Source: Tepidibacter hydrothermalis
Lineage (GTDB): Bacteria; Bacillota; Clostridia; Peptostreptococcales; Peptostreptococcaceae
Reading direction: 5' to 3'
Assembly (NCBI RefSeq): GCF_029542625.1
Contig: NZ_CP120733.1
Span: 2,046,001 to 2,110,000, forward strand
DNA length: 64,000 bases
This document shows, piece after piece, positions 1-64,000 of this stretch (position 1 is the first letter of the stretch; every line of letters begins with the position of its first letter). Both the position numbers and the translations under genes were made by a program. The notes under the pieces are model-generated. The model was not told where the DNA came from and did not search any database. It saw only the letters and a program-made list of their open reading frames with translations.

Positions 1-80
1 CGGAAGTTTTGTATAGTTTTGTCAATATTATATTGAATTCTATCTACATTATCTCTTCTGTCATCTTTATTATGTTTCAT
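1..80 (-). CDS. tlp: Small acid-soluble spore protein Tlp, 5' part only
   Basis: The first 26 codons are visible, reading leftward off the window edge. The start ATG is at 80, with an AAAGGAGAG ribosome site seven bases upstream. The N-terminus begins MKHNKDDRRDNVDRIQYNI, which matches the conserved start of Tlp, a small spore-core protein made in sporulating Bacillus and Clostridium. Tlp proteins are about 65-75 residues, so about two thirds of the gene lies outside the window. Its presence supports a spore-forming host. Identification rests on this short but distinctive N-terminus. Confidence 0.8.
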   Translation of the reverse strand, partial: MKHNKDDRRDNVDRIQYNIDKTIQNF

Positions 81-541
81 AGTTTTTCTCTCCTTTATTT
101 AATTTATATTTTATGTGCAATTTATTATATACAAACACCTTTTGTTTTATTATGTCTATAACTATATTTATTATTCAACAAAATAATCTAATATATTTTC
201 TTTCATATTGATTTTTATACGCATTGAGTTCATATAAAAAACAATAGATTATTTATAAAATCTATTACCTTTATTATCATTATATATAGTGTATAAAAGT
301 ATTTATTTTAGTTTAGATAATAATATACTTACTTAATATAATTATTTATTTAATATTTTTTGATAATAAATTAACATTAATTATTTAAGTTTATTTTTTG
401 TTAAAACTTGTATTCAACTATTAATACCCTTTAAAAGTACGAAAAAACAATTAATTCAATCTATAAACTTAACTAAAATATGTGTTTATTTTCCATTTTT
501 TGTGGTATAATTGATAATACATTAACGAAAGGGGTGGTTTT
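81..541. other. Intergenic region between tlp and a rightward gene
   Basis: This stretch is extremely AT-rich and has no convincing reading frame. It must hold the tlp promoter (leftward) and the promoter of the gene at 542. A TATAAT at 506-511, about 31 bases before that ATG, is the best -10 candidate for the rightward gene; no good -35 is apparent. A weak AT-only hairpin lies near 243-272. Confidence 0.5.
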
Positions 542-925
542 ATGAATATATTATTTGAAAAGCAAGAACATAAAAATAATAAAGAAAAGAAAAAAATGAT
601 GTATTTCATAGTCGAAGATAATACAACAGGAGACTTAAGAGCTGAAAAAAGAAATTTTATTAATATGCAATCTAAATATAATCCTGATGGTTGGACTTAC
701 GAAGATATAGCTGGTCCAAACGAAAAGATTATAATCGAAACTATATATAAATCAGAAATAGATGAAAAATTAAAAAAACTTCGTCCAACACCTCTTGGAT
801 TTAAAGTAGATAAACATATAAAAGTAAGTCTTGAAAAAATTGCAAAAGAGCAAAATCTTTCTCTTATAGAAGTTACAACTATGGCTTTAAATGAATTTAT
901 AGAAAAAAATAATCAATTATTATAA
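542..925 (+). CDS. Hypothetical protein with possible helix-turn or RHH-like C-terminus
   Basis: A 127-residue soluble protein of no family I recognise. The start is supported by GAAAGGGG 7-10 bases upstream and a TATAAT at 506-511. The first 20 residues are rich in Lys and Asn and probably disordered. The middle (about 20-75) is acidic and mixed. The C-terminal 40 residues (KVDKHIKVSLEKIAKEQNLS and following) have the length and pattern of a short strand followed by two amphipathic helices, as in ribbon-helix-helix DNA-binding or antitoxin-like proteins. That resemblance is only a pattern impression. It stands alone, with the opposite-strand operon at 1030-5766 converging on it and a terminator between them. 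Confidence 0.75.
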   Translation: MNILFEKQEHKNNKEKKKMMYFIVEDNTTGDLRAEKRNFINMQSKYNPDGWTYEDIAGPNEKIIIETIYKSEIDEKLKKLRPTPLGFKVDKHIKVSLEKIAKEQNLSLIEVTTMALNEFIEKNNQLL

Positions 926-957
926 AAATACGTATATATAATTTGAAGATAAATATA

Positions 958-997
958 TTAAAAAGGGCTAGTTTTTATAAAAAAGACTAGCCCTAAA
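958..997 (-). terminator. Intrinsic terminator of the symporter operon
   Basis: Read leftward: GGGCTAGT, an A/T loop, then ACTAGCCC followed by TTTTT. It lies just beyond the stop codon of the leftward gene at 1030 and marks the operon end. Its rightward reading lacks a T-run, so termination of the 542-925 gene is less certain. Confidence 0.75.
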
Positions 998-1029
998 TAC
1001 AATCAACTCACCATTTTTTTATTTCAAAT

Positions 1030-1536
1030 CTAAAAACCTCTATTTATTGAAAATCCATCAGCTTCAATTGGTAAATATTTTACTTTTTTATTTTCTTGTA
1101 CTTTATCAAAAAATACTACCCAGTATGGTCTAAATATACTTTCTATTTTTGATATTTTTATTTCTGGTATCCCACCCATAAACCTATGACTTATTCTCAT
1201 AGCCATTTTGATAGCTTTTAAACGAATCATTTTATCATCTTTATCACAGCATTGAATACTATTTTCATCTATAATTTCTATCTGTTCTGCTACAGGCATA
1301 TCTTGAACCAAACTACCTGAACCTGTCGATCCATTAATTAAAATTTTTATATTATTATGCTTATTTTTGTTTTTTATTTCTAAATTAATTAATTTAAATT
1401 CTATATAATGAATTCTAACCTCTTCAACTTTTTTATTTAATAAAAATAACTTTCTTAATATAGACCCTTTTCCTTGTGTTGCTATTTCTATGGCCTCTTC
1501 TCTTAACATTTTTATGGGTAATGCGTAAATTTCCAA
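1030..1536 (-). CDS. Hypothetical protein, last gene of the symporter operon
   Basis: A 168-residue soluble protein with no signal peptide or clear membrane segment and no family I recognise. It has a Gly/Ser-rich stretch (INGSTGSGSLVQDMPVAEQI) near residues 87-106 and an adjacent Cys pair (QCCDKDD). The last third is basic and aromatic. It begins 20 bases after the stop of the small membrane protein at 1557 and is therefore the distal gene of the leftward group that includes the sodium:solute symporter. It may be an enzyme or binding protein acting on the imported compound, but nothing in the sequence fixes this. Confidence 0.75.
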   Translation of the reverse strand: MEIYALPIKMLREEAIEIATQGKGSILRKLFLLNKKVEEVRIHYIEFKLINLEIKNKNKHNNIKILINGSTGSGSLVQDMPVAEQIEIIDENSIQCCDKDDKMIRLKAIKMAMRISHRFMGGIPEIKISKIESIFRPYWVVFFDKVQENKKVKYLPIEADGFSINRGF

Positions 1537-1556
1537 ATTTTCACCTACTCTTATGT

Positions 1557-1784
1557 TTACTTTTTTATCATTTTAAATATTCTATATAAGTAATCAAAAA
1601 ATATTAAAGTAACAGCAATCATTACTCCATATGGTATTATCTTTCCTATTATCAAATCACTTTTACTAACTAGTCCATAAAATATAAATCCTGTTACTAA
1701 AAAATATAATATTACTAAAAAACCATCTATTCCGATCCATTTTATTTCTAAATCTCTCTTCACCTTAGATACTAATTTTGACAT
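1557..1784 (-). CDS. Small two-helix membrane protein next to symporter
   Basis: A 75-residue protein with a basic N-terminus and two predicted membrane helices (about residues 19-38 and 47-67). The start is only two bases after the symporter stop codon, so the genes are almost certainly translationally coupled. Small two-helix proteins next to SSS-family transporters often act as accessory subunits; that role is inferred here from position and topology only. Confidence 0.8.
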   Translation of the reverse strand: MSKLVSKVKRDLEIKWIGIDGFLVILYFLVTGFIFYGLVSKSDLIIGKIIPYGVMIAVTLIFFDYLYRIFKMIKK

Positions 1785-1786
1785 AA

Positions 1787-3199
1787 TTAATTCTCCTTTA
1801 TAGTAACAGCTTCATTGTTTGTATTCAAATCTTTTCCTATTTTATTTCCTATAAACCAAGCAATAAATGACACTGGTATAGCTATAACAAGCGGCTCAAG
1901 TTCAAATTCTTTAAGAGGAAACATTTTAAAATATCCAAAAGTAAATCCTCCTCCAAGCATTCCTAACAATCCCCCAAGTTCAGTTCTTCTTCCATTTCCT
2001 AAAAGAGCTCCTACTATTGGTACAAATGCAGACCCCATCCATATACTTCCTACAAATAAGCACGCATCATATACATTTTCAAATTTAAATGCAACACTCA
2101 ATCCCATAGTTGCAGCTACTACAACTCCTATTCTAGTAAATGTAACTAATTGTTTTTGTGTTGATTCTTTTTTAGTTATTCTTCCATATATATCATTAGC
2201 TAATGTTGCTCCTGCTGCAAGATAATAACTATCTAATGTAGAAATTATAGATCCTAATATACCTATTATGAATAATACTCTTATTCCTTTAGGTAAACTA
2301 CTTAGTACTAAAGTTATATAACCTGCTGCAGGTGGCATATCAGGATATGTGGCTCTTACTATTAACCCTGTCATAACAAGAACTATATCAAAACATATCC
2401 ATAAAGAAAAACATGTTAATAATGCTCGTCTTCCTACTTTAGGAGAATTAGCTGCTGAAAATCTTTGATAAAATGTAGGGTCTGAGTATGCTCCAAAAGA
2501 ATATACTATAAGCATTAAAGCCTTCATCATAGACATTCCTTTTGTAGGATGCATAAGTTGTGGAGTATCTTTAAGCGCCTCTGTAAGACCTACAAATCCT
2601 CCAATTTTTTCAAATTGTTGTGGCATAATCATCGTCAATCCAAATACCATACAAAAGAACAATATCATATCAGTAACAGCTACTCCCATAAATCCACCTA
2701 GTACAGTTAATATTACTACAATTGATACCAGTATCAATCCTATAGTCTGCTTGTCTATACCCCATGCTACTTCACCTATAATTCCCATGGCAGTTATCTC
2801 ACCTAATTGAGCACAATATATGAACATTAATACTGCACCCAATAGAGCTACATGTTTACCATAAAAACTTTCTAATAAATCTGGTACCGTTATATCTGTT
2901 CTTATATGTATCTTTGGTCCTACCCATAAAGCAAGTGGCATTCTTCCTATATGTGCAGCTATAGACCATACTGCCCATGCTGAAATACCATATATAGCTG
3001 CATACTCTACACTACCTACTGTTCCAACTCCACCATACCACGATGCAACCAAAGTTCCTACTATTAAAGACCAAGGTAAACTACGATTTCCTAAATAATA
3101 ACTTTCCATATCTTTTACGTTTTTTGAAAAATAATATCCTATCCCTACGAATATAAGCGCACATATTATTATTAATCCATTTTCCCACAATGTAAGCAT
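1787..3199 (-). CDS. Sodium:solute symporter (SSS family)
   Basis: A 470-residue polytopic membrane protein with about 12-13 hydrophobic helices, typical in length and pattern of the sodium:solute symporter family. Recognisable features are the first-helix segment ending YYLGNRSLPWS and the following GTLVASWYGGVGTVGSVEYA, which resembles the Na+/substrate-site region of PanF/PutP-like members. GGAGG lies eight bases before the ATG. It follows an MFS transporter in an operon headed by a sulfur amino acid lyase-like enzyme and is followed, almost overlapping, by a two-helix protein. The substrate is unknown; an amino or organic acid related to that enzyme is plausible. Confidence 0.9.
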   Translation of the reverse strand: MLTLWENGLIIICALIFVGIGYYFSKNVKDMESYYLGNRSLPWSLIVGTLVASWYGGVGTVGSVEYAAIYGISAWAVWSIAAHIGRMPLALWVGPKIHIRTDITVPDLLESFYGKHVALLGAVLMFIYCAQLGEITAMGIIGEVAWGIDKQTIGLILVSIVVILTVLGGFMGVAVTDMILFFCMVFGLTMIMPQQFEKIGGFVGLTEALKDTPQLMHPTKGMSMMKALMLIVYSFGAYSDPTFYQRFSAANSPKVGRRALLTCFSLWICFDIVLVMTGLIVRATYPDMPPAAGYITLVLSSLPKGIRVLFIIGILGSIISTLDSYYLAAGATLANDIYGRITKKESTQKQLVTFTRIGVVVAATMGLSVAFKFENVYDACLFVGSIWMGSAFVPIVGALLGNGRRTELGGLLGMLGGGFTFGYFKMFPLKEFELEPLVIAIPVSFIAWFIGNKIGKDLNTNNEAVTIKEN

Positions 3200-3231
3200 A
3201 TTATGTCCTCCGATTTATATTTATAAACCAC

Positions 3232-3274
3232 AATAACTCTACCCATTTTATATTTTTAATGAGTAGAGTCTTTG
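3232..3274 (-). terminator. Hairpin between MFS and symporter genes
   Basis: Read leftward: GACTCTACTCAT, an AT-rich loop, then ATGGGTAGAGTT. No run of U follows, so this is more likely a leaky terminator or processing hairpin that tunes expression of the downstream symporter than a full stop. Confidence 0.45.
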
Positions 3275-3285
3275 TATTTATATTG

Positions 3286-4563
3286 TTATACTAACTGTTC
3301 TTTTTTTGTTATTTTATTTGATTCTTGTTCTAATTTTTCTTTTTGATTTAATTTATTTAATGTAAAAGTAGCAAATATACCTATTAAAGCACATATTAAT
3401 GAAAATATGAAGATATATGTATATCCAGTTTGTCCATAAGTATCTAACCAATTACCAGCAAGAGTATAATAGAATGCATCTGGTGAAAATCCTATAAGTG
3501 AAGCAAAACCTACTACTGCTCCTGTCTTTTCTAATGGTATATTTGATTCCGAAACAGAAGCAAAATATATTCCTCTAAATCCAAATAATATAGTGCTTAG
3601 TATTATCATATTTATAACAGCTATCCATAAGAAGCTTCCATTCTTAGGTATTACTAAATATGCTCCTGTACTTACTGCCATTAATATAAACCCTATAAAC
3701 ATTACTTTTATAGGAGATCCAACCTTATCACTTATTATCCCTGCAGCAGGAGATGCTCCCATCTTTATAACATATGTTCTTACTATAGATAACGAAGTAA
3801 CTAATGTCATAGGCATTAAATAAACTTCTGATAAATATGGACTTAAATATGTCAAACTTGAGAATACTAAATAAGTTGAAAATACTATAAGACCTATTAA
3901 CCATGCCTTTGGCATTTTTATTATATCTATAATTGATTTAAGGCTCAAATCCCCACCCGAAGATTCTTCTTCTGATTTATCTTCTTTTATTAACATAAAT
4001 AATAATATACCACATATTATAGAAGCTATTGAATATAACCAAACAACATACTTAAATCCTACAGTTATTTCAGTAAATTTTCCAAATAAATATAATCCTA
4101 CAAATGATACTAATGTACCTGAAATTCCTGATAATCCTTCATAAAATCCAAATATTCTTCCTTGTTCAGATTCACTTCCCTGCATTCTAACAACCTTTAT
4201 TGAAGCAGCAAAGAAAGTTAATATTGTTGTTGCTCCCCATGCTACAAATATTAACAATAGCATACTATATGGTGGAAATGTAGAAAAATAAAATCCTATT
4301 AATCCGGACGATATCAATGAAAATGATATTAATTTTTTGATTGAAAATTTATCCGCAATAATTCCTCCTACAAAATATGCAAGCATACCTACCATTCCAT
4401 ATAAGCTCAGTAAATTTCCTATTTGAGTATGACTCAACCCTAATGCTTGTTGCATAGGATCATAAAATGATGATTTCATATATGGTAAACTATACATTGC
4501 TGTAGTTCCAAATGCTAATATGAATATTATTAAATATCTTTTAAATTTATTATTCTTATCCAT
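3286..4563 (-). CDS. MFS transporter
   Basis: A 425-residue membrane protein with 12 predicted helices and a long central loop (about residues 195-210, KEDKSEEESSGGDL) separating two six-helix halves, the standard major facilitator layout. The loop after helix 2 (GGIIADKFSIKKL) fits the MFS signature GxxxDRxGRR in degenerate form. The start has GGAGG seven bases upstream. It is 48 bases after the PLP-dependent lyase gene and probably co-transcribed with it from the MerR-type promoter at 5835-5865. The N-terminal FILAFGTTAMYSLPYM and overall pattern resemble organic-anion MFS proteins, but the substrate cannot be deduced. Confidence 0.9.
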   Translation of the reverse strand: MDKNNKFKRYLIIFILAFGTTAMYSLPYMKSSFYDPMQQALGLSHTQIGNLLSLYGMVGMLAYFVGGIIADKFSIKKLISFSLISSGLIGFYFSTFPPYSMLLLIFVAWGATTILTFFAASIKVVRMQGSESEQGRIFGFYEGLSGISGTLVSFVGLYLFGKFTEITVGFKYVVWLYSIASIICGILLFMLIKEDKSEEESSGGDLSLKSIIDIIKMPKAWLIGLIVFSTYLVFSSLTYLSPYLSEVYLMPMTLVTSLSIVRTYVIKMGASPAAGIISDKVGSPIKVMFIGFILMAVSTGAYLVIPKNGSFLWIAVINMIILSTILFGFRGIYFASVSESNIPLEKTGAVVGFASLIGFSPDAFYYTLAGNWLDTYGQTGYTYIFIFSLICALIGIFATFTLNKLNQKEKLEQESNKITKKEQLV

Positions 4564-4611
4564 TTCTTTACCTCCACATATTATATCTATACACTACTTT
4601 TAGTTTATAGC

Positions 4612-5766
4612 TTATTTTAATTTGTCCATTGCTTGTTTAAGATCATTTATTATATCTGTTGATGATTCTAATCCTATAGCTATTCTTATAAGATTTTCAC
4701 CATTCATTTGAACTAAAGTGTGTTCTTCTCCTAAACTAGTAGCTATTGTGCATAATTGCAATGAATTTATTAATATTCTACTAGCCTCATCTCTACTCAA
4801 TCCATTTATTCCATCTTTTAATTTGAAAGATAATACTCCCCCACCTAGTCCGTTCATTTGTGTTTTACACAATTCATGTTGAGGATGAGATTTTAATCCT
4901 GGATATTTTACTTCTTCTATATATTCTTCTTCATTTAAAAATTCTGCTACTGCTAAAGCATTTTCACAGTGTTTTTTCATTCTCATATCTAAAGTTTTTA
5001 TTCCCCTTAATATCATCCACGCATTCATAGGTGGTAATGAAGCACCTGTAAAACAAGGTAGGCTTGGCCATTTAACTAAATCTATTAGTTCTTTTGATCC
5101 TATTGCAGCTCCACCTAATGTATCGCCATGGCCATTGATGAATTTAGTTAAACTATGAATTACTATATCTGCTCCTAAAGTTATTGGTTTTTGTATTATA
5201 GGTGTAGCAAAAGTACTATCTACTATAAGTAAACTTTTATTTTCATGAGCTATTTGTGCAATAGTTTCTATATCAACTAGGTCCAACGATGGATTTAAAG
5301 GACTTTCTATATATACTAATTTTGTATTTGTTTTTAAAGCATCTTTTATATTGCACGGATTTGTAGCATCTACAAATGTAACTTCAACCCCAAATTTTAA
5401 TAATAATTCACTCATAAATAATTTAGTGTGAGAAAATATTCCATCGGAACTTACTATATGATCTCCACTTTTTACTAAAGCTAATATCGTTGACGTTATA
5501 GCTCCCATTCCAGAAGCACTTACGATAGCGTTTTCCCCATCTTCAAGCATAGCAAGCTTTAATTCTAATTCATTTAAATTTGGATTACATTCTCTAGTGT
5601 AAACATATCCAAAATCTCTACATAATTGTTCAAAGTGTTCAACTGTTTGAGCTGCAAATGTAGCAGTTTGATATATTGGTGTTGCAAGAGCTCCTGTTGA
5701 TTTATCACTAGTGTGACCCCAATGAATTATTTTAGTTTCTAAGTCGTGATTTAAATTATTATTCAT
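4612..5766 (-). CDS. Methionine gamma-lyase or cystathionine gamma-synthase-like PLP enzyme
   Basis: A 384-residue Cys/Met-metabolism PLP enzyme (fold type I, trans-sulfuration family). Visible hallmarks: YQTATF near the N-terminus, YTRECNPN (usual YxRxxNPT), the ASGMGAI cofactor-phosphate loop, an active-site-like VDSTFATP, and the Schiff-base lysine, K208, in HSLTKFINGHGD. Members cleave or form C-S bonds in methionine, cystathionine or homocysteine. The NGHGD segment is typical of methionine gamma-lyases but does not exclude other activities. The start is placed at 5766: an ATG nine bases upstream lies directly against the AGGAGG site, too close to be used. It heads an operon with two transporters under a MerR-type promoter, suggesting catabolism of, or resistance to, a sulfur amino acid or analogue. 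Confidence 0.88.
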   Translation of the reverse strand: MNNNLNHDLETKIIHWGHTSDKSTGALATPIYQTATFAAQTVEHFEQLCRDFGYVYTRECNPNLNELELKLAMLEDGENAIVSASGMGAITSTILALVKSGDHIVSSDGIFSHTKLFMSELLLKFGVEVTFVDATNPCNIKDALKTNTKLVYIESPLNPSLDLVDIETIAQIAHENKSLLIVDSTFATPIIQKPITLGADIVIHSLTKFINGHGDTLGGAAIGSKELIDLVKWPSLPCFTGASLPPMNAWMILRGIKTLDMRMKKHCENALAVAEFLNEEEYIEEVKYPGLKSHPQHELCKTQMNGLGGGVLSFKLKDGINGLSRDEASRILINSLQLCTIATSLGEEHTLVQMNGENLIRIAIGLESSTDIINDLKQAMDKLK

Positions 5767-5834
5767 CTTACGCATCCTCCTGAATATTAAATGATTTATA
5801 TATTTTAGTTCTTTCCATTTCTTTCACATTTCCA

Positions 5835-5865
5835 ATTATAAAGTCTCCAGTAACTAGAGAGTCAA
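5835..5865 (-). promoter_or_regulatory. MerR-type promoter with 19-bp spacer and operator dyad
   Basis: Read leftward: TTGACT (5865-5860), a 19-base spacer, then TATAAT (5840-5835). The spacer holds the near-palindrome CTCTAGTTACTGGAG (5859-5845). Near-consensus boxes held 19 rather than 17 apart, with a dyad in the spacer, are the hallmark of promoters twisted open by MerR-family activators. The MerR-type gene lies immediately upstream at 6000-6857, and the promoter points into the lyase-transporter operon. Confidence 0.85.
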
Positions 5866-5967
5866 TATCTTTTTTTGGAATTTTATCATAATTTTAATTA
5901 TTATGCTTAAAATTATATTTTTTTGTCTTTTATTCATTTGTCTAAACTCTAAGAATATTATTATTTT

Positions 5968-6006
5968 CTACAAAAAAAATACCGCTAAATTCGGTATTTT
6001 TAAACT
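5968..6006 (-). terminator. Terminator of the MerR-type gene
   Basis: Read leftward: AAATACCGAATTTAGCGGTATTT followed by a run of T. It overlaps the last codon of the regulator gene and separates it from the downstream promoter. Confidence 0.8.
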
Positions 6007-6857
6007 AAGCATCTTAAATCTATTTCTCTTTTTTTTACTAAAACTTGTATTTCTGTAATAAGTTCATCTTTATTATTTGTAGATAATGGATCAATTATAG
6101 GTATTTCATACATATAATCTTCTACTTGTATTCGTTTATATTCTATATAGTCTATTAGTTGCTTGAAATACTTGTAGTTTTCACAATAGGATCCTTTATA
6201 TTTTATACATATAAAGTCTCCAGTAGGAATAGTTTTAATAGATTTTTGATTTTCCTTATTAAATAAATCTCTTTCTATTGTTACAAAACTATTTTCATAA
6301 ATAACTTTTTGATTTGATTTAACTTTTTCCATAGATACTAATCCGCCTACACCACCATAAAACACCGATACATTTTCTTCCAATATATTAGCTATTTTTC
6401 TTCGAGAAAGCTCCATCTTTTCTTCTATACTGAAACCATCTTCATATTCCATAGATAAAATACTTCTTCTTGGTATATGTTTTTTGAATATTTTTCCTAT
6501 ATCATCTACTTTTAGTCCTGTTTCTATTGTTTCTTTTTTTGTATTCAGAACTTTTTTAATTAATTCTAATTCCTTAATTTTAGAATCTACTACATCAATT
6601 TTGTTATTTAATAGTTTTAATATTTCTTCATTGTTTTCCTCTAGTTTATCTTTGATTTCTTTCAATGGCATACCCAAATACTTCAAATATTTTACAACAT
6701 CTAATTTAGAAAATTGTTCTATTGAATAGTATCTATAATTACTTTTTTTATCTACATAAATGGGTTTAAATAAACCAATCTCATCATAATATCTAAGAGT
6801 CTGTATACTTATTTTATGAAGTTTTGACATTTCTCCTATTGAAAAATACTTGCTCAT
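6000..6857 (-). CDS. MerR-family regulator with effector-binding domain
   Basis: A 285-residue regulator. Residues 1-75 form the MerR winged-helix domain: FSIGEMSKLHKISIQTLRYY, then DEIGLFKP and NYRYYSIEQF. A coiled dimerisation helix follows (about 78-118). The C-terminal 160 residues have the pattern of a GyrI-like/BmrR-type ligand-binding domain, with PTGDFICIKYKGSYCENYKY resembling the usual strand before the drug-binding pocket. Such proteins bend promoters with overlong spacers when a small hydrophobic ligand binds. The promoter at 5835-5865, about 135 bases downstream, is an ideal target, so it probably controls the lyase, MFS and symporter genes. Its own upstream region contains the dyad CCTCTATGAGG at 6893-6903, a candidate autoregulatory site. 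Confidence 0.92.
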   Translation of the reverse strand: MSKYFSIGEMSKLHKISIQTLRYYDEIGLFKPIYVDKKSNYRYYSIEQFSKLDVVKYLKYLGMPLKEIKDKLEENNEEILKLLNNKIDVVDSKIKELELIKKVLNTKKETIETGLKVDDIGKIFKKHIPRRSILSMEYEDGFSIEEKMELSRRKIANILEENVSVFYGGVGGLVSMEKVKSNQKVIYENSFVTIERDLFNKENQKSIKTIPTGDFICIKYKGSYCENYKYFKQLIDYIEYKRIQVEDYMYEIPIIDPLSTNNKDELITEIQVLVKKREIDLRCLV

Positions 6858-6892
6858 ATTTAATCTCCCTAATAATGTATATTTATATATAC

Positions 6893-6903
6893 CCTCTATG
6901 AGG
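6893..6903. promoter_or_regulatory. Possible autoregulatory operator of the MerR-type gene
   Basis: The palindrome CCTCTATGAGG, within ACCCTCTATGAGGTT, lies 36-46 bases before the start of the regulator gene among AT-rich promoter-like DNA. Its half-sites loosely resemble those at 5845-5859. It is a weak call based on symmetry and position. Confidence 0.35.
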
Positions 6904-7041
6904 TTATATAATTACCTTAATAATTATACTATATTTAGTGTATAGGAAGAAGAAATTTTAAATATTTAAAAAGTTATAGTATGCAATAATGTATAATGCT
7001 CATTTATGTATTTATTGAAGTTTTACTAAATCTACAAAAAA

Positions 7042-7076
7042 TAATAAAACCATACTAGATTTCTCTAATACGGTAG
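7042..7076 (-). terminator. Terminator of tmRNA
   Basis: Read leftward: ACTACCGTATTAGA, loop GAAA, TCTAGTATGGTTTT, with a T-rich tail. It lies about ten bases beyond the CCA end of ssrA. Confidence 0.75.
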
Positions 7077-7086
7077 TTAATTTAAT

Positions 7087-7436
7087 TGGTGGAGACGAGG
7101 GGAGTTGAACCCCTGTCCGAAAGTTTTTTCCCTAAAGCTTCTACGAGTGTAGCTGTTAATTTTTATATCATCTTTTTCAACGCCTAACAGCAGACTTAAA
7201 AAAAGACTAGTCTTAATTATTCTATCTTTAGTCAAGACATCCTAAAAACAGTTCCCCGCTTCAATGGCGTTCTACTTAAGATTGCGGGTAATCTTAGTAG
7301 AACGAGCAGCATTAATTAAGCTGCTAGTGCGTAATTATCGTTTGCGTTTATATTTAAGTACTGATTTTTACGTGAATCAGTAAAACACGACTCGCTACTT
7401 TAAGTTCCAAACCCCCGTCGAGACCATTACGCCCCC
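7087..7436 (-). ncRNA. ssrA: Transfer-messenger RNA (tmRNA)
   Basis: A roughly 350-base one-piece tmRNA read leftward. The 5' end GGGGGCG pairs with CGTCTCC next to the 3' ACCA, giving the tRNA-like acceptor stem. The T-arm (GGGTTCAACTCCCC) and the 5' landmark TGGTCTCGACGGGGGTTTGG are intact. The resume codon and tag frame lie at 7345-7316 and encode ANDNYALAA followed by TAA, a normal C-terminal degradation tag. tmRNA rescues ribosomes stalled on broken mRNAs with SmpB, which is not in the window. It is the first of two adjacent housekeeping RNAs. Confidence 0.97.
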
Positions 7437-7466
7437 GAGGTTATTATTTTTATAATTTAAAATATA

Positions 7467-7813
7467 ATGAGTAAATCTATAAGCCGAGTTCTGTAATAAA
7501 TAGCCATCTGTCTAGGCCTACTGTTGCCAGTAGGCTCAAGCGACCTACCAACGGAACGAGAGCGAGCAACCCTCTTTTCATGTTCCTACTTGGTCTTGCT
7601 CCAGGTGGGGTTTACATAGCCAGCTAGTCACCTAGCTGCTGGTGAGCTCTTACCTCACCTTTCCATCCTTACCACAAACAATTGTGGCGGTTTATTTCTG
7701 TTGCACTATCCTTGGAGTCGCCTCCACTGGGTATTACCCAGCACCCTACTCTATGGAGCTCGGACTTTCCTCGTCTACCTATAAAGGTATCCGCGACTAT
7801 CCGACTTACTCAT
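7467..7813 (-). ncRNA. rnpB: RNase P RNA
   Basis: The catalytic RNA of RNase P, which matures tRNA 5' ends. Helix P1 is formed by ATGAGTAA at the 5' end (7813) and TTACTCAT at the 3' end (7467). Conserved blocks visible leftward include GAGGAAAGTCC just after P1-P3 and, near the 3' end, AGAACTCGGCTTATAG, the universal terminal motif. It sits about 30 bases upstream of tmRNA on the same strand. Ends are placed from the P1 pairing. Confidence 0.96.
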
Positions 7814-7891
7814 TATTTAGTTTTTTCGTCGATAAATCATATGATATCATCTTATCATAAGAGAATCAACTGTAAATTTATGTAACTAACC

Positions 7892-8857
7892 TTAGCGTTT
7901 ATTATTAAATAACCCCGCCCCTTCTATGATTTCTTGCTCTATAAATAAACTTGAAACTACTTCTTTATAATCACTTAACGTTTGTGACTTCTTTATTTTT
8001 TCAGCATATTCTTTATTATTTGAAAATATATAAATCATATATCCCCATAATTCTTTCATTTTAAATATTGCATTTTTTTCTTCATTAAATAATTCCATAT
8101 AGTTATTTAAAATTTCATCATGAAAAGCTTTTAATACTTCTTTATCTATAGAAGTATTATTTTTAATCTCATTAATTAACCCTGGATTGGCTAGTATACC
8201 CCTTCCAAGCATTACTGTTTTTACTTGCGGAAAAGCTTTTATTAATTTATTATGATCATCAGCAGTGAAAATGTCTCCATTATAACATACTGGATTTGTA
8301 CTTAAAGATAATGCATCTTTAAATACTTCTAAATTAGGCTTATTTCCATAAAAATCTTTTTGTGTTCTAGGATGAATAATTAATTCTTCTATAGGATATT
8401 TATTATAAATTTTTATCAACTCATAGAATTCTTCTGGACTATTCTTTCCTATTCTAGTCTTTATAGAAATTTTCATATCATTTATTTTGAATATTTCATC
8501 TAAGAATATATCAAGTTCTTCTCTTTTTGCCAGAAATCCCGAGCCCCTATTTTTTGAAACAACCGTTTTAACAGGACACCCTAAATTTAAATTAACTTCG
8601 TTATAACCTAATTGTTGTAATTTTCTAGATAGATTAACAAAACCTTGTGAATCATTAGTAATTATTTGAGGTACTATATTCATACCTCTATTATTTTCGG
8701 GTAAAACATCTTTTAATTCTTTAGTTTTAAGACTTTTACTTTCATTTGTAGGAATAAAAGGTGTAAAGTATTTATCAATATTGCGAAAAATTTTTTCATA
8801 AGAATTTCTATATATGTATTCCGTAATTCCTTCCATTGGTGCTAAATAATATTTCAT
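7892..8857 (-). CDS. tRNA-dihydrouridine synthase family protein
   Basis: A 321-residue FMN-dependent enzyme of the Dus family, which reduces uridines in the D-loop of tRNA. Visible features: the N-terminal APMEGIT motif (usual APM.GvT), the catalytic region NLGCPVKTVVSKNRGSGFLA with the active cysteine in GCP, the KTRIG strand, and the phosphate-binding CYNGDIFTADD and MLGRGILANPGL motifs. All key elements are present and the length is normal. It resembles the DusC-like clostridial branch rather than the DusB paralogue, so position specificity is uncertain. The start ATG follows AAGAGGAG. It appears to be transcribed alone. Confidence 0.93.
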   Translation of the reverse strand: MKYYLAPMEGITEYIYRNSYEKIFRNIDKYFTPFIPTNESKSLKTKELKDVLPENNRGMNIVPQIITNDSQGFVNLSRKLQQLGYNEVNLNLGCPVKTVVSKNRGSGFLAKREELDIFLDEIFKINDMKISIKTRIGKNSPEEFYELIKIYNKYPIEELIIHPRTQKDFYGNKPNLEVFKDALSLSTNPVCYNGDIFTADDHNKLIKAFPQVKTVMLGRGILANPGLINEIKNNTSIDKEVLKAFHDEILNNYMELFNEEKNAIFKMKELWGYMIYIFSNNKEYAEKIKKSQTLSDYKEVVSSLFIEQEIIEGAGLFNNKR

Positions 8858-8930
8858 GTCTTAACTCCTCTTATAAATATTCTAGAAACATTATATCAGC
8901 CTTCTTTCTTCTTATCTACTTAATTAATAT

Positions 8931-9032
8931 AAAAATTCGCTTCATGCTAACGCATGGCTCATGTCGCCAACGAGTCCTAACGGTCTCCGTTGCTCAAAAT
9001 AGTTGTAAGTTTAGTTCTTCCATCAATGTTAT
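8931..9032 (+). repeat. Dispersed structured repeat, copy 1 (about 100 bp)
   Basis: Begins AAAAATTCGCTTCATGCTAA and ends ATCAATGTTAT, with the core ATGTCGCCAACGAGTCCTAA then CTCCGTTGCTCAAAA. The core is markedly more GC-rich than its surroundings and can fold (CAACG with CGTTG; GCATG with CATGC). Related copies on the same strand lie at 17308-17410 and 41792-41894. It lies between the convergent-side end of carB and the Dus gene start. Confidence 0.75.
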
Positions 9033-9067
9033 CCACAGAATGAAAATTTTATAATCCCTTAGTATAT

Positions 9068-9105
9068 AAAAACGACAATATTTACATAAATATTGTCGTT
9101 TATGG
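9068..9105 (-). terminator. Terminator of the arginine-carbamoyl phosphate operon
   Basis: Read leftward: AAACGACAATATTTATGTAA pairing with ATATTGTCGTTT, ending in T-rich DNA, 13 bases beyond the carB stop. Confidence 0.85.
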
Positions 9106-9117
9106 CTCTCTTCTTAA

Positions 9118-12100
9118 CTAAACAAAATAATTATCTAAAGAAACATACTCTATTTCTTCATCCTTTTTCTTTATATTAATAGCTTTTATAAATAAATTAG
9201 CTGTATCTATAGATGTAAATATAGGTACTTTTCTTTCTGTTGCTTTTTTTCTAAGCTTAAAGCCTTCACTTTCAAGACTGTTTCCGTTTGTAGGAGTATT
9301 TATAACTATGTTTATATGTCCTTTTGATATAAGATCATTTAATTTATCTAAATCTACTTGTTCACATGAGATACTATTATTATTAAAAAACTCGCTAGTT
9401 CCCTTTGAGGCATATAGTTTAAATCCAAGCTTATAGTATTTTTTTATAACTTCAAATGCTTCTTTTTTATTAACATCACTCAATGATACATATATTCCTC
9501 CATTAGTTGGAATATCTATATTTACTGCTCTAAATCCTTTATATACAGCTTTGTCTAAATTCTTATCTACCCCTAATACCTCTCCTGTTGATTTCATTTC
9601 AGGACTTAAATATACATCAACATTTGCTAGTTTTTCACTAGAGAAAACAGGTATTTTTACTGCATATAATTGTTTATTTTCTAAAAGTCCAGTTCCATAT
9701 CCTAGTTCTTTCAACTTATTTCCAAGCATAGATTCAACTGCTAATTTTACCATAGGAACTTGTGTGACTTTACTAAGGATTGGTACTGTTCTTGAAGCTC
9801 TTGGATTTACTTCTATAACATATACTTCTTTTCCGTCGTATACATATTGAATATTAACAAGTCCTACTATTTTAAGTTCTTTAACTATTTTCTTAGTATA
9901 AGAGACTAGCTTATCTATAGTCTCTTTATCTAAACTTACAGTAGGATATACAGTTATGCTATCCCCTGAGTGTACCCCTGTTTTTTCAATATGCTCCATT
10001 ATTCCAGGTATTAATATATCTTCTCCATCAGATATTGCATCTACTTCAATTTCAGTTCCTTTTACATACTTATCTATTAATACTGTATGTTGACTACTTA
10101 AACTTACAGCTTCATTCATATAATTTTGAAGTGTCTTATCATCATAAACCACCTGCATAGCACGTCCTCCTATTACATATGAAGGTCTAACTATTACAGG
10201 ATATCCTAATTTATTTGCTGTATTAAAAGCATCTTCTAAATTATTTACTGTATATCCTTTAGGAGTTGGAATGCTTAGATCTTTTAATATATCACTTAGC
10301 TTACCTCTATCTTCTGCTAAGTCTATAGATTCAAATGAAGTTCCAAGTATATTTACTTTTTTCTCAGATAATTGTTTAGTTAAGTTTATCGATGTTTGTC
10401 CTCCAAACTGAACTATAACTCCATCTGGTTTCTCTTTATTTATAACATTCATTACATCATCTATATATAAAGGTTCAAAATACAGTTTATCTGATATATC
10501 AAAATCTGTACTTACAGTTTCAGGATTATTATTTATTATTATAGATTCATATCCTTTTTCTTTTATTGCCCAAACTCCATGAACGCAGCAGTAATCAAAT
10601 TCTATACCCTGACCTATTCTTATAGGCCCTGAACCTAACACTATTATCTTTTTGTTATTAGATACTTCATTTTCATCTTCTTTATCATAACAAGAATAAT
10701 AATATGGAGTCGTTGACTCAAATTCACCACTACAGGTATCCACCATTTTATATACTGGATATATATTGTTATCTTTTCTGATTTTCTTTAAAGCTTCAAA
10801 ATCAATTCCTGATATTTCACAAATTTCCTCATCTGTAAATCCCATGGCCTGAGCATCATAAATCACATTTCCATCCATACTTTCTTGTTTTAGTTTATTC
10901 TCTATTTCAACTATATTGTTAATTCCATATAAGAACCATTTATCTATTTGAGTTAATTCAAAAATACACTCTAAATCTATTCCTATTCTTAAGGCTTCAG
11001 CTATAGCAAATATTCTCTCATCATCACTCATTTTTATTTTTTCAATTATCTCATCTTTATTCATATTAGTAATATGAGGTATTCTAAGTCCTGTAAACTT
11101 TGCTTCAAGGCAACTTACTGCTTTTAGTAAAGCATTTTCAAAACTTCTACTTATAGCCATAACCTCTCCAGTTGCTTTCATTTGAGTTCCAAGTTTTTTA
11201 TCAGCTTTATTAAATTTATCAAACGGCCATTTAGGTATTTTAACTACTACATAATCAAGGCTTGGCTCAAAGAATGCACTAGAATTTTTAGTTGCATAAT
11301 TTTTAAGTTCATCAAGGCTATATCCTATTGCAATTTTAGCTGCTATTTTTGCTATTGGATAACCTGCTGCTTTTGATGCTAAAGCGCTTGATCTACTTAC
11401 TCTAGGGTTTACTTCTATTACTATATATTTAGAGCTCTTGGGGTCTAATGCAAACTGTACATTGCATCCACCTTCTATTTTTAAACTTCTTATTATATCT
11501 ATAGAAGCTGTTCTTAACATTTGATATTCTTTATCTCTTAGTGTTTGAGATGGAGCTATAACTATGCTGTCTCCTGTATGAACCCCTACTGGATCTATAT
11601 TTTCCATATTACATATAATGATACAGTTATCTTTTTTATCTCTTATTACTTCATACTCTATTTCCTTCCATCCAGCTACACTTTGTTCTAATAGTATTTG
11701 GTTTATAGGACTGCTTTTTAATCCATTTTCACAAGTATTAATCAGCTCTTCATAATTATTAGCAATCCCCCCACCAGTTCCACCTAGTGTATAGGCTGGT
11801 CTTATTATTACAGGATATCCGTATTCTTTAACAAATTCTTCACATTCTTTTATATTATTAGCTATTATACTCATAGGAACTGGCTGTTTTATATCTATCA
11901 TTAGTTTTTTGAATTCTTCTCTATCTTCTGCTTTTTTTATAGTATCACTATCTGTTCCTAAAAACTTTACATTATATTTATCAAGTATCCCTTTTTCCTG
12001 TAACTCCATTGCAAGGTTAAGAGCTGTTTGTCCTCCAAACCCTGCTAATATTCCATCTGGTTTTTCTTTTTGAATTATATTTTCTAAGCTTTCTATATTA

Positions 12101-12306
12101 AGAGGTTCTATATACACCTTATCAGCTATATCCATATCAGTCATTATAGTTGCAGGATTAGAGTTAACAAGAACTGTTTTTATTCCTTCTTCCTTTATAG
12201 CTTTACAAGCTTGAGTTCCTGAATAATCAAACTCTGCTGCTTGGCCTATAACTATAGGTCCTGAACCTATGATAATTACTTTTTTTATACTTTTATCTAA
12301 CCCCAT
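9118..12306 (-). CDS. carB: Carbamoyl phosphate synthase large subunit
   Basis: A 1062-residue protein of normal length. It has two homologous halves, each opening with an IGSGPI.IGQ-type loop ([19 protein letters not shown] at the start; [18 protein letters not shown] near residue 555) followed by an ATP-grasp domain, and a C-terminal methylglyoxal-synthase-like allosteric domain (from about 930). It makes carbamoyl phosphate from bicarbonate, ATP and ammonia channelled from CarA. The start overlaps the carA stop (TAATG). As the last gene of a T-box-led arginine operon, it should mainly feed ornithine carbamoyltransferase. Confidence 0.98.
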
Positions 12307-13376
12307 TACTGATCCCCTCCTAATACAGATATAAATTTATCGAATATATATGAAGAATCCTGTGGTCCAGGAGAACCTTCTGGATGATACTGAACTGAAA
12401 ACACTGGATAATTTTTATGTTTCATTCCTTCTACAGTATTGTCATTCAGATTTATATGAGTTACTATCATATCTTTATCTTCTATACTATTTTTATCTAC
12501 TGCATATCCATGGTTTTGAGATGTTATATACGATTTATCTTTGTCTATATCGTATACCCCATGGTTTCCTCCTCTATGTCCGTACTTCATTTTGTAAGTA
12601 TTCCCACCAACTGCCAGTGCTATTATTTGATGTCCTAGGCATATCCCCAATGTAGGTATATTTTTCATTAATTCTTTAGTCATCTCAATTGCATCTTTAA
12701 CCTCTTTAGGATCTCCAGGCCCGTTGCTTAAAAGTACTCCATCTGGCTTTATACTCATTATCTCTTCAAAAGATGCGTTGTATGGAAGTATAGTTACATC
12801 ACAGTCTCTTTGCTTTAAGTTATTTATTATATTTTGCTTTACTCCAAAATCAACTACAGCAACCTTATAACCATCTCCCTTTATATTAATAATTTCTTTA
12901 GTACTTACCTTTTTCATCCAATCATCTTTAATTTCAGTATTATTTAAAATTTCTTTTATCTCATTAATTGATAGATTTTCACTAGATATTACACACTTTA
13001 ATACTCCAGAATTTCTTATCTTTTTAGTTATACTTCTTGTATCAACTCCATAAATACCTACTATATCCATACTTTTAAGCATCTCATCTATGCTTTTATC
13101 ACTCATATAATTAGAGGGATTATTGGAAATGTTTTTCACGATGAATCCTTTTGCATGTATTTTTAATGATTCATTCTCAATATTATTAACTCCGTAATTG
13201 CCTATTAAAGGATATGTCATATTTATTATTTGACCTGCATAAGAAGGATCAGTTAGTATCTCCTGATACCCTGTCATAGAAGTATTAAAAACAAGTTCTC
13301 CAACAGTAGTTCCTACTTTCCCAAACCCCTTACCTTCATATATGCTTCCATCTTCTAAATATAAAATAGCATCCAT
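12306..13376 (-). CDS. carA: Carbamoyl phosphate synthase small subunit
   Basis: A 356-residue glutamine amidotransferase subunit that supplies ammonia to CarB. The N-terminal CarA domain ([15 protein letters not shown]) is followed by a class I amidotransferase domain with the nucleophile elbow [13 protein letters not shown] and the His/Glu pair in [12 protein letters not shown]. The start is set at 13376, where GGGGTGAG precedes ATG; an in-frame ATG 36 bases upstream lacks a ribosome site and would overlap argD. It is translationally coupled to carB. Confidence 0.97.
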
Positions 13377-13395
13377 TTTCTCACCCCACTTAATA

Positions 13396-14568
13396 TTAAT
13401 TGCATAATTCATTCAAAACTTCATTTAATATATATATAAACTTATCTATATCTTCCTTAGTAACATTTAATGGAGGCAGTATTCTTACTACATTATCTCC
13501 TGCACCTACTAATAAAAGACCTTTTTGAAAACACTTACTAATTAATTTGCTTTTGTCGATACTTAGCTTTATTCCAAGCATTAATCCCATTCCTTGAACT
13601 TTATCTAAGACTTCATATTTCTCTTTTAATATTAAAAGGTTGTTGATAATATAATTACTTTTTTCATCCACTTTATCTAATACACCATTATCAATTAGTT
13701 CATTTAGTACTGCTAATGATACCGAACACCCTAGAGGATTTCCTCCAAAAGTGCTTCCATGGTCTCCAGGAGCAAATGCATCAGCTGCTTTTTGAGTTGC
13801 AAGTACAGCTCCAATTGGAAATCCTCCACCTAACCCCTTTGCCATACATATAACATCAGGTATTACTTCAAACTTTTTATATGCAAATAGACTTCCTGTT
13901 CTACCTACTCCACACTGTATTTCATCAAATATTAAAAGAGCATTATATTTTTCACACATTTTCTTTACTTCTTTTAAAAAATCTATTTGAGCAGGTATTA
14001 TACCTCCTTCACCTTGAATAGGTTCAATTATAACTGAACAGGTATTTTCATCTATTTTATTTTTCAAATCGTCTATATCATTAAATTTACTACTCTTTGT
14101 TCCACTCATAAGTGGCATGAAATCTTTTTGGTATTTTTCTTGTCCTGTTATAGCAAGAGCTCCCATTGTTCTTCCATGAAAAGAATTCTCCATAAATATT
14201 ATTTCATTCTTTTTACTTGTTCCATTATTTATTCCATATTTTCTAGCTAACTTAATAGCTGTTTCTACTGCTTCTGTTCCACTGTTGCAGAAGAAAACTT
14301 TATCATGATCGCTATAATCACATAGTTTTTTTGCAAGATCTAATTGATTCGTGTTCCAATATAAATTTGATATATGGATAAGGTTATTACCTTGATCATT
14401 CAAAGCTTTTATTATAGCTGGATGAGAATGCCCCAAACAGTTTACTGCAACTCCAGAAACAAAATCTATATATTCTTTTCCATTTATGTCATATACCTTA
14501 CTACCTAACCCTTTTTCAAAGGTTACATCAACTCTTGAGTAAGTATTCATTATATTGTTTTTGCTCAT
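13396..14568 (-). CDS. argD: Acetylornithine aminotransferase
   Basis: A 390-residue class III PLP aminotransferase that converts N-acetylglutamate semialdehyde to N-acetylornithine with glutamate. Visible landmarks: NSGTEAVETAIKLARK (cofactor-phosphate loop), ENSFHGRTMGALAITGQ, FDEIQCGVGRTG (Asp for the pyridine nitrogen) and the lysine in CMAKGLGGGFPIGA. It lies 22 bases after argF and ends 19 bases before carA, inside the arginine operon. Confidence 0.97.
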   Translation of the reverse strand: MSKNNIMNTYSRVDVTFEKGLGSKVYDINGKEYIDFVSGVAVNCLGHSHPAIIKALNDQGNNLIHISNLYWNTNQLDLAKKLCDYSDHDKVFFCNSGTEAVETAIKLARKYGINNGTSKKNEIIFMENSFHGRTMGALAITGQEKYQKDFMPLMSGTKSSKFNDIDDLKNKIDENTCSVIIEPIQGEGGIIPAQIDFLKEVKKMCEKYNALLIFDEIQCGVGRTGSLFAYKKFEVIPDVICMAKGLGGGFPIGAVLATQKAADAFAPGDHGSTFGGNPLGCSVSLAVLNELIDNGVLDKVDEKSNYIINNLLILKEKYEVLDKVQGMGLMLGIKLSIDKSKLISKCFQKGLLLVGAGDNVVRILPPLNVTKEDIDKFIYILNEVLNELCN

Positions 14569-14590
14569 TACTTAATCCCCCATATCTTAT

Positions 14591-15589
14591 TTAAATATTT
14601 CCTATAGTTGCAACCATTACGGCTTTAATAGTATGCATTCTATTTTCAGCTTCATCGAATACAACTGAATGCTTTGATCTAAATACTTCGTCTGTAACTT
14701 CCATTTCTTTCAATCCAAACTTTTCATATATTTCGTTACCAACCTTCGTATTTAAATCGTGAAATGCTGGTAAACAGTGCATAAATATCACATCATTATT
14801 TTCAGTTTTATTAATCATATCCATGTTAACTTGATACGGCTTTAGTAGTTTGATTCTTTCTTCAAATTGATCTTCTTCTCCCATTGATACCCAAACGTCT
14901 GTATATATTACATCTGCATATTTGACTTCATTTACATCCTCCGTAAGAGTAATACTTGCACCTGTGTCCTTTGCAATTTCTTTCATTTCATCAACTAACT
15001 CTTCACACGGCCATAATTTTTCGGGAGCAAGTGCTACGAAATCCATTCCCATTTTTACTGCACCTATTAATAACGAATTTCCCATATTGTTTCTAGCATC
15101 ACCTACATAAACGAATTTAACTTTGTTAAGTGGCTTATTTACATTTTCCTTAACTGTTAAAAAGTCAGCTAATATCTGAGTCGGATGATACATATCAGTA
15201 AGTCCATTCCATACTGGTATACCAGCGTTTTTTGCTAGAATCTCAACTGATTCCTGTTTAAATCCTCTAAATTCTATACCATCATAAAATCTTCCTAAAA
15301 CTTTAGCTGTATCTTCTATTGATTCTTTTTTGCCCATTTGACTGTCATTAGCTCCTAAAAATGTAACATGACCACCTTCATCAAATGCTGCAACTTCAAA
15401 TGAACATCTAGTTCTAGTAGAAGTTTTTTCAAATAGTAATACTATATTTTTTCCATCTAGTAGATTTCCTTTTATTCCTGATCTTTTCTTAGACTTTAAA
15501 TCCCCCGCTAAATCAAAAAGATATTTCATCTCGCTTTGTGTAAAATCCTTTAATGTTAAAAAACTTCTTCCCTTTAAATTAATTCCCAT
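14591..15589 (-). CDS. argF: Ornithine carbamoyltransferase
   Basis: A 332-residue enzyme that forms citrulline from ornithine and carbamoyl phosphate. The carbamoyl phosphate site is [15 protein letters not shown] (STRTR), followed by [11 protein letters not shown] (HPTQ); the ornithine site includes [10 protein letters not shown] (HCLP). Length is typical of anabolic OTCases. The start codon overlaps the end of argB by 11 bases. An argF name is preferred over argI or catabolic arcB because of the biosynthetic operon. Confidence 0.97.
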
Positions 15590-16463
15590 TTTTATTTCCC
15601 CCTTCTATCATTGTTCCCATTCCTTCATTTGTAAATATTTCTAATAGTAGACTGTGTTCTCGTCTTCCATCTATAAGGTGAATATTCTTTGTTCCTTTTT
15701 CAAGAGCATCAATACAGCACTCAAGCTTAGGAATCATACCTCCTTTAATTATTCCTGATTTTATATACTCTTTTATCTTCTCAGTATTTATACTTGATAT
15801 AAAAGTTGATTCATCGTTTAAATCTTTGTATATCCCTTTTACATCAGTTAAAAGAATTAGTTTCTCAGCTTTTAAGCAAGAGCTTATTGAAGATGCTGCA
15901 TAATCTGCATTAACGTTATATATATTTCCTTCTGAATCACATCCAATAGGAGATATTACTGGTAAGTGATTATTTTTGATTAAATCTAATAATAGTTTTT
16001 CATTGATACTTACAACTTCTCCAACATAACCAATGTCTGTTTTTTTGTTATTATTAAATATATATTTTTTCTTTGCTTTAATTAAATTTGAATCTCTTCC
16101 ACTAATTCCAACAGCACTAATATCATGAGCACATAGCTTGGAAGCTATTTCTTTATTTATTTTTGATGATAGAATCATTTCAACTAATTCCACAGTTTCT
16201 TTATCAGTAACTCTTAGTCCATCAATAAAATTACTTTCTATTTCTAGTTTATTTAAAAAATTAGAAATATAAGGCCCTCCACCATGCACGATTATCACGT
16301 TAATTCCAACAAGATTCATTAAAGCCACATCTTCAATAAATGCTTTTTTAGAATTTTCATTTTTCATTATGCTTCCTCCGTATTTTATTACGAAGGTTTT
16401 GCCTTTAAATTCTTTGATATAAGGCAGTGCTTCCATCAGCAAGGCTGCTTTTTCTTCATTCAT
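15579..16463 (-). CDS. argB: Acetylglutamate kinase
   Basis: A 294-residue amino acid kinase that phosphorylates N-acetylglutamate, the second step of the pathway. [21 protein letters not shown] and the C-terminal [14 protein letters not shown] loop are intact. About 22 residues precede the first strand ([19 protein letters not shown]), matching the N-terminal helix of arginine-feedback-inhibited hexameric kinases; this fits a recycling pathway with ArgJ, where the kinase is the control point. It is the first gene after the two leftward T-box leaders. Confidence 0.97.
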
Positions 16464-16524
16464 TGTTTACCTCTCCCTTCTCCATTTCAGAATATTCTGT
16501 ATTTTAAAATTACAATGACTTGAT

Positions 16525-16766
16525 AAAAAAACTCCCGTCTCTTAAAATTAAGAGACGAGAGTTACCCCGTGTTACCACTCTTGTTGACATAAGGTTTCGC
16601 TTTATGCCCACTCGTATGATTTTAACGGAATCACCGTATTTTCGTACTATTACTTCAGAAAATCTCCTCGAGGACTCTCTTCAATACAGTTATGTTGCTA
16701 GACTCACACCTACTCTAGCTCGCTGAAACAATCGCCGTACCTACTCTTCCTTTCATAGGATTTATT
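16525..16766 (-). promoter_or_regulatory. T-box leader 1 of the argB operon (proximal)
   Basis: Read leftward from about 16766. It contains a stem I region with GTTTCAGCGAGC, the conserved AGAGTGGTAACACGG T-box sequence at about 16585-16571, and a terminator of GTCTCTTAATTTTAAGAGAC with a T-run. The likely specifier bulge contains AAGAGAG; AGA would read tRNA-Arg, fitting the operon. Uncharged tRNA is expected to stabilise the antiterminator and allow transcription of argB-F-D-carAB. Confidence 0.9.
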
Positions 16767-16785
16767 ATTTTTTTGTATATTTATA

Positions 16786-17041
16786 TAAAAAAAAGTTCCC
16801 ATCTCTTATAATTTAAGAGACGAGAACTTACCCGCGTTACCACTCTTGTTAACATAAAAATATATAAATTTATGTTCACTCATCTGATTTTAACGGAATC
16901 ACCGTATTTTCCTACTATTACTTCAGAAAATCTCCTCGAGGGCTCTCTTCAATACAGTTATGTTACTAGACTCACACCTACTCTAGCTCGCTGAAACAAT
17001 CGCCATATCTACTCTCCCTTTCATAGGATTTAATATTTTTT
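16786..17041 (-). promoter_or_regulatory. T-box leader 2 of the argB operon (distal)
   Basis: A second complete T-box unit just upstream of the first and closely similar to it. It has its own TGGTAACGCGG antiterminator sequence and a terminator (GTCTCTTAAATTATAAGAGA plus T-run) at about 16827-16788. With the proximal unit it forms a tandem two-step gate, which should sharpen the response to uncharged tRNA-Arg. Confidence 0.88.
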
Positions 17042-17307
17042 TGTATAATGAAATTCAGTTTCGAATTATTTTTAAAACTAATTATATTTTCTTATTTTGG
17101 ATTTGTCAACAACAAATTTTTCAATATTGAATATTTCGTTTTTTCTAATTTGTTGACTATTATATCTATATTGTGAATAATAGTCAATAAGAATTTTTTA
17201 AAAATATTTAAAATAACATTATATAAAAAAATTTATTTTTATAGTTGACTTTAGAATAAAAAGTATCTATAATGAATTTCAACGCAACATCAATTTAATT
17301 TCAAACA

Positions 17308-17410
17308 AAAATTCGTCTAGTCGCTACGCGCTGACTCATGTCGCCAACGAGTCCTACGGGCTCCGTTGCTCAAAAATAGTTGCAAATTTAGTTTTTTAAT
17401 CAATGTTATT
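17308..17410 (+). repeat. Dispersed structured repeat, copy 2
   Basis: AAAATTCGTCTAGTCGCTAC, then ACTCATGTCGCCAACGAGTC, CTCCGTTGCTCAAAAATAGT and ATCAATGTTATT. It matches the element at 8931-9032 along its full length. It separates the two divergent T-box pairs of the arginine locus. Confidence 0.75.
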
Positions 17411-17438
17411 TCTATATTTAAAATTATATAAGTTATCT

Positions 17439-17682
17439 AAATCCTATGAAGTGGAGAGTAAGTATAATAATTGTTTCAGCGAGTTGGAGTTGGTGGAAGT
17501 CCAGCAGCATAGTTATACCCAAAAGAGCCACAGAGGATATTTTCTGAAATAGCAGTAGGAAAATACGGTCCCACCGTTAATGGGCAATGAGTGGATATGA
17601 TTTTTTTCATATCAATTAGAGTGGTAACACGGGATTATTCTCTCGTCTCTTTGTATATAAGAGATGAGAGTTTTTTTATACA
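17439..17682 (+). promoter_or_regulatory. T-box leader 1 of the argC operon (distal)
   Basis: Starts with AAATCCTATGAAGTGGAGAG. Stem I is followed by GTTTCAGCGAG, a candidate specifier AGA in CCAAAAGAGCC, the T-box AGAGTGGTAACACGGGAT near 17618-17635, and a terminator (CTCGTCTCTTTGTATATAAG with GAGATGAGAG plus T-run). It is nearly identical to the next unit. Confidence 0.9.
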
Positions 17683-17699
17683 AAAATTTAACAATAAAA

Positions 17700-17942
17700 A
17701 ATCCTATGAAATGGAGAGTAAGTATAATGATTGTTTCAGCGAGCTGGAGTTGGTGAAAGTCCAGCAGCATAGTTATACCTAAAAGAGCCATGGAGGATAT
17801 TTTCTGAAATAGCAGTAGGAAAATACGGTCCCGCCGTTAATGGGCAATGAGTGGATATGATTTTTTTCATATCAATTAGAGTGGTAACACGGGATTATTC
17901 TCTCGTCTCTTGATATATCAAGAGATGAGTTTTTTTATACAA
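17700..17942 (+). promoter_or_regulatory. T-box leader 2 of the argC operon (proximal)
   Basis: A near-exact duplicate of the unit at 17439-17682, with the same specifier candidate and T-box AGAGTGGTAACACGGGAT near 17878-17895. Its terminator (TCTCGTCTCTTGATATATCA, AGAGATGAG, T-run) ends about 27 bases before the argC start. The high identity of the pair suggests a recent tandem duplication. Confidence 0.9.
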
Positions 17943-17968
17943 AAATTTAAATAAGAGAAGGTGATATT

Positions 17969-19006
17969 GTGATAAAAGCAGGTGTTATAGGTTCAACAGG
18001 ATATGCTGGCCAGCAGTTAGTTTGGTTTTTAAATAATCATCCTGATGTTAAAATTAATTTTTTATCTTCTCACAGCTACAGTGGTGTTTCTTTTTCCAAA
18101 ATATATGGTAACTATAGTAAAAGCATAGAATCTATATGTGTAGATATAAAAGAAGCAGAAAGTAAGCTTAGTGAGATAGATATTCTTTTTATTGCACTAC
18201 CCCACGGCAAGTCATTTAATTTAGTAAAAAAAGCTTTAAATTTAGGCGTAAAAGTTATAGATCTAGGAGCAGATTTCAGGTTAAAAGATCCTGATATTTA
18301 TAAACAATGGTACGCTCTAGATCACCAAGCTATTAATTTATTACCCAAATCTATATATGGTTTACCTGAGTTAAATAGAAAAATCATAAAAGAATCTAAC
18401 TTAATAGCAAATCCTGGATGTTATCCTACTGCAAGTATACTAGCTTTAACTCCTCTTTTAAAATCTAATATTATTGATCCGTTTTCAATAATTATTGATG
18501 CTAAATCAGGGGTATCAGGTGCAGGTAGATCTTTGAATACATCTATTCTTTATGGAGAATGTAATGAATCAATAAAAGCGTATTCAGTATCATCTCATAG
18601 ACATACACCTGAAATAGAACAAGTGTTGTCTCAGATAAATAGTGAAAACATTTCTCTATTATTTACTCCTCATTTAGTTCCAATGAATAGAGGAATATTA
18701 ACAACATGTTATGGTAATTTGGTAAAAGATATTTCTCAGGAAGAATTATATAAAATATACAGTTCATTTTATAAAGACGAATCATTCGTAAGAGTAATTG
18801 AGGAAATTCCAGAAACTAAATGGGTTAAAGGGTCTAATTTTTGTGATATTGCTATAAGAGTTGATGAAAGAACAAAAAAAGTAATAATAGTATCAGCTAT
18901 AGATAACCTGATAAAAGGAGCTGCAGGACAAGCAGTTCAAAATATGAACATTATGTTTAATTTAGATGAAAATAAAGGATTAGATTTACTGTCGATGTTT
19001 CCATAG
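17969..19006 (+). CDS. argC: N-acetyl-gamma-glutamyl-phosphate reductase
   Basis: A 345-residue NADPH-dependent enzyme of the third arginine step. [13 protein letters not shown] is the dinucleotide-binding loop, and the catalytic cysteine is in [20 protein letters not shown] and HRHTPEIEQ are also diagnostic. The start is a GTG preceded by GAGAAGG, placing the leader terminator just upstream. It is followed 26 bases later by argJ. Confidence 0.97.
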
Positions 19007-19041
19007 AGTAAAAAAATACACATAAAGAAAGGGTGACTAAA

Positions 19042-20256
19042 TTGAAAATATTAGAAAATAAAACTATTACAGATGTTCCTTATTTTAAAGCTACAGGTAT
19101 ACACTCTGGAGTAAAAAGAAAAAGAAAAGATTTATGTATTATATATAGTGAAAAAGAAGCAGTAGCTGCAGCCGCTTTTACTCAAAATAAATTCGCAGCA
19201 GCTCCAGTTGTTGTAAGTAAGGATCATATACAATCAAATAATACACAAGCAATAGTGATCAATAGCGGAAATGCTAATGCTTGTACTGGTGATGAGGGAA
19301 TAGATAATGCATACTCAATGGCTAAAACAACTGCTGATTGTTTAGGATTATCTTCAAAAGAAGTGCTAGTAGCATCTACTGGTATAATCGGACTTCCACT
19401 TCCTATGGCTATTATTAATGCTGGAATTAAAAATGCATGTACTCAAATTTCATCTACTGGCGGAAATTGTGCAGCTGAAGCTATAATGACTACTGATACT
19501 TTTACTAAAAAAATAACTGTAGAATTTGACCTAGATGGTAAAAAAATATTACTAAGTGGTATAGCTAAAGGCTCTGGAATGATTCACCCTAATATGGCTA
19601 CTATGTTAAGCTTTATTGTGAGTAATGTGAATATATCTAAAGATATGCTATCAATTGCATTAAAAGAAAGTATAGATGATTCATATAATATGATTTCGGT
19701 GGATGGAGATACTAGTACTAATGATATGGTTATAGGCATGGCAAATAAAACTGCTAATAACACTATTATAGATTCAAAAGATGATAATTATATAAAATTC
19801 AAAAAAGCCTTGGATTTTCTAAATAAAGAACTCGCTAAACTGATAGCTAAAGATGGAGAAGGTGCTACAAAACTTATAGAAGTTTCTTTAAATAATGCTA
19901 AAACTTTGAAAGATGCTAAGTTATGTGCTAAATCTGTTATTTCTTCTAGTTTAGTAAAATCAGCATTTTTCGGAGAAGATGCCAATTGGGGAAGAATCGT
20001 ATGTTCTCTAGGTTATTCTAATGCAGAATTTTCTCCAGAAAAAATAGATGTATCTTTTCAAAACAAAATAGGAAATATACAGCTTTTTAAAGATGGTAAA
20101 GAAGTTTCTTTTGATGAAGAATTAGCAAAAAATATATTAAGTGAAGAACATATAAATATCATTATAGACTTAAAAGACGGTGAACATTGTGCAACTGCTT
20201 GGGGATGTGATTTAAGCTTTGATTATGTAAAAATTAATGCTTCTTATAGATCATAA
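19042..20256 (+). CDS. argJ: Bifunctional glutamate N-acetyltransferase / ornithine acetyltransferase
   Basis: A self-cleaving enzyme of about 404 residues that moves the acetyl group from N-acetylornithine to glutamate, making the pathway cyclic. The cleavage site is in GSGMIHPNMATML, where the Thr becomes the N-terminal nucleophile of the beta chain. The C-terminus SFDYVKINASYRS is typical. The TTG at 19042 is chosen because AAAGGGTG lies at the right distance; a GTG at 19033 is inside that site and less likely. Whether it also uses acetyl-CoA cannot be told. The rest of the pathway (argG, argH) is not in the window. Confidence 0.96.
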   Translation: MKILENKTITDVPYFKATGIHSGVKRKRKDLCIIYSEKEAVAAAAFTQNKFAAAPVVVSKDHIQSNNTQAIVINSGNANACTGDEGIDNAYSMAKTTADCLGLSSKEVLVASTGIIGLPLPMAIINAGIKNACTQISSTGGNCAAEAIMTTDTFTKKITVEFDLDGKKILLSGIAKGSGMIHPNMATMLSFIVSNVNISKDMLSIALKESIDDSYNMISVDGDTSTNDMVIGMANKTANNTIIDSKDDNYIKFKKALDFLNKELAKLIAKDGEGATKLIEVSLNNAKTLKDAKLCAKSVISSSLVKSAFFGEDANWGRIVCSLGYSNAEFSPEKIDVSFQNKIGNIQLFKDGKEVSFDEELAKNILSEEHINIIIDLKDGEHCATAWGCDLSFDYVKINASYRS

Positions 20257-20321
20257 TATGTAAATACAATATTTAATTTAATCTATCACTGTTCTATAAT
20301 TACGAATATCCAATTATGCAA

Positions 20322-20362
20322 AATAGCCGGAGAAAATTATATCCCCGGCTATATTATTATGT
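20322..20362. terminator. Shared terminator between argJ and flagellinolysin
   Basis: ATAGCCGGAGAAAATTATAT followed by CCCCGGCTATATTATT. The GC-rich stem with AT-rich flanks lies between the convergent ends of argJ and the flagellinolysin gene and could serve both. Confidence 0.7.
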
Positions 20363-20372
20363 AATTGATTTC

Positions 20373-22559
20373 TTATCTCAACAATTGAAGTACACCTTGA
20401 GGTTGTTGTTTAGCTTGAGCAAGCATAGATTGAGAGGCTTGTTGTAGTATATTATTCTTACTAAATGCAAGCATCTCTTTTGCCATATCTACATCTCTAA
20501 TTCTTGATTCTGCTGCTGTTAAATTCTCACTTGTGTTGTTAAGGTTATTTATAGTATGTTCTAATCTATTTTGATATGCTCCAAGTTTAGATCTAAATGT
20601 AGATACTTTACTTATGGCATTGCTTATTGTTTCTATAGCATTTGTTGCATTTTCATGACTTGAAACAGCTATTGCTGATTCTATGTTTTTACTGTCTGTT
20701 CCATTTGTTACCCCAGCTTTTTCAGTGAAAGACCCTGTAGATTTAGTTTCTTCTTCTTTGGTTTCACCTTCTTTTGCTTCTACTGCTGCTGCTCCATTTT
20801 CTAATTTGCCAGTAGCTGATACATCTGTAGATCCACCATCAAAATCAGCAGTTCCATCGAATCCTGTTACTTGTATTTTACTTGCATCTATTCCTGATGG
20901 AGCTGAAACCGCTGCTGCTATAGCCGCATTAATAGCTGCATCTTTATTATTACCTGCCTCACCTGCATCTGAATCTAGTGTTATCGTTAATTTATTTCCA
21001 GACCAAGCTGCACCAAGCGTACTTCCTGTAGCAAATGCTATTTCTATATCATTTCCTTTTTCTGCATTCTCTTTTCCACCAGAAATATTTACTTTTACAT
21101 CTGCATTTGACTTATCTTTTAATGTAAACTCTTTGCTCGCTGCTGTTGCTTCTTTAGCCTCAGTTCCTCCTGCTGCTTTAGTTCCTTCAGTTTCTCCTGT
21201 TGATCCTGCTTGAGATATTCCAAGTGCTGATGCACTCATATCTTGTAACTCTATTGTAATTGATTGACCTTTGTTAGCTCCTACTTGTAATACAATTTCT
21301 GATGAAGCTCCTTCTGCTGATTCATTTTCATCTGGCCATTTAATATCAAAGCCCTTAACAGATTTTCCTGTAGACTTACTTTCATCAACTACATCTTCTG
21401 CGTTTAGCTCTTTAGATCCAGCGTGGTCTTTACCAAGTATAGATCCAACATCAGACTCTTCACTTTTACCCCAGTCAAAGTTTACATCAGAACTTTTTAA
21501 ATAAGTTTTTATATCATCCTCTATATTATCTGTAAAATCTTTATAATCTGAATATGTTGTATTATCAGCAATAGCCTTTTCAAGAGCCTTATCTCCACTT
21601 AAAGAAGATTTTTTAATATCATCCATAAAGTTTTGTATAGTTTTACCTGTATCTAGCTTGTTACTTATAAACTTAAGCATAGCATAACCTGTTGCATAAT
21701 CAAGATTTGCCTTTTCAGCACTACTTGCATCCCATTTTCCATTAGTTGCTAATTTTTCTGCTCTTGCTGCTAATGCGTTAAGCTTAGTATCACCTATTCC
21801 ACTTTGATCATTTTTCCCTATAACCTGTCTAAGTCTTTCATCCGCTCCTGCTATTCCCTCAGCTGTACCTTCCATAAACCAAGTAGGGATTCCATCAGTT
21901 CCACCTATTTTATCACCAAATTCATCATACATTATTAAGTGAGTCATTTCGTGTGCTATTATACGGTCAGCATAAAGACCTCCACCAGTATCTCCATTTT
22001 CACCACTACTCTCACCAAAATCTTTTAAGTCTATTTGAAGCTTTAATTCTCCCTTTGCAGTACGAATAGCAGTAGCTGCTGCTCCACCTTTTTCATTAGA
22101 TACAAATTCTACTTCTATTTCATTCTTTCCTGAACCTTCTAGTCCATAAGATTCTTTTATATTATTTGCTGCTACTTCAAGCCATCCACTTTCTTTAAGG
22201 CCTCTTATAATGTTAGCCTTTGCAGTTGCTTCATCTGTAGCACCTGCTTCTCCGCTTCCAGAGCTTAAAAGTTTCTTTTTATTGAATTCTGTAGTATTTG
22301 ATATTCTATTGATTTCTGAGGTTAGTTGATTTATTTCATTTTGAATTTGATCTCTATCTTCACCTGTATACGTATCGTTACCTGCTTGTACTGCAAGTTC
22401 TCTCATTTTTTCAGATATGGCAAGTCCTGCTGCGTCATCTCCAGCTCTATTTATTCTAAGACCTGAAGATAATTTTTCCATACATTTTCCAGATGCTACT
22501 GTATTACCGCTCATCATTCTGTGAGCATTAATAGCATTCATATTATGATTAATTATCAT
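20373..22559 (-). CDS. Flagellinolysin: flagellin carrying a zinc metalloprotease domain, with a D1 deletion
   Basis: A 728-residue flagellin whose variable region holds a gluzincin-like protease. The start ([17 protein letters not shown]) is at 22559, after CAGGGAGG. Both flagellin ends are present, the C-terminus ending [20 protein letters not shown]. The protease has H203-E-M-T-H207 and, 23 residues on, E230 in WFMEG, a complete zinc/catalytic set. Known flagellinolysins make filaments proteolytic. Compared with the neighbouring flagellin, 38 residues of the N-terminal D1 helix are missing precisely between two copies of AATGAGAG (SEKMR joined to ELAVQ). This could impair polymerisation, or make it a minor or secreted subunit. 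An Ala/Gly/Glu/Thr-rich segment of about 250 residues follows the protease. Confidence 0.93.
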
Positions 22560-22634
22560 AATGTTACCTCCCTGCAATTTATATTTACAGACGTCCTTTT
22601 CTATCAAGTTTTGAAATTCTCGTTATTAAATTTA

Positions 22635-22669
22635 AAAAAAGAGCCAGAGAATTTCTCCGACTCCTTTAT
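22635..22669 (-). terminator. Terminator of the flagellin gene
   Basis: Read leftward: GAGTCGGAGAA, ATTCTCTGGCTC, TTTTTTT. It lies directly after the fliC stop and before the flagellinolysin leader, so the latter probably has its own promoter or depends on read-through. Confidence 0.85.
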
Positions 22670-22682
22670 TATTTACAAGTTA

Positions 22683-25196
22683 TTATCTTAATAACTGAAG
22701 TACACCTTGTGGTGCTTGTTTAGCTTGAGCAAGCATAGCTTGAGAAGCTTGTTGTAATATGTTATTTTTAGAGAATGCTAACATTTCTTTAGCCATGTCA
22801 ACGTCTCTAATTCTTGATTCTGCTGCTGTTAAGTTTTCAGAAGAAGTTCCTAAGTTATTAATTGTATGCTCAAGTCTATTTTGGAATGCTCCAAGTTTAG
22901 ATCTCTCAGTTGATACTTTGTTTATAGCATCGTTTAATACTTCTATGGCATTTGTAGCATTGTCATGAGTAGAAACATCAAGTGCCGATTCTACATTGTT
23001 ACTATCTGTTCCATTAGTTACTTCACTCTTTTCAGTGAAAGCTCCTTCACCATCTTCAGCTGGTGGAGCTGTAACAGATGTTGTAGTTGCGTTACCTGCT
23101 ACCCCTGCTGTCTTAGCTGTAACTGTTAATGTTGTAGCATCTCCTTTAGTTAAAGTAACATTTGTAGGAGCATCTGTACTTGCTACTATTGCATCTATTA
23201 CTTGCTCATTACCTGTAAATCCTTTTATATCTATTCCTACATTTGATCCTGAATATGCTCCATCTGTGCTATCAAATAGTTCATATGTTTTATCATCTAT
23301 TGTTATTTGTGTTCCTTTTGCAGCTAACTTATCTGCATCAAATGTAACTGATCCTGTTGCTTCTTTTGCTGGAGTTGTTGGATCTGTACCATCAGTTGAT
23401 GTAGTTGCAGTTGCCTCTGTTAATCCTGTTAATGTTTCAAAAGCATCTTTACTTGCTCCAGTACCTTTTGTTAATGTAACAGTTATTGAATCCGTACCAG
23501 GATTTTTAGCTTCAACAGTTAATTTATTAGTAGTACCATCTTTAGTTATTGTAGCTACATCTGATAATTTATTTCCATCAGTATCAACTGCATCCCCAAG
23601 TGCTGCTACTAAATCATCTGCACTAGCTGTTGCTCCTAAACCTTCGATAGCTGCATTATCAAGTGTGTATGTTTTAGATCCAACTGCTACCTCTATCTTT
23701 GCACCAACCATTTTACCACCTGATAAATCCGCAGCAGCTCCCATTACAGCTTGACCATCAGTCTTTGATTTTGTTCCTCCTACTGCATCTTCTCCTCCTG
23801 CTAAAGTTGCTCCTGCTGCTGTTGGTACACTTGATGTTGCACCTTCTGATTTTTTAGATATTCCAAGAGATTCTGCTCTCATATCTCCTATAGATATTGT
23901 AAATGCTTGACCTTTATTTGCTCCTATTTGTAATGTAGCCTCAAATCCTTTAGCATCACTTTCTTGTTCTGGTGGAGCTACAACTGATATATCTGTATTA
24001 TTACCTGCTACCCCTGATGTCTTAGCTGTAACTGTTAATGTTGTAGCATCTCCTTTAGTTAAAGTAACATTTGTAGGAGCATCTGTACTTGCTACTATTG
24101 CATCTATTACTTGCTCATTACCTGTAAATCCTTTTATATCTATTCCTACATTTGATCCTGAATATGCTCCATCTGTGCTATCAAATAGTTCATATGTCTT
24201 ATCATCTATTGTTATTTGTGTTCCTTTTGCAGCTAACTTATCTGCATCAAATGTAACTGATCCTGTTGCTTCTTTTGCTGGAGTTGTTGGATCTGTACCA
24301 TCAGTTGATGTAGTTGCAGTTGCCTCTGTTAATCCTGTTAATGTTTCAAAAGCATCTTTACTTGCTCCAGTACCTTTTGTTAATGTAACAGTTATTGAAT
24401 CCGTACCAGGATTTTTAGCTTCAACAGTTAATTTATTAGTAGTACCATCTTTAGTTATTGTAGCTACATCTGATAATTTATTTCCATCAGTATCAACTGC
24501 ATCCCCAAGTACTGCTACTAAATCATCTGCACTAGCTGTTGCTCCTAAACCTTCGATAGCTGCATTATCAAGTGTGTATGTTTTAGATCCAACTGCTACT
24601 TCTATCTTTGCACCAACCATTTTACCACCTGATAAATCCGCAGCAGCTCCCATTACAGCTTGACCATCAGTCTTTGATTTTGTTCCTCCTACTGCATCCT
24701 CTCCTCCTGTTAATTTTAATCCTGATGCAGTTGGTACACTTGTATTATTAGTTGCTGCTTTTGCTGCTGCAGCAGATTCTCCACCATCTAATACTTTTTG
24801 AGTATTGAACTCAGTAGTATTACCGATTCTATTTATTTCTGAAGTTAATTGATTAATCTCATTTTGAATTTGATCTCTATCTTCACCTGTATTCGTATCA
24901 TTACCTGCTTGTACTGCTAATTCTCTCATTCTTTGAAGAATAGATTGTGTTTCATTTAAAGCTCCTTCAGCAGTTTGAATCATAGAAATACCATCTTGAG
25001 AGTTTCTTTGAGCTTGATCTAATCCTCTTATTTGAGCTCTCATTTTTTCACTTATTGCAAGTCCTGCTGCATCGTCTCCGGCTCTGTTAATTCTAAGTCC
25101 TGAAGATAATTTCTCCATTGACTTTCCTGATGCTACAGTGTTTGAAGACATCATTCTGTGTGCGTTTAACGCATTCATATTGTGATTAATAATCAT
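22683..25196 (-). CDS. fliC: Flagellin with internally duplicated variable region
   Basis: An 837-residue flagellin, far longer than a minimal one (about 270-300). The N-terminal D0/D1 region ([20 protein letters not shown] to [12 protein letters not shown], about 145 residues) and C-terminal D1/D0 (from about 745, ending [20 protein letters not shown]) are complete and typical. The variable middle is two copies of a Thr/Ala/Asp-rich domain set with a 303-residue period; the copies are almost identical in DNA. The start is at 25196, where CAGGGAGG precedes ATG; an in-frame start 48 bases upstream lacks a site. The leader carries two GGGA-type motifs that may bind CsrA. A terminator follows. 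Confidence 0.96.
23090..24738 (-). repeat. Near-identical tandem repeat inside fliC
   Basis: Two blocks (about 23097-23835 and 24006-24738) repeat with a 909-base offset, i.e. 303 codons in frame. Across roughly 700 bases only a handful of substitutions are visible (for example CATATGTTTTATC versus CATATGTCTTATC, and AGTGCTGCT versus AGTACTGCT). Such identity implies recent duplication or ongoing gene conversion, and copy number could vary between strains. Confidence 0.93.
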
Positions 25197-25285
25197 AATG
25201 TAAAACCTCCCTGAATTTTTTTGGTACACGTCCCTTTGCACCATTAATATATATTTTCAAAAGTCATTTTGACTTTCAAAGCGAA

Positions 25286-25456
25286 TTAATCATTTACTGC
25301 TTGCTTTTTATTCTCTACACCTTCTCTTAATATCGTTACTTCTCTAGGTGCATCGATTGCTACTCTTGTAGTATTTTCTTTTACCTTTACGAATGTTATC
25401 TTTACATTGTCACCGATAGTAATTGTTTCACCTGTCTTTATTCCTAGTACAAGCAT
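25286..25456 (-). CDS. csrA: Carbon storage regulator CsrA, copy 1 (flagellin-proximal)
   Basis: A 56-residue RNA-binding repressor. The protein begins MLVLGIKTGETITIGDNVKI and contains the RNA-contact strand VAIDAPREVTILRE. CsrA dimers bind GGA motifs in hairpin loops and in flagellated Firmicutes repress flagellin translation until FliW sequesters them. The start has GGGAGGATG upstream, itself containing a GGA. It lies about 90 bases before fliC on the same strand with no terminator between, so csrA and fliC can be co-transcribed. Upstream lie two AGGA-hairpin/terminator elements. No fliW is present in the window. Confidence 0.96.
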   Translation of the reverse strand: MLVLGIKTGETITIGDNVKITFVKVKENTTRVAIDAPREVTILREGVENKKQAVND

Positions 25457-25502
25457 CTAATCATCCTCCCTGACCTTTCTCCTAATTACCTTTTTAGGTA
25501 AT

Positions 25503-25622
25503 AAAAAAAGAGTTAATTCATAATCAGATTTGCGAAAACAAATCTAATTGTGCATTAACTCTTCCTTGAGAATTTGTTTTTAAGTTTTTAATTCAAACAA
25601 TACATTATCATTCCTTGGATAA
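25503..25622 (-). ncRNA. Candidate CsrA-binding leader or sRNA element 1
   Basis: Read leftward: a hairpin TTATC-CAAGGAAT-GATAA (25622-25605), then 49 bases later CTC-AAGGAA-GAG (25570-25559), whose GAG arm is also the start of a long intrinsic terminator (AAGAGTTAAT at about 25563-25554 pairing with ATTAACTCTT at 25514-25505, plus an inner stem AGATTTG/CAAATCT and seven T). Both loops show the AGGA core expected of CsrA sites. CsrA binding to the second hairpin would block the terminator, allowing read-through into csrA copy 1 and fliC. Alternatively it is the end of a short CsrA-sponge RNA. Confidence 0.6.
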
Positions 25623-25684
25623 AATATCGTTCTACTTTTGTAACATCAGTCTTGTCCTATTTTTAGGACTTGTTTTAATATAAT

Positions 25685-25810
25685 AAAAAAGGATGAGTTA
25701 ATATCTAGAACAATCTATTAAAATAAATCGATCCACATATTAACTCATCCTTGAGAAATACATATTAATATTCTTTTAAGTTAGATTATTTTACTAACAT
25801 TCCTTGTTAG
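25685..25810 (-). ncRNA. Candidate CsrA-binding leader or sRNA element 2
   Basis: The same architecture as element 1 but with different spacer sequence. The first hairpin is CTAACA-AGGAA-TGTTAG (25810-25794), embedded in ACAAGGAATGT, close to the CsrA consensus. The second is CTCA-AGGA-TGAG (25755-25744), 53 bases on. The terminator arms AAGGATGAGTTAATAT and ATATTAACTCATCCTT (16 perfect pairs, then T6) begin inside the second CsrA-like site, so CsrA binding and termination are mutually exclusive. It starts 47 bases after the stop of csrA copy 2. Confidence 0.6.
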
Positions 25811-25856
25811 CAAAGTTAACCTTAATATTTTTATTAACTATATTAAACCATAAGTG

Positions 25857-26027
25857 CTATATATTAGTCAAGATATTTTTATCTTGAACTCCTTCTCTCA
25901 ATATTGTAACTTCTTTAGGTGCATCGATTGCCACCCTTATTGTGTTTTCTTTAACCTTTACAAAATTGATTTTAACATTTTCATTTATAGAAATGAATTC
26001 ACCTGGTTTTATTCCTAGTACAAGCAT
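25857..26027 (-). CDS. csrA: Carbon storage regulator CsrA, copy 2
   Basis: A second 56-residue CsrA, about 70 percent identical by eye to copy 1 (MLVLGIKPGEFISINENVKI, then VAIDAPKEVTILREGV). The RNA-contact strands are conserved; differences cluster in the second strand and the C-terminal tail. Its ribosome site lies in CTCAAGGAGGAAGG, which repeats the CTCAAGGA motif seen in the two elements downstream and suggests autoregulation. It is the first gene of the leftward csrA-csrA-fliC-flagellinolysin group. Two CsrA paralogues could hetero-dimerise or bind different RNA sets. Confidence 0.95.
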   Translation of the reverse strand: MLVLGIKPGEFISINENVKINFVKVKENTIRVAIDAPKEVTILREGVQDKNILTNI

Positions 26028-26191
26028 TTAACCTTCCTCCTTGAGTATAATTTTTATAAAGCATTCATTTACATATTAATTTCTTAAGTTGTTCTTTATA
26101 TCTTTATTATAGAATTTATAGGTTATATGAACTATCTATTTTGATTACATTTTCCTTACATTCATGTAATCTTGTATAGTTCTATATAATT

Positions 26192-26230
26192 ATAAAAATA
26201 AGCACAGACTACTATATAATCTGTGCTCTC
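26192..26230 (-). terminator. Terminator of the permease operon
   Basis: Read leftward: GAGCACAGATTATATAGTAG then TCTGTGCTTATTTTT. It ends the five-permease operon and isolates it from csrA. Confidence 0.85.
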
Positions 26231-26256
26231 ATCTATAATTAAATTTATATTTGTTA

Positions 26257-28182
26257 TTATAAAATAGTTCTTGATAAATCTCGCATATATTTCGAACGAA
26301 TTATTAAAAAATAAATAAACTGAACTACAAAGAATGCAAATAACACTATAAACAAATGTAAAGTGAAAGATTTTGAAAATACTATTTCTAATGTTTTAAT
26401 AAAAAAATATGTATGAACACATGCAAGTATATATGGTATAAAAAATATTATACCGATCTGAATAGTCGATGCTTTTTTCATTTCTTCTAATGTTAATCCT
26501 ATTTTTGAAATATCTTGATATTTTCTCTTTTCTTGGTTTAATGTAATATACAATCTCAGATATAAGAAGCTTCCAGCGACACTTAAAAACATAACTCCAG
26601 TAAATAAGGATAGATACAGCAGTATCTTCCAAAACTCTATTTCAAATTCCAACCCCTGAGAGGTTGAATAAAAATAGAATGGATCTCCAGATTGTCTATT
26701 AAATTTCTCTGAGAGCTGATGACCAATATATCCTGTCTTTTCCCAATCTGAAACTTTATATATATAATAAGTATTTATTTCACCAGTATTTTTAATTGTT
26801 TCGAAGATATAATCATTTACTATTATTGTCTTAAAAAAAAGATGAGCTGGTAATATATTTCCATTAGTCATTCCAACATTATTTAAAATAATATTTCCAT
26901 TGTTTAGAGACAAAGTTTTACTGTTTAAAAATTCATCTCTTTTAACATCATAATCATATGAGTAAGGTACTAAATAAATTTCATTTTCTTTCAAACTAAC
27001 TTTTTTCATATTGAAAACAGGTGCAATCTCATTATACTCAGAAAGTTTTATAATATAAATTTCTTGTTTGTCATCTGTAATTTGTTTTGAAATTGTTGAT
27101 GTATATTTTTTAAACTCAAATCCATCTTTTTTAAGAGAGTCTTCTATCTCTTTAATATGTTTTTGTTCTTTATTATTTCCTGACAATGATAGATAAACAA
27201 ATGATATTGAACATTTTTTTATTATTTCATCTTTTACTATTGTGTTCATTACATAGAAAGAAGTTATTGAAATAAAAGTTATTGTTAGAATCATAGTAAC
27301 TAAGAAAAGAACTCGTGCATTATATCTTATACGATACTCTAAATCAGATATCCAAAGAATATTAATTTTTTTCATATAAAATCTTCTTTTATTTTTTAAT
27401 TTTTCAATTATAAATATACTGAACTGCGTGAAAAAAAAGAAGGTTCCAATAGCTATAATTACAAAAATAAATATAATTTGAACAGCAACAGTTTCACTTA
27501 ATATATATAAAAAATTATTTATGTATTCTAATTCTCTAAAAGCAGCCATAAAATATCCACTAAACATTAGTGAAATGGATACAATCGACAATGCTTTAGA
27601 ATATTTTATTTCTATATCTACTCTATTCCTTTCTTTAATTAAAGTATTTATATTTTTTATTCGAAGTAAAAATGGAGTAAGTAATGAAATTATAAAGAAC
27701 AAAAGAAAATACATTATAACCGTATACATAATTGCTTTTGTAGGAAAATAAAAGGGCAAGAAGCTCATACCTATAATTTTTTCTGATAATAACAATAATA
27801 ACTTTGTGAAAACCAGACCCACAATTATTCCTGTTATAATTGAAAGAAATCCTATAATAATATTTTCAAGAAATATTAAAAAATGAAATTGTCTTTTAGA
27901 CATTCCAATAATTGTTAGAACTCCAAATTCTTTTCTTCTTATTTTCAAAAATGTATTTACTGAATAAAATATAAACATAATAGAAAATATAAAAATTACC
28001 ATTTCCGCATAATCCATTGCCCAACTTAATGAATTCCTATTTGGATATAATATACTTGGATGAAAAATATATATAGCAAATGTAAAAAAAATCATAACTG
28101 AAATTGCACTACTTAAATAATAAGCAAAATAAGTTTTAAAGTTTCTTTTTACATTATTTAAAGCAAACTGCCAAAAATTCAT
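26257..28182 (-). CDS. BceB-like FtsX-domain ABC permease, copy 5
   Basis: A 641-residue permease of the BceB type: ten membrane helices in a 4-2-4-like layout with a large extracellular domain (about residues 320-520) between helices 7 and 8, flanked by FtsX domains. It begins MNFWQFALNNVKRNFKTYFA, a start shared by all five paralogues here. In known systems BceAB and the kinase form a sensing and detoxification complex against cell-wall peptide antibiotics. The start is at 28182; the GTG nine bases upstream lies inside the AGGAGGTG ribosome site. It is the last gene of the operon and has no ATPase of its own, so it must share the one at 35545. Confidence 0.92.
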   Translation of the reverse strand: MNFWQFALNNVKRNFKTYFAYYLSSAISVMIFFTFAIYIFHPSILYPNRNSLSWAMDYAEMVIFIFSIMFIFYSVNTFLKIRRKEFGVLTIIGMSKRQFHFLIFLENIIIGFLSIITGIIVGLVFTKLLLLLSEKIIGMSFLPFYFPTKAIMYTVIMYFLLFFIISLLTPFLLRIKNINTLIKERNRVDIEIKYSKALSIVSISLMFSGYFMAAFRELEYINNFLYILSETVAVQIIFIFVIIAIGTFFFFTQFSIFIIEKLKNKRRFYMKKINILWISDLEYRIRYNARVLFLVTMILTITFISITSFYVMNTIVKDEIIKKCSISFVYLSLSGNNKEQKHIKEIEDSLKKDGFEFKKYTSTISKQITDDKQEIYIIKLSEYNEIAPVFNMKKVSLKENEIYLVPYSYDYDVKRDEFLNSKTLSLNNGNIILNNVGMTNGNILPAHLFFKTIIVNDYIFETIKNTGEINTYYIYKVSDWEKTGYIGHQLSEKFNRQSGDPFYFYSTSQGLEFEIEFWKILLYLSLFTGVMFLSVAGSFLYLRLYITLNQEKRKYQDISKIGLTLEEMKKASTIQIGIIFFIPYILACVHTYFFIKTLEIVFSKSFTLHLFIVLFAFFVVQFIYFLIIRSKYMRDLSRTIL

Positions 28183-28229
28183 TTCTGTCACCTCCTAGTT
28201 GCTAAAACACTTCTATTAAAAATTTATTA

Positions 28230-30158
28230 TTATAAAATAGCTCTTGATAATTCTCGTATATGCCTGGATCGAATTATTAAAAAATAAATAAACTGAACTA
28301 CAAAGAAGGCAAATAGTATTGCACTCATCTGTAACGTAAACGATTTTAAAAAAATTATTTCTAATGTTTTTATAAAAAAGCATGTGTGAATACATGCACA
28401 TATATATGGCACAAAAATTATTATACCTATCTCAATAGTAGTTGCTAATTTCATTTCTTCAATTGTTATTCCAATCTTTGAAATAGCATAGTATTTTTTC
28501 TTTTGTTGATCTAATGATATATAAAATCTTAAGTATAACAAACTTCCAGCTGCACTTAAGAACATAACTCCAGTAAATAAGGATAGATACAGTAATATCT
28601 CCCACAGTTCTGTTTCAGTTTCCAATCCATATGAGGCTGCAAAAAAGTAAAATGGATCTCCTACTTGTTTATTAAATTTTCTATAAAGCTGCTGTGCGAT
28701 ACATCCAATTTTTTTCAATTTTGAAATTTTATACGAATAATGAGTATTTATTTCACTAGTATTTTGAATTGTTTTAAATATATAATCATTTACTACAATT
28801 GCTCTAAAATGCAAATGAATAGGAAAAATATTTTTTTCTGCTGTTTCAACATTATTTAGTATAATCCTTTCATTATTTAAATAGAAAATTTTACTGGTAA
28901 CAAATGAATTTGTTTTATTATTATTATAATAATATTTATCTGGTATTAAATATGCTTCATTTTCTTTTAATCTAACATTTTTCATACCTAAAACATCTGC
29001 AATCTCATTATACTCAGAAAGTTTCATAATATAAATTTCTTGTTTATCATCAATATCATGTCTCAATATCACTGATGTATTTTTTTTAAACTCAAATCCA
29101 TCTTTTTTAAGAAAGTCTTCTATTTCTTCAATATGTTGCTGTTCATTTTTATTGCCCGGCAATGATACATAACTAAAGGCTATTGAATACTCTTTTATTC
29201 TCTTATCTTTTACTATAGTTTCCATTGCATAAAAAGAAGTTATTGAACTAAATGTTACTGTTAAAAGCATAGTAACTAAAAAAAGTACTCTTGCATTGTA
29301 TCTTATACGATATGCTAAATCTGATATCCAAAAAATATTGATTTTTTTCATATAAAATCTTCTTTTCTTTTTTAATTTTTCAATTATAAATATGCTAAGC
29401 TGTGAGAAAAAAAAGAAAGTTCCAATAGTTATAATTACAAAAAGAAATAAAATTTGAACACCAATAGAATCAGTAATTGTATATAAAAAATCATTTACAG
29501 TATCTAATTTTCTAAAGGCAGCCATAAAATATCCAATCACTATGAGTAATATAGATAAAATAGACAATACTTTAGAAAATTTTATTTCTATATCCCCTAT
29601 AGTAGATTCTTTTAATAGACTATTCACTTTTCTCATTCTTAAAAAAAATGGAATTGTCAATGAACTTATAAAAAACAGTATAAAAAAAGTTATTACAGTT
29701 AACATAATTGGTTTTATCGAAAAATAACAACACAGTGTATCTGTACCTATTATTGTTTCTGATAATAATAAAAAGAACTTTGTAAATACCAATCCTATAA
29801 TTATTCCTGTTACAATTGAAAAAGCTCCAATAATCATATTTATAAAGAAAAATAAAATTTTAAGTTGAGTTTTTGATATACCTAGAATCATCAGAATTCC
29901 AATATCTTTCCTTCTTATTTTCAAAATTATATTTGCTGAATAAAATACAAACAGAATTAAAAAAACAAAAATCAGTATTTGTGTATAAACCATACCCCAG
30001 CTTAGTGGATCACTGTTTAGATATACTATACTTGGATGAAATACGTATGTAGCAAATATAAAAAAAAACATAACAGAAATTGCACTACTAAAATAATAAG
30101 TACAGTAAATCCTAAAATTTCTTTTTATATTATTTAAAGCAAACTGCAAAAAACTCAT
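28230..30158 (-). CDS. BceB-like FtsX-domain ABC permease, copy 4
   Basis: A 642-residue paralogue and the closest relative of copy 5, sharing long stretches such as KKINIFWISDLAYRIRYNAR before helix 7. All ten helices and a full extracellular domain are present. The extracellular domain (for example RHDIDDKQEIYIMKLSEYNE) differs in detail from its neighbours, as expected if each copy binds a different peptide or lipid target. The start is at 30158, following AGGAGGTG; the upstream GTG is part of that site. The gap to copy 5 is 47 bases without a terminator. Confidence 0.92.
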   Translation of the reverse strand: MSFLQFALNNIKRNFRIYCTYYFSSAISVMFFFIFATYVFHPSIVYLNSDPLSWGMVYTQILIFVFLILFVFYSANIILKIRRKDIGILMILGISKTQLKILFFFINMIIGAFSIVTGIIIGLVFTKFFLLLSETIIGTDTLCCYFSIKPIMLTVITFFILFFISSLTIPFFLRMRKVNSLLKESTIGDIEIKFSKVLSILSILLIVIGYFMAAFRKLDTVNDFLYTITDSIGVQILFLFVIITIGTFFFFSQLSIFIIEKLKKKRRFYMKKINIFWISDLAYRIRYNARVLFLVTMLLTVTFSSITSFYAMETIVKDKRIKEYSIAFSYVSLPGNKNEQQHIEEIEDFLKKDGFEFKKNTSVILRHDIDDKQEIYIMKLSEYNEIADVLGMKNVRLKENEAYLIPDKYYYNNNKTNSFVTSKIFYLNNERIILNNVETAEKNIFPIHLHFRAIVVNDYIFKTIQNTSEINTHYSYKISKLKKIGCIAQQLYRKFNKQVGDPFYFFAASYGLETETELWEILLYLSLFTGVMFLSAAGSLLYLRFYISLDQQKKKYYAISKIGITIEEMKLATTIEIGIIIFVPYICACIHTCFFIKTLEIIFLKSFTLQMSAILFAFFVVQFIYFLIIRSRHIRELSRAIL

Positions 30159-30213
30159 TTCTGTCACCTCCTCGTAGCTAAACTTTTCTATTTGAAAATT
30201 TATTAATATATTA

Positions 30214-31686
30214 TTATATGATGAACCTTGATAAATACTTAATGTATCTTGATCTAATTATCAAAAAATATATAAACTGAATGACAAAAAATATAAATAG
30301 TACTGTAAACAACTTTGAAGCTAACCCCTGAAATAATCCAAGCCTTGCAATAAAAAAGCATGTATGAATAGCTGCCATTATATAGGGTGTAAAAAATAAT
30401 ATAGCTATTTGAATAGTAGCTGCTTTCCCCATTTCTTCCGGTGTTAATCCAACTTTCGAAATCCTTATATATTTTTCCTTTTCTTGATTCAAAGTTGCAT
30501 AAAGTCCAAGGTATAAGAAACTTCCTGCTCCAATAAAAAGTATAACTGCAATAAATATCCATACATAAATCAATTCTCTCCATTCTTTTTTTTCATGTTC
30601 AAGTTTATATACAAAAAATGAATTTTTAGGTTCTTTATTAATTTTTTCATATAAAAGTTTTTTAAGTTTAAACCCACCATCATTAAAAGAATCTTCAATA
30701 GATTTAATATCTTGTTGCTCTTTATTGTTACCTGATAGAGATGCACAGACAAACGGAATTGGACAAGTCCTAACTATATCATCTTTTACTGTACTATTTA
30801 TTGCATATAAGGAGACTATTGATGTGAAAGTCACTGTTGAAAGAATAGTTACTAAAAAAAACATTATAGCATTATTTCTAATGTTATATTCCAAATCAGA
30901 TATCCATATAATATTAACTTTTTTCATATAAAAGCTTTTTCTCTTTTTTAGTATTTCAATTACAAAAATACTAAACTGAGAAAAAAACAAAAACGTGCCA
31001 ATAGTAATAATAATAACCATAAGTGAAATTTTAAATTTCTTAGAAAAAGCCATTAAGTATCCACTGAATAATAACAAAACAGATAAAATAGACATTATTT
31101 TAGAAAATTTTATTTGTTTATCTTTTTTATTTTCTTCCCTGATGAGAGCATTTATTTGTTTTGTTCGAAGTAAAAATGGAATACACAATGAAATTATAAA
31201 AAATAAAATACAAAAGTATACTACTGTATATATAATTGCTTTTATAGGCAAATAACAATGTAATGAGTTAGTAATTTTAATTTTTTGTGATGCTAATAGA
31301 AAAAACTTCGAAAAAATTCCTCCTAAAATCATTCCCGTTATCACAGCAAGAAAGCATATAGTTAAGTTTTGTAAAAATATTAAAATATCCAATTGTTTTT
31401 TTGACATTCCAAGAACCATTAAGACTCCAAATTCTTTACTTTTCACATTTACAAATGTATTTATAGAATACAATATAAATAAAAAAGAAAAAATAAAAAT
31501 TATTATTTCAGCTATACTCATTAAAGATACTAATGAATTCATATTTGCCTTTATTAAATTTGGGTGAAATCTATATATGAAAAAAGAAAAAACAATCATA
31601 CTAGCAATAACGCCACTAAAAAAATGAAAAAGGTAAATTTTAGAATTTCTTATTATCCTATTTAAAGCAAACTCCCAAAAACTCAT
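30214..31686 (-). CDS. BceB-like permease, copy 3, lacking most of its extracellular domain
   Basis: A 490-residue paralogue about 150 residues shorter than its neighbours. Helices 1-7 and 8-10 are intact, but the extracellular domain breaks off after DIKSIEDSFNDGGFKLKKLL and resumes with a short KNSFFVYKLEHEKKEWRELI linker into helix 8. The reading frame is kept across the deletion, so a membrane protein should still be made. Without the domain it is unlikely to recognise a peptide itself; it could be non-functional, a constitutive exporter or a dominant partner. A second deletion shortens the loop after helix 5-6. The start is at 31686, next to GAGGAGATG. Confidence 0.9.
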   Translation of the reverse strand: MSFWEFALNRIIRNSKIYLFHFFSGVIASMIVFSFFIYRFHPNLIKANMNSLVSLMSIAEIIIFIFSFLFILYSINTFVNVKSKEFGVLMVLGMSKKQLDILIFLQNLTICFLAVITGMILGGIFSKFFLLASQKIKITNSLHCYLPIKAIIYTVVYFCILFFIISLCIPFLLRTKQINALIREENKKDKQIKFSKIMSILSVLLLFSGYLMAFSKKFKISLMVIIITIGTFLFFSQFSIFVIEILKKRKSFYMKKVNIIWISDLEYNIRNNAIMFFLVTILSTVTFTSIVSLYAINSTVKDDIVRTCPIPFVCASLSGNNKEQQDIKSIEDSFNDGGFKLKKLLYEKINKEPKNSFFVYKLEHEKKEWRELIYVWIFIAVILFIGAGSFLYLGLYATLNQEKEKYIRISKVGLTPEEMGKAATIQIAILFFTPYIMAAIHTCFFIARLGLFQGLASKLFTVLFIFFVIQFIYFLIIRSRYIKYLSRFII

Positions 31687-31741
31687 TTCTGTCATCTCCT
31701 CATAGCTAAACTTTTCTATTTGAAAATTTATTAGTTTATTA

Positions 31742-33661
31742 TTATATAATGAACCTTGATAAATACTTAATATAACGTGATCGAATTATTAAGAAATACA
31801 TAAAATGAACTACAAAAAAGCTAAGTAGCACGCCAATCAATTTTAAATCTAATCCTTGAAATAACTCAAACATTTGAAGAAAAAAACACGTGTGTATACT
31901 TGCAAATATATATGGTATAAAAAATAGCATAGCTATTTGAATAGTAGCTACTTTTTTCATTTCATCTAATGTTATTCCAATTTTTGAAACCCCCTTATAT
32001 TTTTCCTTTTGTTGATTTAAATCTGTATAAAATCTACAATACAAAAAACTTCCAGCTGAAATAAAAAGTATAATTGCAATAAAAAAACAAACATAAAACC
32101 ATACTGTCCAATGTTCTTTTTCATATTTAAATATATGTCCAGCTCCAATAGCAATAAATGATCTGCTATATTTTTTATTGATTTTTTTATAAATATAATC
32201 AACAGTATCTCCAGTCTTTTCCCACTCTTCTATCTTGAATCCATAATAATTATTTTTATGCCCATTATTTTCAATAGTTTTAAATGTATTGTCATTTACT
32301 ACTATTATTGTAGAAAATAAAAAACGCATAAAAATATTTTTATCTGCTGCACCTATACTCCTTAAAATAACCTTTTCATTGTTTAAAGACCATGTTATGT
32401 CACTTAAAGGTTTATCTATATCATCAGCAGTTTTATAAGAATACTCTACTATATACGATTCATTTTTATTTAAGTAAATATTTTTCATATTTAAACCAGA
32501 AATAAGCTTATTATAGTCTGAAAGCTTTACAATATAAATTTCTTTTTTATCATCAGTTTGTTGTCGTAAAATAATTGCTGTATATTTTTTAAATTTAAAT
32601 CCTGCCTTATAAAAACACTCTTCAATTGTCTTAATATCCTGTTGTTCTCCCTCATTACCTGGTAACGATAAATAAACAAATTGCATTGGATAATTATTAA
32701 TTATATTATCATTTACTCCATCATTTATTAAATATAAAATAGATATAGATGTAAAAGTTAGTGTTGAAAGTATAGTAACTAAAAAAAGTGTTATGGAATT
32801 TCTTCTCATGCTATAACCTAAATCAGCTATCCATATCATATTAACTTTTTTCATATAAAAGCTTTTCTTCTTCTTTAATATTTCAATTGCAAATATGGTG
32901 AACTGAGAAAAAAATAAATATGTTCCTATAATAGCAGTGATTGTAAGGAATAAAATTTGGTTTCTTTTTTTATGAAAAATCACATTCAAAAAATCACTTA
33001 AAAACTCAACCCTATTTGAGATAGCTATTAAATATCCAATACACAACAATAAAATTGATAAAACAGACATGAATTTAGAAAACTTTATTTCTCTATCTCC
33101 TTCATTCAATTGTCTAAGCAGAAAAATTATTTTTTTTCTTCGAATCAAAACTGGAATACTCAATGAAATTAGTAAAGATAAAATTAAGAATGCTATAATT
33201 GTAAATACAATTGCTTTTAAAGGTAAATATAAATACAATGAATCGTTTATCATAATTTTTTCTGATGCTACGAGAAAAAAATTCGAAAAAATCACTCCTA
33301 AAATTATACCTATTATGATCGAACCCCACCCTATAATTGAAATTTCTAAAAAAATCAATCTATTAAATTGCTTTTTAGACATCCCAAGAATCATAAAAAT
33401 TGAAAATTCTTTACTTCTTGCTTTCACAAATACATATAGTGAATAAATAGCAAAGATAAAAGAAAAGATAAAAATGGCAAATTCAGCTATAACTGTTACA
33501 CAGAATAATAAATTTGTACCTGGCTGGGATAAATTGGGGTGAAATAGATATATGGCAAAGAAAAAGAAAACTATAGTAGAAATAACACAACTTATAAAAT
33601 AACCTAAATACCTTCTAAAATTTCTTTTCACATTATTTAGAGCCAAGTTATAAAATTTCAT
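31742..33661 (-). CDS. BceB-like FtsX-domain ABC permease, copy 2
   Basis: A 639-residue permease beginning MKFYNLALNNVKRNFRRYLG, with ten helices and a full extracellular domain (about 315-520). It starts only four bases after the stop of copy 1, with GGAGGTGAGG as ribosome site, so expression is coupled. Its extracellular domain has a distinctive stretch (NNYYGFKIEEWEKTGDTVDY) shared with copy 1 in modified form, suggesting copies 1 and 2 form one subgroup and 4 and 5 another. Confidence 0.92.
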   Translation of the reverse strand: MKFYNLALNNVKRNFRRYLGYFISCVISTIVFFFFAIYLFHPNLSQPGTNLLFCVTVIAEFAIFIFSFIFAIYSLYVFVKARSKEFSIFMILGMSKKQFNRLIFLEISIIGWGSIIIGIILGVIFSNFFLVASEKIMINDSLYLYLPLKAIVFTIIAFLILSLLISLSIPVLIRRKKIIFLLRQLNEGDREIKFSKFMSVLSILLLCIGYLIAISNRVEFLSDFLNVIFHKKRNQILFLTITAIIGTYLFFSQFTIFAIEILKKKKSFYMKKVNMIWIADLGYSMRRNSITLFLVTILSTLTFTSISILYLINDGVNDNIINNYPMQFVYLSLPGNEGEQQDIKTIEECFYKAGFKFKKYTAIILRQQTDDKKEIYIVKLSDYNKLISGLNMKNIYLNKNESYIVEYSYKTADDIDKPLSDITWSLNNEKVILRSIGAADKNIFMRFLFSTIIVVNDNTFKTIENNGHKNNYYGFKIEEWEKTGDTVDYIYKKINKKYSRSFIAIGAGHIFKYEKEHWTVWFYVCFFIAIILFISAGSFLYCRFYTDLNQQKEKYKGVSKIGITLDEMKKVATIQIAMLFFIPYIFASIHTCFFLQMFELFQGLDLKLIGVLLSFFVVHFMYFLIIRSRYIKYLSRFII

Positions 33662-33665
33662 TTCC

Positions 33666-35573
33666 TCACCTCCAATCAGTGAAAATATATCGTGATAAAT
33701 GTTTAATATATTGCAAGCGTATTATTAAAAAGTATATAAACTGAATAACAAAGAAAATAAATAGTACTGTAAGCACTTTTGAAGATGCCCCTTTGCATAA
33801 TCCAATTATTTCAATAAAAAAATATGTATGAACACTTGCAATTATATATGATGTAAAAAATAGTATAGCTATTTGAATAGTAGATGCTTTTTTTATTTCT
33901 TCTATTGTTACTCCAATTTTTGAAATATTTCTATATTGTTCTTTTTTTTGATTTAAAATCACATAAATTCTAAAATATAAGAAACTTGCTGCTGCAATGA
34001 AAAATATAGTCCCTATAAAGAAACATATATAAAACCATAATCTCAAAGCTTCTTTTTCATTTTCAAATATAGATGCAGCTCCTATAAAAACAAATGGATT
34101 ATCATTTGGAAAAACGAATAAATTATTATCTGGCGTATACAATTTTTCATAAATATAATCACCAATACCCGCTGTCTTTTCCCAATCTTGAACTTGAAAT
34201 CCATAATAAGTATTTTTGTTGCCAATATGCTCAATAGTGTTAAATGTATTATCCTTTACTACTATTAATCTATTAGATAAAAAACACTCAAAAATATTTT
34301 TATCTGCTATGCCTATTCTTGTTAAAATAATATTTCTATTGTTTAAAAAAAAGCTTTCACTTCTTGAAAGCTTATCTATATTTCCCTCAGATTTATATGG
34401 CAATTGTAATATATAAGCCTCATTTTCTTTTAATCTAATATTTTTCATATTTAAAGCAGTGGCGATATGATTATACTCTGAAAGCTTTATAATATAATTT
34501 CCTTCTTTGTCATGGATTTGCTGATGTAAAATAACTGCTGTATATTTTTTAAACTTAAATCCATCATTATTGAGATAATCTTCAATAATTTTAATATGTT
34601 GCCGTTCTTTATTGTTTCCTGGTAATGATAAATAAGCAAACTGCATTGGATAATCACTAACTACATCATCTTTTATTGTAAATTTTGCTGCATATAAAGT
34701 ACCTATTGATGTAAAAGTTACTGTTAAAAGAATACCTACTAAAAAAATCACTCTCACATTAATTTTTCTACTATATGATAAGTTAGATATCCACATCATA
34801 TTTACTTTATTCATATAAAAGTTTCTTCTCTTTTTTAACATTTCAATTACAATAATACTGGACTGAGAAAAAAATAAGAACGATCCAATAGTAGTAATAC
34901 CCATAATAAATAAAATTTGATTACTAAATTTATTAAAAAGCTTATATACAAAACCTAACATTAAAATCGATAAAATAAATATCGTTTTACAGAACTTCAT
35001 TTCTTCATATATTGTACTAGAATCTCTAAGTAAGTCATTTATTTCCTTTGTACGAAGTAATAATGGGATACATAAGGAAATTATTAAAAATAAAATACAA
35101 AAAGATATAATTGTAAATAAAATTGCTTTTATAGGAAAATAAAAATCTAATGGCCCTATAGCTATTATTTTTTCTGATATTATTAGAAAAAACTTCAAAA
35201 AAACCAATCCTATTATTATTCCTGTTGTAAGTGAAAGGAAACCTATAATTATATTTTCTAGAACTATTAGTCTATTAAATTGTTTTTTAGACATTCCAAG
35301 AATTATTAAAACTCCAAATTCCTTATATCTTACTTTCACAAATATACTTGCGGAATACAGTATAAAAAGAAAAGAAGATATAAAAATAACTATTTCACCT
35401 GTAATGATTGTCATATATACGCCCTCACTACCTAACTCCCATAACTTAGGATGAAAGATATTTATAGCAAAAAGAAAAAAAAACATAATAGAAACAGCGC
35501 TGCTTAAAAAATGAGCAAGATATGCTTTAAAATTTCTTGTTATATTATTTAATGCGAACTGCCGAAAATTCAT
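33666..35573 (-). CDS. BceB-like FtsX-domain ABC permease, copy 1 (ATPase-proximal)
   Basis: A 635-residue permease starting MNFRQFALNNITRNFKAYLA at 35573, where GGAGGAG sits seven bases upstream; an upstream in-frame start lies deep in the ATPase gene. It overlaps the ATPase gene by 29 bases, the arrangement expected of a matched BceA-BceB pair, so this is the most likely ancestral partner. Ten helices and a full extracellular domain are present. Its extracellular domain has a short extra insert (YTPDNNLFVFPNDNPFVF) relative to copy 2. Confidence 0.92.
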   Translation of the reverse strand: MNFRQFALNNITRNFKAYLAHFLSSAVSIMFFFLFAINIFHPKLWELGSEGVYMTIITGEIVIFISSFLFILYSASIFVKVRYKEFGVLIILGMSKKQFNRLIVLENIIIGFLSLTTGIIIGLVFLKFFLIISEKIIAIGPLDFYFPIKAILFTIISFCILFLIISLCIPLLLRTKEINDLLRDSSTIYEEMKFCKTIFILSILMLGFVYKLFNKFSNQILFIMGITTIGSFLFFSQSSIIVIEMLKKRRNFYMNKVNMMWISNLSYSRKINVRVIFLVGILLTVTFTSIGTLYAAKFTIKDDVVSDYPMQFAYLSLPGNNKERQHIKIIEDYLNNDGFKFKKYTAVILHQQIHDKEGNYIIKLSEYNHIATALNMKNIRLKENEAYILQLPYKSEGNIDKLSRSESFFLNNRNIILTRIGIADKNIFECFLSNRLIVVKDNTFNTIEHIGNKNTYYGFQVQDWEKTAGIGDYIYEKLYTPDNNLFVFPNDNPFVFIGAASIFENEKEALRLWFYICFFIGTIFFIAAASFLYFRIYVILNQKKEQYRNISKIGVTIEEIKKASTIQIAILFFTSYIIASVHTYFFIEIIGLCKGASSKVLTVLFIFFVIQFIYFLIIRLQYIKHLSRYIFTDWR

Positions 35574-36318
35574 TATTTTCTCCTCCGAGCAGTGACAATA
35601 CATCTATAATATTCTGATAAAATTTTTCTCTACTGTCTCCTCTATGAATCTCATTAAATAGTTCACCATCTTTAATAAAAATAACTCTATTACAATAACT
35701 TGCGGCCAAAGGGTCATGAGTTACCATCATGATCGTTGCTCCATTATTCCTATTGATATTTTCAAACAATTCCATAACATTCTTTGAAGATCTGGAATCT
35801 AAATTTCCTGTTGGCTCATCCGAAAGCAGAATGGATGGTGAGTGAATAATAGCACGAGCAATAGCTGCATGTTGAGCTTGTCCCCCTGAAACTTCAAATA
35901 TTCTTTTGTTTAATATTTCTTTAATCCCGAGTTGTTGTGCTACTTCATTTAATCTTTCGTCCATATAAGATACTTTATGTCCATCTAAAGTTAATGGAAG
36001 TACTATATTTTCCCCAATAGTTAAGGTATCCATTAAGTTAAAGTCTTGAAATACAAATCCAAGTTCTCTTCGTCTAAATAGTGCTAGTTTAGAATATTTA
36101 AGAGTATGTGGATTTTTATTATTTAATAATATTTCACCTGATGTTGGTGAATCAATAGTAGAAATTACATTTAATAAGGTAGTTTTTCCACTTCCTGATG
36201 GGCCCATTATCCCTACAAAATCTCCCTTTTCAACTGTTAGATTAATATCATTCAACGCACGAAAAGGAACTTTACCTTCATATATTTTATAAACATTCTT
36301 TACCTTTAAAATTTCCAT
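35545..36318 (-). CDS. BceA-like ABC transporter ATPase
   Basis: A 257-residue ATPase of the MacB/LolD/BceA group. Walker A is GPSGSGKT (39-46), the Q-loop is FVFQDFNLMDTLT, the signature is VSGGQAQHAAIARA, and Walker B is ILLSDEPTGNLDS followed by the switch histidine in MMVTHDPLAA. In the signature the usual Arg of GGQxQR is His, a conservative oddity in a position that contacts nucleotide indirectly. It is the only ATPase in the locus and must energise up to five permeases. It starts 63 bases after the kinase gene. Confidence 0.95.
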   Translation of the reverse strand: MEILKVKNVYKIYEGKVPFRALNDINLTVEKGDFVGIMGPSGSGKTTLLNVISTIDSPTSGEILLNNKNPHTLKYSKLALFRRRELGFVFQDFNLMDTLTIGENIVLPLTLDGHKVSYMDERLNEVAQQLGIKEILNKRIFEVSGGQAQHAAIARAIIHSPSILLSDEPTGNLDSRSSKNVMELFENINRNNGATIMMVTHDPLAASYCNRVIFIKDGELFNEIHRGDSREKFYQNIIDVLSLLGGENNEFSAVRIK

Positions 36319-36381
36319 ATAACAATATCCTTTCTGTCATTCATCATTAGTCTTTTATAAACATTACATCAGTGTAATACT

Positions 36382-37359
36382 TTAAAATATTATTCTTACT
36401 ATCGTACCTACGTCCACCTCGGATTCTAGCTCAACTCTATGTTGAAGTCTTTTGCATGACTGCCTTACAAGGTATAATCCCATTCCAGTAGATTCACCAA
36501 ATCTTCTTCCATTTTCACCAGTATAAAATGCCTCATATACTCTTTTTATATCTTTTTTAGGAATACCTACTCCCTGATCTTTGACTTCTAATATAATATT
36601 TTTATTTTGTTTATAAGCTTGAACTGTAATTTTTTTGTTTCTTTCACCAGAATATTTAATCGCATTTGTTAGCAACTGTTGAAGTATAAATATCAACCAT
36701 TTGCTATCTGACTGTATTAAAACTTTATCCTTAATTAATATTTGAGGAAAAATGCCCTTACTAATAAACAATCCTTTTAATTCATTAATAGCTTTTGTAA
36801 CTACAGTTCTCAAGTCTATTGTTTCAACATAAAAATCATTTTGAAAAGAATCAAGTCTTGCCATATATAGTGCCATATTTAAGCCTCTGTTAAGACTATC
36901 AATTTCTTGTTGTATATTTGCCATATACGGTTCATATTCATTTTCCTGAGCAACAAGCTGTATTGCAGATAATGGTGTTTTCATATGATGAACCCACTGA
37001 TTAATAAATACCAAGTGCTCTTTTTGCTTTCTATCGTAATTATGTATTTGTTCTTGAAATAAACTAAACTGATTTTTCAGTAGTTTATTCAACGCTTCAT
37101 CAAGACACGAATTTCCTATGTCCGCTATAGGTGTCTCTAAACTAGAAGACAATTCACTTAATTTCTTATAAAATCTTCTATTTGTAAAATATCTATATAC
37201 TGAATAACAAATTAAAAGAAATAAACTTACAAACAGAAAGTAAAGCAGATTTTCACTTTTCTCAAATCCACCGATAAAGTAATACATTATAACTAAGAAA
37301 AACATATTTGAAAAGTATAAAACAAACAAAGCTAGCTGTTCTTTAAAAAAAAGCTTCAT
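36382..37359 (-). CDS. BceS-like intramembrane-sensing histidine kinase
   Basis: A 325-residue kinase with two N-terminal membrane helices (about 11-30 and 38-55) joined by only a few outside residues, so it cannot sense a ligand by itself. This is the hallmark of BceS-type kinases that read the flux of their transporter. The phosphoacceptor is H124 in QWVHHMKTPLSAI. N-, G1- and G2-box regions are seen in LLTNAIKYS, DQGVGIPKKD and GESTGMGLYL. The start overlaps the response-regulator stop (TAATG). Confidence 0.94.
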   Translation of the reverse strand: MKLFFKEQLALFVLYFSNMFFLVIMYYFIGGFEKSENLLYFLFVSLFLLICYSVYRYFTNRRFYKKLSELSSSLETPIADIGNSCLDEALNKLLKNQFSLFQEQIHNYDRKQKEHLVFINQWVHHMKTPLSAIQLVAQENEYEPYMANIQQEIDSLNRGLNMALYMARLDSFQNDFYVETIDLRTVVTKAINELKGLFISKGIFPQILIKDKVLIQSDSKWLIFILQQLLTNAIKYSGERNKKITVQAYKQNKNIILEVKDQGVGIPKKDIKRVYEAFYTGENGRRFGESTGMGLYLVRQSCKRLQHRVELESEVDVGTIVRIIF

Positions 37360-38060
37360 TATTCATTCCTCCAAGTTATATTTAATCTATATCCTATTCC
37401 TCTTACTGGTTCTATTGCATTTTCAATACTCAGTTCTATCAATCTTTTTCTTAATCGAGTAACATTTACATTTAAAGTGTTTTCTTCTACAAAATTTATA
37501 TCATCCCATAATTTATTTAAAAGTATTTCACGACTAACAACATTTGGGTACTTTTTCATAAATACTTCTGCTAAAATCGCTTCTTTCTTCGTAAGTATGA
37601 TTTTATTTTTATTAAATGTTATTTCTAGTCTTTCGGGATATAAAATTAATCCATTTAGCTCAATTTTTCTTTCTTGTATTGGTGTTACATATATACCATA
37701 ACAGCGCCTTATATGACTTTTTATTTTTGCAATTACTATTTCATAAAAAAATGGTTTTGTTATATAATCATCTGCTCCATTTTCTAACGCCATAATTTGA
37801 TCCATCTTTCCCTCACGGGCAGTAATAAATATAATGGGACATGTGGATATTTTTCTAATTTCTTTACACCAAACATATCCATCATATTTAGGAAGATTAA
37901 TATCAATTAACACAAGGTGAGGCTGAAACTCATGATAATTCAGCATAACATTTTCAAAATTATCTACTATCATACTTTCATAACCGTATTTTTCTATATG
38001 TGATGATAGTAGCTCAGCAATAGATATATCATCTTCTATAATCATAATTCTGTATTTCAT
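37359..38060 (-). CDS. BceR-like OmpR-family response regulator
   Basis: A 233-residue regulator. The receiver domain (1-120) has the acidic pocket IIEDD, phosphoacceptor D53 in LIDINLP, and K in ITKPF. The C-terminal winged helix ends NTLNVNVTRLRKRL and GIGYRLN, typical of OmpR/PhoB types. It heads the operon and would activate the downstream ATPase and permeases when the kinase detects transporter activity. No clear inverted-repeat Bce box was found by eye in the upstream region. Confidence 0.95.
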   Translation of the reverse strand: MKYRIMIIEDDISIAELLSSHIEKYGYESMIVDNFENVMLNYHEFQPHLVLIDINLPKYDGYVWCKEIRKISTCPIIFITAREGKMDQIMALENGADDYITKPFFYEIVIAKIKSHIRRCYGIYVTPIQERKIELNGLILYPERLEITFNKNKIILTKKEAILAEVFMKKYPNVVSREILLNKLWDDINFVEENTLNVNVTRLRKRLIELSIENAIEPVRGIGYRLNITWRNE

Positions 38061-38203
38061 AAATTACTATTCCTTCCTTGGATTATCATACCTATTTTTC
38101 AAATTATCTTTTCATAAATATTTATAGTAATAAATTTATCGGTAATTTTTATAATTTCATTAGTAAATACTACACATAATCCTTATTTATTCTAAAAATA
38201 TGT

Positions 38204-38238
38204 AATAAAAAACCACGACATAATATTCGTGGTTTTGA
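38204..38238 (-). terminator. Terminator of the chemoreceptor gene
   Basis: Read leftward: AAAACCACGAATATTATG then TCGTGGTTTTTT. It lies about 30 bases past the chemoreceptor stop. Confidence 0.88.
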
Positions 38239-38268
38239 ACTTCGCTTAAGTTGTACTGTAATTAGAGG

Positions 38269-40290
38269 TTAATTCAACTTGAATACCTGTATAATTTCTT
38301 CAAGTTCTCTTGACATATTTGCTAATTCTTCTACAGATCTAGTTATTTCTTCTATAGTTGCAGATTGTTCTTCACTTGAAGCTGCTACTTCTTCTGTATT
38401 TGATGCAGATTCTTCTGAAATAGTCTCTATTTCATCTACTAAATTAACAATATTCTCTGTAGTTTTATTTACTTCTAATATGTTTTTATTTGCTATATCT
38501 AATTTATTTTTTGTTAAATCAAATCCTTGTATTATCTCTTTTAAAGAAATTCCTACTTCTTTTACAACTACTTCCCCTTTTTCAGCTTCTTTATTACCTT
38601 CTTCTATTGATACAATAGCTTTTTTAGTATTTTCTTGAGTTTTATCTATTAATTTTTTTATATTATCTGATGATTTAATTGACTCTTCAGCAAGCTTTCT
38701 TATTTCATCAGCTACTACTGCAAATCCTCTTCCAGACTCACCTGCTCTAGCAGCTTCAATCGCTGCATTGAGTGCAAGTAAATTGGTTTGATCTGCTATA
38801 TTATTTATAACTTGCACTATATTTCCTATTTCATCAGATGTTTTTCCGAATTCATGCATTATATTAGATGTATAATTCACACTATCTTTAATTGCATTCA
38901 TCTGCTTTATCATACTATTCATTTTTTCTCTACCATCTGATGCTAATTTACTTGTATTATCTGCATTATCTACTACATCATTAATTTCATCATTAATTTT
39001 TTCTATATTATGTGCTACTTCTTTTATATTATTTGAAACTAGTGTTGCTGATTTAACTTGTTTTTCTGCTCCATCTGCTACATCCTGAGTTGATATAGCT
39101 ATTTGCTCTGAAACTGTTGAAGCCTGCTCAGCTGCTGAAAATAGTTCCTGAGAGTATGACGATACATTTAATGCAACATCTTGAATTTTGCTTGTTATAT
39201 TTCTTAAATTATTTATCATTTTATTAAAGCTATCTGCCAATATTCCTACTTCATCTTTACTTTTAATATCTATATCTTGTGTTAAATCTCCATTTGAAAC
39301 TTTATTTGCTACTTCTACGAATTCTTTTAATGGATTTGTTATCTTTTTTATTAATAATGCTAGTATAATTCCTCCAACTATAAAAGAAATAATAGCTATG
39401 ATTATAGTTTTTACTAAGAGAATTTTTATTGCATTATTTATCTGTTTCATAGATAGTCCTATATCTACAGCTCCTATATGTGTTCCATCTTCATACAATG
39501 GAACCAACACATCATAAACTTCTTGTCCTTGATAATCATATTTTGATGCATACTCCTTACCTTTAACAGCTGCGGTTTTACTTCCTTCATCAGTCAAATC
39601 TATTCCTATTCTATCTTTATTACTATGAGCGACTGCTTTTAAATTCTTATCTATTACAAGAGCAAATACAATACCTTCTTTTTCTGCTATTTTCTCAACT
39701 TTTCTTTGAATATTCATTGATGATTTTAGTTCTTGTATTTTATTTCCTGATATCCCCACTTGAACAAAACCACCATTTTCTAAAGCTATCGCTCCATATT
39801 TGTAATAGTCATCTGAATCCTGACTTTTTCTTACTTCTTCAATTACTTCTTTTTCTTTACCTTTTAGTATAGCTTGTACAGCATGATCTTCTGGATAGTA
39901 AGTTCCTACATATTCTTCAAAATTTGAATATAATGTTAATCCTTTTGAATCAGCTATACTTATCTCTGATACTCCTGTAAGTTCTGATATTTTTACTAAA
40001 ACTTCATTAGACATATTAGGATTTTGACCTATCATTTCACCTACAGTTTTTATTTTATCTCCTAAAAGATATTCCATCTGATTTAAAGCTATCTTACTAG
40101 TTTCCATTTCATTAGCCATTTCTTTGACTAATTCCATTCCTATTTTTTCCGTCTCTTTTATCATTTCTTTTTTTATACTACTTAAAGAAACTCCAGCTAA
40201 TATTGATATTGTTGCTAAAAATACAATTAAAGTTGTTGTTATAATTTTAAATGATATAGAATTATTTCTAAATTTTAATATTTTCTTCAT
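38269..40290 (-). CDS. Methyl-accepting chemotaxis protein with Cache-type sensor
   Basis: A 673-residue chemoreceptor: membrane helix about 15-35, an extracellular double-Cache-like sensor (about 36-285, with [20 protein letters not shown] and [16 protein letters not shown]), a second helix (about 288-312), a HAMP domain (to about 365) and a long cytoplasmic coiled coil. The hairpin tip [20 protein letters not shown], which contacts CheA and CheW, is fully conserved. GGAGGAATGACG precedes the start. A c-di-GMP-I riboswitch and terminator lie in the leader, so its production is tied to the motile/sessile switch. The ligand is unknown. Confidence 0.95.
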
Positions 40291-40389
40291 ACGTCATTCC
40301 TCCAATATCATAGATTTGTTAAATGCAATTTTCCCTTTTAGATTTTTAGTTATTACTTCTATCTTTTTAAAAAAATAAAAGTTAGTTAA

Positions 40390-40431
40390 TAAAAAAACAA
40401 AAGATGCCTACGAATAATAGACACCTTTGCT
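40390..40431 (-). terminator. Riboswitch expression-platform terminator (chemoreceptor)
   Basis: Read leftward: AAAGGTGTCTATTATTCG then TAGGCATCTTTTG and TTTTTTT. It lies between the c-di-GMP aptamer and the chemoreceptor, the usual layout of a riboswitch that controls transcription. Confidence 0.85.
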
Positions 40432-40451
40432 TTAACACTTTTTTATATAAT

Positions 40452-40540
40452 ATATGTTTCGGCAAACTGGCAATCATAGGATTTATAATCCCTTAGACCC
40501 ATGTCTTTGCGTCCTTATCTTTCGATAAGTTTGCTAGTAT
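40452..40540 (-). promoter_or_regulatory. c-di-GMP-I (GEMM) riboswitch upstream of chemoreceptor
   Basis: Read leftward the aptamer shows GCAAACTTATC, the GAAA tetraloop, GATAAGGACGCAAAG, then GGGTCTAAGG, an AT-rich hairpin, CCTATGATTGCCAG and TTGCCG. These are the conserved core and tetraloop/receptor blocks of class I c-di-GMP riboswitches. The following terminator suggests an OFF switch at high c-di-GMP, as is usual for motility genes, although the direction cannot be proved by eye. Confidence 0.95.
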
Positions 40541-40841
40541 CGTTTATATATTTGCTTTTCATTGTAAAATCGGGACTTCATACCTAGATTATACTACACT
40601 TCGACATAACCGTCTATATTTTTATGCATTTTTAAATATTAATTATATATATATTTTATTTTTAATTTACGCAACTAAAAATCATATATAAAAAATAATA
40701 TATACTCATAAATTAATAATATATTTTGGTGAAATTTATATATCTAGGATTGAAGTACTGATATTAGAAATGAATTTATCAGAAATAAGATTTTTGCATT
40801 TTACTTATATTGTAAAGGAATTTCAATATGTATAATATTAG

Positions 40842-41744
40842 TTACAATGAACTAGGTTTACATTGTTCTATTTTTGTTATGTCTATGTTCATAAATGTAT
40901 CAAGAATTTCTGAGTCTAATTGCGTTCCAGAAACATCGTTCATAATTTTTATTGCTTCTTCATAGGTTTTACCTTTTCTATACACTCTATCTGTAACTAA
41001 TGCTGAAAAGCAATCTGCAATACCTATAATCTTAGACTCTATTGGAATATCATTACCTTTTATCCCAAAGTATCCGTTACCATCTATATGTTCATGATGA
41101 TAATATACCCAATCACTTATTTTTGCAAAAAGAACATTTGCTTTGATAATATTTTTTCCCATTATAGGATGAGTCTTCATAGTTTCATATTCTTCATAAG
41201 TTAATTTACCTTTTTTTTGAAGTATATGTTCTGGAATTCCTATTTTCCCTATATCATGCAAGTACCCTGCATATTTTAACATATCTTTATTTATTTTCAT
41301 ACTATAAAGTTTAGGTAAATGTTCATATATACATATGCAAAGATTAGCAACATGTTGTGAATGCCCTCTAGTATAAGGATCTCTAGCTTCAATTGTATTG
41401 ACTAAAGCTTTAACTGTATCAAAACTATATATTTTATGTCCAATTTCACTCAGTCTAATTTGTACTATTATTACACTAAAAACAAAAACTGATCCCCCTA
41501 AAAATATAACTGCAATTAGCAAATTTTTAATATAAATATGATTGATAACAAATCCAGCTACTACTATATACCCCACAAAGAAAATTATCATCATCATTAG
41601 ATTAAACTTAATCAATAAAGATATTTTTATTGTTTTATTATTAAAAAATAGAGAATGTTTTAATACCTTTCTATATTGTATTATATTGATTAACATTATC
41701 ACTGAACTAAATAAAATAATAAAGCATATTTTATTGTCTATCAT
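40842..41744 (-). CDS. HD-GYP domain protein, probable c-di-GMP phosphodiesterase
   Basis: A 300-residue protein with four hydrophobic segments in the first 110 residues and a cytoplasmic HD-GYP domain. Metal ligands are visible in RGHSQHVAN, YLHDIGKIGIP, MKTHPIMG, HHEHIDGNGYF and GIADCFSALVTDR. The name-giving GYP is GYF here, an uncommon change in the loop that contacts GGDEF proteins and shapes the active site. The metal-binding set is complete, so hydrolysis of c-di-GMP remains likely. The start follows AAGGAGGTG. Control by its own c-di-GMP riboswitch would make a feedback loop. Confidence 0.93.
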   Translation of the reverse strand: MIDNKICFIILFSSVIMLINIIQYRKVLKHSLFFNNKTIKISLLIKFNLMMMIIFFVGYIVVAGFVINHIYIKNLLIAVIFLGGSVFVFSVIIVQIRLSEIGHKIYSFDTVKALVNTIEARDPYTRGHSQHVANLCICIYEHLPKLYSMKINKDMLKYAGYLHDIGKIGIPEHILQKKGKLTYEEYETMKTHPIMGKNIIKANVLFAKISDWVYYHHEHIDGNGYFGIKGNDIPIESKIIGIADCFSALVTDRVYRKGKTYEEAIKIMNDVSGTQLDSEILDTFMNIDITKIEQCKPSSL

Positions 41745-41791
41745 ATATTACACCTCCTTAACTCCATTTGAACATTATAATTTTCATTTAT

Positions 41792-41894
41792 AAAAAATTC
41801 GCTTCATGCTAATGTATAGCTTTTGTCTTCAACGATACCTAATGGTTTGCGTTGCTCAAAAATAATCCATGCTTATGTTTTTTAATCAATGTTA
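41792..41894 (+). repeat. Dispersed structured repeat, copy 3
   Basis: AAAAATTCGCTTCATGCTAA, then CTTCAACGATACCTAATGG, GCGTTGCTCAAAAATAATCC and TTAATCAATGTTAT. It is the most diverged of the three copies. It sits between the riboswitch terminator and the HD-GYP gene, so it is transcribed (antisense to its + orientation) in that mRNA leader. Confidence 0.65.
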
Positions 41895-41928
41895 TACATA
41901 ATTTTAAAATTATATAATTTTTTGTAAA

Positions 41929-41979
41929 ACAAAAAAATATTACAGCTCCTATAAAACAACAGATGCCATAATATTTTTA
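41929..41979 (-). terminator. Riboswitch expression-platform terminator (HD-GYP)
   Basis: Read leftward: AAATATTATGGCATC, a loop, GCTGTAATATTTTTTTG. It lies about 100 bases after the second c-di-GMP aptamer. Confidence 0.8.
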
Positions 41980-42075
41980 TAATATTACATAATTTTTTAC
42001 TCAGCTCAATAACAAATTATAATATAACCTTAATTCTGTTATATTGCAACTTGTTATTGTACATATGAATAAAAA

Positions 42076-42165
42076 CATATTTTGGCAACCTGGCAATCAT
42101 AGGATTATTAATCCCTTAGACCCATAGCTTTGCGACTCTACTTTTCAATAGATGTGCCTTTTTCA
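42076..42165 (-). promoter_or_regulatory. c-di-GMP-I (GEMM) riboswitch upstream of HD-GYP gene
   Basis: Read leftward: GGCACATCTATTGAAAAGTA (GAAA loop), then GAGTCGCAAAGC, GGGTCTAAGG, CCTATGATTGCCAG and TTGCC. The core is almost identical to the aptamer at 40452-40540, pointing to duplication. The terminator at 41929-41979 is its likely platform. Confidence 0.93.
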
Positions 42166-42455
42166 AATCACTATTAAATTTTCCGCAAAATATTTTCGCA
42201 ATAATGAAATTATATCAGTATTTGTATTTTTTTGTCAATAAACAAAATTTTTTTAGCTTCTACTTATTAAGAATTTTTTAATGTTTCATATTATTCCGTA
42301 TAGAATGTGTTTTTATTCCACCATATTAATACTTTCTTTTGCTTATCTCTAAACGATTTAAATTTAATATATATTATTTCCTGAGAAATATTTATCTTTT
42401 CTTAATTTTGCGAATATTCATTCCAGCTATAACTACTAAATTTTTCATTATTAAC
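42166..42455. other. Intergenic, promoter side of the HD-GYP transcript
   Basis: AT-rich with no reading frame of note. It should hold the leftward promoter for the riboswitch-HD-GYP transcript. Confidence 0.4.
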
Positions 42456-42456
42456 T

Positions 42457-42505
42457 AAAAAAAAGCTGGTTTTAAGCATATCTTAAACCAGCCTTTTTTT
42501 ATGTA
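42457..42505. terminator. Strong bidirectional terminator
   Basis: AAAAAAAGCTGGTTTTAAGC, a short loop, then CTTAAACCAGCCTTTTTTT. With A-run and T-run on either side it works in both directions and ends the leftward gene at 42582. Confidence 0.9.
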
Positions 42506-42581
42506 TTTTAAAGATAAAAAACTACTTTTCTGAAGTTCATACACTTTAATTTATACCCTTTAGAAATGTAAAGGTATATTT

Positions 42582-42989
42582 TCAAAATCCTTGTTCCCTT
42601 AACCACTCTTCTGCTGCTTGTAAAGTATTTACAATTTTAGGTTCCAAATTATTTTTAACTTCTTCTAAGTGCTCTCTTTTTTCGACATGTCCACCTACTA
42701 CTAAAACTACTTTTGCTAAATTATTTTGTGCAAGCCATTCATTATGTTTTTTTATTTCTTCTTCTATCAAAGAAATTTTATAGTACACAGCATTATTACA
42801 TATAGCAAAGCGTTCTCCTTTTAACAAAGGTATAACTTTTTCTTTATATAATTTATGAAAAAGCTCAAAATCATCTTTTTGCCATATACCAGAAGGCTTT
42901 TCATATACTATATTTTTTTTTGTATCTACCATTATATAGCTATGTCCATTTAAAAAATCCAGATAAAATTCTTTTATATTATTTTTCAT
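42582..42989 (-). CDS. Hypothetical soluble protein, STAS/SpoIIAA-like pattern
   Basis: A 135-residue soluble protein with alternating strands and helices (YIMVDTKKNIVYEKPSGIWQ, then FAICNNAVYYK, then KVVLVVGGH, ending with the helix LQAAEEWLREQGF). The layout resembles STAS/SpoIIAA-like proteins, in which a strand carrying the current value is followed by a comparison helix, but no diagnostic motif is present and the call is tentative. It is transcribed alone. Confidence 0.75.
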   Translation of the reverse strand: MKNNIKEFYLDFLNGHSYIMVDTKKNIVYEKPSGIWQKDDFELFHKLYKEKVIPLLKGERFAICNNAVYYKISLIEEEIKKHNEWLAQNNLAKVVLVVGGHVEKREHLEEVKNNLEPKIVNTLQAAEEWLREQGF

Positions 42990-43339
42990 TCCCTATTCAC
43001 CTTATAACTTTTATATTTTTTTATTATTATATTTTATTATATTTTGTGAAATATATAAACTATTTTTTATATATTACTAAATATTTTACCTTTTTCAAAA
43101 AAATAAAAAGCCATAGCAACTAATCAATACTCTCCCTTCAATCTCTTCAAATCAATCAATTCTCATATATATTCAAAAGCCTCACCTTCTTAATTATTAA
43201 ATACAATCCTCAGGGTATGTTGTATGTAACTCTGTTATATAAAATATACTACTTACATTATCATTAGTGTATTTTTATTTATATATGTATTTTTTTATTC
43301 ATGGCAATAATCTAAATATATGAAAGAGTTCTTAATAAG
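42990..43339. other. Intergenic, nothing recognised
   Basis: Very AT-rich, with no convincing gene, repeat or hairpin. It must hold the promoter of the 42582-42989 gene near its left end. Confidence 0.5.
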
Positions 43340-43549
43340 CTACCTCCTTTTATAATTATCTCTATTTTTTTTCATCATACTCAAAGTTTCCAGCAAACAC
43401 TCTGCTTGTGTTCCATGATTGTTTATATAATGATCTACCATTTGTTCTAAATACTCTAATTCATCATCATCTAAAGTACTAGCATTATTTATTAAGTTGG
43501 AAATCCCACTAAATATAGAAAATTTTCCTCCTGCATTTACATCTTTCAT
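43340..43549 (-). CDS. Small hypothetical helical protein
   Basis: A 69-residue soluble protein. The N-terminal 25 residues (VNAGGKFSIFSGISNLINNA) are mixed; the rest is two acidic amphipathic helices (DDDELEYLEQMVDHYINNHG and ECLLETLSMMKKNRDN). AGGAGG precedes the start. No family recognised; the length and helical pattern fit a small regulatory or sporulation-associated protein, which is only a guess. Confidence 0.7.
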   Translation of the reverse strand: MKDVNAGGKFSIFSGISNLINNASTLDDDELEYLEQMVDHYINNHGTQAECLLETLSMMKKNRDNYKRR

Positions 43550-44055
43550 TCCAATACCTCCTATATTTATTATATATAGTAGTATTGACTTGTTTAAGGT
43601 ATTAATTCATGAACTTCATATAACTCACTATACATTATTTGTTTAGCATTTACATTCCAGTAAATGAAACCAATACTAACGCTTACTACAATAGCAGCCA
43701 TTATCTATATATTTCTTTTAAAACCATATGTAATACCATTCCTTTCATAATACTTTCTAACCTAAAATAAATAAGCTCCAATAGTTAAAATTGATTTGCT
43801 TGTATTTTTTTACAACTTTAATTTTTTTCACCATTCTATTTGAAATACATACTATATTTTAGTGTTGTATAGCATAAAATAATCAGTCTGACATCAGAAT
43901 TATTACACTCATTAATAATGCAACGCTTATTTTTTAGTTAATTATATATTTTCAATGTATTCTTTGTGTGTCTATTATTTAATGTTCTATTTTGTATTCC
44001 TATTGCATATATTTATTTTTATATTAATTTCATATTGATAAGGGGGCATTTAAAA
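43550..44055. other. Intergenic with a possible decayed small membrane-protein gene
   Basis: Read leftward, 43760-43610 encodes GITYGFKRNI, a stop (TAG), then IMAAIVVSVSIGFIYWNVNA and KQIMYSELYEVHELIP before a stop. The hydrophobic stretch looks like a genuine membrane anchor, so this may be a small membrane-protein gene broken by a nonsense codon. The rest shows nothing recognisable. Confidence 0.35.
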
Positions 44056-44235
44056 ATGAAAAAGATAGTATTTTATAAAAAATACGATGTAAAAGAAAAT
44101 CTAATTAAATACGAATGTAAAACTATAAATGAATTAGAAGATGCATTAGCTAAAGAATTAAGAAAAAAATATAAGACAGAAACTATAAATATATACAAAA
44201 ACAATAATACGATGATTATTGAGATTATAGAATAA
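44056..44235 (+). CDS. Small hypothetical protein
   Basis: A 59-residue Lys-rich protein starting MKKIVFYKKYDVKENLIKYE, with AAGGGGG eight to nine bases upstream of the ATG at 44056. Longer in-frame starts upstream lack a ribosome site and would add only AT-rich hydrophobic codons. A strand-helix-strand pattern (IVFYKKY; NELEDALAKELRKKY; TMIIEII) suggests a compact single domain. Function unknown. Confidence 0.65.
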   Translation: MKKIVFYKKYDVKENLIKYECKTINELEDALAKELRKKYKTETINIYKNNNTMIIEIIE

Positions 44236-44667
44236 TATTTTTTCAAAAGAAAAAAAGAGATAGTCTTATGACTATAATCCAATTAAAAGCTTCATCTATT
44301 TTTTAGAGTCTATTGGTTATTCTCCATTTCTTCAATTTGAAAGACTAAAATTCTGCTACCATTCCCAGTATACTTACTCCTAGACCCTATCTTTTTATAT
44401 AGGTCAACCTTCCCGTTAAAAATAACACCTTTGTATGGTGTTATTTTTTATTTCCCAAGAAATACATTTCTTAATTTTCTGATTCTTTCCAGTTGTTAAT
44501 ATAGTTAAATTTTCTCTTATATTTGTTAACTTTCCTTGTCTTTTTACTTGCCATGGCATACTAATCTTTTGCATTAATACTATCTAGTAAAATGACACCA
44601 CCCTATTGATAATTCTTTTTATTAATGGTATTATTTGGTTATAACTTTTGTATAAAGGAGAATCCAT
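44236..44667. other. Intergenic with gene remnants and a hairpin terminator
   Basis: A strong hairpin, AAAATAACACC...GGTGTTATTTTTT (about 44422-44451), can terminate in both directions. Read leftward, 44446-44310 stays open and encodes GVIFNGKVDLYKKIGSRSKY, then TGNGSRILVFQIEEMENNQ and a stop; this looks like the tail of a decayed gene. Further right (44553-44470 leftward) a basic 27-residue frame (MASKKTRKVNKYKRKFNYIN...) is also short and unsupported. No intact gene is seen. Confidence 0.4.
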
Positions 44668-44985
44668 ATGAATAATAAATTTTTAAGATTCAAACCAGAT
44701 AATGCTTTTAACCTAATAGAAAATTTATTTGATATAGGAATTTTTTTCTTAATCCCTCCTAGTTTTTTTATAGGAAAGTTTATTGCAATAACTTTTCCTG
44801 CTACAGTTAAAGTTCCATCTCAAAATCCAGGATACTTTACTTTCACATCCAAACCTAATATTTTCTTAGGATTCATTGGTTCTTTAGTAAGTTTCTATTT
44901 ATTTTTGATATTATGGAAAATCACTTGTCAACTTGTGTACATAATTTTTAGAGCTTTAGAAAAATATATAGAATCAAAAGATTAA
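44668..44985 (+). CDS. Hypothetical two-helix membrane protein
   Basis: A 105-residue protein with two membrane helices (about 22-46 and 72-92) separated by a polar loop rich in Pro and Thr (TVKVPSQNPGYFTFTSKPN). AAAGGAG precedes the ATG. Charged residues suggest both ends face the cytoplasm. No family recognised. Confidence 0.75.
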   Translation: MNNKFLRFKPDNAFNLIENLFDIGIFFLIPPSFFIGKFIAITFPATVKVPSQNPGYFTFTSKPNIFLGFIGSLVSFYLFLILWKITCQLVYIIFRALEKYIESKD

Positions 44986-45042
44986 TTTTGACTAATCTAT
45001 AATTTCTATTCATTTTTAATTACTCAATTTACCGATATATTA

Positions 45043-45732
45043 TTAATCATTTAACTCAAGTATTTGTTCTTCTCCCTCTGCAATTTTATCAGTTATGCTG
45101 AATTTTTCTCCATCTTCCACACCTTGCTTATAGACTTGGTTAAATCCCTTAAAATTTGTACCAGTATTTATACTTCCCTTAAATTTCATATCGTTATATC
45201 TATCAATTACAGCTTGATCTTTAACTAGTACTAGACGCCATTCTTGATTAGATATTTTTTGTTTTTCAAATGCAGTTTCTAACCCATCTATGAATCCTAG
45301 AGCATAATCATTTTCTAATCCTTTAGTTGTATTATATTTCTTATAATATTGTGGTCTTAGCTTTTTTACAGTATTATTTATACAATCAATAGCATACTCT
45401 AAAACAATAGTGCATACTGTTACATCTTCATCTTTTCCCATAAAAGCAACTGTATTTTTTCTTCTTGTTTTAAAATAACTATAACATCCAAAATTTTCTG
45501 CTATAACGTAAGCTAATCTACCTTTCCATTTTGCTTTAGTAAAACTTACATTTGTCTTATTCTCTATTACATTTATTTTTGTATTTTTATATTCCTTAAT
45601 TTCTTTAATCGAAAGTTTATGTTTTATTAAAAGCTCTTGAGCTTTAATTAATGCTGACTTGGCTTCATGTTCATTTGAGCTTTCACTTAAAGCAAATAGT
45701 TTCTTAATTTTACTAATTATCTTATTCTTCAT
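45043..45732 (-). CDS. DUF2786-domain protein, phage-like
   Basis: A 229-residue protein. The N-terminal 40 residues (KIKKLFALSESSNEHEAKSA, then LIKAQELLIKHKLS) are a clear DUF2786 domain, which is common in phages and integrated elements. The rest matches the pattern of the domain usually fused to it (FGCYSYFKTRRKNTVAFMGK, DYALGFIDGLETAFE). Function is unknown. Start ATG with GAGAGAGGTGAG upstream. It suggests phage ancestry for part of this region. Confidence 0.88.
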   Translation of the reverse strand: MKNKIISKIKKLFALSESSNEHEAKSALIKAQELLIKHKLSIKEIKEYKNTKINVIENKTNVSFTKAKWKGRLAYVIAENFGCYSYFKTRRKNTVAFMGKDEDVTVCTIVLEYAIDCINNTVKKLRPQYYKKYNTTKGLENDYALGFIDGLETAFEKQKISNQEWRLVLVKDQAVIDRYNDMKFKGSINTGTNFKGFNQVYKQGVEDGEKFSITDKIAEGEEQILELND

Positions 45733-46003
45733 TTTCTCACCTCTCTCTTATTTTATCATTTTATTTTTGTGAATATATGAAAATTTATCGTTACTAAGAT
45801 TACTACTTATAAGAGAATGGCCTTTGATATTTTCTTCTTTTGTAAACAACTTAACTTCTTAGTTCTTAATTACTTTTTTCATACTATGTATATAAATATT
45901 AAAATTATTATTGTTTTAAAAAAATAGTTAGAGATAAAAAATAGCATCTGGTTGGAGCTTAAACATGTCACCTTCGTCTATATAACTTACTGTCTTAATA
46001 TAA

Positions 46004-47089
46004 TTACGTTTTTATTGGTTTATTTTTTATTTCGATCAGAATCCATATAACAATAGGTATAATTACCTCAAAAGGAAAAGAATAATATCTCCATATTGCA
46101 GCAGTCCATTCCCCTAAATCTTTAATATTTTCATGCATTAAACAGGATAAATTCAGCATTAATAATGTAATAGGAGTTATTATAAATCTATAATCATCCA
46201 GTTCAAATACTTTTGCAACTCCTTTACATGCACCTAATAAACATATACTTATTTTGATAAATCCACCCATAAAAAAAACTATAGATATAAGAACTTCCAT
46301 CCTTTGCAAAAAATACCCAATATCTATTCTACTAACAGCCTTATATGCAGGAAAATAAAATGATGCATATGAATCTACTCCTATAGCTAATATTGATGAT
46401 AATGTAGTTATAAGTACTAAGACCCCTCCATTGATTAATCCTATTGCATAAACTCTATACGATGATTTTTTATGTTTTAATGATGAAAAAATAAAACAAA
46501 ACACAACTGTCTCAGCAAACGGAAACGAAAATACTCCAAACGCTCCTTGTATAACAGGTTTGACACCATTGTATAGTATTGGTTCCATATTATTAATACT
46601 ATAATTCGGAATTAATAATGATACAAAAACAATTGATGATACTATAACTACCCAGACACTAACTTCTCCCCATCTACCTAGTACCTCTATACCTTCCTTA
46701 GTTATCCAAGAGCATAAAAAGATAATACATATCATAAGCACAATTTTTGGAGTTGCAGTTATTGAAGTAATAGTAGGAAAGTCACCAAAATCTGTTAAAA
46801 CCAATGTTCCTAAATGAATAGTAAACCAGACATATAACAAACTAATAATTTTCCCGAAGAACTTACCAAATGCCAGTTCTAAAATGTCAAATAAATCTCT
46901 TCCTCTATGAATCGAAAGTATCCTAGAATACAGCATCAATAAAGGAAATACACTTAGAATTGATAATAAAATAGCTAGCCATGCATCTTGTTGTGCTTCT
47001 ACTCCTATTCCAAATAAAAAAGTGCTTCCTCCTATGAACAAGATGATAAGAGATATTGCTTGCTTATCAGAAATAACTTCTTTATTCAT
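46004..47089 (-). CDS. GerAB-type spore germination membrane protein
   Basis: A 361-residue ten-helix membrane protein of the GerAB/amino acid permease-like family, the putative germinant-binding subunit of GerA-type receptors. It begins MNKEVISDKQAISLIILF, the standard start of the family. The start is at 47089; the upstream TTG is part of the TTGGAGG ribosome site. Normally gerAA and gerAC flank gerAB; neither is present here, so it is an orphan that must work with subunits from elsewhere. Family membership is firm; germinant unknown. Confidence 0.9.
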   Translation of the reverse strand: MNKEVISDKQAISLIILFIGGSTFLFGIGVEAQQDAWLAILLSILSVFPLLMLYSRILSIHRGRDLFDILELAFGKFFGKIISLLYVWFTIHLGTLVLTDFGDFPTITSITATPKIVLMICIIFLCSWITKEGIEVLGRWGEVSVWVVIVSSIVFVSLLIPNYSINNMEPILYNGVKPVIQGAFGVFSFPFAETVVFCFIFSSLKHKKSSYRVYAIGLINGGVLVLITTLSSILAIGVDSYASFYFPAYKAVSRIDIGYFLQRMEVLISIVFFMGGFIKISICLLGACKGVAKVFELDDYRFIITPITLLMLNLSCLMHENIKDLGEWTAAIWRYYSFPFEVIIPIVIWILIEIKNKPIKT

Positions 47090-47237
47090 CACATATTCCT
47101 CCAAGAAAGTTTTTAATTATTATTTGCTATATTTACTTAAATATTCGATACTATCCATTATATAAATCGTTGCTTATTTTCATCTTCAAGCGCTTCTTTA
47201 GTGATTTTATTAATTATTCAACTGCTTTAAATAAAAA

Positions 47238-47276
47238 AACACCGTAAAATCCATTTCTGAATAATACGGTGTTTCA
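47238..47276 (-). terminator. Terminator of the 47318-47875 gene
   Basis: Read leftward: AAACACCGTATTATTCAG, loop, TACGGTGTTTTTTT. Confidence 0.85.
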
Positions 47277-47317
47277 ATTAATTTTTAGTTAGCTACAATT
47301 TTACTTAAACTTGCCTT

Positions 47318-47875
47318 CTACGATACAGCCTTAAGTTCTTTTCTTTTTTCCATTTCCATCAGAAACTTTAAATCGTCATCCTCCTCATACTTTTTATATC
47401 GTGCTTTTATGGGTTCATACAAAAAAGTATCTTTTTTGTGAGCATCTATCAATTCTTCTCTTGATACATATTTATACTTTTTCGCTTTATCCTCTTTATA
47501 CAAAATAAAGTTTTCAATTTGATGCATTGTATAATTTTTATTTTGATATGTATACATAGTAGATACAACATCATTCTCCACACTAAAATACTCTTCATAA
47601 ATATAAAATTCTGGCTCTAAAGATGATTCACCAGATTTTATTAATGTTTTCTTCCTATTTTTCATTTCATATATAGAATATTTATATCCGCTTGGATCTG
47701 GAAAAGTCATCTCTATACTTCCGTCAAAATAAAAATGTTCCCCTGTAGTTGTTTTTATGTGTATATGATCACTTTCTCCCCAAGGAACTAGAAGAATTAA
47801 GATTTCAGGAAAACACATGATAGTTAGTATAGCCAATGCTACACTCGCCCCTAAAAATACAGCCAATTTTTTCAT
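47318..47875 (-). CDS. Membrane-anchored hypothetical protein
   Basis: A 185-residue protein with one N-terminal membrane helix (KKLAVFLGASVALAILTIMC) and an external or periplasm-side domain. That domain has alternating short strands (HIHIKTTTGEHFYFDGSIEM) and ends in a charged helix (DDDLKFLMEMEKRKELK). The start is at 47875, where GGAGG lies nine bases upstream; an earlier ATG has no site. No family recognised. Confidence 0.75.
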   Translation of the reverse strand: MKKLAVFLGASVALAILTIMCFPEILILLVPWGESDHIHIKTTTGEHFYFDGSIEMTFPDPSGYKYSIYEMKNRKKTLIKSGESSLEPEFYIYEEYFSVENDVVSTMYTYQNKNYTMHQIENFILYKEDKAKKYKYVSREELIDAHKKDTFLYEPIKARYKKYEEDDDLKFLMEMEKRKELKAVS

Positions 47876-47939
47876 ATCCAATTTCCTCCATTGTCCTATC
47901 TTCATATATCTATAAACTTAATTGACCCATGATATTTTA

Positions 47940-48079
47940 TCATTCATCCAATTCTTTTTCAATATAGTTGTTTTTTATAACTTCTACTCCAAGTTGATTA
48001 TTATCATTTTTCCCCCAAGACCACAATGTACCATCTTTTTTTATTCCTAATATTCCATTATCAAATGTAAATTTTTAAT
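47940..48079 (-). pseudogene. Remnant of an RCC1-repeat (regulator of chromosome condensation-like) gene
   Basis: Read leftward, 43 codons remain open and encode GILGIKKDGTLWSWGKNDNQ followed by LGVEVIKNNYIEKELDE and a stop. KKDGTLWSWGxNxxxQLG is the signature of RCC1-like seven-blade propeller repeats. A stop codon lies directly upstream in frame and there is no start, so it is the 3' fragment of a lost secreted propeller gene. It sits just downstream of a spacer repeat (48119-48222). Confidence 0.75.
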
Positions 48080-48118
48080 ATACTAAACCTAAATTTTTTT
48101 ATGTGTACAATCATATTT

Positions 48119-48222
48119 GTTTTACTATAATATAGAATATCTTAATACTGATTGTATATCTGTGCAATATAAAACAGTAGCTTTGGTTGGCTACTGTTTT
48201 AGTTGTTTATATGTTTATGTAG
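48119..48222 (-). repeat. Terminator-promoter spacer repeat, copy a
   Basis: Read leftward: hairpin AAAACAGTAGCCAACCAAAG, CTACTGTTTTATA, then TTGCACAGATATACAATCAG and ATTATAGTAAAAC. It lies between the uracil-DNA-glycosylase-like gene and the RCC1 remnant. The hairpin would end the former; the last part resembles an extended -10 for the latter. Confidence 0.7.
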
Positions 48223-48294
48223 TTTTCTATGATTGATATATTCTATTCTTACACTTACTAATTTATAAATTTTATTATTAATATTTTGAGACTC

Positions 48295-48975
48295 CTACCA
48301 ATCTAAGTGGTTTTTTATTTCATTAAAAGTACTTAAAAGTTTAGTTCTATTAAAATTCCACCTTCTTGTATGACCCATATATATAATCAATTCAAATTTG
48401 TATTGTAATCTAAGCTCAATTTGATCTTTATCATTTTCAATAATTTCCTGAAATTCTAACTGAGCTGGGTTTTGAAGCACATTACCTGTACAAGCTAAGT
48501 ATGCAAATTCTCCACAAATCAATAAAATTCTAGGTTGAACTAATTGTATTTCATTTCGTATTCTCTCTAAATTATCATTGGAAATTACATCCCTTTTATT
48601 TGGATCTACAAAGTCAGTTGAATCAGGTGAAGATTTAGGCCATCTGGGATAAGAATTAGTACAAGCTATATATTTTTTTCTTAGATTTAAAAAATCATCT
48701 TTAAGGATTAAATTAGTCTCATTTTTTAAAGTTAATTTTTTATATTCATCTCTTAATTTAATAGGCCAAGTAAAACTTTGATTATTATTAAAATTTGCTA
48801 CCCAATTTATATTAAAATTTAATAATGTTCTGTACAAATTGCTTCCCTGATGACCAAAAAGAGGAATACCACTTTCTGCTTCTCTAGGTCCTGGAGCTTC
48901 ATTCATTAATAAAATAGGTATGCTATTAACCATAGTATCATAATGAATATCTACTATCCTCGAGTCATATATCAT
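48295..48975 (-). CDS. Divergent uracil-DNA glycosylase-like protein
   Basis: A 226-residue protein with the fingerprint of the uracil-DNA glycosylase superfamily: LLMNEAPGPREAESGIPLFG, then HQGSNLYRTL (usual GEAPGxxEDxxGxPFxGxAGxLL). A core strand ILLICGEFAY and a C-terminal GHTRRWNFNR, whose His may be the second motif, complete the pattern. The family excises uracil or hypoxanthine; the usual Fe-S cysteines of type 4 enzymes are absent, so specificity is open. It has promoter-like sequence of the spacer type at 49003-49055. A role in accessory DNA repair or defence is possible but unproven. Confidence 0.75.
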   Translation of the reverse strand: MIYDSRIVDIHYDTMVNSIPILLMNEAPGPREAESGIPLFGHQGSNLYRTLLNFNINWVANFNNNQSFTWPIKLRDEYKKLTLKNETNLILKDDFLNLRKKYIACTNSYPRWPKSSPDSTDFVDPNKRDVISNDNLERIRNEIQLVQPRILLICGEFAYLACTGNVLQNPAQLEFQEIIENDKDQIELRLQYKFELIIYMGHTRRWNFNRTKLLSTFNEIKNHLDW

Positions 48976-49002
48976 AAAAAACTCCTTTCCTCAACATTAT
49001 TT

Positions 49003-49056
49003 ATAGTATATTTTACCATATTTCATCCTAATATAGTATATTTTGTATAAATACGT
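49003..49056 (-). repeat. Spacer repeat, promoter half only, copy h
   Basis: Read leftward: CAAAATATACTATATTAGG then ATGAAATATGGTAAAATATA. TGGTAAAAT matches an extended -10. It lacks the hairpin half. It lies 28 bases before the ATG of the glycosylase-like gene. Confidence 0.45.
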
Positions 49057-49238
49057 AATATCTTAAACAACAAAAAGACATAAACCATAAAGATATAAAT
49101 TAAATACACATTTATAGGTTTATGCCTGAAATTTAGTACTTTATTATATTTATTGTTTTGTATACTATAAAACTGTAATCTTATAGTGATATTTACTCAA
49201 CGTAAATTTGAATCATAGAAATTTATAATCTAACTTTT

Positions 49239-49652
49239 TTACTTCATAATTTCAAAAGAATAAATAGTTTGAGATCTATAGTATCTATTTTTATATAATA
49301 TACTGGATGGAAAACTATCTACATTAATGCTATTTGGAAAATTTTGAGTTTCCAAACATAATCCAGAGTATTTATTATAAACACAATGCCCTTTACCTCT
49401 ATGCTCTTTAATTGAATTTCCTGTATATAATTGTACACATGGTTCTGTAGTATATAATTTCATGGTTATTCCTGTTATATCCGAATATAAAGTAGCGACA
49501 TCATGAGAGTTATCATTTAATATAAAATTATTATCATAGCCGCCAAAGTACCTAATCTGGCTGTAATCACTATTAATATCACAACCAATTTTTTTAGATA
49601 TCCTAAAATCCATTGGTGTATCTATATTTGTTAATCTTTTGTAAAATTTCAA
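49239..49652 (-). pseudogene. galM: C-terminal fragment of galactose mutarotase (aldose 1-epimerase)
   Basis: A 137-codon frame matching the last 40 percent of GalM. YDNNFILND (usual YDHNFVL), the YTTEPCVQLYTGN strand and GLCLETQNFPNSIN with FPSSIL near the end are diagnostic. Complete mutarotases are about 340 residues; the N-terminal half with the catalytic histidines is absent and no ribosome site precedes the first Met. It is therefore a truncated, almost certainly inactive remnant, though the remaining frame has not yet acquired stops. Confidence 0.85.
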
Positions 49653-49747
49653 AATAATTTAAAGGTTTTTGAGTTTTTTTGTCTAATTATACTCTTTGTG
49701 ATATAAATCTTTTCTGTGCAAAGAATCTTTATATCAACATCAAAAAA

Positions 49748-49784
49748 TACACTACCTATAATATAGGTAGTGTATTTTCATTTA
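49748..49784. terminator. Hairpin terminator
   Basis: ACACTACCTATAATATAGG then TAGTGTATTTT. The stem is perfect. It lies beyond the small gene at 49803 (leftward) and could also act rightward. Confidence 0.75.
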
Positions 49785-49802
49785 TATATGTATTTTTAAA
49801 TT

Positions 49803-49967
49803 CTATCTATTATTTATACAAGCTATTTTACTAACTGTGTCCTCAAATTCCTTCATCAGAGAAAACCCATTTTCTCTTAGAAACTTTTCAGCAATAAGCA
49901 TTACTTTTAAATCTTTCTCTGTAATTTCTTCAGACTCCTTATTTATTTCATTAATTTTTATCCCCAT
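49803..49967 (-). CDS. Small hypothetical protein (54 aa) with a decayed paralogue at 56.4 kb
   Basis: A 54-residue acidic protein starting MGIKINEINKESEEITEKDL and continuing KVMLIAEKFLRENGFSLMKE. GAGGTGAGG lies upstream of the ATG and a hairpin follows. It is likely two helices. The start region and the 40 bases upstream are repeated at about 56437-56540, where the frame is broken. A free-standing small gene with a duplicated promoter suggests a regulator, antitoxin or sporulation-type small protein; the function is not recognised. Confidence 0.65.
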   Translation of the reverse strand: MGIKINEINKESEEITEKDLKVMLIAEKFLRENGFSLMKEFEDTVSKIACINNR

Positions 49968-49984
49968 ATATCCTCACCTCTATT

Positions 49985-50237
49985 TTTAATTATACCAGAA
50001 CATTAGTTCTTTAAACATATAAATTACTTTTTTCTAATAATATTTATATTGCTATTTATAGATATTTTTTTAATTTATACTATTATTGAAAGTAATAAAT
50101 TAAGATTTCACATAATTTAATAAACGAAAAAACTCTTCAAAAAAGATATTATAAAGCATGGAATTAGAAATTATATTTTCTATGAAAATAATGGTCCTAA
50201 AAATACAGCAAATGATATTTAATTTGTCCTTTTGCAT
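49985..50237. other. Promoter region and possible coding remnant
   Basis: 49990-50040 is the upstream region of the 49803 gene (AACATTAGTTCTTTAAACAT is shared with 56500-56525). On the + strand 50150-50220 reads IKHGIRNYIFYENNGPKNTA then NDI and a stop, without a start; it may be the tail of a lost gene. Confidence 0.35.
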
Positions 50238-50264
50238 AAAAAAAGAGCCTGTGGCTCTTATGCT
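50236..50264 (-). terminator. Terminator of the 49-residue gene
   Basis: Read leftward: AAGAGCCACAGGCTCTTTTTTT, a short perfect hairpin and T-run. Confidence 0.8.
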
Positions 50265-50314
50265 ATTTTCTTCTTATTTGATGTAGTATACTATATATCA
50301 TCTATTCCTTCCAA

Positions 50315-50464
50315 TCACTCTTCAGCTTTTCCTAAGTTTTTAGCAGTGTTCTCTAATTTCTTAATAATAGAATCTAGCTCATTATCATCATAAGATAATT
50401 TTCTAAGTTTATTAGCTACATCCTCTAATACATCAGTAATTGTATCGATTGTACACTTTTCCAT
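50315..50464 (-). CDS. Small hypothetical helical protein (49 aa)
   Basis: A 49-residue acidic protein starting MEKCTIDTITDVLEDVANKL and continuing RKLSYDDNELDSIIKKLENT, a pattern of two amphipathic helices. GGGAGTGGGGG precedes the ATG and a terminator follows, so it looks like a complete transcription unit. No family recognised. Confidence 0.65.
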   Translation of the reverse strand: MEKCTIDTITDVLEDVANKLRKLSYDDNELDSIIKKLENTAKNLGKAEE

Positions 50465-50945
50465 TTTCCCCCACTCCCTTCTTTATACATAATTCTACAT
50501 GAAGGTATATTATTCCTTTTATTCCACGATTTAATTTTCAGCAATTACGCCCATTAATTTTTTAGTAATATGCTTCACTATAAATAACGAATTTTTAAAG
50601 TCACCATTAAAATTATTATTTTAGTTCTGATGCTTTTTTGTAAGTTCATCCATTGTTTAACTCTTGTATAAAATTTATAAAACTCGTCCATAATTTAAAT
50701 ACGTTTCTTTCTTAAAACTTTAATTTTTGGGGAGGTTATGCTCCCCATCAAGTACATGCTTTTTTTCTCTCTATTCCCACCAATTAAAGAGGGCATCTTT
50801 GGTGGGAGTTTTAATTTAACTTAGATTTTATTTCTTAACATATTTTGTTATAGTTCATTTTCTTATCCATCTTAGTATTGTGTTATCAAGGATAAATGGA
50901 TCTAGCAAGAGATGTCATCCTCTACAATAATAAAGGATTCAAATA
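50465..50945. other. Intergenic with two GC-rich hairpins
   Basis: Contains GGGGAGGTTATGCTCCCC (about 50729-50746) and CCCACCAATTAAAGAGGGCA, CTTTGGTGGG (about 50778-50808), neither followed by a clear T-run on the + strand. They may be remnants of a mobile element end or a structured RNA. A 30-base segment at 50904-50933 recurs at 63291-63320. No intact gene is seen. Confidence 0.35.
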
Positions 50946-52142
50946 TCATTCGCCAAATTCTAAAACCATATCTAATCCAACCACACCTATGAATTTTCCA
51001 TTTTTATAAATACCTTTTGTTATAGTAATAATTTTATTACCACTAATAATATCTGTATATGTATCTGAAATATAATTTCCGTCTTTTTTAGTATTTATAT
51101 ACCAAGTTCTTTCTCTAGCATCATAATCATCTGGTAATTCATTATATGGTTCTAGATATATTCCTCCTGTTTCTTTTGCAAAATATATCGCATCTATTGA
51201 TTTATCTTCAATACTTTTTCTAAAGTTAGTTAATACTTGTTCAATATTTTCTGAATTTGACTCACTACTTATTTGTTGACATAATAAATTTAATTTTTCT
51301 TTTGTATCTTCTATTTTTAAGCTATATTCTTCGTTTATACTTTTTTCAATTGGTTTTACATATTTTTGTGGATCCACATACTTCCCATGTACTCTAACTT
51401 CAAAATGTAGACAAGATCCTGTTTTTGCTATTTTATCTCCTTCTTTTACTTGGCTACCTTCTTCTACAAGCAGTTCACTACAGTGTGCATATATTGTAAC
51501 AATTCCTTCTCCATGATCAATAAAGACTACATTACCATATCCTCCAACTTCTTCAGATATCATTACCTTACCGTCTGATGAAGCAACAATTTCACTTCCT
51601 TCTTTAGCTGGTATAGCTATACCTGAATATATTTTTTTACCCTTTATTCTTGGTTCATAATATAATCTTCCAAAATAGGCACTTATCCTATTACAACTCG
51701 GTACAGGCCAGGTCATTTTTTTAATTTCAGATGTTGTTATGATAATTCTTTTATTTTCAGCATCCCACTCTACATTTCCACCAAATGTTTCAGTAACAAA
51801 CCTTATAGGAACTAAAGTCGTTCCATTTACAACTCTAGGGGCAACTGCTAAAGTGATTTCTTCATCGTTAATCTTTGCTATAGAGCTATCTAGCTGCAAC
51901 CACACATTAATATTACCTTTTATAGCAGATACAGATTTATCTTCGCTATTCCATACTACCGTTGCTCCTAATGCTTCAAAAATGCTCCTTATAGGAACAA
52001 GCGTTGTTCCTTTTTCGTTAATTGGCTCAACAGGAAATGTCATAACTTCACCATTTAAGCTTATTTCGCTAATATCCTTTGCATATATTACACCTGTAAA
52101 AAGTAGCATAACACATATTGATATTAATAATATTTTCTTCAT
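50946..52142 (-). CDS. Secreted fusion: stalk domains, degenerate LytM (M23) and Cache sensor-like domain
   Basis: A 398-residue secreted protein. A signal peptide (ILLISICVMLLFTGVIYA) is followed by two copper-amine-oxidase-N-like stalk repeats (TTLVPIRSIFEALGATVVWN and TTLVPIRFVTETFGGNVEWD, about 25-135). An M23/LytM fold follows (about 140-270): VPSCNRISAYFG, YGNVVFIDHGEGIVTIYAHC and LHFEVRVHG. Zinc ligands are lost: the usual HxGxD is YSGIA, and HLHFE is CLHFE after a short deletion, so it is probably a binding rather than a hydrolytic domain. The C-terminus (about 335-398: YDARERTWYI... GKFIGVVGLDMVLEF) is Cache-like. A spacer-type promoter lies at 52273-52324. Confidence 0.85.
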   Translation of the reverse strand: MKKILLISICVMLLFTGVIYAKDISEISLNGEVMTFPVEPINEKGTTLVPIRSIFEALGATVVWNSEDKSVSAIKGNINVWLQLDSSIAKINDEEITLAVAPRVVNGTTLVPIRFVTETFGGNVEWDAENKRIIITTSEIKKMTWPVPSCNRISAYFGRLYYEPRIKGKKIYSGIAIPAKEGSEIVASSDGKVMISEEVGGYGNVVFIDHGEGIVTIYAHCSELLVEEGSQVKEGDKIAKTGSCLHFEVRVHGKYVDPQKYVKPIEKSINEEYSLKIEDTKEKLNLLCQQISSESNSENIEQVLTNFRKSIEDKSIDAIYFAKETGGIYLEPYNELPDDYDARERTWYINTKKDGNYISDTYTDIISGNKIITITKGIYKNGKFIGVVGLDMVLEFGE

Positions 52143-52582
52143 TATCTACACTCCTTAAAATTTTTACTATTGCTGTACTTATCCAAATTGTTAAAGATAG
52201 ATTTTTCATAAATTATATTATGAACAGTTCTTCTTTTCTCAGTACTAAATATTAGATCTTATATAATATTAAGGTATATTTTACCATAACATAGCACATT
52301 TTCATACTTATTGTATATTTGTGATCGATTATATTTTCACTGAAATTTTTAGTATATTAGTTTAAGAAAGTAAAAGTAAATACATACTTTCTAAATATGA
52401 TTTATCAGATAAACAAAAGAAAAAGATTATAGTTAAGTGTAAAAAAGAGATTAGTCTTTTGATTTAAGAATTTTCAATAGAAATATTTTGTTAGAACTGA
52501 GAACAACCTTCTAATATAATAATAAATTCTCTGAACATACTAATATAATAAAATTTAAAATACATAAAAAGGAGAGATTAGA
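52143..52582. other. Divergent intergenic region
   Basis: Holds the promoter half of a spacer repeat (52273-52324) for the leftward secreted protein and AT-rich DNA upstream of the rightward gene at 52583, which has AAAGGAGAG before its ATG. No gene is seen. Confidence 0.5.
52273..52324 (-). repeat. Spacer repeat, promoter half only, copy b
   Basis: Read leftward: CACAAATATACAATAAGTAT, GAAAATGTGCTATG, TTATGGTAAAATATACC. TGGTAAAAT fits an extended -10. It lies about 130 bases before the start of the secreted fusion protein. Confidence 0.6.
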
Positions 52583-53128
52583 ATGAAAATGACTAAACTT
52601 GAAAGAGAAATCATGAATGACGAGATTACACCAGTTGAACTGTTAGATTATTTCCGATTCAAAGATGCTGTAGAAGATTTGACAATTCAAGAAGTAGAAG
52701 AATATATAGAAAATATAAAGAATAAATTTGCAGGGGTTAAAAGAACTAGAACAGGTGAGAAATTAAGTGCTGAACAAATAAATGCCAGAAAAAAAATTCA
52801 GACACAACATAAAAAAGTAACACAAAGTAAAAAAACAACTATAAACAAAAATATTGAAGAAAATAAACAAAAAACAGAATTGCAATCTATATACAAAAAT
52901 ATGGAGGAAGAAGGGGTAAAATATGCTGAGAAACATTTACAAAGCAACACCTATGAAAAGTTAATTGACTTGGAGCAAGTTCATGAAGACCTTGTTGGTA
53001 AGTTAGACTTTAATTTACTTTTATTAGAAGAAAAATATGGAGAATTAACTAAAGAAGCAAAGGAAAAATATATAACTACGTTTTTAGAATGTTTGAGAAG
53101 TAGTATTATGAAAAAACATATTCATTAA
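52583..53128 (+). CDS. Hypothetical coiled-coil protein
   Basis: A 181-residue, highly charged, Lys- and Glu-rich soluble protein. The N-terminal 45 residues (EREIMNDEITPVELLDYFRF, KDAVEDLTIQEVEEYIENI) are helical. The middle (about 55-105) is basic and probably disordered (ARKKIQTQHKKVTQSKKTTI). The C-terminal 75 residues are helical again. AAGGAGAG lies before the start. No family recognised; it could be a phage- or plasmid-derived regulator. Confidence 0.75.
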   Translation: MKMTKLEREIMNDEITPVELLDYFRFKDAVEDLTIQEVEEYIENIKNKFAGVKRTRTGEKLSAEQINARKKIQTQHKKVTQSKKTTINKNIEENKQKTELQSIYKNMEEEGVKYAEKHLQSNTYEKLIDLEQVHEDLVGKLDFNLLLLEEKYGELTKEAKEKYITTFLECLRSSIMKKHIH

Positions 53129-53145
53129 TTTAGAAGGTGGTTCAA

Positions 53146-53202
53146 CAACCAAAACAGTAGCTTTGATTGGCTACTGTTTTAGTTGTTTGTGTTTATGTAG
53201 TT
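53146..53202. repeat. Spacer repeat, hairpin half only, copy c
   Basis: CAACAACCAAAACAGTAGCT, TTGATTGGCTACTGTTTTAG, TTGTTTG. It lies between the convergent ends of the 52583 gene and traX, and has extra outer pairing (AACAAC...GTTGTT), so it can terminate both genes. Confidence 0.7.
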
Positions 53203-53347
53203 TGACTACTATTAGTTTTTTACGTATATATAAAACCCCTCCTGATTATGATTCAGAAGTTTTTAAACTTGTAATGTTGTCGATAATTTTCAATTTATAC
53301 TTTATGTTTAATTAGACAGTGACTTGCACTGCTCAAACTTACAATAA

Positions 53348-54052
53348 TTAATAAATAAAAATTTGTATAAAATAAAGCACTAGTAAGTGTACTGGGTAAA
53401 ATGCATAAAACACATACTTATTAACTCTAGGATTAAGATTAGTGTTTATGTAGATAAAAGGCAAACTTAAAATTGCAAATCCTTGTTTACCTATAGATAC
53501 ACCTAAAATCATCAAGTCATTACCCAAGAAAAATGGTATAGAGAGTAATACCCCTATAATAGTTGCAGATATAATAGGATTATTTCTACATAGAAAAAAC
53601 ACTATCATTAAAATAACACCATCTATACCATAATCGAAATTAAATAATCCAACAACCAGCAAACCCAAAACAGATATCCACCATTTCCTATCTTTTAATC
53701 CATAAACTACTGATAGTCCAATTATAAGTGTAAAAAATATATTCCAAATAAATATATTTTCTACAAAACCATTCCAGGTAGGATGATTTGCTAAAGCATA
53801 AATAGGCTGAGAAATTAATGCAAATATAAATAATCTCAAAATATATTTTTTGATATCATGTGTATACAAGCATCCAACCACAATACAATATGCAAAAATA
53901 GGAAAAGCAATCCTTCCTATAATTTGAAAATATAAAACATCAGGGAAAAGGATTTTACCAGTATGATCAAATGTCATTGCAATGATTGCAATGATCTTTA
54001 AAAAATTAGTATCTAAATTTGAAGCTATTCTACGTTCTTCTACTTTGAACAT
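53348..54052 (-). CDS. TraX family membrane protein
   Basis: A 234-residue polytopic protein (about seven to eight helices) of the TraX family: LDTNFLKIIAIIAMTFDHTG, FQIIGRIAFPIFAYCIVVG and the C-terminal VFYAFYPVHLLVLYFIQIFI are characteristic. In the F plasmid TraX acetylates pilin; chromosomal firmicute homologues are thought to be acyltransferase-like but unproven. The start is at 54052, following AAAGGAGG; the upstream in-frame ATG lacks a site. Spacer copy d lies upstream. Confidence 0.88.
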   Translation of the reverse strand: MFKVEERRIASNLDTNFLKIIAIIAMTFDHTGKILFPDVLYFQIIGRIAFPIFAYCIVVGCLYTHDIKKYILRLFIFALISQPIYALANHPTWNGFVENIFIWNIFFTLIIGLSVVYGLKDRKWWISVLGLLVVGLFNFDYGIDGVILMIVFFLCRNNPIISATIIGVLLSIPFFLGNDLMILGVSIGKQGFAILSLPFIYINTNLNPRVNKYVFYAFYPVHLLVLYFIQIFIY

Positions 54053-54169
54053 TATATTTCCTCCTTTATACTGTTTTAATATATATATCAAAATTTTTTA
54101 TAATTTTAACATACAAATGACTTTGCATAATGTAAGCCATTATTTTTTTCTATTTTTTTCCATATATAT

Positions 54170-54262
54170 TCTACCATAATATATCCTAATTTTATATTTT
54201 ATTTATACAAGAAAAACTAGTAGCTTTAGTTGACTACTAGTTTTAGCTGTTTATGTTTATGA
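54170..54262 (-). repeat. Terminator-promoter spacer repeat, copy d
   Basis: Read leftward: CTAAAACTAGTAGTCAACTA, AAGCTACTAGTTTTTCTTG, then an AT-rich part ending ATTATGGTAGAATATATATGG. The stem has compensating changes (CTAGTAG/CTACTAG where other copies have CAGTAGC/GCTACTG), showing that the hairpin is kept. It lies 118 bases before traX. Confidence 0.7.
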
Positions 54263-54378
54263 ACATTCAAACTTTTTAGAATATATACAGAAGGTTTAGT
54301 AGCAGCAGAATAGAAATTGCAGTTGATTTTATGGTATAATTTACTAAAACAAACTTAATTAAAACAGAAAGGAGAAAT

Positions 54379-55014
54379 ATGACTTTAATCAATAAAATTT
54401 TTAATTTTTTAATTATCAATTTTTTCAATTCAAAATTACAAAAAGTCCTCTTAATTACTTCTGTTATACCATTAATTATTTTAAAATTAATTAACGAAAT
54501 ACAAAAACACAATCATGCTATAATCGTTATTGGAAAATTTGAAACTATGCATAATATTTACTCTATATTATTTTTATCTTCTATAACATTATTATTAATA
54601 TCTTTATTTGTGAATTCTAATAAATCAGTTATTAAAGTAATTATGATTTTAATATTAATAATATTAATATTTTTTTATAGCTTTATTATTTATATGGATG
54701 AGAGAAAATATTTTTATTTCAATTCACCAAATAATGAATATATGTTAATTGTTGAAGAAGATTCTTTTCTATTAGGTGGTTGGTCTAATTTTTACAGCAA
54801 AGAAAAATCATCTATATTTGTAAAAAATTTAAATTCTAGAATAAATACAGATGATGGATATAGACCTTTTTCAGACAAAAATTATCATTTAAAATGGTTA
54901 GATGAAAATACAGTTGAAGTTTATTATTATTTTGGCCAAGGTGATTGTGATATTAATTGCTACCCTAAAAATACAAATAGGAGCACTATAATTCATCTTA
55001 AAACTACATATTGA
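54379..55014 (+). CDS. Hypothetical membrane protein, DUF5412-like C-terminus
   Basis: A 211-residue protein with about three hydrophobic helices (around 25-42, 58-75 and 82-100) and an outside domain of about 105 residues (ERKYFYFNSPNNEYMLIVEE, DSFLLGGWSNFYSK, LKWLDENTVEVYYYFG). The domain resembles DUF5412-type proteins in which a short strand-rich domain follows membrane anchors. GAAAGGAG precedes the start. Function unknown. Confidence 0.75.
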   Translation: MTLINKIFNFLIINFFNSKLQKVLLITSVIPLIILKLINEIQKHNHAIIVIGKFETMHNIYSILFLSSITLLLISLFVNSNKSVIKVIMILILIILIFFYSFIIYMDERKYFYFNSPNNEYMLIVEEDSFLLGGWSNFYSKEKSSIFVKNLNSRINTDDGYRPFSDKNYHLKWLDENTVEVYYYFGQGDCDINCYPKNTNRSTIIHLKTTY

Positions 55015-55094
55015 CAATAGATAAGTATTTAGCTTGCTTGTGGTTATAGCTTCCGTTTAACTACTCCTAAATAAAATAAATTATTAAATATTTA

Positions 55095-55862
55095 TTATAC
55101 AAGTTCTACTTTTTTAACAATTAGATCAAATCCATCTATGCGAACTATGATAAGAGGATCCCCATTTTTTATCAATCCATCTTCACAGTAAACTGTCTTT
55201 ATATCATCGTTAAATAGCCCTTTACCCTTATAATCGAAATTTTCAGTAGCTATTCCATGTTGCCAAAGAAACTTTTGCTCTTTTTTTATTCTTCTGAATT
55301 CAATAATAGATAGTTCAATGATTATTATTGGAGCAAAAACACATATAAGAATTATAGTCTGTATAAAAGAGTGAGACATCATTACAATTCCTAATGAACA
55401 AATAAATACCCCATTGGCATTTGACCCTCCACTTTGACTTCTTCCATAAAAGAATGGAAGGTCTGAATATTTTTCAACACCCATCCATATTATAGCATAG
55501 ACTGTTAAAAATACACCTAGGATTCTTAAAATATCAATTGGTGCTATAGCTAAAAAATCTGATCCATTTAGCTCTAATAGCTTTTTTGCTAGTTGCAAGG
55601 TTAGAGTTATTGTGATTAATGCAATAACTTGAATCCAATCAATATTTGGAGGATGTACATAATCTAGCATTTCACCTGCAACCTTTGGATCTCCCATATC
55701 TTTAATAGCAGCTTCTTCAGCATCATCCTTAGAATATCCCATTTTAATATAGGCTTCTTTTTGGTCAATAATATGATCTTTTATTTCCATACAAATTTCA
55801 TTTCTCTTTTTTCTATTAGAAATAGTTTTGCTTAAAAGATGTAAATACTCATCTGTTTTCAT
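55095..55862 (-). CDS. Membrane protein with HAAS/DUF1700-like N-terminal domain
   Basis: A 255-residue protein. The N-terminal 70 residues (MKTDEYLHLLSKTISNRKKR, then EICMEIKDHIIDQKEAYIKM and GYSKDDAEEAAIKDMGDPK) are the three-helix HAAS/permease-prefix domain. Several membrane helices and a C-terminal strand-rich segment follow. HAAS proteins are typically encoded after a PadR regulator, and this one starts two bases after the PadR stop. The pair probably forms a repressor plus membrane protein unit responding to envelope stress or a drug; exact function unknown. Confidence 0.88.
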   Translation of the reverse strand: MKTDEYLHLLSKTISNRKKRNEICMEIKDHIIDQKEAYIKMGYSKDDAEEAAIKDMGDPKVAGEMLDYVHPPNIDWIQVIALITITLTLQLAKKLLELNGSDFLAIAPIDILRILGVFLTVYAIIWMGVEKYSDLPFFYGRSQSGGSNANGVFICSLGIVMMSHSFIQTIILICVFAPIIIIELSIIEFRRIKKEQKFLWQHGIATENFDYKGKGLFNDDIKTVYCEDGLIKNGDPLIIVRIDGFDLIVKKVELV

Positions 55863-55863
55863 A

Positions 55864-56196
55864 TTAATACACCTCTATTTCTAGAACAGATGCCATAGTT
55901 TTAACATATTTTTGCCATATATAAGTTTTATCCTGTAATAATTTTTCCCCTTGTGATGTTAAAGAATAATATTTACGAACTTTTCCATTAACTTTTCTCT
56001 CATAACAATTTAAATGCTTTTGTTTTACTAAACTGTGTAGCAAAGGGTATAATGTACCTGCCTTAAATTGAAACATATTGTTTGAATTAATCTGTAAAGT
56101 TGATATCATTTCGTAACCATACATATCCTTACTTTGAAGTAATTTTAAGATAAGTATAGTCATATCTCCAGAATATAAGCTGTTATAATCTGACAT
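55864..56196 (-). CDS. PadR-family transcriptional regulator
   Basis: A 110-residue winged-helix regulator of the short PadR type: GDMTILILKLLQSKDMYGYE, then FKAGTLYPLLHSLVKQKHLN and RKYYSLTSQGEKLL are the standard helices and wing. The start is at 56196, with AAAGGA eight bases upstream; an ATG nine bases earlier overlaps that site. It is translationally coupled to the HAAS protein and probably represses their shared operon. A spacer promoter (copy e) lies at 56349-56425. Confidence 0.93.
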   Translation of the reverse strand: MSDYNSLYSGDMTILILKLLQSKDMYGYEMISTLQINSNNMFQFKAGTLYPLLHSLVKQKHLNCYERKVNGKVRKYYSLTSQGEKLLQDKTYIWQKYVKTMASVLEIEVY

Positions 56197-56348
56197 TCTT
56201 ATCATCCTTTCAATACTTTGGATTATTTTACATTTATTGTTAATATTAGTGTATATCGATAATCTATATATGTCAATATCCTAATTTTCTAAGCGTACGC
56301 CCAAAGATATCTAAACGATAACTTCGAATATAATAGACTCTCTTTCTA

Positions 56349-56425
56349 AGTGTATATTACACTGCACAATTTTATACTTTCTGTATATTTACGCAAGAAA
56401 AAACAGTAGCTTTAGTTGACTAATG
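56349..56425 (-). repeat. Spacer repeat, copy e (hairpin damaged)
   Basis: Read leftward: GTCAACTAAAGCTACTGTTT, TTTCTTGCGTAAATATACAG, AAAGTATAAAATTG. The left arm of the hairpin is broken where it abuts the remnant at 56426-56480. It lies about 150 bases before padR. Confidence 0.6.
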
Positions 56426-56545
56426 TCTTCTTCAAACGCCTTATGTATTTCATTAATTTTTATTCCTACATATTCCTCTCTCTATTTTAAATCATATAAG
56501 AACATTAGTTCTTTAAACATATAAATTTTTATTATATTCTTTTCT
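56426..56545 (-). pseudogene. Decayed copy of the small gene at 49803
   Basis: Read leftward, AGAACATTAGTTCTT-type upstream DNA is followed by GAGAGAGGAATATGTAGGAA, TAAAAATTAATGAAATACAT, AAGGCGTTTGAAGAAGACAT. This matches the promoter, ribosome site and first codons of 49803-49967 (GATATATGGGGATAAAAATT and on), but the start codon region now reads ATG TAG. The copy stops after about 17 codons at the junction with spacer copy e. Confidence 0.6.
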
Positions 56546-56592
56546 GTTAATGGATATAATCCAAATATAAACTAAACCATGGAGGTATTTTT

Positions 56593-56799
56593 ATGTTTGA
56601 GAATGAGCAATTTCAAATACTATTAAAATCATTCGGAAGCTCAATTAATCAGTTAGAAAGCAATCTTGAAAATCACTTGGAATATTTATCTTTAGATGAG
56701 AAAAAAGAAATGCTTAAAGAACTTCAGGATTATAAAAATATGCAGATAAAAACTGAATGTATGATGGCTAATAAGGAAATGGAAAAGTTTTTAGAGTAG
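56593..56799 (+). CDS. Small hypothetical helical protein
   Basis: A 68-residue acidic protein made of two or three amphipathic helices (NEQFQILLKSFGSSINQLES; LDEKKEMLKELQDYKNMQIK). TGGAGG precedes the ATG and a terminator follows. No family recognised. Confidence 0.7.
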   Translation: MFENEQFQILLKSFGSSINQLESNLENHLEYLSLDEKKEMLKELQDYKNMQIKTECMMANKEMEKFLE

Positions 56800-56844
56800 A
56801 ATATTTTATCTACAAAGCAAAAATATTATAATTTCATATAGAGT

Positions 56845-56874
56845 AAAAAAAGAAGTCTATAAGACTTCTTTAAT
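56845..56874. terminator. Hairpin terminator shared by convergent genes
   Basis: AAAAAAAGAAGTCTATAAGA and CTTCTTTAATA. The leftward reading (AAGAAGTC, loop, GACTTCTTTTTTT) is the stronger one, ending the pspC-like gene; it also follows the gene at 56593. Confidence 0.8.
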
Positions 56875-57067
56875 AAATATCTGTTTGACCGGGAATTACT
56901 ATTGCACAAATAATGTAGCCAATAACGCCACATCCTCCAAGAAGAATAAACAGCATCCATAATAGTCTAACTATTGTAGGGTCCATCTCAAAATATTCAG
57001 CTATACCACCACATACACCTGATATACGTCTATCTTTTATTGATTTGTAAAGTTTCTTTTTATACAT
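56870..57067 (-). CDS. PspC-domain membrane protein
   Basis: A 65-residue PspC-domain protein: KLYKSIKDRRISGVCGGIAE, YFEMDPTIVRLLW and a membrane helix (MLFILLGGCGVIGYIICAIV) are diagnostic. Single-domain PspC proteins are common in Firmicutes and are linked to envelope stress, without a firmly known role. The start is at 57067, following AGAGGGAATCTT; the upstream in-frame ATG lacks a site. Confidence 0.92.
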   Translation of the reverse strand: MYKKKLYKSIKDRRISGVCGGIAEYFEMDPTIVRLLWMLFILLGGCGVIGYIICAIVIPGQTDIY

Positions 57068-57139
57068 AAGATTCCCTCTTTTTAGTATTTTGATAAAAAT
57101 ACATATCATTAAAACTTAAGATAAGTAGATTTTTATCTA

Positions 57140-57289
57140 CTATAATATATTTTCAATTATTTTATTTGCTACATCTATATACTTTTTAGTATCTATTGCC
57201 TTTCTTACTACCTTCATCAATCCACCATCTATAATTATATAAATAATTTTTATACCATAATATCTTACAATTGGAAACTTATTATATTT
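57140..57289 (-). pseudogene. C-terminal coding remnant, possibly of a TetR-type regulator
   Basis: Read leftward, an open frame encodes KYNKFPIVRYYGIKIIYIII, DGGLMKVVRKAIDTKKYIDV, ANKIIENIL and a stop, preceded in frame by a stop codon and lacking a start. The final helix pattern is reminiscent of TetR C-termini, but the identity is uncertain; what is clear is protein-like composition without a usable start. Confidence 0.4.
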
Positions 57290-57316
57290 TTAGATGATAA
57301 CACAACTAAATTTCCC

Positions 57317-57862
57317 TCATTTGACAAATAACTCATCAATTTTAGAAATTACTATATCAGTAGATATAGTTCCATCAATTACAATTTGCTTACACAAAAT
57401 TGATTTTATCCACTCATCATGTAATTTTTTACTTCTCATAGAGGTATCTCCTGTATCATATTTTCTAGCCCATTGTATAAATTCCATATGTTTATTAAAC
57501 ATATCACCATTAGGTAAAATACGATTCCCAAACCTCTGAAGTTCTCTTTGTCTCAGTCGCTTTATACGAATTTTAGTAGGTGTAACTACACGAATTATTA
57601 AATCAAATTTTGAAATAAAACAATCTCCCCATCCACATAACGAACCTGTTATTACACATTTCTTATATTTTTTTATATCTTCTTCTAGTAACTTCACTCG
57701 TTGATTTAGCTTTCTAGGAGTTATAAATGGAGGATCGGTTGGAAGCCAATAGTAATCATCAACATCCAAATGAGTATAGCCATACCTATGTTCAATTGCC
57801 TTGCCAAGTGTTGTTGTGCCAGAACCAGATGCACCTACTATATGTATGATATTAGTTAGCAT
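57317..57862 (-). CDS. P-loop adenylate kinase-like NTPase
   Basis: A 181-residue P-loop protein with IIHIVGASGSGTTTLGKAIE (Walker A GASGSGTT) and HLDVDDYYWLPTDPPF, a DxD-type acidic motif. An Arg-rich lid (RIKRLRQRELQRFGNR) follows. This is the layout of the small AAA/adenylate-kinase-like family found scattered in Firmicutes, presumably phosphorylating a small molecule or nucleotide. GGAGGTT precedes the start. It appears to stand alone. The substrate is unknown. Confidence 0.85.
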   Translation of the reverse strand: MLTNIIHIVGASGSGTTTLGKAIEHRYGYTHLDVDDYYWLPTDPPFITPRKLNQRVKLLEEDIKKYKKCVITGSLCGWGDCFISKFDLIIRVVTPTKIRIKRLRQRELQRFGNRILPNGDMFNKHMEFIQWARKYDTGDTSMRSKKLHDEWIKSILCKQIVIDGTISTDIVISKIDELFVK

Positions 57863-57933
57863 AGAAAACCTCCTACTAAGTTTATTTAAAATAATATTGA
57901 TAATTTAATTTATATACTCTTAAAAATACAAGG

Positions 57934-58479
57934 TTAAAAATCATATTTAAAATGTTCCTTAACAAGAGTAGTTAAAGGATACGAAACATCTATATCTAAA
58001 TCGCAAAAATATAAATAAGCTATACTTTTCTTCTTTTCAGATGTTCCAATCATGCCAAAAGTTCTTCCAAACATTGTATTTCCTTTTCCATTTTCACCTA
58101 CGACCTTGAAATTGTAACTATTTATTGAAAACTCAGGTTCAGGTATCATTCTATCTGTATTCTTTTGCAAAAAAAGATATTTTTCCGACAATTTATTTTT
58201 TTCACTTTCATATGTTCTGTCGTCATACTCTACAACAAGAACAACTGAATAAGATTCACGTATATACCATGAATTGTCAGTATATTTGTATGAAATATTC
58301 TTATATTCAGGTAAATCATCAAGATTAGGCATAAAATCTTTGGCATATTCATCTATTATTGTTCCAGTATTAAGGTAATTCTTAATGTTTGAGTTATTAT
58401 AGTTAGTAATATAACTATTAATGCTAATAATACAAAAAATAAAAGCAATTAATTTAATGATTAAATATTTTTTCTTCAT
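57934..58479 (-). CDS. Membrane-anchored or secreted hypothetical protein
   Basis: A 181-residue protein with an N-terminal hydrophobic segment (YLIIKLIAFIFCIISINSYI) and an extracytoplasmic mixed domain (SWYIRESYSVVLVVEYDD; FKVVGENGKGNTMFGRTFGM). No lipobox follows a typical spacing, so it is probably an uncleaved anchor. No family recognised. Spacer copy f lies 96 bases upstream. Confidence 0.75.
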   Translation of the reverse strand: MKKKYLIIKLIAFIFCIISINSYITNYNNSNIKNYLNTGTIIDEYAKDFMPNLDDLPEYKNISYKYTDNSWYIRESYSVVLVVEYDDRTYESEKNKLSEKYLFLQKNTDRMIPEPEFSINSYNFKVVGENGKGNTMFGRTFGMIGTSEKKKSIAYLYFCDLDIDVSYPLTTLVKEHFKYDF

Positions 58480-58574
58480 CTTACATCACTTCTTTCAAAA
58501 TAAATTATCTTTATTTCGCAATTTCTTACTATTGCTTATCTTATATCTTTTCATATAGTTTTTATTTATTTCCA

Positions 58575-58663
58575 TGTATATATTACCATAATATAACAAC
58601 AGTTCATACTTATTGTATTTTTGTGCACTATAAAACAGTAGCTTTGGTTGGCTACTGTTTTGA
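58575..58663 (-). repeat. Terminator-promoter spacer repeat, copy f
   Basis: Read leftward: AAAACAGTAGCCAACCAAAG, CTACTGTTTTATA, GTGCACAAAAATACAATAAG, TATGAACTGTTGTTATATTA, TGGTAATATATAC. Hairpin arms are identical to copy a. It ends the gene at 58704 and could drive the gene at 57934. Confidence 0.75.
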
Positions 58664-58703
58664 TAATAGAAAATATTTACAATACCTTAGTTTATATCTA
58701 AAA

Positions 58704-59468
58704 TTAGCTGATCCAGAATTCAATACCTATAGGTATAAATCTATTGTCATTCACATATTTAACTGTATAATTTGAATATACATCCTTAATAATATCACCT
58801 GTATTTTGACAGATTCCTGTTGCATAAAAACAACCATCAGTTTTCTTAGTTCCACAATAGCAACTACATATAGTTTCATCTATATCATACTCTGCCTCTA
58901 TCTTTATATGTTCTTTAAAAAACTTCATTAAATCCTCTTGAAGTTTTTTATTGTTACATTCTATATTTATATCATCTTCAACATCTTCATTAAAATCTAT
59001 AAAATAATGACTTTTTTCTAATTCATCATAACGCTTTATAGACCAAACCTCTATTCCAATTGGCCAACCATTATCCTTAAATTTAACAGTATAATTCCAC
59101 TCTGAATCTATATCTCTCACTCTTGAAAAAGTTAAACTAAAGCAATTTTCCCAAACTCTTATATCACTATAATATATTTGTCCAAACTCCATACTAATGC
59201 ACTCTTGTAAATCATCGTATCCTAACCAGATCTTACATCTATCTATTGCTAATTTCTTATATTTATCTAAATCTTTTAATATTTTATCTGCCATGTCTAT
59301 ATATTCACAGTTTGGTAAATTTTCATCTCCAAACACAATAATATTTATATTTTCAATAGAAACTCCCCATTTAGAATATTTTATATCCCTATTTTCAAAT
59401 ATATCTTTATGCCTTATGTTTTCTAATAACTTTAATTGATTAGTAAAATTTTTTTTAAATTCTATCAT
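58704..59468 (-). CDS. Hypothetical soluble protein, immunity-like
   Basis: A 254-residue soluble acidic protein with many aromatic residues and a Cys cluster near the C-terminus (CSCYCGTKKTDGCFYATGIC). The middle has strand-rich stretches (GVSIENINIIVFGDENLPNC; WNYTVKFKDNGWPIGIEVWS). No family is recognised. It is followed in the genome by two other small acidic proteins, a setting common to orphan immunity genes of polymorphic toxin systems; that is inference from neighbourhood and composition. Confidence 0.7.
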   Translation of the reverse strand: MIEFKKNFTNQLKLLENIRHKDIFENRDIKYSKWGVSIENINIIVFGDENLPNCEYIDMADKILKDLDKYKKLAIDRCKIWLGYDDLQECISMEFGQIYYSDIRVWENCFSLTFSRVRDIDSEWNYTVKFKDNGWPIGIEVWSIKRYDELEKSHYFIDFNEDVEDDINIECNNKKLQEDLMKFFKEHIKIEAEYDIDETICSCYCGTKKTDGCFYATGICQNTGDIIKDVYSNYTVKYVNDNRFIPIGIEFWIS

Positions 59469-59550
59469 TTTTAGTTCCGCCCTTACCTCAATAAACTTTT
59501 AAAATATTAAATATGTATACTACTAACTTAATAATGAAAGAAGTTATATA

Positions 59551-59859
59551 TTAAAATATAAACTTAAAACCATCTTCAGGTTCACCGACTTCAAAACCTA
59601 ATAAATCAGTAGCTTTTTCTTTGAATAAATTAAACCAAGATTCCCACTCTTCATTAAGCATTTTTGCATAAAATTGTAATCCACTAGGCTCAACAGATGC
59701 ACAAATGAATTTTTCTGTTTCCTCTGTTCCAAACCAATATGGAATGCCATCAATGTAATTTATCCAACCTGGCATTTGAGAATATAAATTTGAAATTTCA
59801 TTCCAAATTTCATCTGGTAAACTATAATGAATATTTAAATTATGGTTATGTATCTCCAT
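59551..59859 (-). CDS. Small acidic protein, possible immunity protein
   Basis: A 102-residue protein with high Trp, Tyr and Glu content (DEIWNEISNLYSQMPGWINY, PYWFGTEETEKFICASVEPS, LNEEWESWFNLFKEKATDLL). Size and acidity fit SMI1/SUKH-like or other toxin-immunity proteins, but no signature is definite. AGGAGTAG lies before the start. It begins 42 bases after the CPCC protein and may share its transcript. Confidence 0.7.
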   Translation of the reverse strand: MEIHNHNLNIHYSLPDEIWNEISNLYSQMPGWINYIDGIPYWFGTEETEKFICASVEPSGLQFYAKMLNEEWESWFNLFKEKATDLLGFEVGEPEDGFKFIF

Positions 59860-59901
59860 TTGTTCTACTCCTTCTATGTTTATATTTTGTCTAAGAAAAG
59901 T

Positions 59902-60162
59902 TTACTTTTCATTATCATTTGCTTTACGTACATATTGTACTAGACGTTCTATGCAAGCACCAAAAGTTTTATAGTTTTCTTTTGCCTGTTTCAGAGATAG
60001 ACCATGGTTTGAATCACTAGGTTCCTCATCATCTGAAACAAATGGATCAATTTCCCAATAACAAACAGGGCAAATAGATCCACAGAGATAAACATTTTTT
60101 TCAGTTCCTATTGAGAATGTATAGTTGCCACAGCAAGGACACATTGTTCTATCTTTTCTCAT
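59902..60162 (-). CDS. CPCC-family cysteine-rich protein
   Basis: An 86-residue protein with the name-giving MCPCCGNYTFSIG and, 15 residues on, CGSICPVCYWEIDP: a four- or five-cysteine metal-binding knuckle. The rest (SLKQAKENYKTFGACIERLV) is the usual helical tail. CPCC proteins are small, often found near toxin-immunity or Rhs loci; function unknown. Spacer copy g is 38 bases upstream. Confidence 0.9.
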   Translation of the reverse strand: MRKDRTMCPCCGNYTFSIGTEKNVYLCGSICPVCYWEIDPFVSDDEEPSDSNHGLSLKQAKENYKTFGACIERLVQYVRKANDNEK

Positions 60163-60199
60163 TAATAGCCTCCTATATAGTCGTTGGGGTTAATATTAA

Positions 60200-60276
60200 T
60201 TATACTTTACCATAATGTAGCACATCTTCATAGTTATTGTATATTTGTGCAATTAAAAACAGTAGCTTTGGTTTTC
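60200..60276 (-). repeat. Spacer repeat, copy g (hairpin degenerate)
   Basis: Read leftward: AACCAAAGCTACTGTTTTTA, ATTGCACAAATATACAATAA, CTATGAAGATGTGCTACATT, ATGGTAAAGTATAAT. One hairpin arm is lost; the promoter half is well kept and lies close to the CPCC gene. Confidence 0.65.
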
Positions 60277-60386
60277 TAATTTTTTTAATTTATATCAAAC
60301 TCAATAACATACGGTGTATTTTTATAGCATTTAAATATTTCCTGTAAATAATTTATGTATTTTTATAATTATAAACTTTTATTAAA

Positions 60387-60715
60387 TTATTTTTTAAGTA
60401 TGTCTTCTAATACAAAAGCATATAAAAAACCCCCTCTTGGATGCTTCAAATATTTTTTATTATTCAAGTTCTTGTATAGCTGCAGTACATAAAAAATGAA
60501 AAATACTTCCTTTTTCTGCTCCTTTTTATTAGTAACGTTACTTTTAATAACAATCCTTTTATTTGACCATCCCATTTATCTTGTCTTTTCCATTTTATAA
60601 TCTAAGAATCTTTAACTCCTAATTCTTCTGCTATATATTTTAACTTTACTGATCCTTTAGAATTAAGATATACTTCTTTAGCTTTATCCCTGTTTAGACT
60701 TTTTGCCCTTACCAT
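60387..60715 (-). pseudogene. Phage terminase small subunit remnant
   Basis: Read leftward from the ATG at 60715: MVRAKSLNRDKAKEVYLNSK, GSVKLKYIAEELGVKDS, then a TAG (60604-60602), then IIKWKRQDKWDGQIKG. This is the typical helix-turn-helix start of phage terminase small subunits, where the stop position normally holds a residue inside the recognition helix. A frameshift follows, after which KSNVTNKKEQKK continues the usual basic linker in another frame. It marks the debris of a prophage. Confidence 0.8.
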
Positions 60716-60827
60716 ATCACTACCTCATTCTAGTTGCTTTATGTATTTTGTGTTTGTTTTGTTTCTTTGTATTAAAAAAGAGTCATTGTTCCTGTTTTAT
60801 AAATATCAAAACAACCAATTATTATAT

Positions 60828-60895
60828 AAAAGCACCACGAACCCCATAGTGCAAACTGGCTACTTGTCTACACTATATGGTTCGTGACTTTTCAT
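60828..60895 (-). terminator. Long terminator hairpin after the 60911 gene
   Basis: Read leftward: AAAGTCACGAACCATATAGT, loop, CACTATGGGGTTCGTGGTGC, TTTT. The stem is long with a few mismatches. Confidence 0.8.
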
Positions 60896-60910
60896 AAACT
60901 TCAATAATAT

Positions 60911-61558
60911 TTAATTATTTTCAACAGCTTCTTGAATCTCTTTATCAAATTTTTCTAAAACTTGTTGTCTTAATTCTTGCATATGATTCTGAGGCTCTTG
61001 GGAATCTAAAGAACGTTTTTTACGTTTTGATGTACTAATATTAAATGTTTTTAGTTCTTCTGTATCTTTACCATCTATATTATATTTAGCTTGACTTACA
61101 CCATTTGTTGCATATGCTTTGCCCTCATCGTACCAACCTAAAGTTAATATGTACAGACAATCTTCTTTCAATTCTGTATAATCCTCATATATAAGCTTAT
61201 TTTCACCTTCAAAAATACCTCCTTGTTCTATATAGTAAGGCTCAATAATATTAATATTTTCATTATTATTGATTGGGTGATTGTCATTGTTTTTCAAAAC
61301 TTTTACTATTTCAACTTCACTTAAAGTATATCCCGTTTGGTCCCAATCCTCTCCATTAACAACATTTTCCTTATTACCTTTTGCTTTTACAAGTATTACC
61401 GCATCAGAATCTTTGTAAAGCTCATCAAAACTGTTTATACTTGCCATAAGTGCATCTTGTTTTATAACATTAATATGATTATGTTTATATATTAAAAATG
61501 ACGATAAAGATAAACATAAGCTTAACGATATAGCTATTATTTTTTTTTTACTTAGCAT
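60911..61558 (-). CDS. Secreted or anchored hypothetical protein
   Basis: A 215-residue protein with a hydrophobic N-terminus (IIAISLSLCLSLSSFLIY) that could be a signal peptide or anchor. The exported domain (about 40-170) opens with SFDELYKDSDAVILVKAKGN and contains CLYILTLGWYDEGKAYATNG; this pattern recurs in firmicute exported proteins of unknown role. The tail is basic then acidic (KRKKRSLDSQEP; RQQVLEKFDKEIQEAVENN). It lies directly downstream (in transcription) of a decayed exported protease gene, which may once have been its partner. Confidence 0.8.
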   Translation of the reverse strand: MLSKKKIIAISLSLCLSLSSFLIYKHNHINVIKQDALMASINSFDELYKDSDAVILVKAKGNKENVVNGEDWDQTGYTLSEVEIVKVLKNNDNHPINNNENINIIEPYYIEQGGIFEGENKLIYEDYTELKEDCLYILTLGWYDEGKAYATNGVSQAKYNIDGKDTEELKTFNISTSKRKKRSLDSQEPQNHMQELRQQVLEKFDKEIQEAVENN

Positions 61559-61582
61559 ATTTTTATTCCCTCCTTCTTAATC

Positions 61583-61866
61583 CTATTTATACTCAAAATG
61601 ATATTCATCTATTTCTGTTACCCAGGCATTATCTCCATTATAATGAATTTCCATAATTGCATTATTCCTTGAATTTGTATCTTCGTCACAATTTGCTAAA
61701 GACAATGCATGACCAAATTCATATATAATTACTGCATATTTATCTAAAGTATGATCTATCTATGTATACAGCTATAACCCCCTCATTGGAATCAGTTGAA
61801 GTCTTAGTAATATCAATATTTCTTGATAGTTTCCTCCAACTTTTTGTTAATTTCAAATTAGGATCC
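61583..61866 (-). pseudogene. Decayed matrixin-like (M10-type) zinc protease
   Basis: Read leftward, one frame gives LTKSWRKLSRNIDITKTSTD and SNEGVIAVYIDRS; after a frameshift another gives HTLDKYAVIIYEFGHALSLA, NCDEDTNSRNNAIMEIHYNG and ends FEYK plus stop. EFGHALSLA is the zinc-binding helix of matrixin-type proteases (HEFGHxLGLxH), but the first His is Tyr and the last is Asn. With a frameshift, no start and two ligands lost it cannot be active. Confidence 0.75.
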
Positions 61867-62188
61867 TAATTAATTTATTAATATTATCTGTGTTTGTAAG
61901 TTATTATTTTTTTGTATTATATTTTAAACTTCACTTACATTTTTTCAGCTACTATAAATAATATATTACAAAAGTAACAACAATACCATAAAACTGCCTC
62001 TCAATAATTTCAAAAAATCACCCCTTATAACAATTTCTATAATGCACAATATATACTACGTTCCCATAATTTTCTTGTTTTTTCTTCATATTTTTCTGCC
62101 TTATTATGTAGAAATTTAATATATCCTGCAAGATTTTTTATAAAATAGTGATATAATTAGGATATTAATATAAGAAGGAGGTATCATA
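61867..62188. other. Intergenic before the nuclease gene
   Basis: AT-rich DNA with no gene. It should contain the rightward promoter of 62189; ATAATTAGGATATTAATATA near 62152-62172 is promoter-like but not decisive. Confidence 0.4.
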
Positions 62189-63247
62189 TTGAAAAAACTC
62201 AACAAAATATCGTCTATAATACTCTGTTTTCTACTAATGCTATTATTTACAGCTTGTAAATCTACAGAATCTGAAGTATCTTCAAATGAGTTTGAAAAAG
62301 CTAAGGCAGAAATACAACAAGCAAAAGCTTCATCTAATGAAAACGAAGAAACTACAAGTGATAATCAAACCACTCAACCAAATATAAAAGAGAATAAATT
62401 AATTGAGGTTGATGGTGGAAATCAATCTGGTCATAGAGAACCTAACGTTGTTGTAGATATAGGATATGGCGATAGAGAATATTATGCTTATACGAATGAG
62501 CATAATCAATTGGTTAAAGTAATAGCTAGGAAAATCACTTTACAGGATGAATCTACTGAGCCTGTTCTATCAACTGGAAGATATTATCGTGATGAAGCAA
62601 AAGTACCTGGAGTAGAAAGTCCAACTTTGGATGAAGGCCACGTTATAGCTGATTCTCTTGGTGGTGTTTCAAATGCATATAATATAACACCGCAAGAAAG
62701 CACACTTAACAGACATGGTGATCAGGCTTATATGGAAAAAGCTATCAGAGATGCTGGTGGTTGTACAGATTTTGTTGCTGTTATAACTTACCCAAATACA
62801 AATACTCAGATTCCAAGTCATTATAGTTACACATACACAATTAATGGACATGTTGTAAATGATGAATTTGACAATGTAAATCCAGATAAAGTCAATGCAA
62901 AGTTAGAAACAAATGTATCAACTAAGGAACAAACAAATAATATTAGTAAAGATCTAATGATTACTGCTCTAGATAAAAAAGCTGAATATATTGTAATTAC
63001 AAATTTAGCAAGTAAGTCAGTGGATCTTACGGGGTGGAAGATTATATCTGTAACAGGTAATCAGTCTTTTACATTTCCCAAATTCACTTTAGATTCAAAT
63101 TCATCTGTAAAGGTTGGGGACTCTGCTAAAAACTCAGATGTAGAATTTCATTGGCTTGATAGTAAAGGGACTTGGAACAATAGCAAAAGCGATCCTGCAG
63201 AGTTATATAACACTAAAGGTGAACTTGTTTATAGATTCGATGATTAA
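62189..63247 (+). CDS. Lipoprotein DNA/RNA non-specific endonuclease with lamin-tail domain
   Basis: A 352-residue lipoprotein. The signal LCFLLMLLFTAC ends in a lipobox (FTAC) with Cys 23 as lipid site. An acidic/Gln-rich linker (to about 70) is followed by a NUC1-type nuclease (about 75-225) with DEGHVIADSLGG (the DRGH-like motif, with His as general base) and YNITPQESTLNRH (metal-binding Asn). A C-terminal lamin-tail-like domain (about 250-352: EYIVITNLASKSVDLTGWKI; SVKVGDSAKN) may bind the cell surface or DNA. The start is TTG, after AAGGAGG. It may scavenge DNA, degrade extracellular traps or serve in competition. Confidence 0.88.
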   Translation: MKKLNKISSIILCFLLMLLFTACKSTESEVSSNEFEKAKAEIQQAKASSNENEETTSDNQTTQPNIKENKLIEVDGGNQSGHREPNVVVDIGYGDREYYAYTNEHNQLVKVIARKITLQDESTEPVLSTGRYYRDEAKVPGVESPTLDEGHVIADSLGGVSNAYNITPQESTLNRHGDQAYMEKAIRDAGGCTDFVAVITYPNTNTQIPSHYSYTYTINGHVVNDEFDNVNPDKVNAKLETNVSTKEQTNNISKDLMITALDKKAEYIVITNLASKSVDLTGWKIISVTGNQSFTFPKFTLDSNSSVKVGDSAKNSDVEFHWLDSKGTWNNSKSDPAELYNTKGELVYRFDD

Positions 63248-63318
63248 TAGATTAAGTGATCTGATGCTAAAGCACATGATTATGGTGCTTGTAAGAGATA
63301 TCATCCACTACAATAATA

Positions 63319-63347
63319 AAAGAGCAGAAAATCTGCTCTTTTTATTA
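63319..63347. terminator. Hairpin terminator
   Basis: AAAAGAGCAGAAAATCTGCTCTTTTTATT, usable in both directions, between the convergent nuclease and TPR-like genes. Confidence 0.85.
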
Positions 63348-63367
63348 TTGCTACTAAATTTATTTGT

Positions 63368-64000
63368 CTAATATTTAGAAAGTAAATCCTTCGCCATTTT
63401 AGATATGAAATAATAATTTCCAAATTCAGCTGATTTTTTAAGCTTCTGCCTCCCTTCTTCTAATTTTTTTTCTTTTAAATCCATAAGTCCTAAGAAATAA
63501 AATGTAGAAACTTCGTTTATTTCCGAATGATCTTTTTCAAGTAATCTTTCAAACATTTCTCTACTTTTTTTTAAATTCCCAATATAGAATTCATATGCTG
63601 CCAAAGTATGATTTGTAGATATATCTAACATCTTATATTTTGTTTCTACTTCAATATCATCAATGTGATTAGCAAACATTTCTTTAGCTTCATCTATTCT
63701 ATCAAGCATTAACAAATTATAAAGAAAGTTATTATAATATGATTTCTTAAAAACTTTATTAATGCCTTTTATATCAATAGATTTCAATATTTCAACACTC
63801 TGTTCAAAATCTCCTTTATAGTTTAACCCACACGATTTATTTATTAAAAGCATTTTTTTATTTTTGTCATTCAATGTTTTATTTATATCTTTTTCAATTT
63901 CTTCAAGAAATAAATTTACATTGTATTGATCATTAAGCAAAGATACAACATACTTAGATCTCTTAATACTTCTAAAGATTGTGAACATTGAACCTATTAT
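63368..64000 (-). CDS. TPR-like hypothetical protein, possibly cut by window edge
   Basis: At least 206 residues of helical repeats from the Met at 63988 (FEQSVEILKSIDIKGINKVF; NHTLAAYEFYIGNLKKSREM; EVSTFYFLGLMDLKEKKLEE), resembling tetratricopeptide-type hairpins. The frame stays open to the window edge and no ribosome site is visible before that Met, so the true start, perhaps with a membrane helix, probably lies outside. Function unknown; such proteins are usually scaffolds. Confidence 0.7.
   Translation of the reverse strand: MIGSMFTIFRSIKRSKYVVSLLNDQYNVNLFLEEIEKDINKTLNDKNKKMLLINKSCGLNYKGDFEQSVEILKSIDIKGINKVFKKSYYNNFLYNLLMLDRIDEAKEMFANHIDDIEVETKYKMLDISTNHTLAAYEFYIGNLKKSREMFERLLEKDHSEINEVSTFYFLGLMDLKEKKLEEGRQKLKKSAEFGNYYFISKMAKDLLSKY

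Follow-up and report, generated by a model that had tools for sequence, protein, structure and literature searches.

A putative Psd/Bce-type antimicrobial-peptide module with five tandem permeases, one of them nearly headless, in Tepidibacter hydrothermalis

The window analysed here, a stretch of 64,000 nucleotides from Tepidibacter hydrothermalis, contains an operon of eight open reading frames on the minus strand, in the order regulator, kinase, ATPase and five permeases. It is composed of an OmpR-type response regulator of 233 aa (37359..38060; Pfam Response_reg 1.1e-22, Trans_reg_C 6.8e-18), an intramembrane-sensing histidine kinase of 325 aa (36382..37359; Pfam HisKA/HATPase_c, two hydrophobic segments), a PsdA/BceA-type ATPase of 257 aa (35545..36318; Pfam ABC_tran 2.9e-35) and five permeases, all of which carry a Pfam FtsX domain. 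Permeases 1 (33666..35573, 635 aa from an internal ATG, FtsX 2.7e-12), 2 (31742..33661, 639 aa, 7.6e-11), 4 (28230..30158, 642 aa from an internal ATG, 1.2e-06) and 5 (26257..28182, 641 aa from an internal ATG, 1.9e-13) have a full extracellular domain, which is shortened in permease 3 (30214..31686, 490 aa from an internal ATG, 2.1e-13). This gene order had already been proposed in an earlier, sequence-only reading and is upheld here, there being no second ATPase in the operon; the shortness of copy 3 was absent from that description.

Permease 1, read from its internal ATG, shares 29 bases with the ATPase gene, and the gaps between successive permeases are 4, 55, 55 and 47 bases. The starts of permeases 3-5 were set nine bases inward, because the Shine-Dalgarno sequence GAGGAG (or AGGAG) runs straight into the ATG/GTG listed first, and M-[SN]-F, the start shared by homologues, comes after it; a purine-rich ribosome-binding site is seen by eye 5' of every copy. 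The leaders of permeases 3 (31687..31741, minus strand) and 4 (30159..30213, minus strand) are near-identical, that of permease 5 (28183..28229, minus strand) is related to both, and near-identical nucleotide stretches lie at the junctions of permeases 2 and 3 and of permeases 3 and 4. An RNA structure in these three leaders was considered and rejected after folding (z -1.1, 0.5, 1.5), and the search for internal promoters gave 113 consensus matches against 119 in shuffles, that is, no excess. A strong terminator (26200..26228, minus strand, -17 kcal/mol, z -6.4, equalled by 0 of 200 shuffles) closes the operon, and a terminator-like hairpin 3' of the upstream chemotaxis gene (38210..38235, minus strand, -11 kcal/mol, z -3.8, equalled by 2 of 200) divides the two, so that the operon probably has its own transcription start. 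The proposal of a single terminator is uncertain in view of two weaker terminator-like hairpins within permease 1 (34373-34351, 4 of 200 shuffles equally good) and permease 4 (28397-28380, 13 of 200).

The locus resembles PsdRSAB and BceRSAB of Bacillus subtilis in its regulator, two-helix kinase, ATPase and ten-helix FtsX permease with an extracellular domain (the head) between helices 7 and 8, from which it differs in having five permeases, one nearly headless, instead of one. Among solved structures the array ranks PsdB/PsdA best and then BceB/BceA, both for the permeases (by profile, PsdB 9ugg, E 2.7e-122; BceB 7tcg, 2.7e-64) and for the ATPase (PsdA 9ugg, 4e-97; BceA 8s5g, 9.7e-72), and the structure model of permease 5 matches BceB 8s5g at 2.0e-21. 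For permeases 3 and 5, ten long membrane helices were counted in AlphaFold models; for permeases 1, 2 and 4 the helices were judged from hydropathy and alignment only. The large extracellular domain of Bce permeases is described as exceeding 170 residues (PMC3023708), a length reached in four of the five permeases (202-210 residues in permeases 1, 2, 4 and 5) and not in permease 3 (69 residues). The kinase has hydrophobic segments at 7-31 and 36-59 and hence a very short loop, as expected for a two-helix sensor with a loop of at most 12 residues, and its partner is a regulator of the OmpR type. One permease per ATPase, a usual although not strictly defining trait of these modules, gives way here to five per ATPase. 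A transporter of the CprABC/LanFEG type, described as an ATPase with two different permeases lacking a large extracellular domain (PMC8003753), was discarded, given that the permeases match PsdB/BceB and four of the five have the large domain. A role in phage defence was also discarded: of the models in an anti-phage defence library, 19 were matched by the ATPase and one by the kinase, a result taken as general ATPase and kinase likeness, and none was matched by permeases 1, 3 and 5 or the regulator.

Identity between the five copies is 45-66%, too low for the array to have come from misassembly of identical repeats, and the heads are 42-62% identical. In a tree with 27 other permeases they are monophyletic at 100/100, a support obtained in both trees constructed (the distant permeases L127, L129, L133, L134, L047 and L049 were used in the first only, and those of L137 and L142 in neither); judging from these trees, the copies are the product of local duplication. 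The subgroups 1-2 and 4-5 noticed earlier are recovered, with copy 3 joining 1-2. At the cut-off applied, three of three congener genomes lacked a permease match. Among the matches listed from genome searches there was no second run of adjacent permeases. Relatives of permease 5 (30-42% identity) were found on 14 of 72,556 plasmid records, and in 11 of these the match lies over an annotated ATPase. Extra permease genes do occur elsewhere. A Bce-like cluster with three of them is reported from Bacillus weihenstephanensis KBAB4 (PMC3023708), which is like the array in that the extra genes came from duplication inside one module, but has neither five copies nor a nearly headless one. Permeases also outnumber ATPases in two-permease, one-ATPase loci of two other genomes, G158 (permease-ATPase-permease) and G816 (permease-X-ATPase-permease), where, unlike in the array, the permeases flank the ATPase on both sides and the heads diverge fast.

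Permease 3 has lost two thirds of the extracellular domain, with the deletion junction near 30657, and its model keeps the ten-helix fold (BceB 8s5g, 1.1e-12). By fold criteria the modelled protein is a natural 'delta-loop' permease, with the helices kept and the head removed. Ten helices without a large head are also found in the headless permeases of Corynebacterium (PMC8003753) and in the delta-loop mutant of bceB (PMC3023708), but the former, as described there, are the transporter's own permease and the latter is laboratory-made, whereas permease 3 is natural and sits among four headed siblings. In the B. subtilis mutant BceA is reported to remain at the membrane, while induction and resistance are lost (PMC3023708). 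On the branch of permease 3 omega is 0.22 and omega = 1 is rejected (LRT 26.4), although a deletion of recent date might not yet have left a sign of decay in omega.

The membrane part is not equally conserved in all copies: permease 5 retains 47 of 51 conserved membrane sites and permeases 1-4 retain 42-44 (permease 4 carries the substitutions E88D and E109I). Four of the 20 single permeases listed (of 29) keep only 36-44 of these sites, and therefore the losses in copies 1-4 are no proof of lost coupling. It had been envisaged that only copy 1 might be active; there is no sign of this in the sequence, and copy 5, the farthest from the ATPase, is the one with the largest number of conserved sites retained.

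Free-ratio tip omegas of 0.18-0.36 indicate purifying selection on all five permeases. The head/membrane omega ratio is 0.95-1.45 in all ten array pairs and 1.79-4.01 in all 17 single-permease pairs; among ten pairs from outside the array it was at least 1.99 in seven and 1.63 in one orthologue pair, the other two being very distant pairs that reached the distance bound (ratio 1.00) and were counted for neither side. The full heads of the array have a slightly but significantly higher omega than the membrane part (0.295 versus 0.235, LRT 8.5), and the head/membrane identity ratio is 0.86-1.00 in the array against 0.50 in G158 and 0.58 in G816. The membrane part is looser in the array (omega 0.11-0.29) than in nine unsaturated control pairs (0.06-0.12). 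Differences among branches were non-significant (LRT 7.0 for 6 df; 13.0 for 12 df), no branch standing out in membrane omega other than that of permease 1, where it is weakly raised (LRT 4.7); omega was 1.17 on the short internal branch leading to copies 2-3. Among site models, M8 was favoured over M7 (p 0.0035) and placed about 1.5% of sites in a class of large omega, above 1, and M2a over M1a gave an LRT of 6.1; these signals are probably alignment noise near gapped columns. Positive selection, suggested by near-equal divergence at codon positions 1, 2 and 3, was dropped after an AT-aware codon model gave omega 0.11-0.29, and so was gene conversion of the heads, as no homogenised head was found along the array and third-position head divergence was not consistently lower.

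The operon ATPase retains Walker A, the Walker B acid and the H loop (by eye) and is strongly constrained against amino-acid changes in the codon model, but departs from all 27 relatives compared in R150H, just after the ABC signature (codon 35871-35869), a histidine unique at this site among the 134 ABC ATPase reading frames examined; A166S precedes the Walker B acid (35823-35821). The kinase has histidine (H125) in place of the glutamine that follows the phospho-histidine in the same 27 relatives. The genome also contains a second module (G000:C1:736715), whose ATPase is 75% identical and has the signature arginine intact. Given the stoichiometry reported for the solved module (BceA:B:S 2:1:2, PMC10314905), sharing of one ATPase by the five permeases, as already proposed, is a fair expectation, although its exclusivity is weakened by this second ATPase.

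The reading to which we incline, with confidence a little above even, is that of a Psd/Bce-type module for antimicrobial-peptide sensing and target protection whose permease was tandemly duplicated to five. The full-length permeases 1, 2, 4 and 5 would each be able to form an ATPase2-permease1 complex with the common ATPase, and their four heads would recognise identical or closely similar peptide-lipid targets, as suggested by head similarity that falls little short of that of the membrane parts. The transporter that is kinase-coupled and fully active would most likely be permease 5, and the looser membrane parts may reflect relaxed coupling of the extra copies to ATPase, kinase or lipid. Permease 3 would behave like the bceB delta-loop mutant, recruiting the ATPase at the membrane and neither sensing nor protecting, and, if it acts at all, may be a buffer or modulator of the common ATPase and kinase. 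What counts against like targets is that heads of 42-62% identity may bind different peptides, since swaps of homologous loops are reported not to have restored bacitracin resistance, and only one of them to have partly restored induction (PMC3023708). The earlier suggestion was that diverse heads could widen the range of peptides sensed or removed, with the permeases competing for one ATPase. The head identity permits different ligands, the heads are described as setting the substrate spectrum (PMC12484072), and G158 and G816 exemplify fast-diverging heads; within the array, however, head and membrane diverge almost in step and copy 3 has little head left, which weakens this explanation, so that it appears rather unlikely.

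Amplification for more permease followed by decay, which would leave function to the most canonical copy alone (permease 5, perhaps permease 1), is rather unlikely too, if somewhat less so than diversified heads. The raised membrane omega, the conserved sites lost in copies 1-4, the head deletion in copy 3 and the lack of any sign of an old array in the genus would agree with it, but five long genes free of frameshift or stop, tip omegas well under 1 and the retained ribosome-binding sites speak against it. It seems improbable that the permeases draw at least part of their energy from a different ATPase, for instance the one in the second module, the operon ATPase being weak: R150H and the intact arginine of the second enzyme would suit such an arrangement, against which stand the preserved motifs and strong constraint of the operon ATPase and the overlap of its gene with permease 1. 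Equally improbable is a pump rewired as a graded sensor and sponge, in which four like heads would hold peptide at the surface, the headless sibling would serve as a built-in inhibitor by titrating both ATPase and kinase, these two enzymes (R150H and Q125H, respectively) would be tuned for slow cycling, and the response would be set by the number of headed permeases relative to headless ones and not by the flux of one transporter.

Judged from sequence, the array fits a widened antibiotic range less well than first thought, a caution that additional permeases in a Bce-type locus need not mean additional substrates. In Bce modules sensing and protection are coupled via one permease, in which head and membrane part are hard to separate. 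Five natural versions of the permease under one ATPase and one kinase make a ready test system for the roles of these two parts, for competition over a common ATPase and for a possible regulatory effect of a headless permease on its siblings.

On the minus strand between 38060 and 26257, within C1:2046001-2110000 of a 4.16 Mb genome, an OmpR-type regulator, an intramembrane-sensing kinase and one ATPase are followed by five permeases (numbered 1 to 5 from the ATPase outward), in agreement with the gene content proposed by the sequence-only reading. Hairpins close the upstream chemotaxis gene (38235-38210, minus strand) and lie 3' of permease 5 (26228-26200, minus strand). G+C content is 23-24% across permeases 2-5 and 28-33% in the direct neighbours, and 24% is also reached elsewhere in the window. 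Among solved structures, a ten-permease profile ranks PsdB (9ugg, 2.7e-122) above BceB (7tcg, 2.7e-64), and the ATPase is closer to PsdA (4e-97) than to BceA (9.7e-72); in a PDB fold search BceB 8s5g is the best match of both models, that of permease 5 (2.0e-21; mean pLDDT 82) and that of permease 3 (1.1e-12; mean pLDDT 80). The genome contains a second module, starting at C1:734816 (permease-ATPase-regulator-kinase), with 75% identity for the ATPase and 45% for the permease.

Two flagellin genes were noticed elsewhere in the window. The protein encoded at 20373-22607 (minus strand) has a central HEMTH (HExxH) motif and resembles the proteolytic flagellins described in an excerpt of PMC5595980, with no peptidase match in Pfam; its Flagellin_N match is split into two stretches, and it looks as if it were missing part of the N-terminal domain of the neighbouring flagellin. 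A large flagellin (853 aa, 22683-25244, minus strand) shows, by eye, two near-identical long segments mid-protein.

Permeases 1-5 form a single clade with support of 100/100 in two trees (33 and 32 sequences, the second including nearest relatives found later), so they arose through duplication of one permease gene. The subgroups 1-2 and 4-5 suggested earlier are recovered, 4-5 at 100/100 and 1-2 together with 3 at 95/96 and 96/96 in the two trees. Permeases 3 and 4 have leaders that match at 93% over 60 columns, and permeases 2 and 3 match at 96% in their last 42 columns, the genes between them not being alike to that degree; the leader pattern of permeases 3 and 4 occurs twice in the window, with no further copies there when up to three mismatches are allowed. 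These near-identical direct repeats at the junctions of permease 3 (31690-31800 and 30160-30270) could offer a recombination route to its loss or gain. Pairwise comparison of the copies gives omega values (the nonsynonymous/synonymous rate ratio) of 0.11-0.29, with omega = 1 rejected for all 10 non-independent pairs (LRT 55-121). A free-ratio fit, which did not improve on one ratio (LRT 7.0, 6 df), gives tip values of 0.36, 0.24, 0.21, 0.23 and 0.18 for copies 1-5 and 1.17 for the short inner branch leading to copies 2-3; permease 3 with its own omega has 0.22, with omega = 1 rejected (LRT 26.4). Every copy has thus been maintained as a protein over much of its history.

The heads (extracellular domains) of copies 1-5 measure 210, 202, 69, 203 and 202 residues; permease 3 has an in-frame loss of 133-141 residues near 30657, and its model keeps ten long helices, the remaining head being without strand. 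Head/membrane identity is 0.86-1.00 among the four full copies (six pairs) versus 0.44-0.76 in single-permease relatives (44 pairs with membrane-part identity below 0.8), pairs within a tree being non-independent. With a synonymous rate common to both regions, all 17 single-permease control pairs have a head/membrane omega ratio of 1.79-4.01, the ratio alone being usable for the eight that are saturated (distance > 15), versus 0.95-1.45 for all 10 array pairs. In the nine unsaturated control pairs membrane omega is 0.06-0.12, versus 0.11-0.29 in the array, and head omega is 0.12-0.40, versus 0.14-0.36, so the unusual region of the array is the membrane part, looser than usual, and not the head. 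Within the five-copy tree the head is slightly faster (omega 0.295 vs 0.235 for the membrane part, LRT 8.5). The control pairs agree with the excerpt of PMC3023708, in which the loop is the least conserved region of close BceB relatives (identity 0.38 vs 0.52-0.88). Neighbouring permeases in other genomes also resemble the controls in head/membrane omega ratio, both in the two-permease loci of G158 (2.52) and G816 (2.64), unlike the array, and in G054 (2.67), where each permease has a separate ATPase.

At 51 membrane positions that are conserved in at least 80% of single permeases, the conserved residue is retained 47 times in permease 5, 42-44 times in permeases 1-4 and 48 times in the permease of the second module; of the 20 single permeases shown, 16 retain at least 47 (of 51-54) and four retain 36-44. 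A stretch with conserved R, E and E in BceB, and likewise in PsdB, is altered in permease 3 (R85K, E109Q) and in permease 4 (E88D, E109I); in the FtsX family this stretch presumably couples to the ATPase. The ATPase itself departs from its relatives at two positions: the final residue of SGGQxQR (position 150) is histidine instead of arginine (27/27 relatives), and residue 166, preceding the Walker B DE, is serine instead of alanine (27/27). In the kinase the phospho-histidine is followed by H125 (Q in 27/27). All three are single residues in one genome. Across 134 distinct ABC reading frames of the examined loci, the last signature residue is R in 130, K in three and H in this ATPase alone; serine before the Walker B DE occurs in two.

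A strong match to such a permease was found in 39 of 60 loci with an ATPase relative, exactly one in each, and one more locus (L085) has a weak match. Full permeases outnumber ATPases in two of the 39 flanking regions (L109-L147), G158 (permease-ATPase-permease) and G816 (permease, unknown membrane protein, ATPase, permease). The 542-aa membrane protein of the latter (L142, 7865-9493), without Pfam match, may be a strongly derived permease. A third region, L122, contains an additional 127-aa fragment (14962-15345), the relic of another permease duplication, two genes downstream of the permease whose C-terminal end it matches. In two distinct Bce-type loci a small gene directly 5' of the permease encodes a transglycosylase SLT domain, one in this genome (L041, 5205-5747, Pfam 6.2e-15) and one in G158 (L137, 11261-11761, Pfam 4.7e-12), hinting at a wall-hydrolase partner. 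The permease was also searched for in overlapping genome sets (family, 71; order, 393; class, 391; phylum, 398; f11 family, 16), with strict cut-offs and some sets scored on three candidates per genome; among the matches listed, with coordinates compared by eye, there was no second run of adjacent same-strand permeases with gaps too small for an ATPase gene, and none of three congeners had a match at the strict cut-off. The excerpt of PMC3023708 describes one copy of each gene in most clusters and several permease and/or ATPase genes in some, with three permeases in Bacillus weihenstephanensis KBAB4, compared with five here; no report of five was among the matches listed in open-licence literature (titles and abstract starts).

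In the solved B. subtilis complex BceA:B:S is 2:1:2 (excerpt of PMC10314905) and, therefore, one ATPase gene for five permeases implies that the ATPase would be common to all of them, unless translation differs or the ATPase of the second module helps. The most economical account is a permease duplicated under shared regulation with heads alike, copy 5 being the most canonical permease. The earlier proposal that differing heads widen the peptide range, so that more heads would mean more antibiotics, is less supported, since the heads of the full copies diverge little more than their membrane parts (head/membrane identity 0.86-1.00) and copy 3 is nearly headless. According to the excerpt of PMC3023708, B. 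subtilis BceB lacking the loop still brings BceA to the membrane and gives neither induction nor resistance; the nearly headless copy would be at best a modulator. The value of the array is that head and membrane functions are naturally separated in it.
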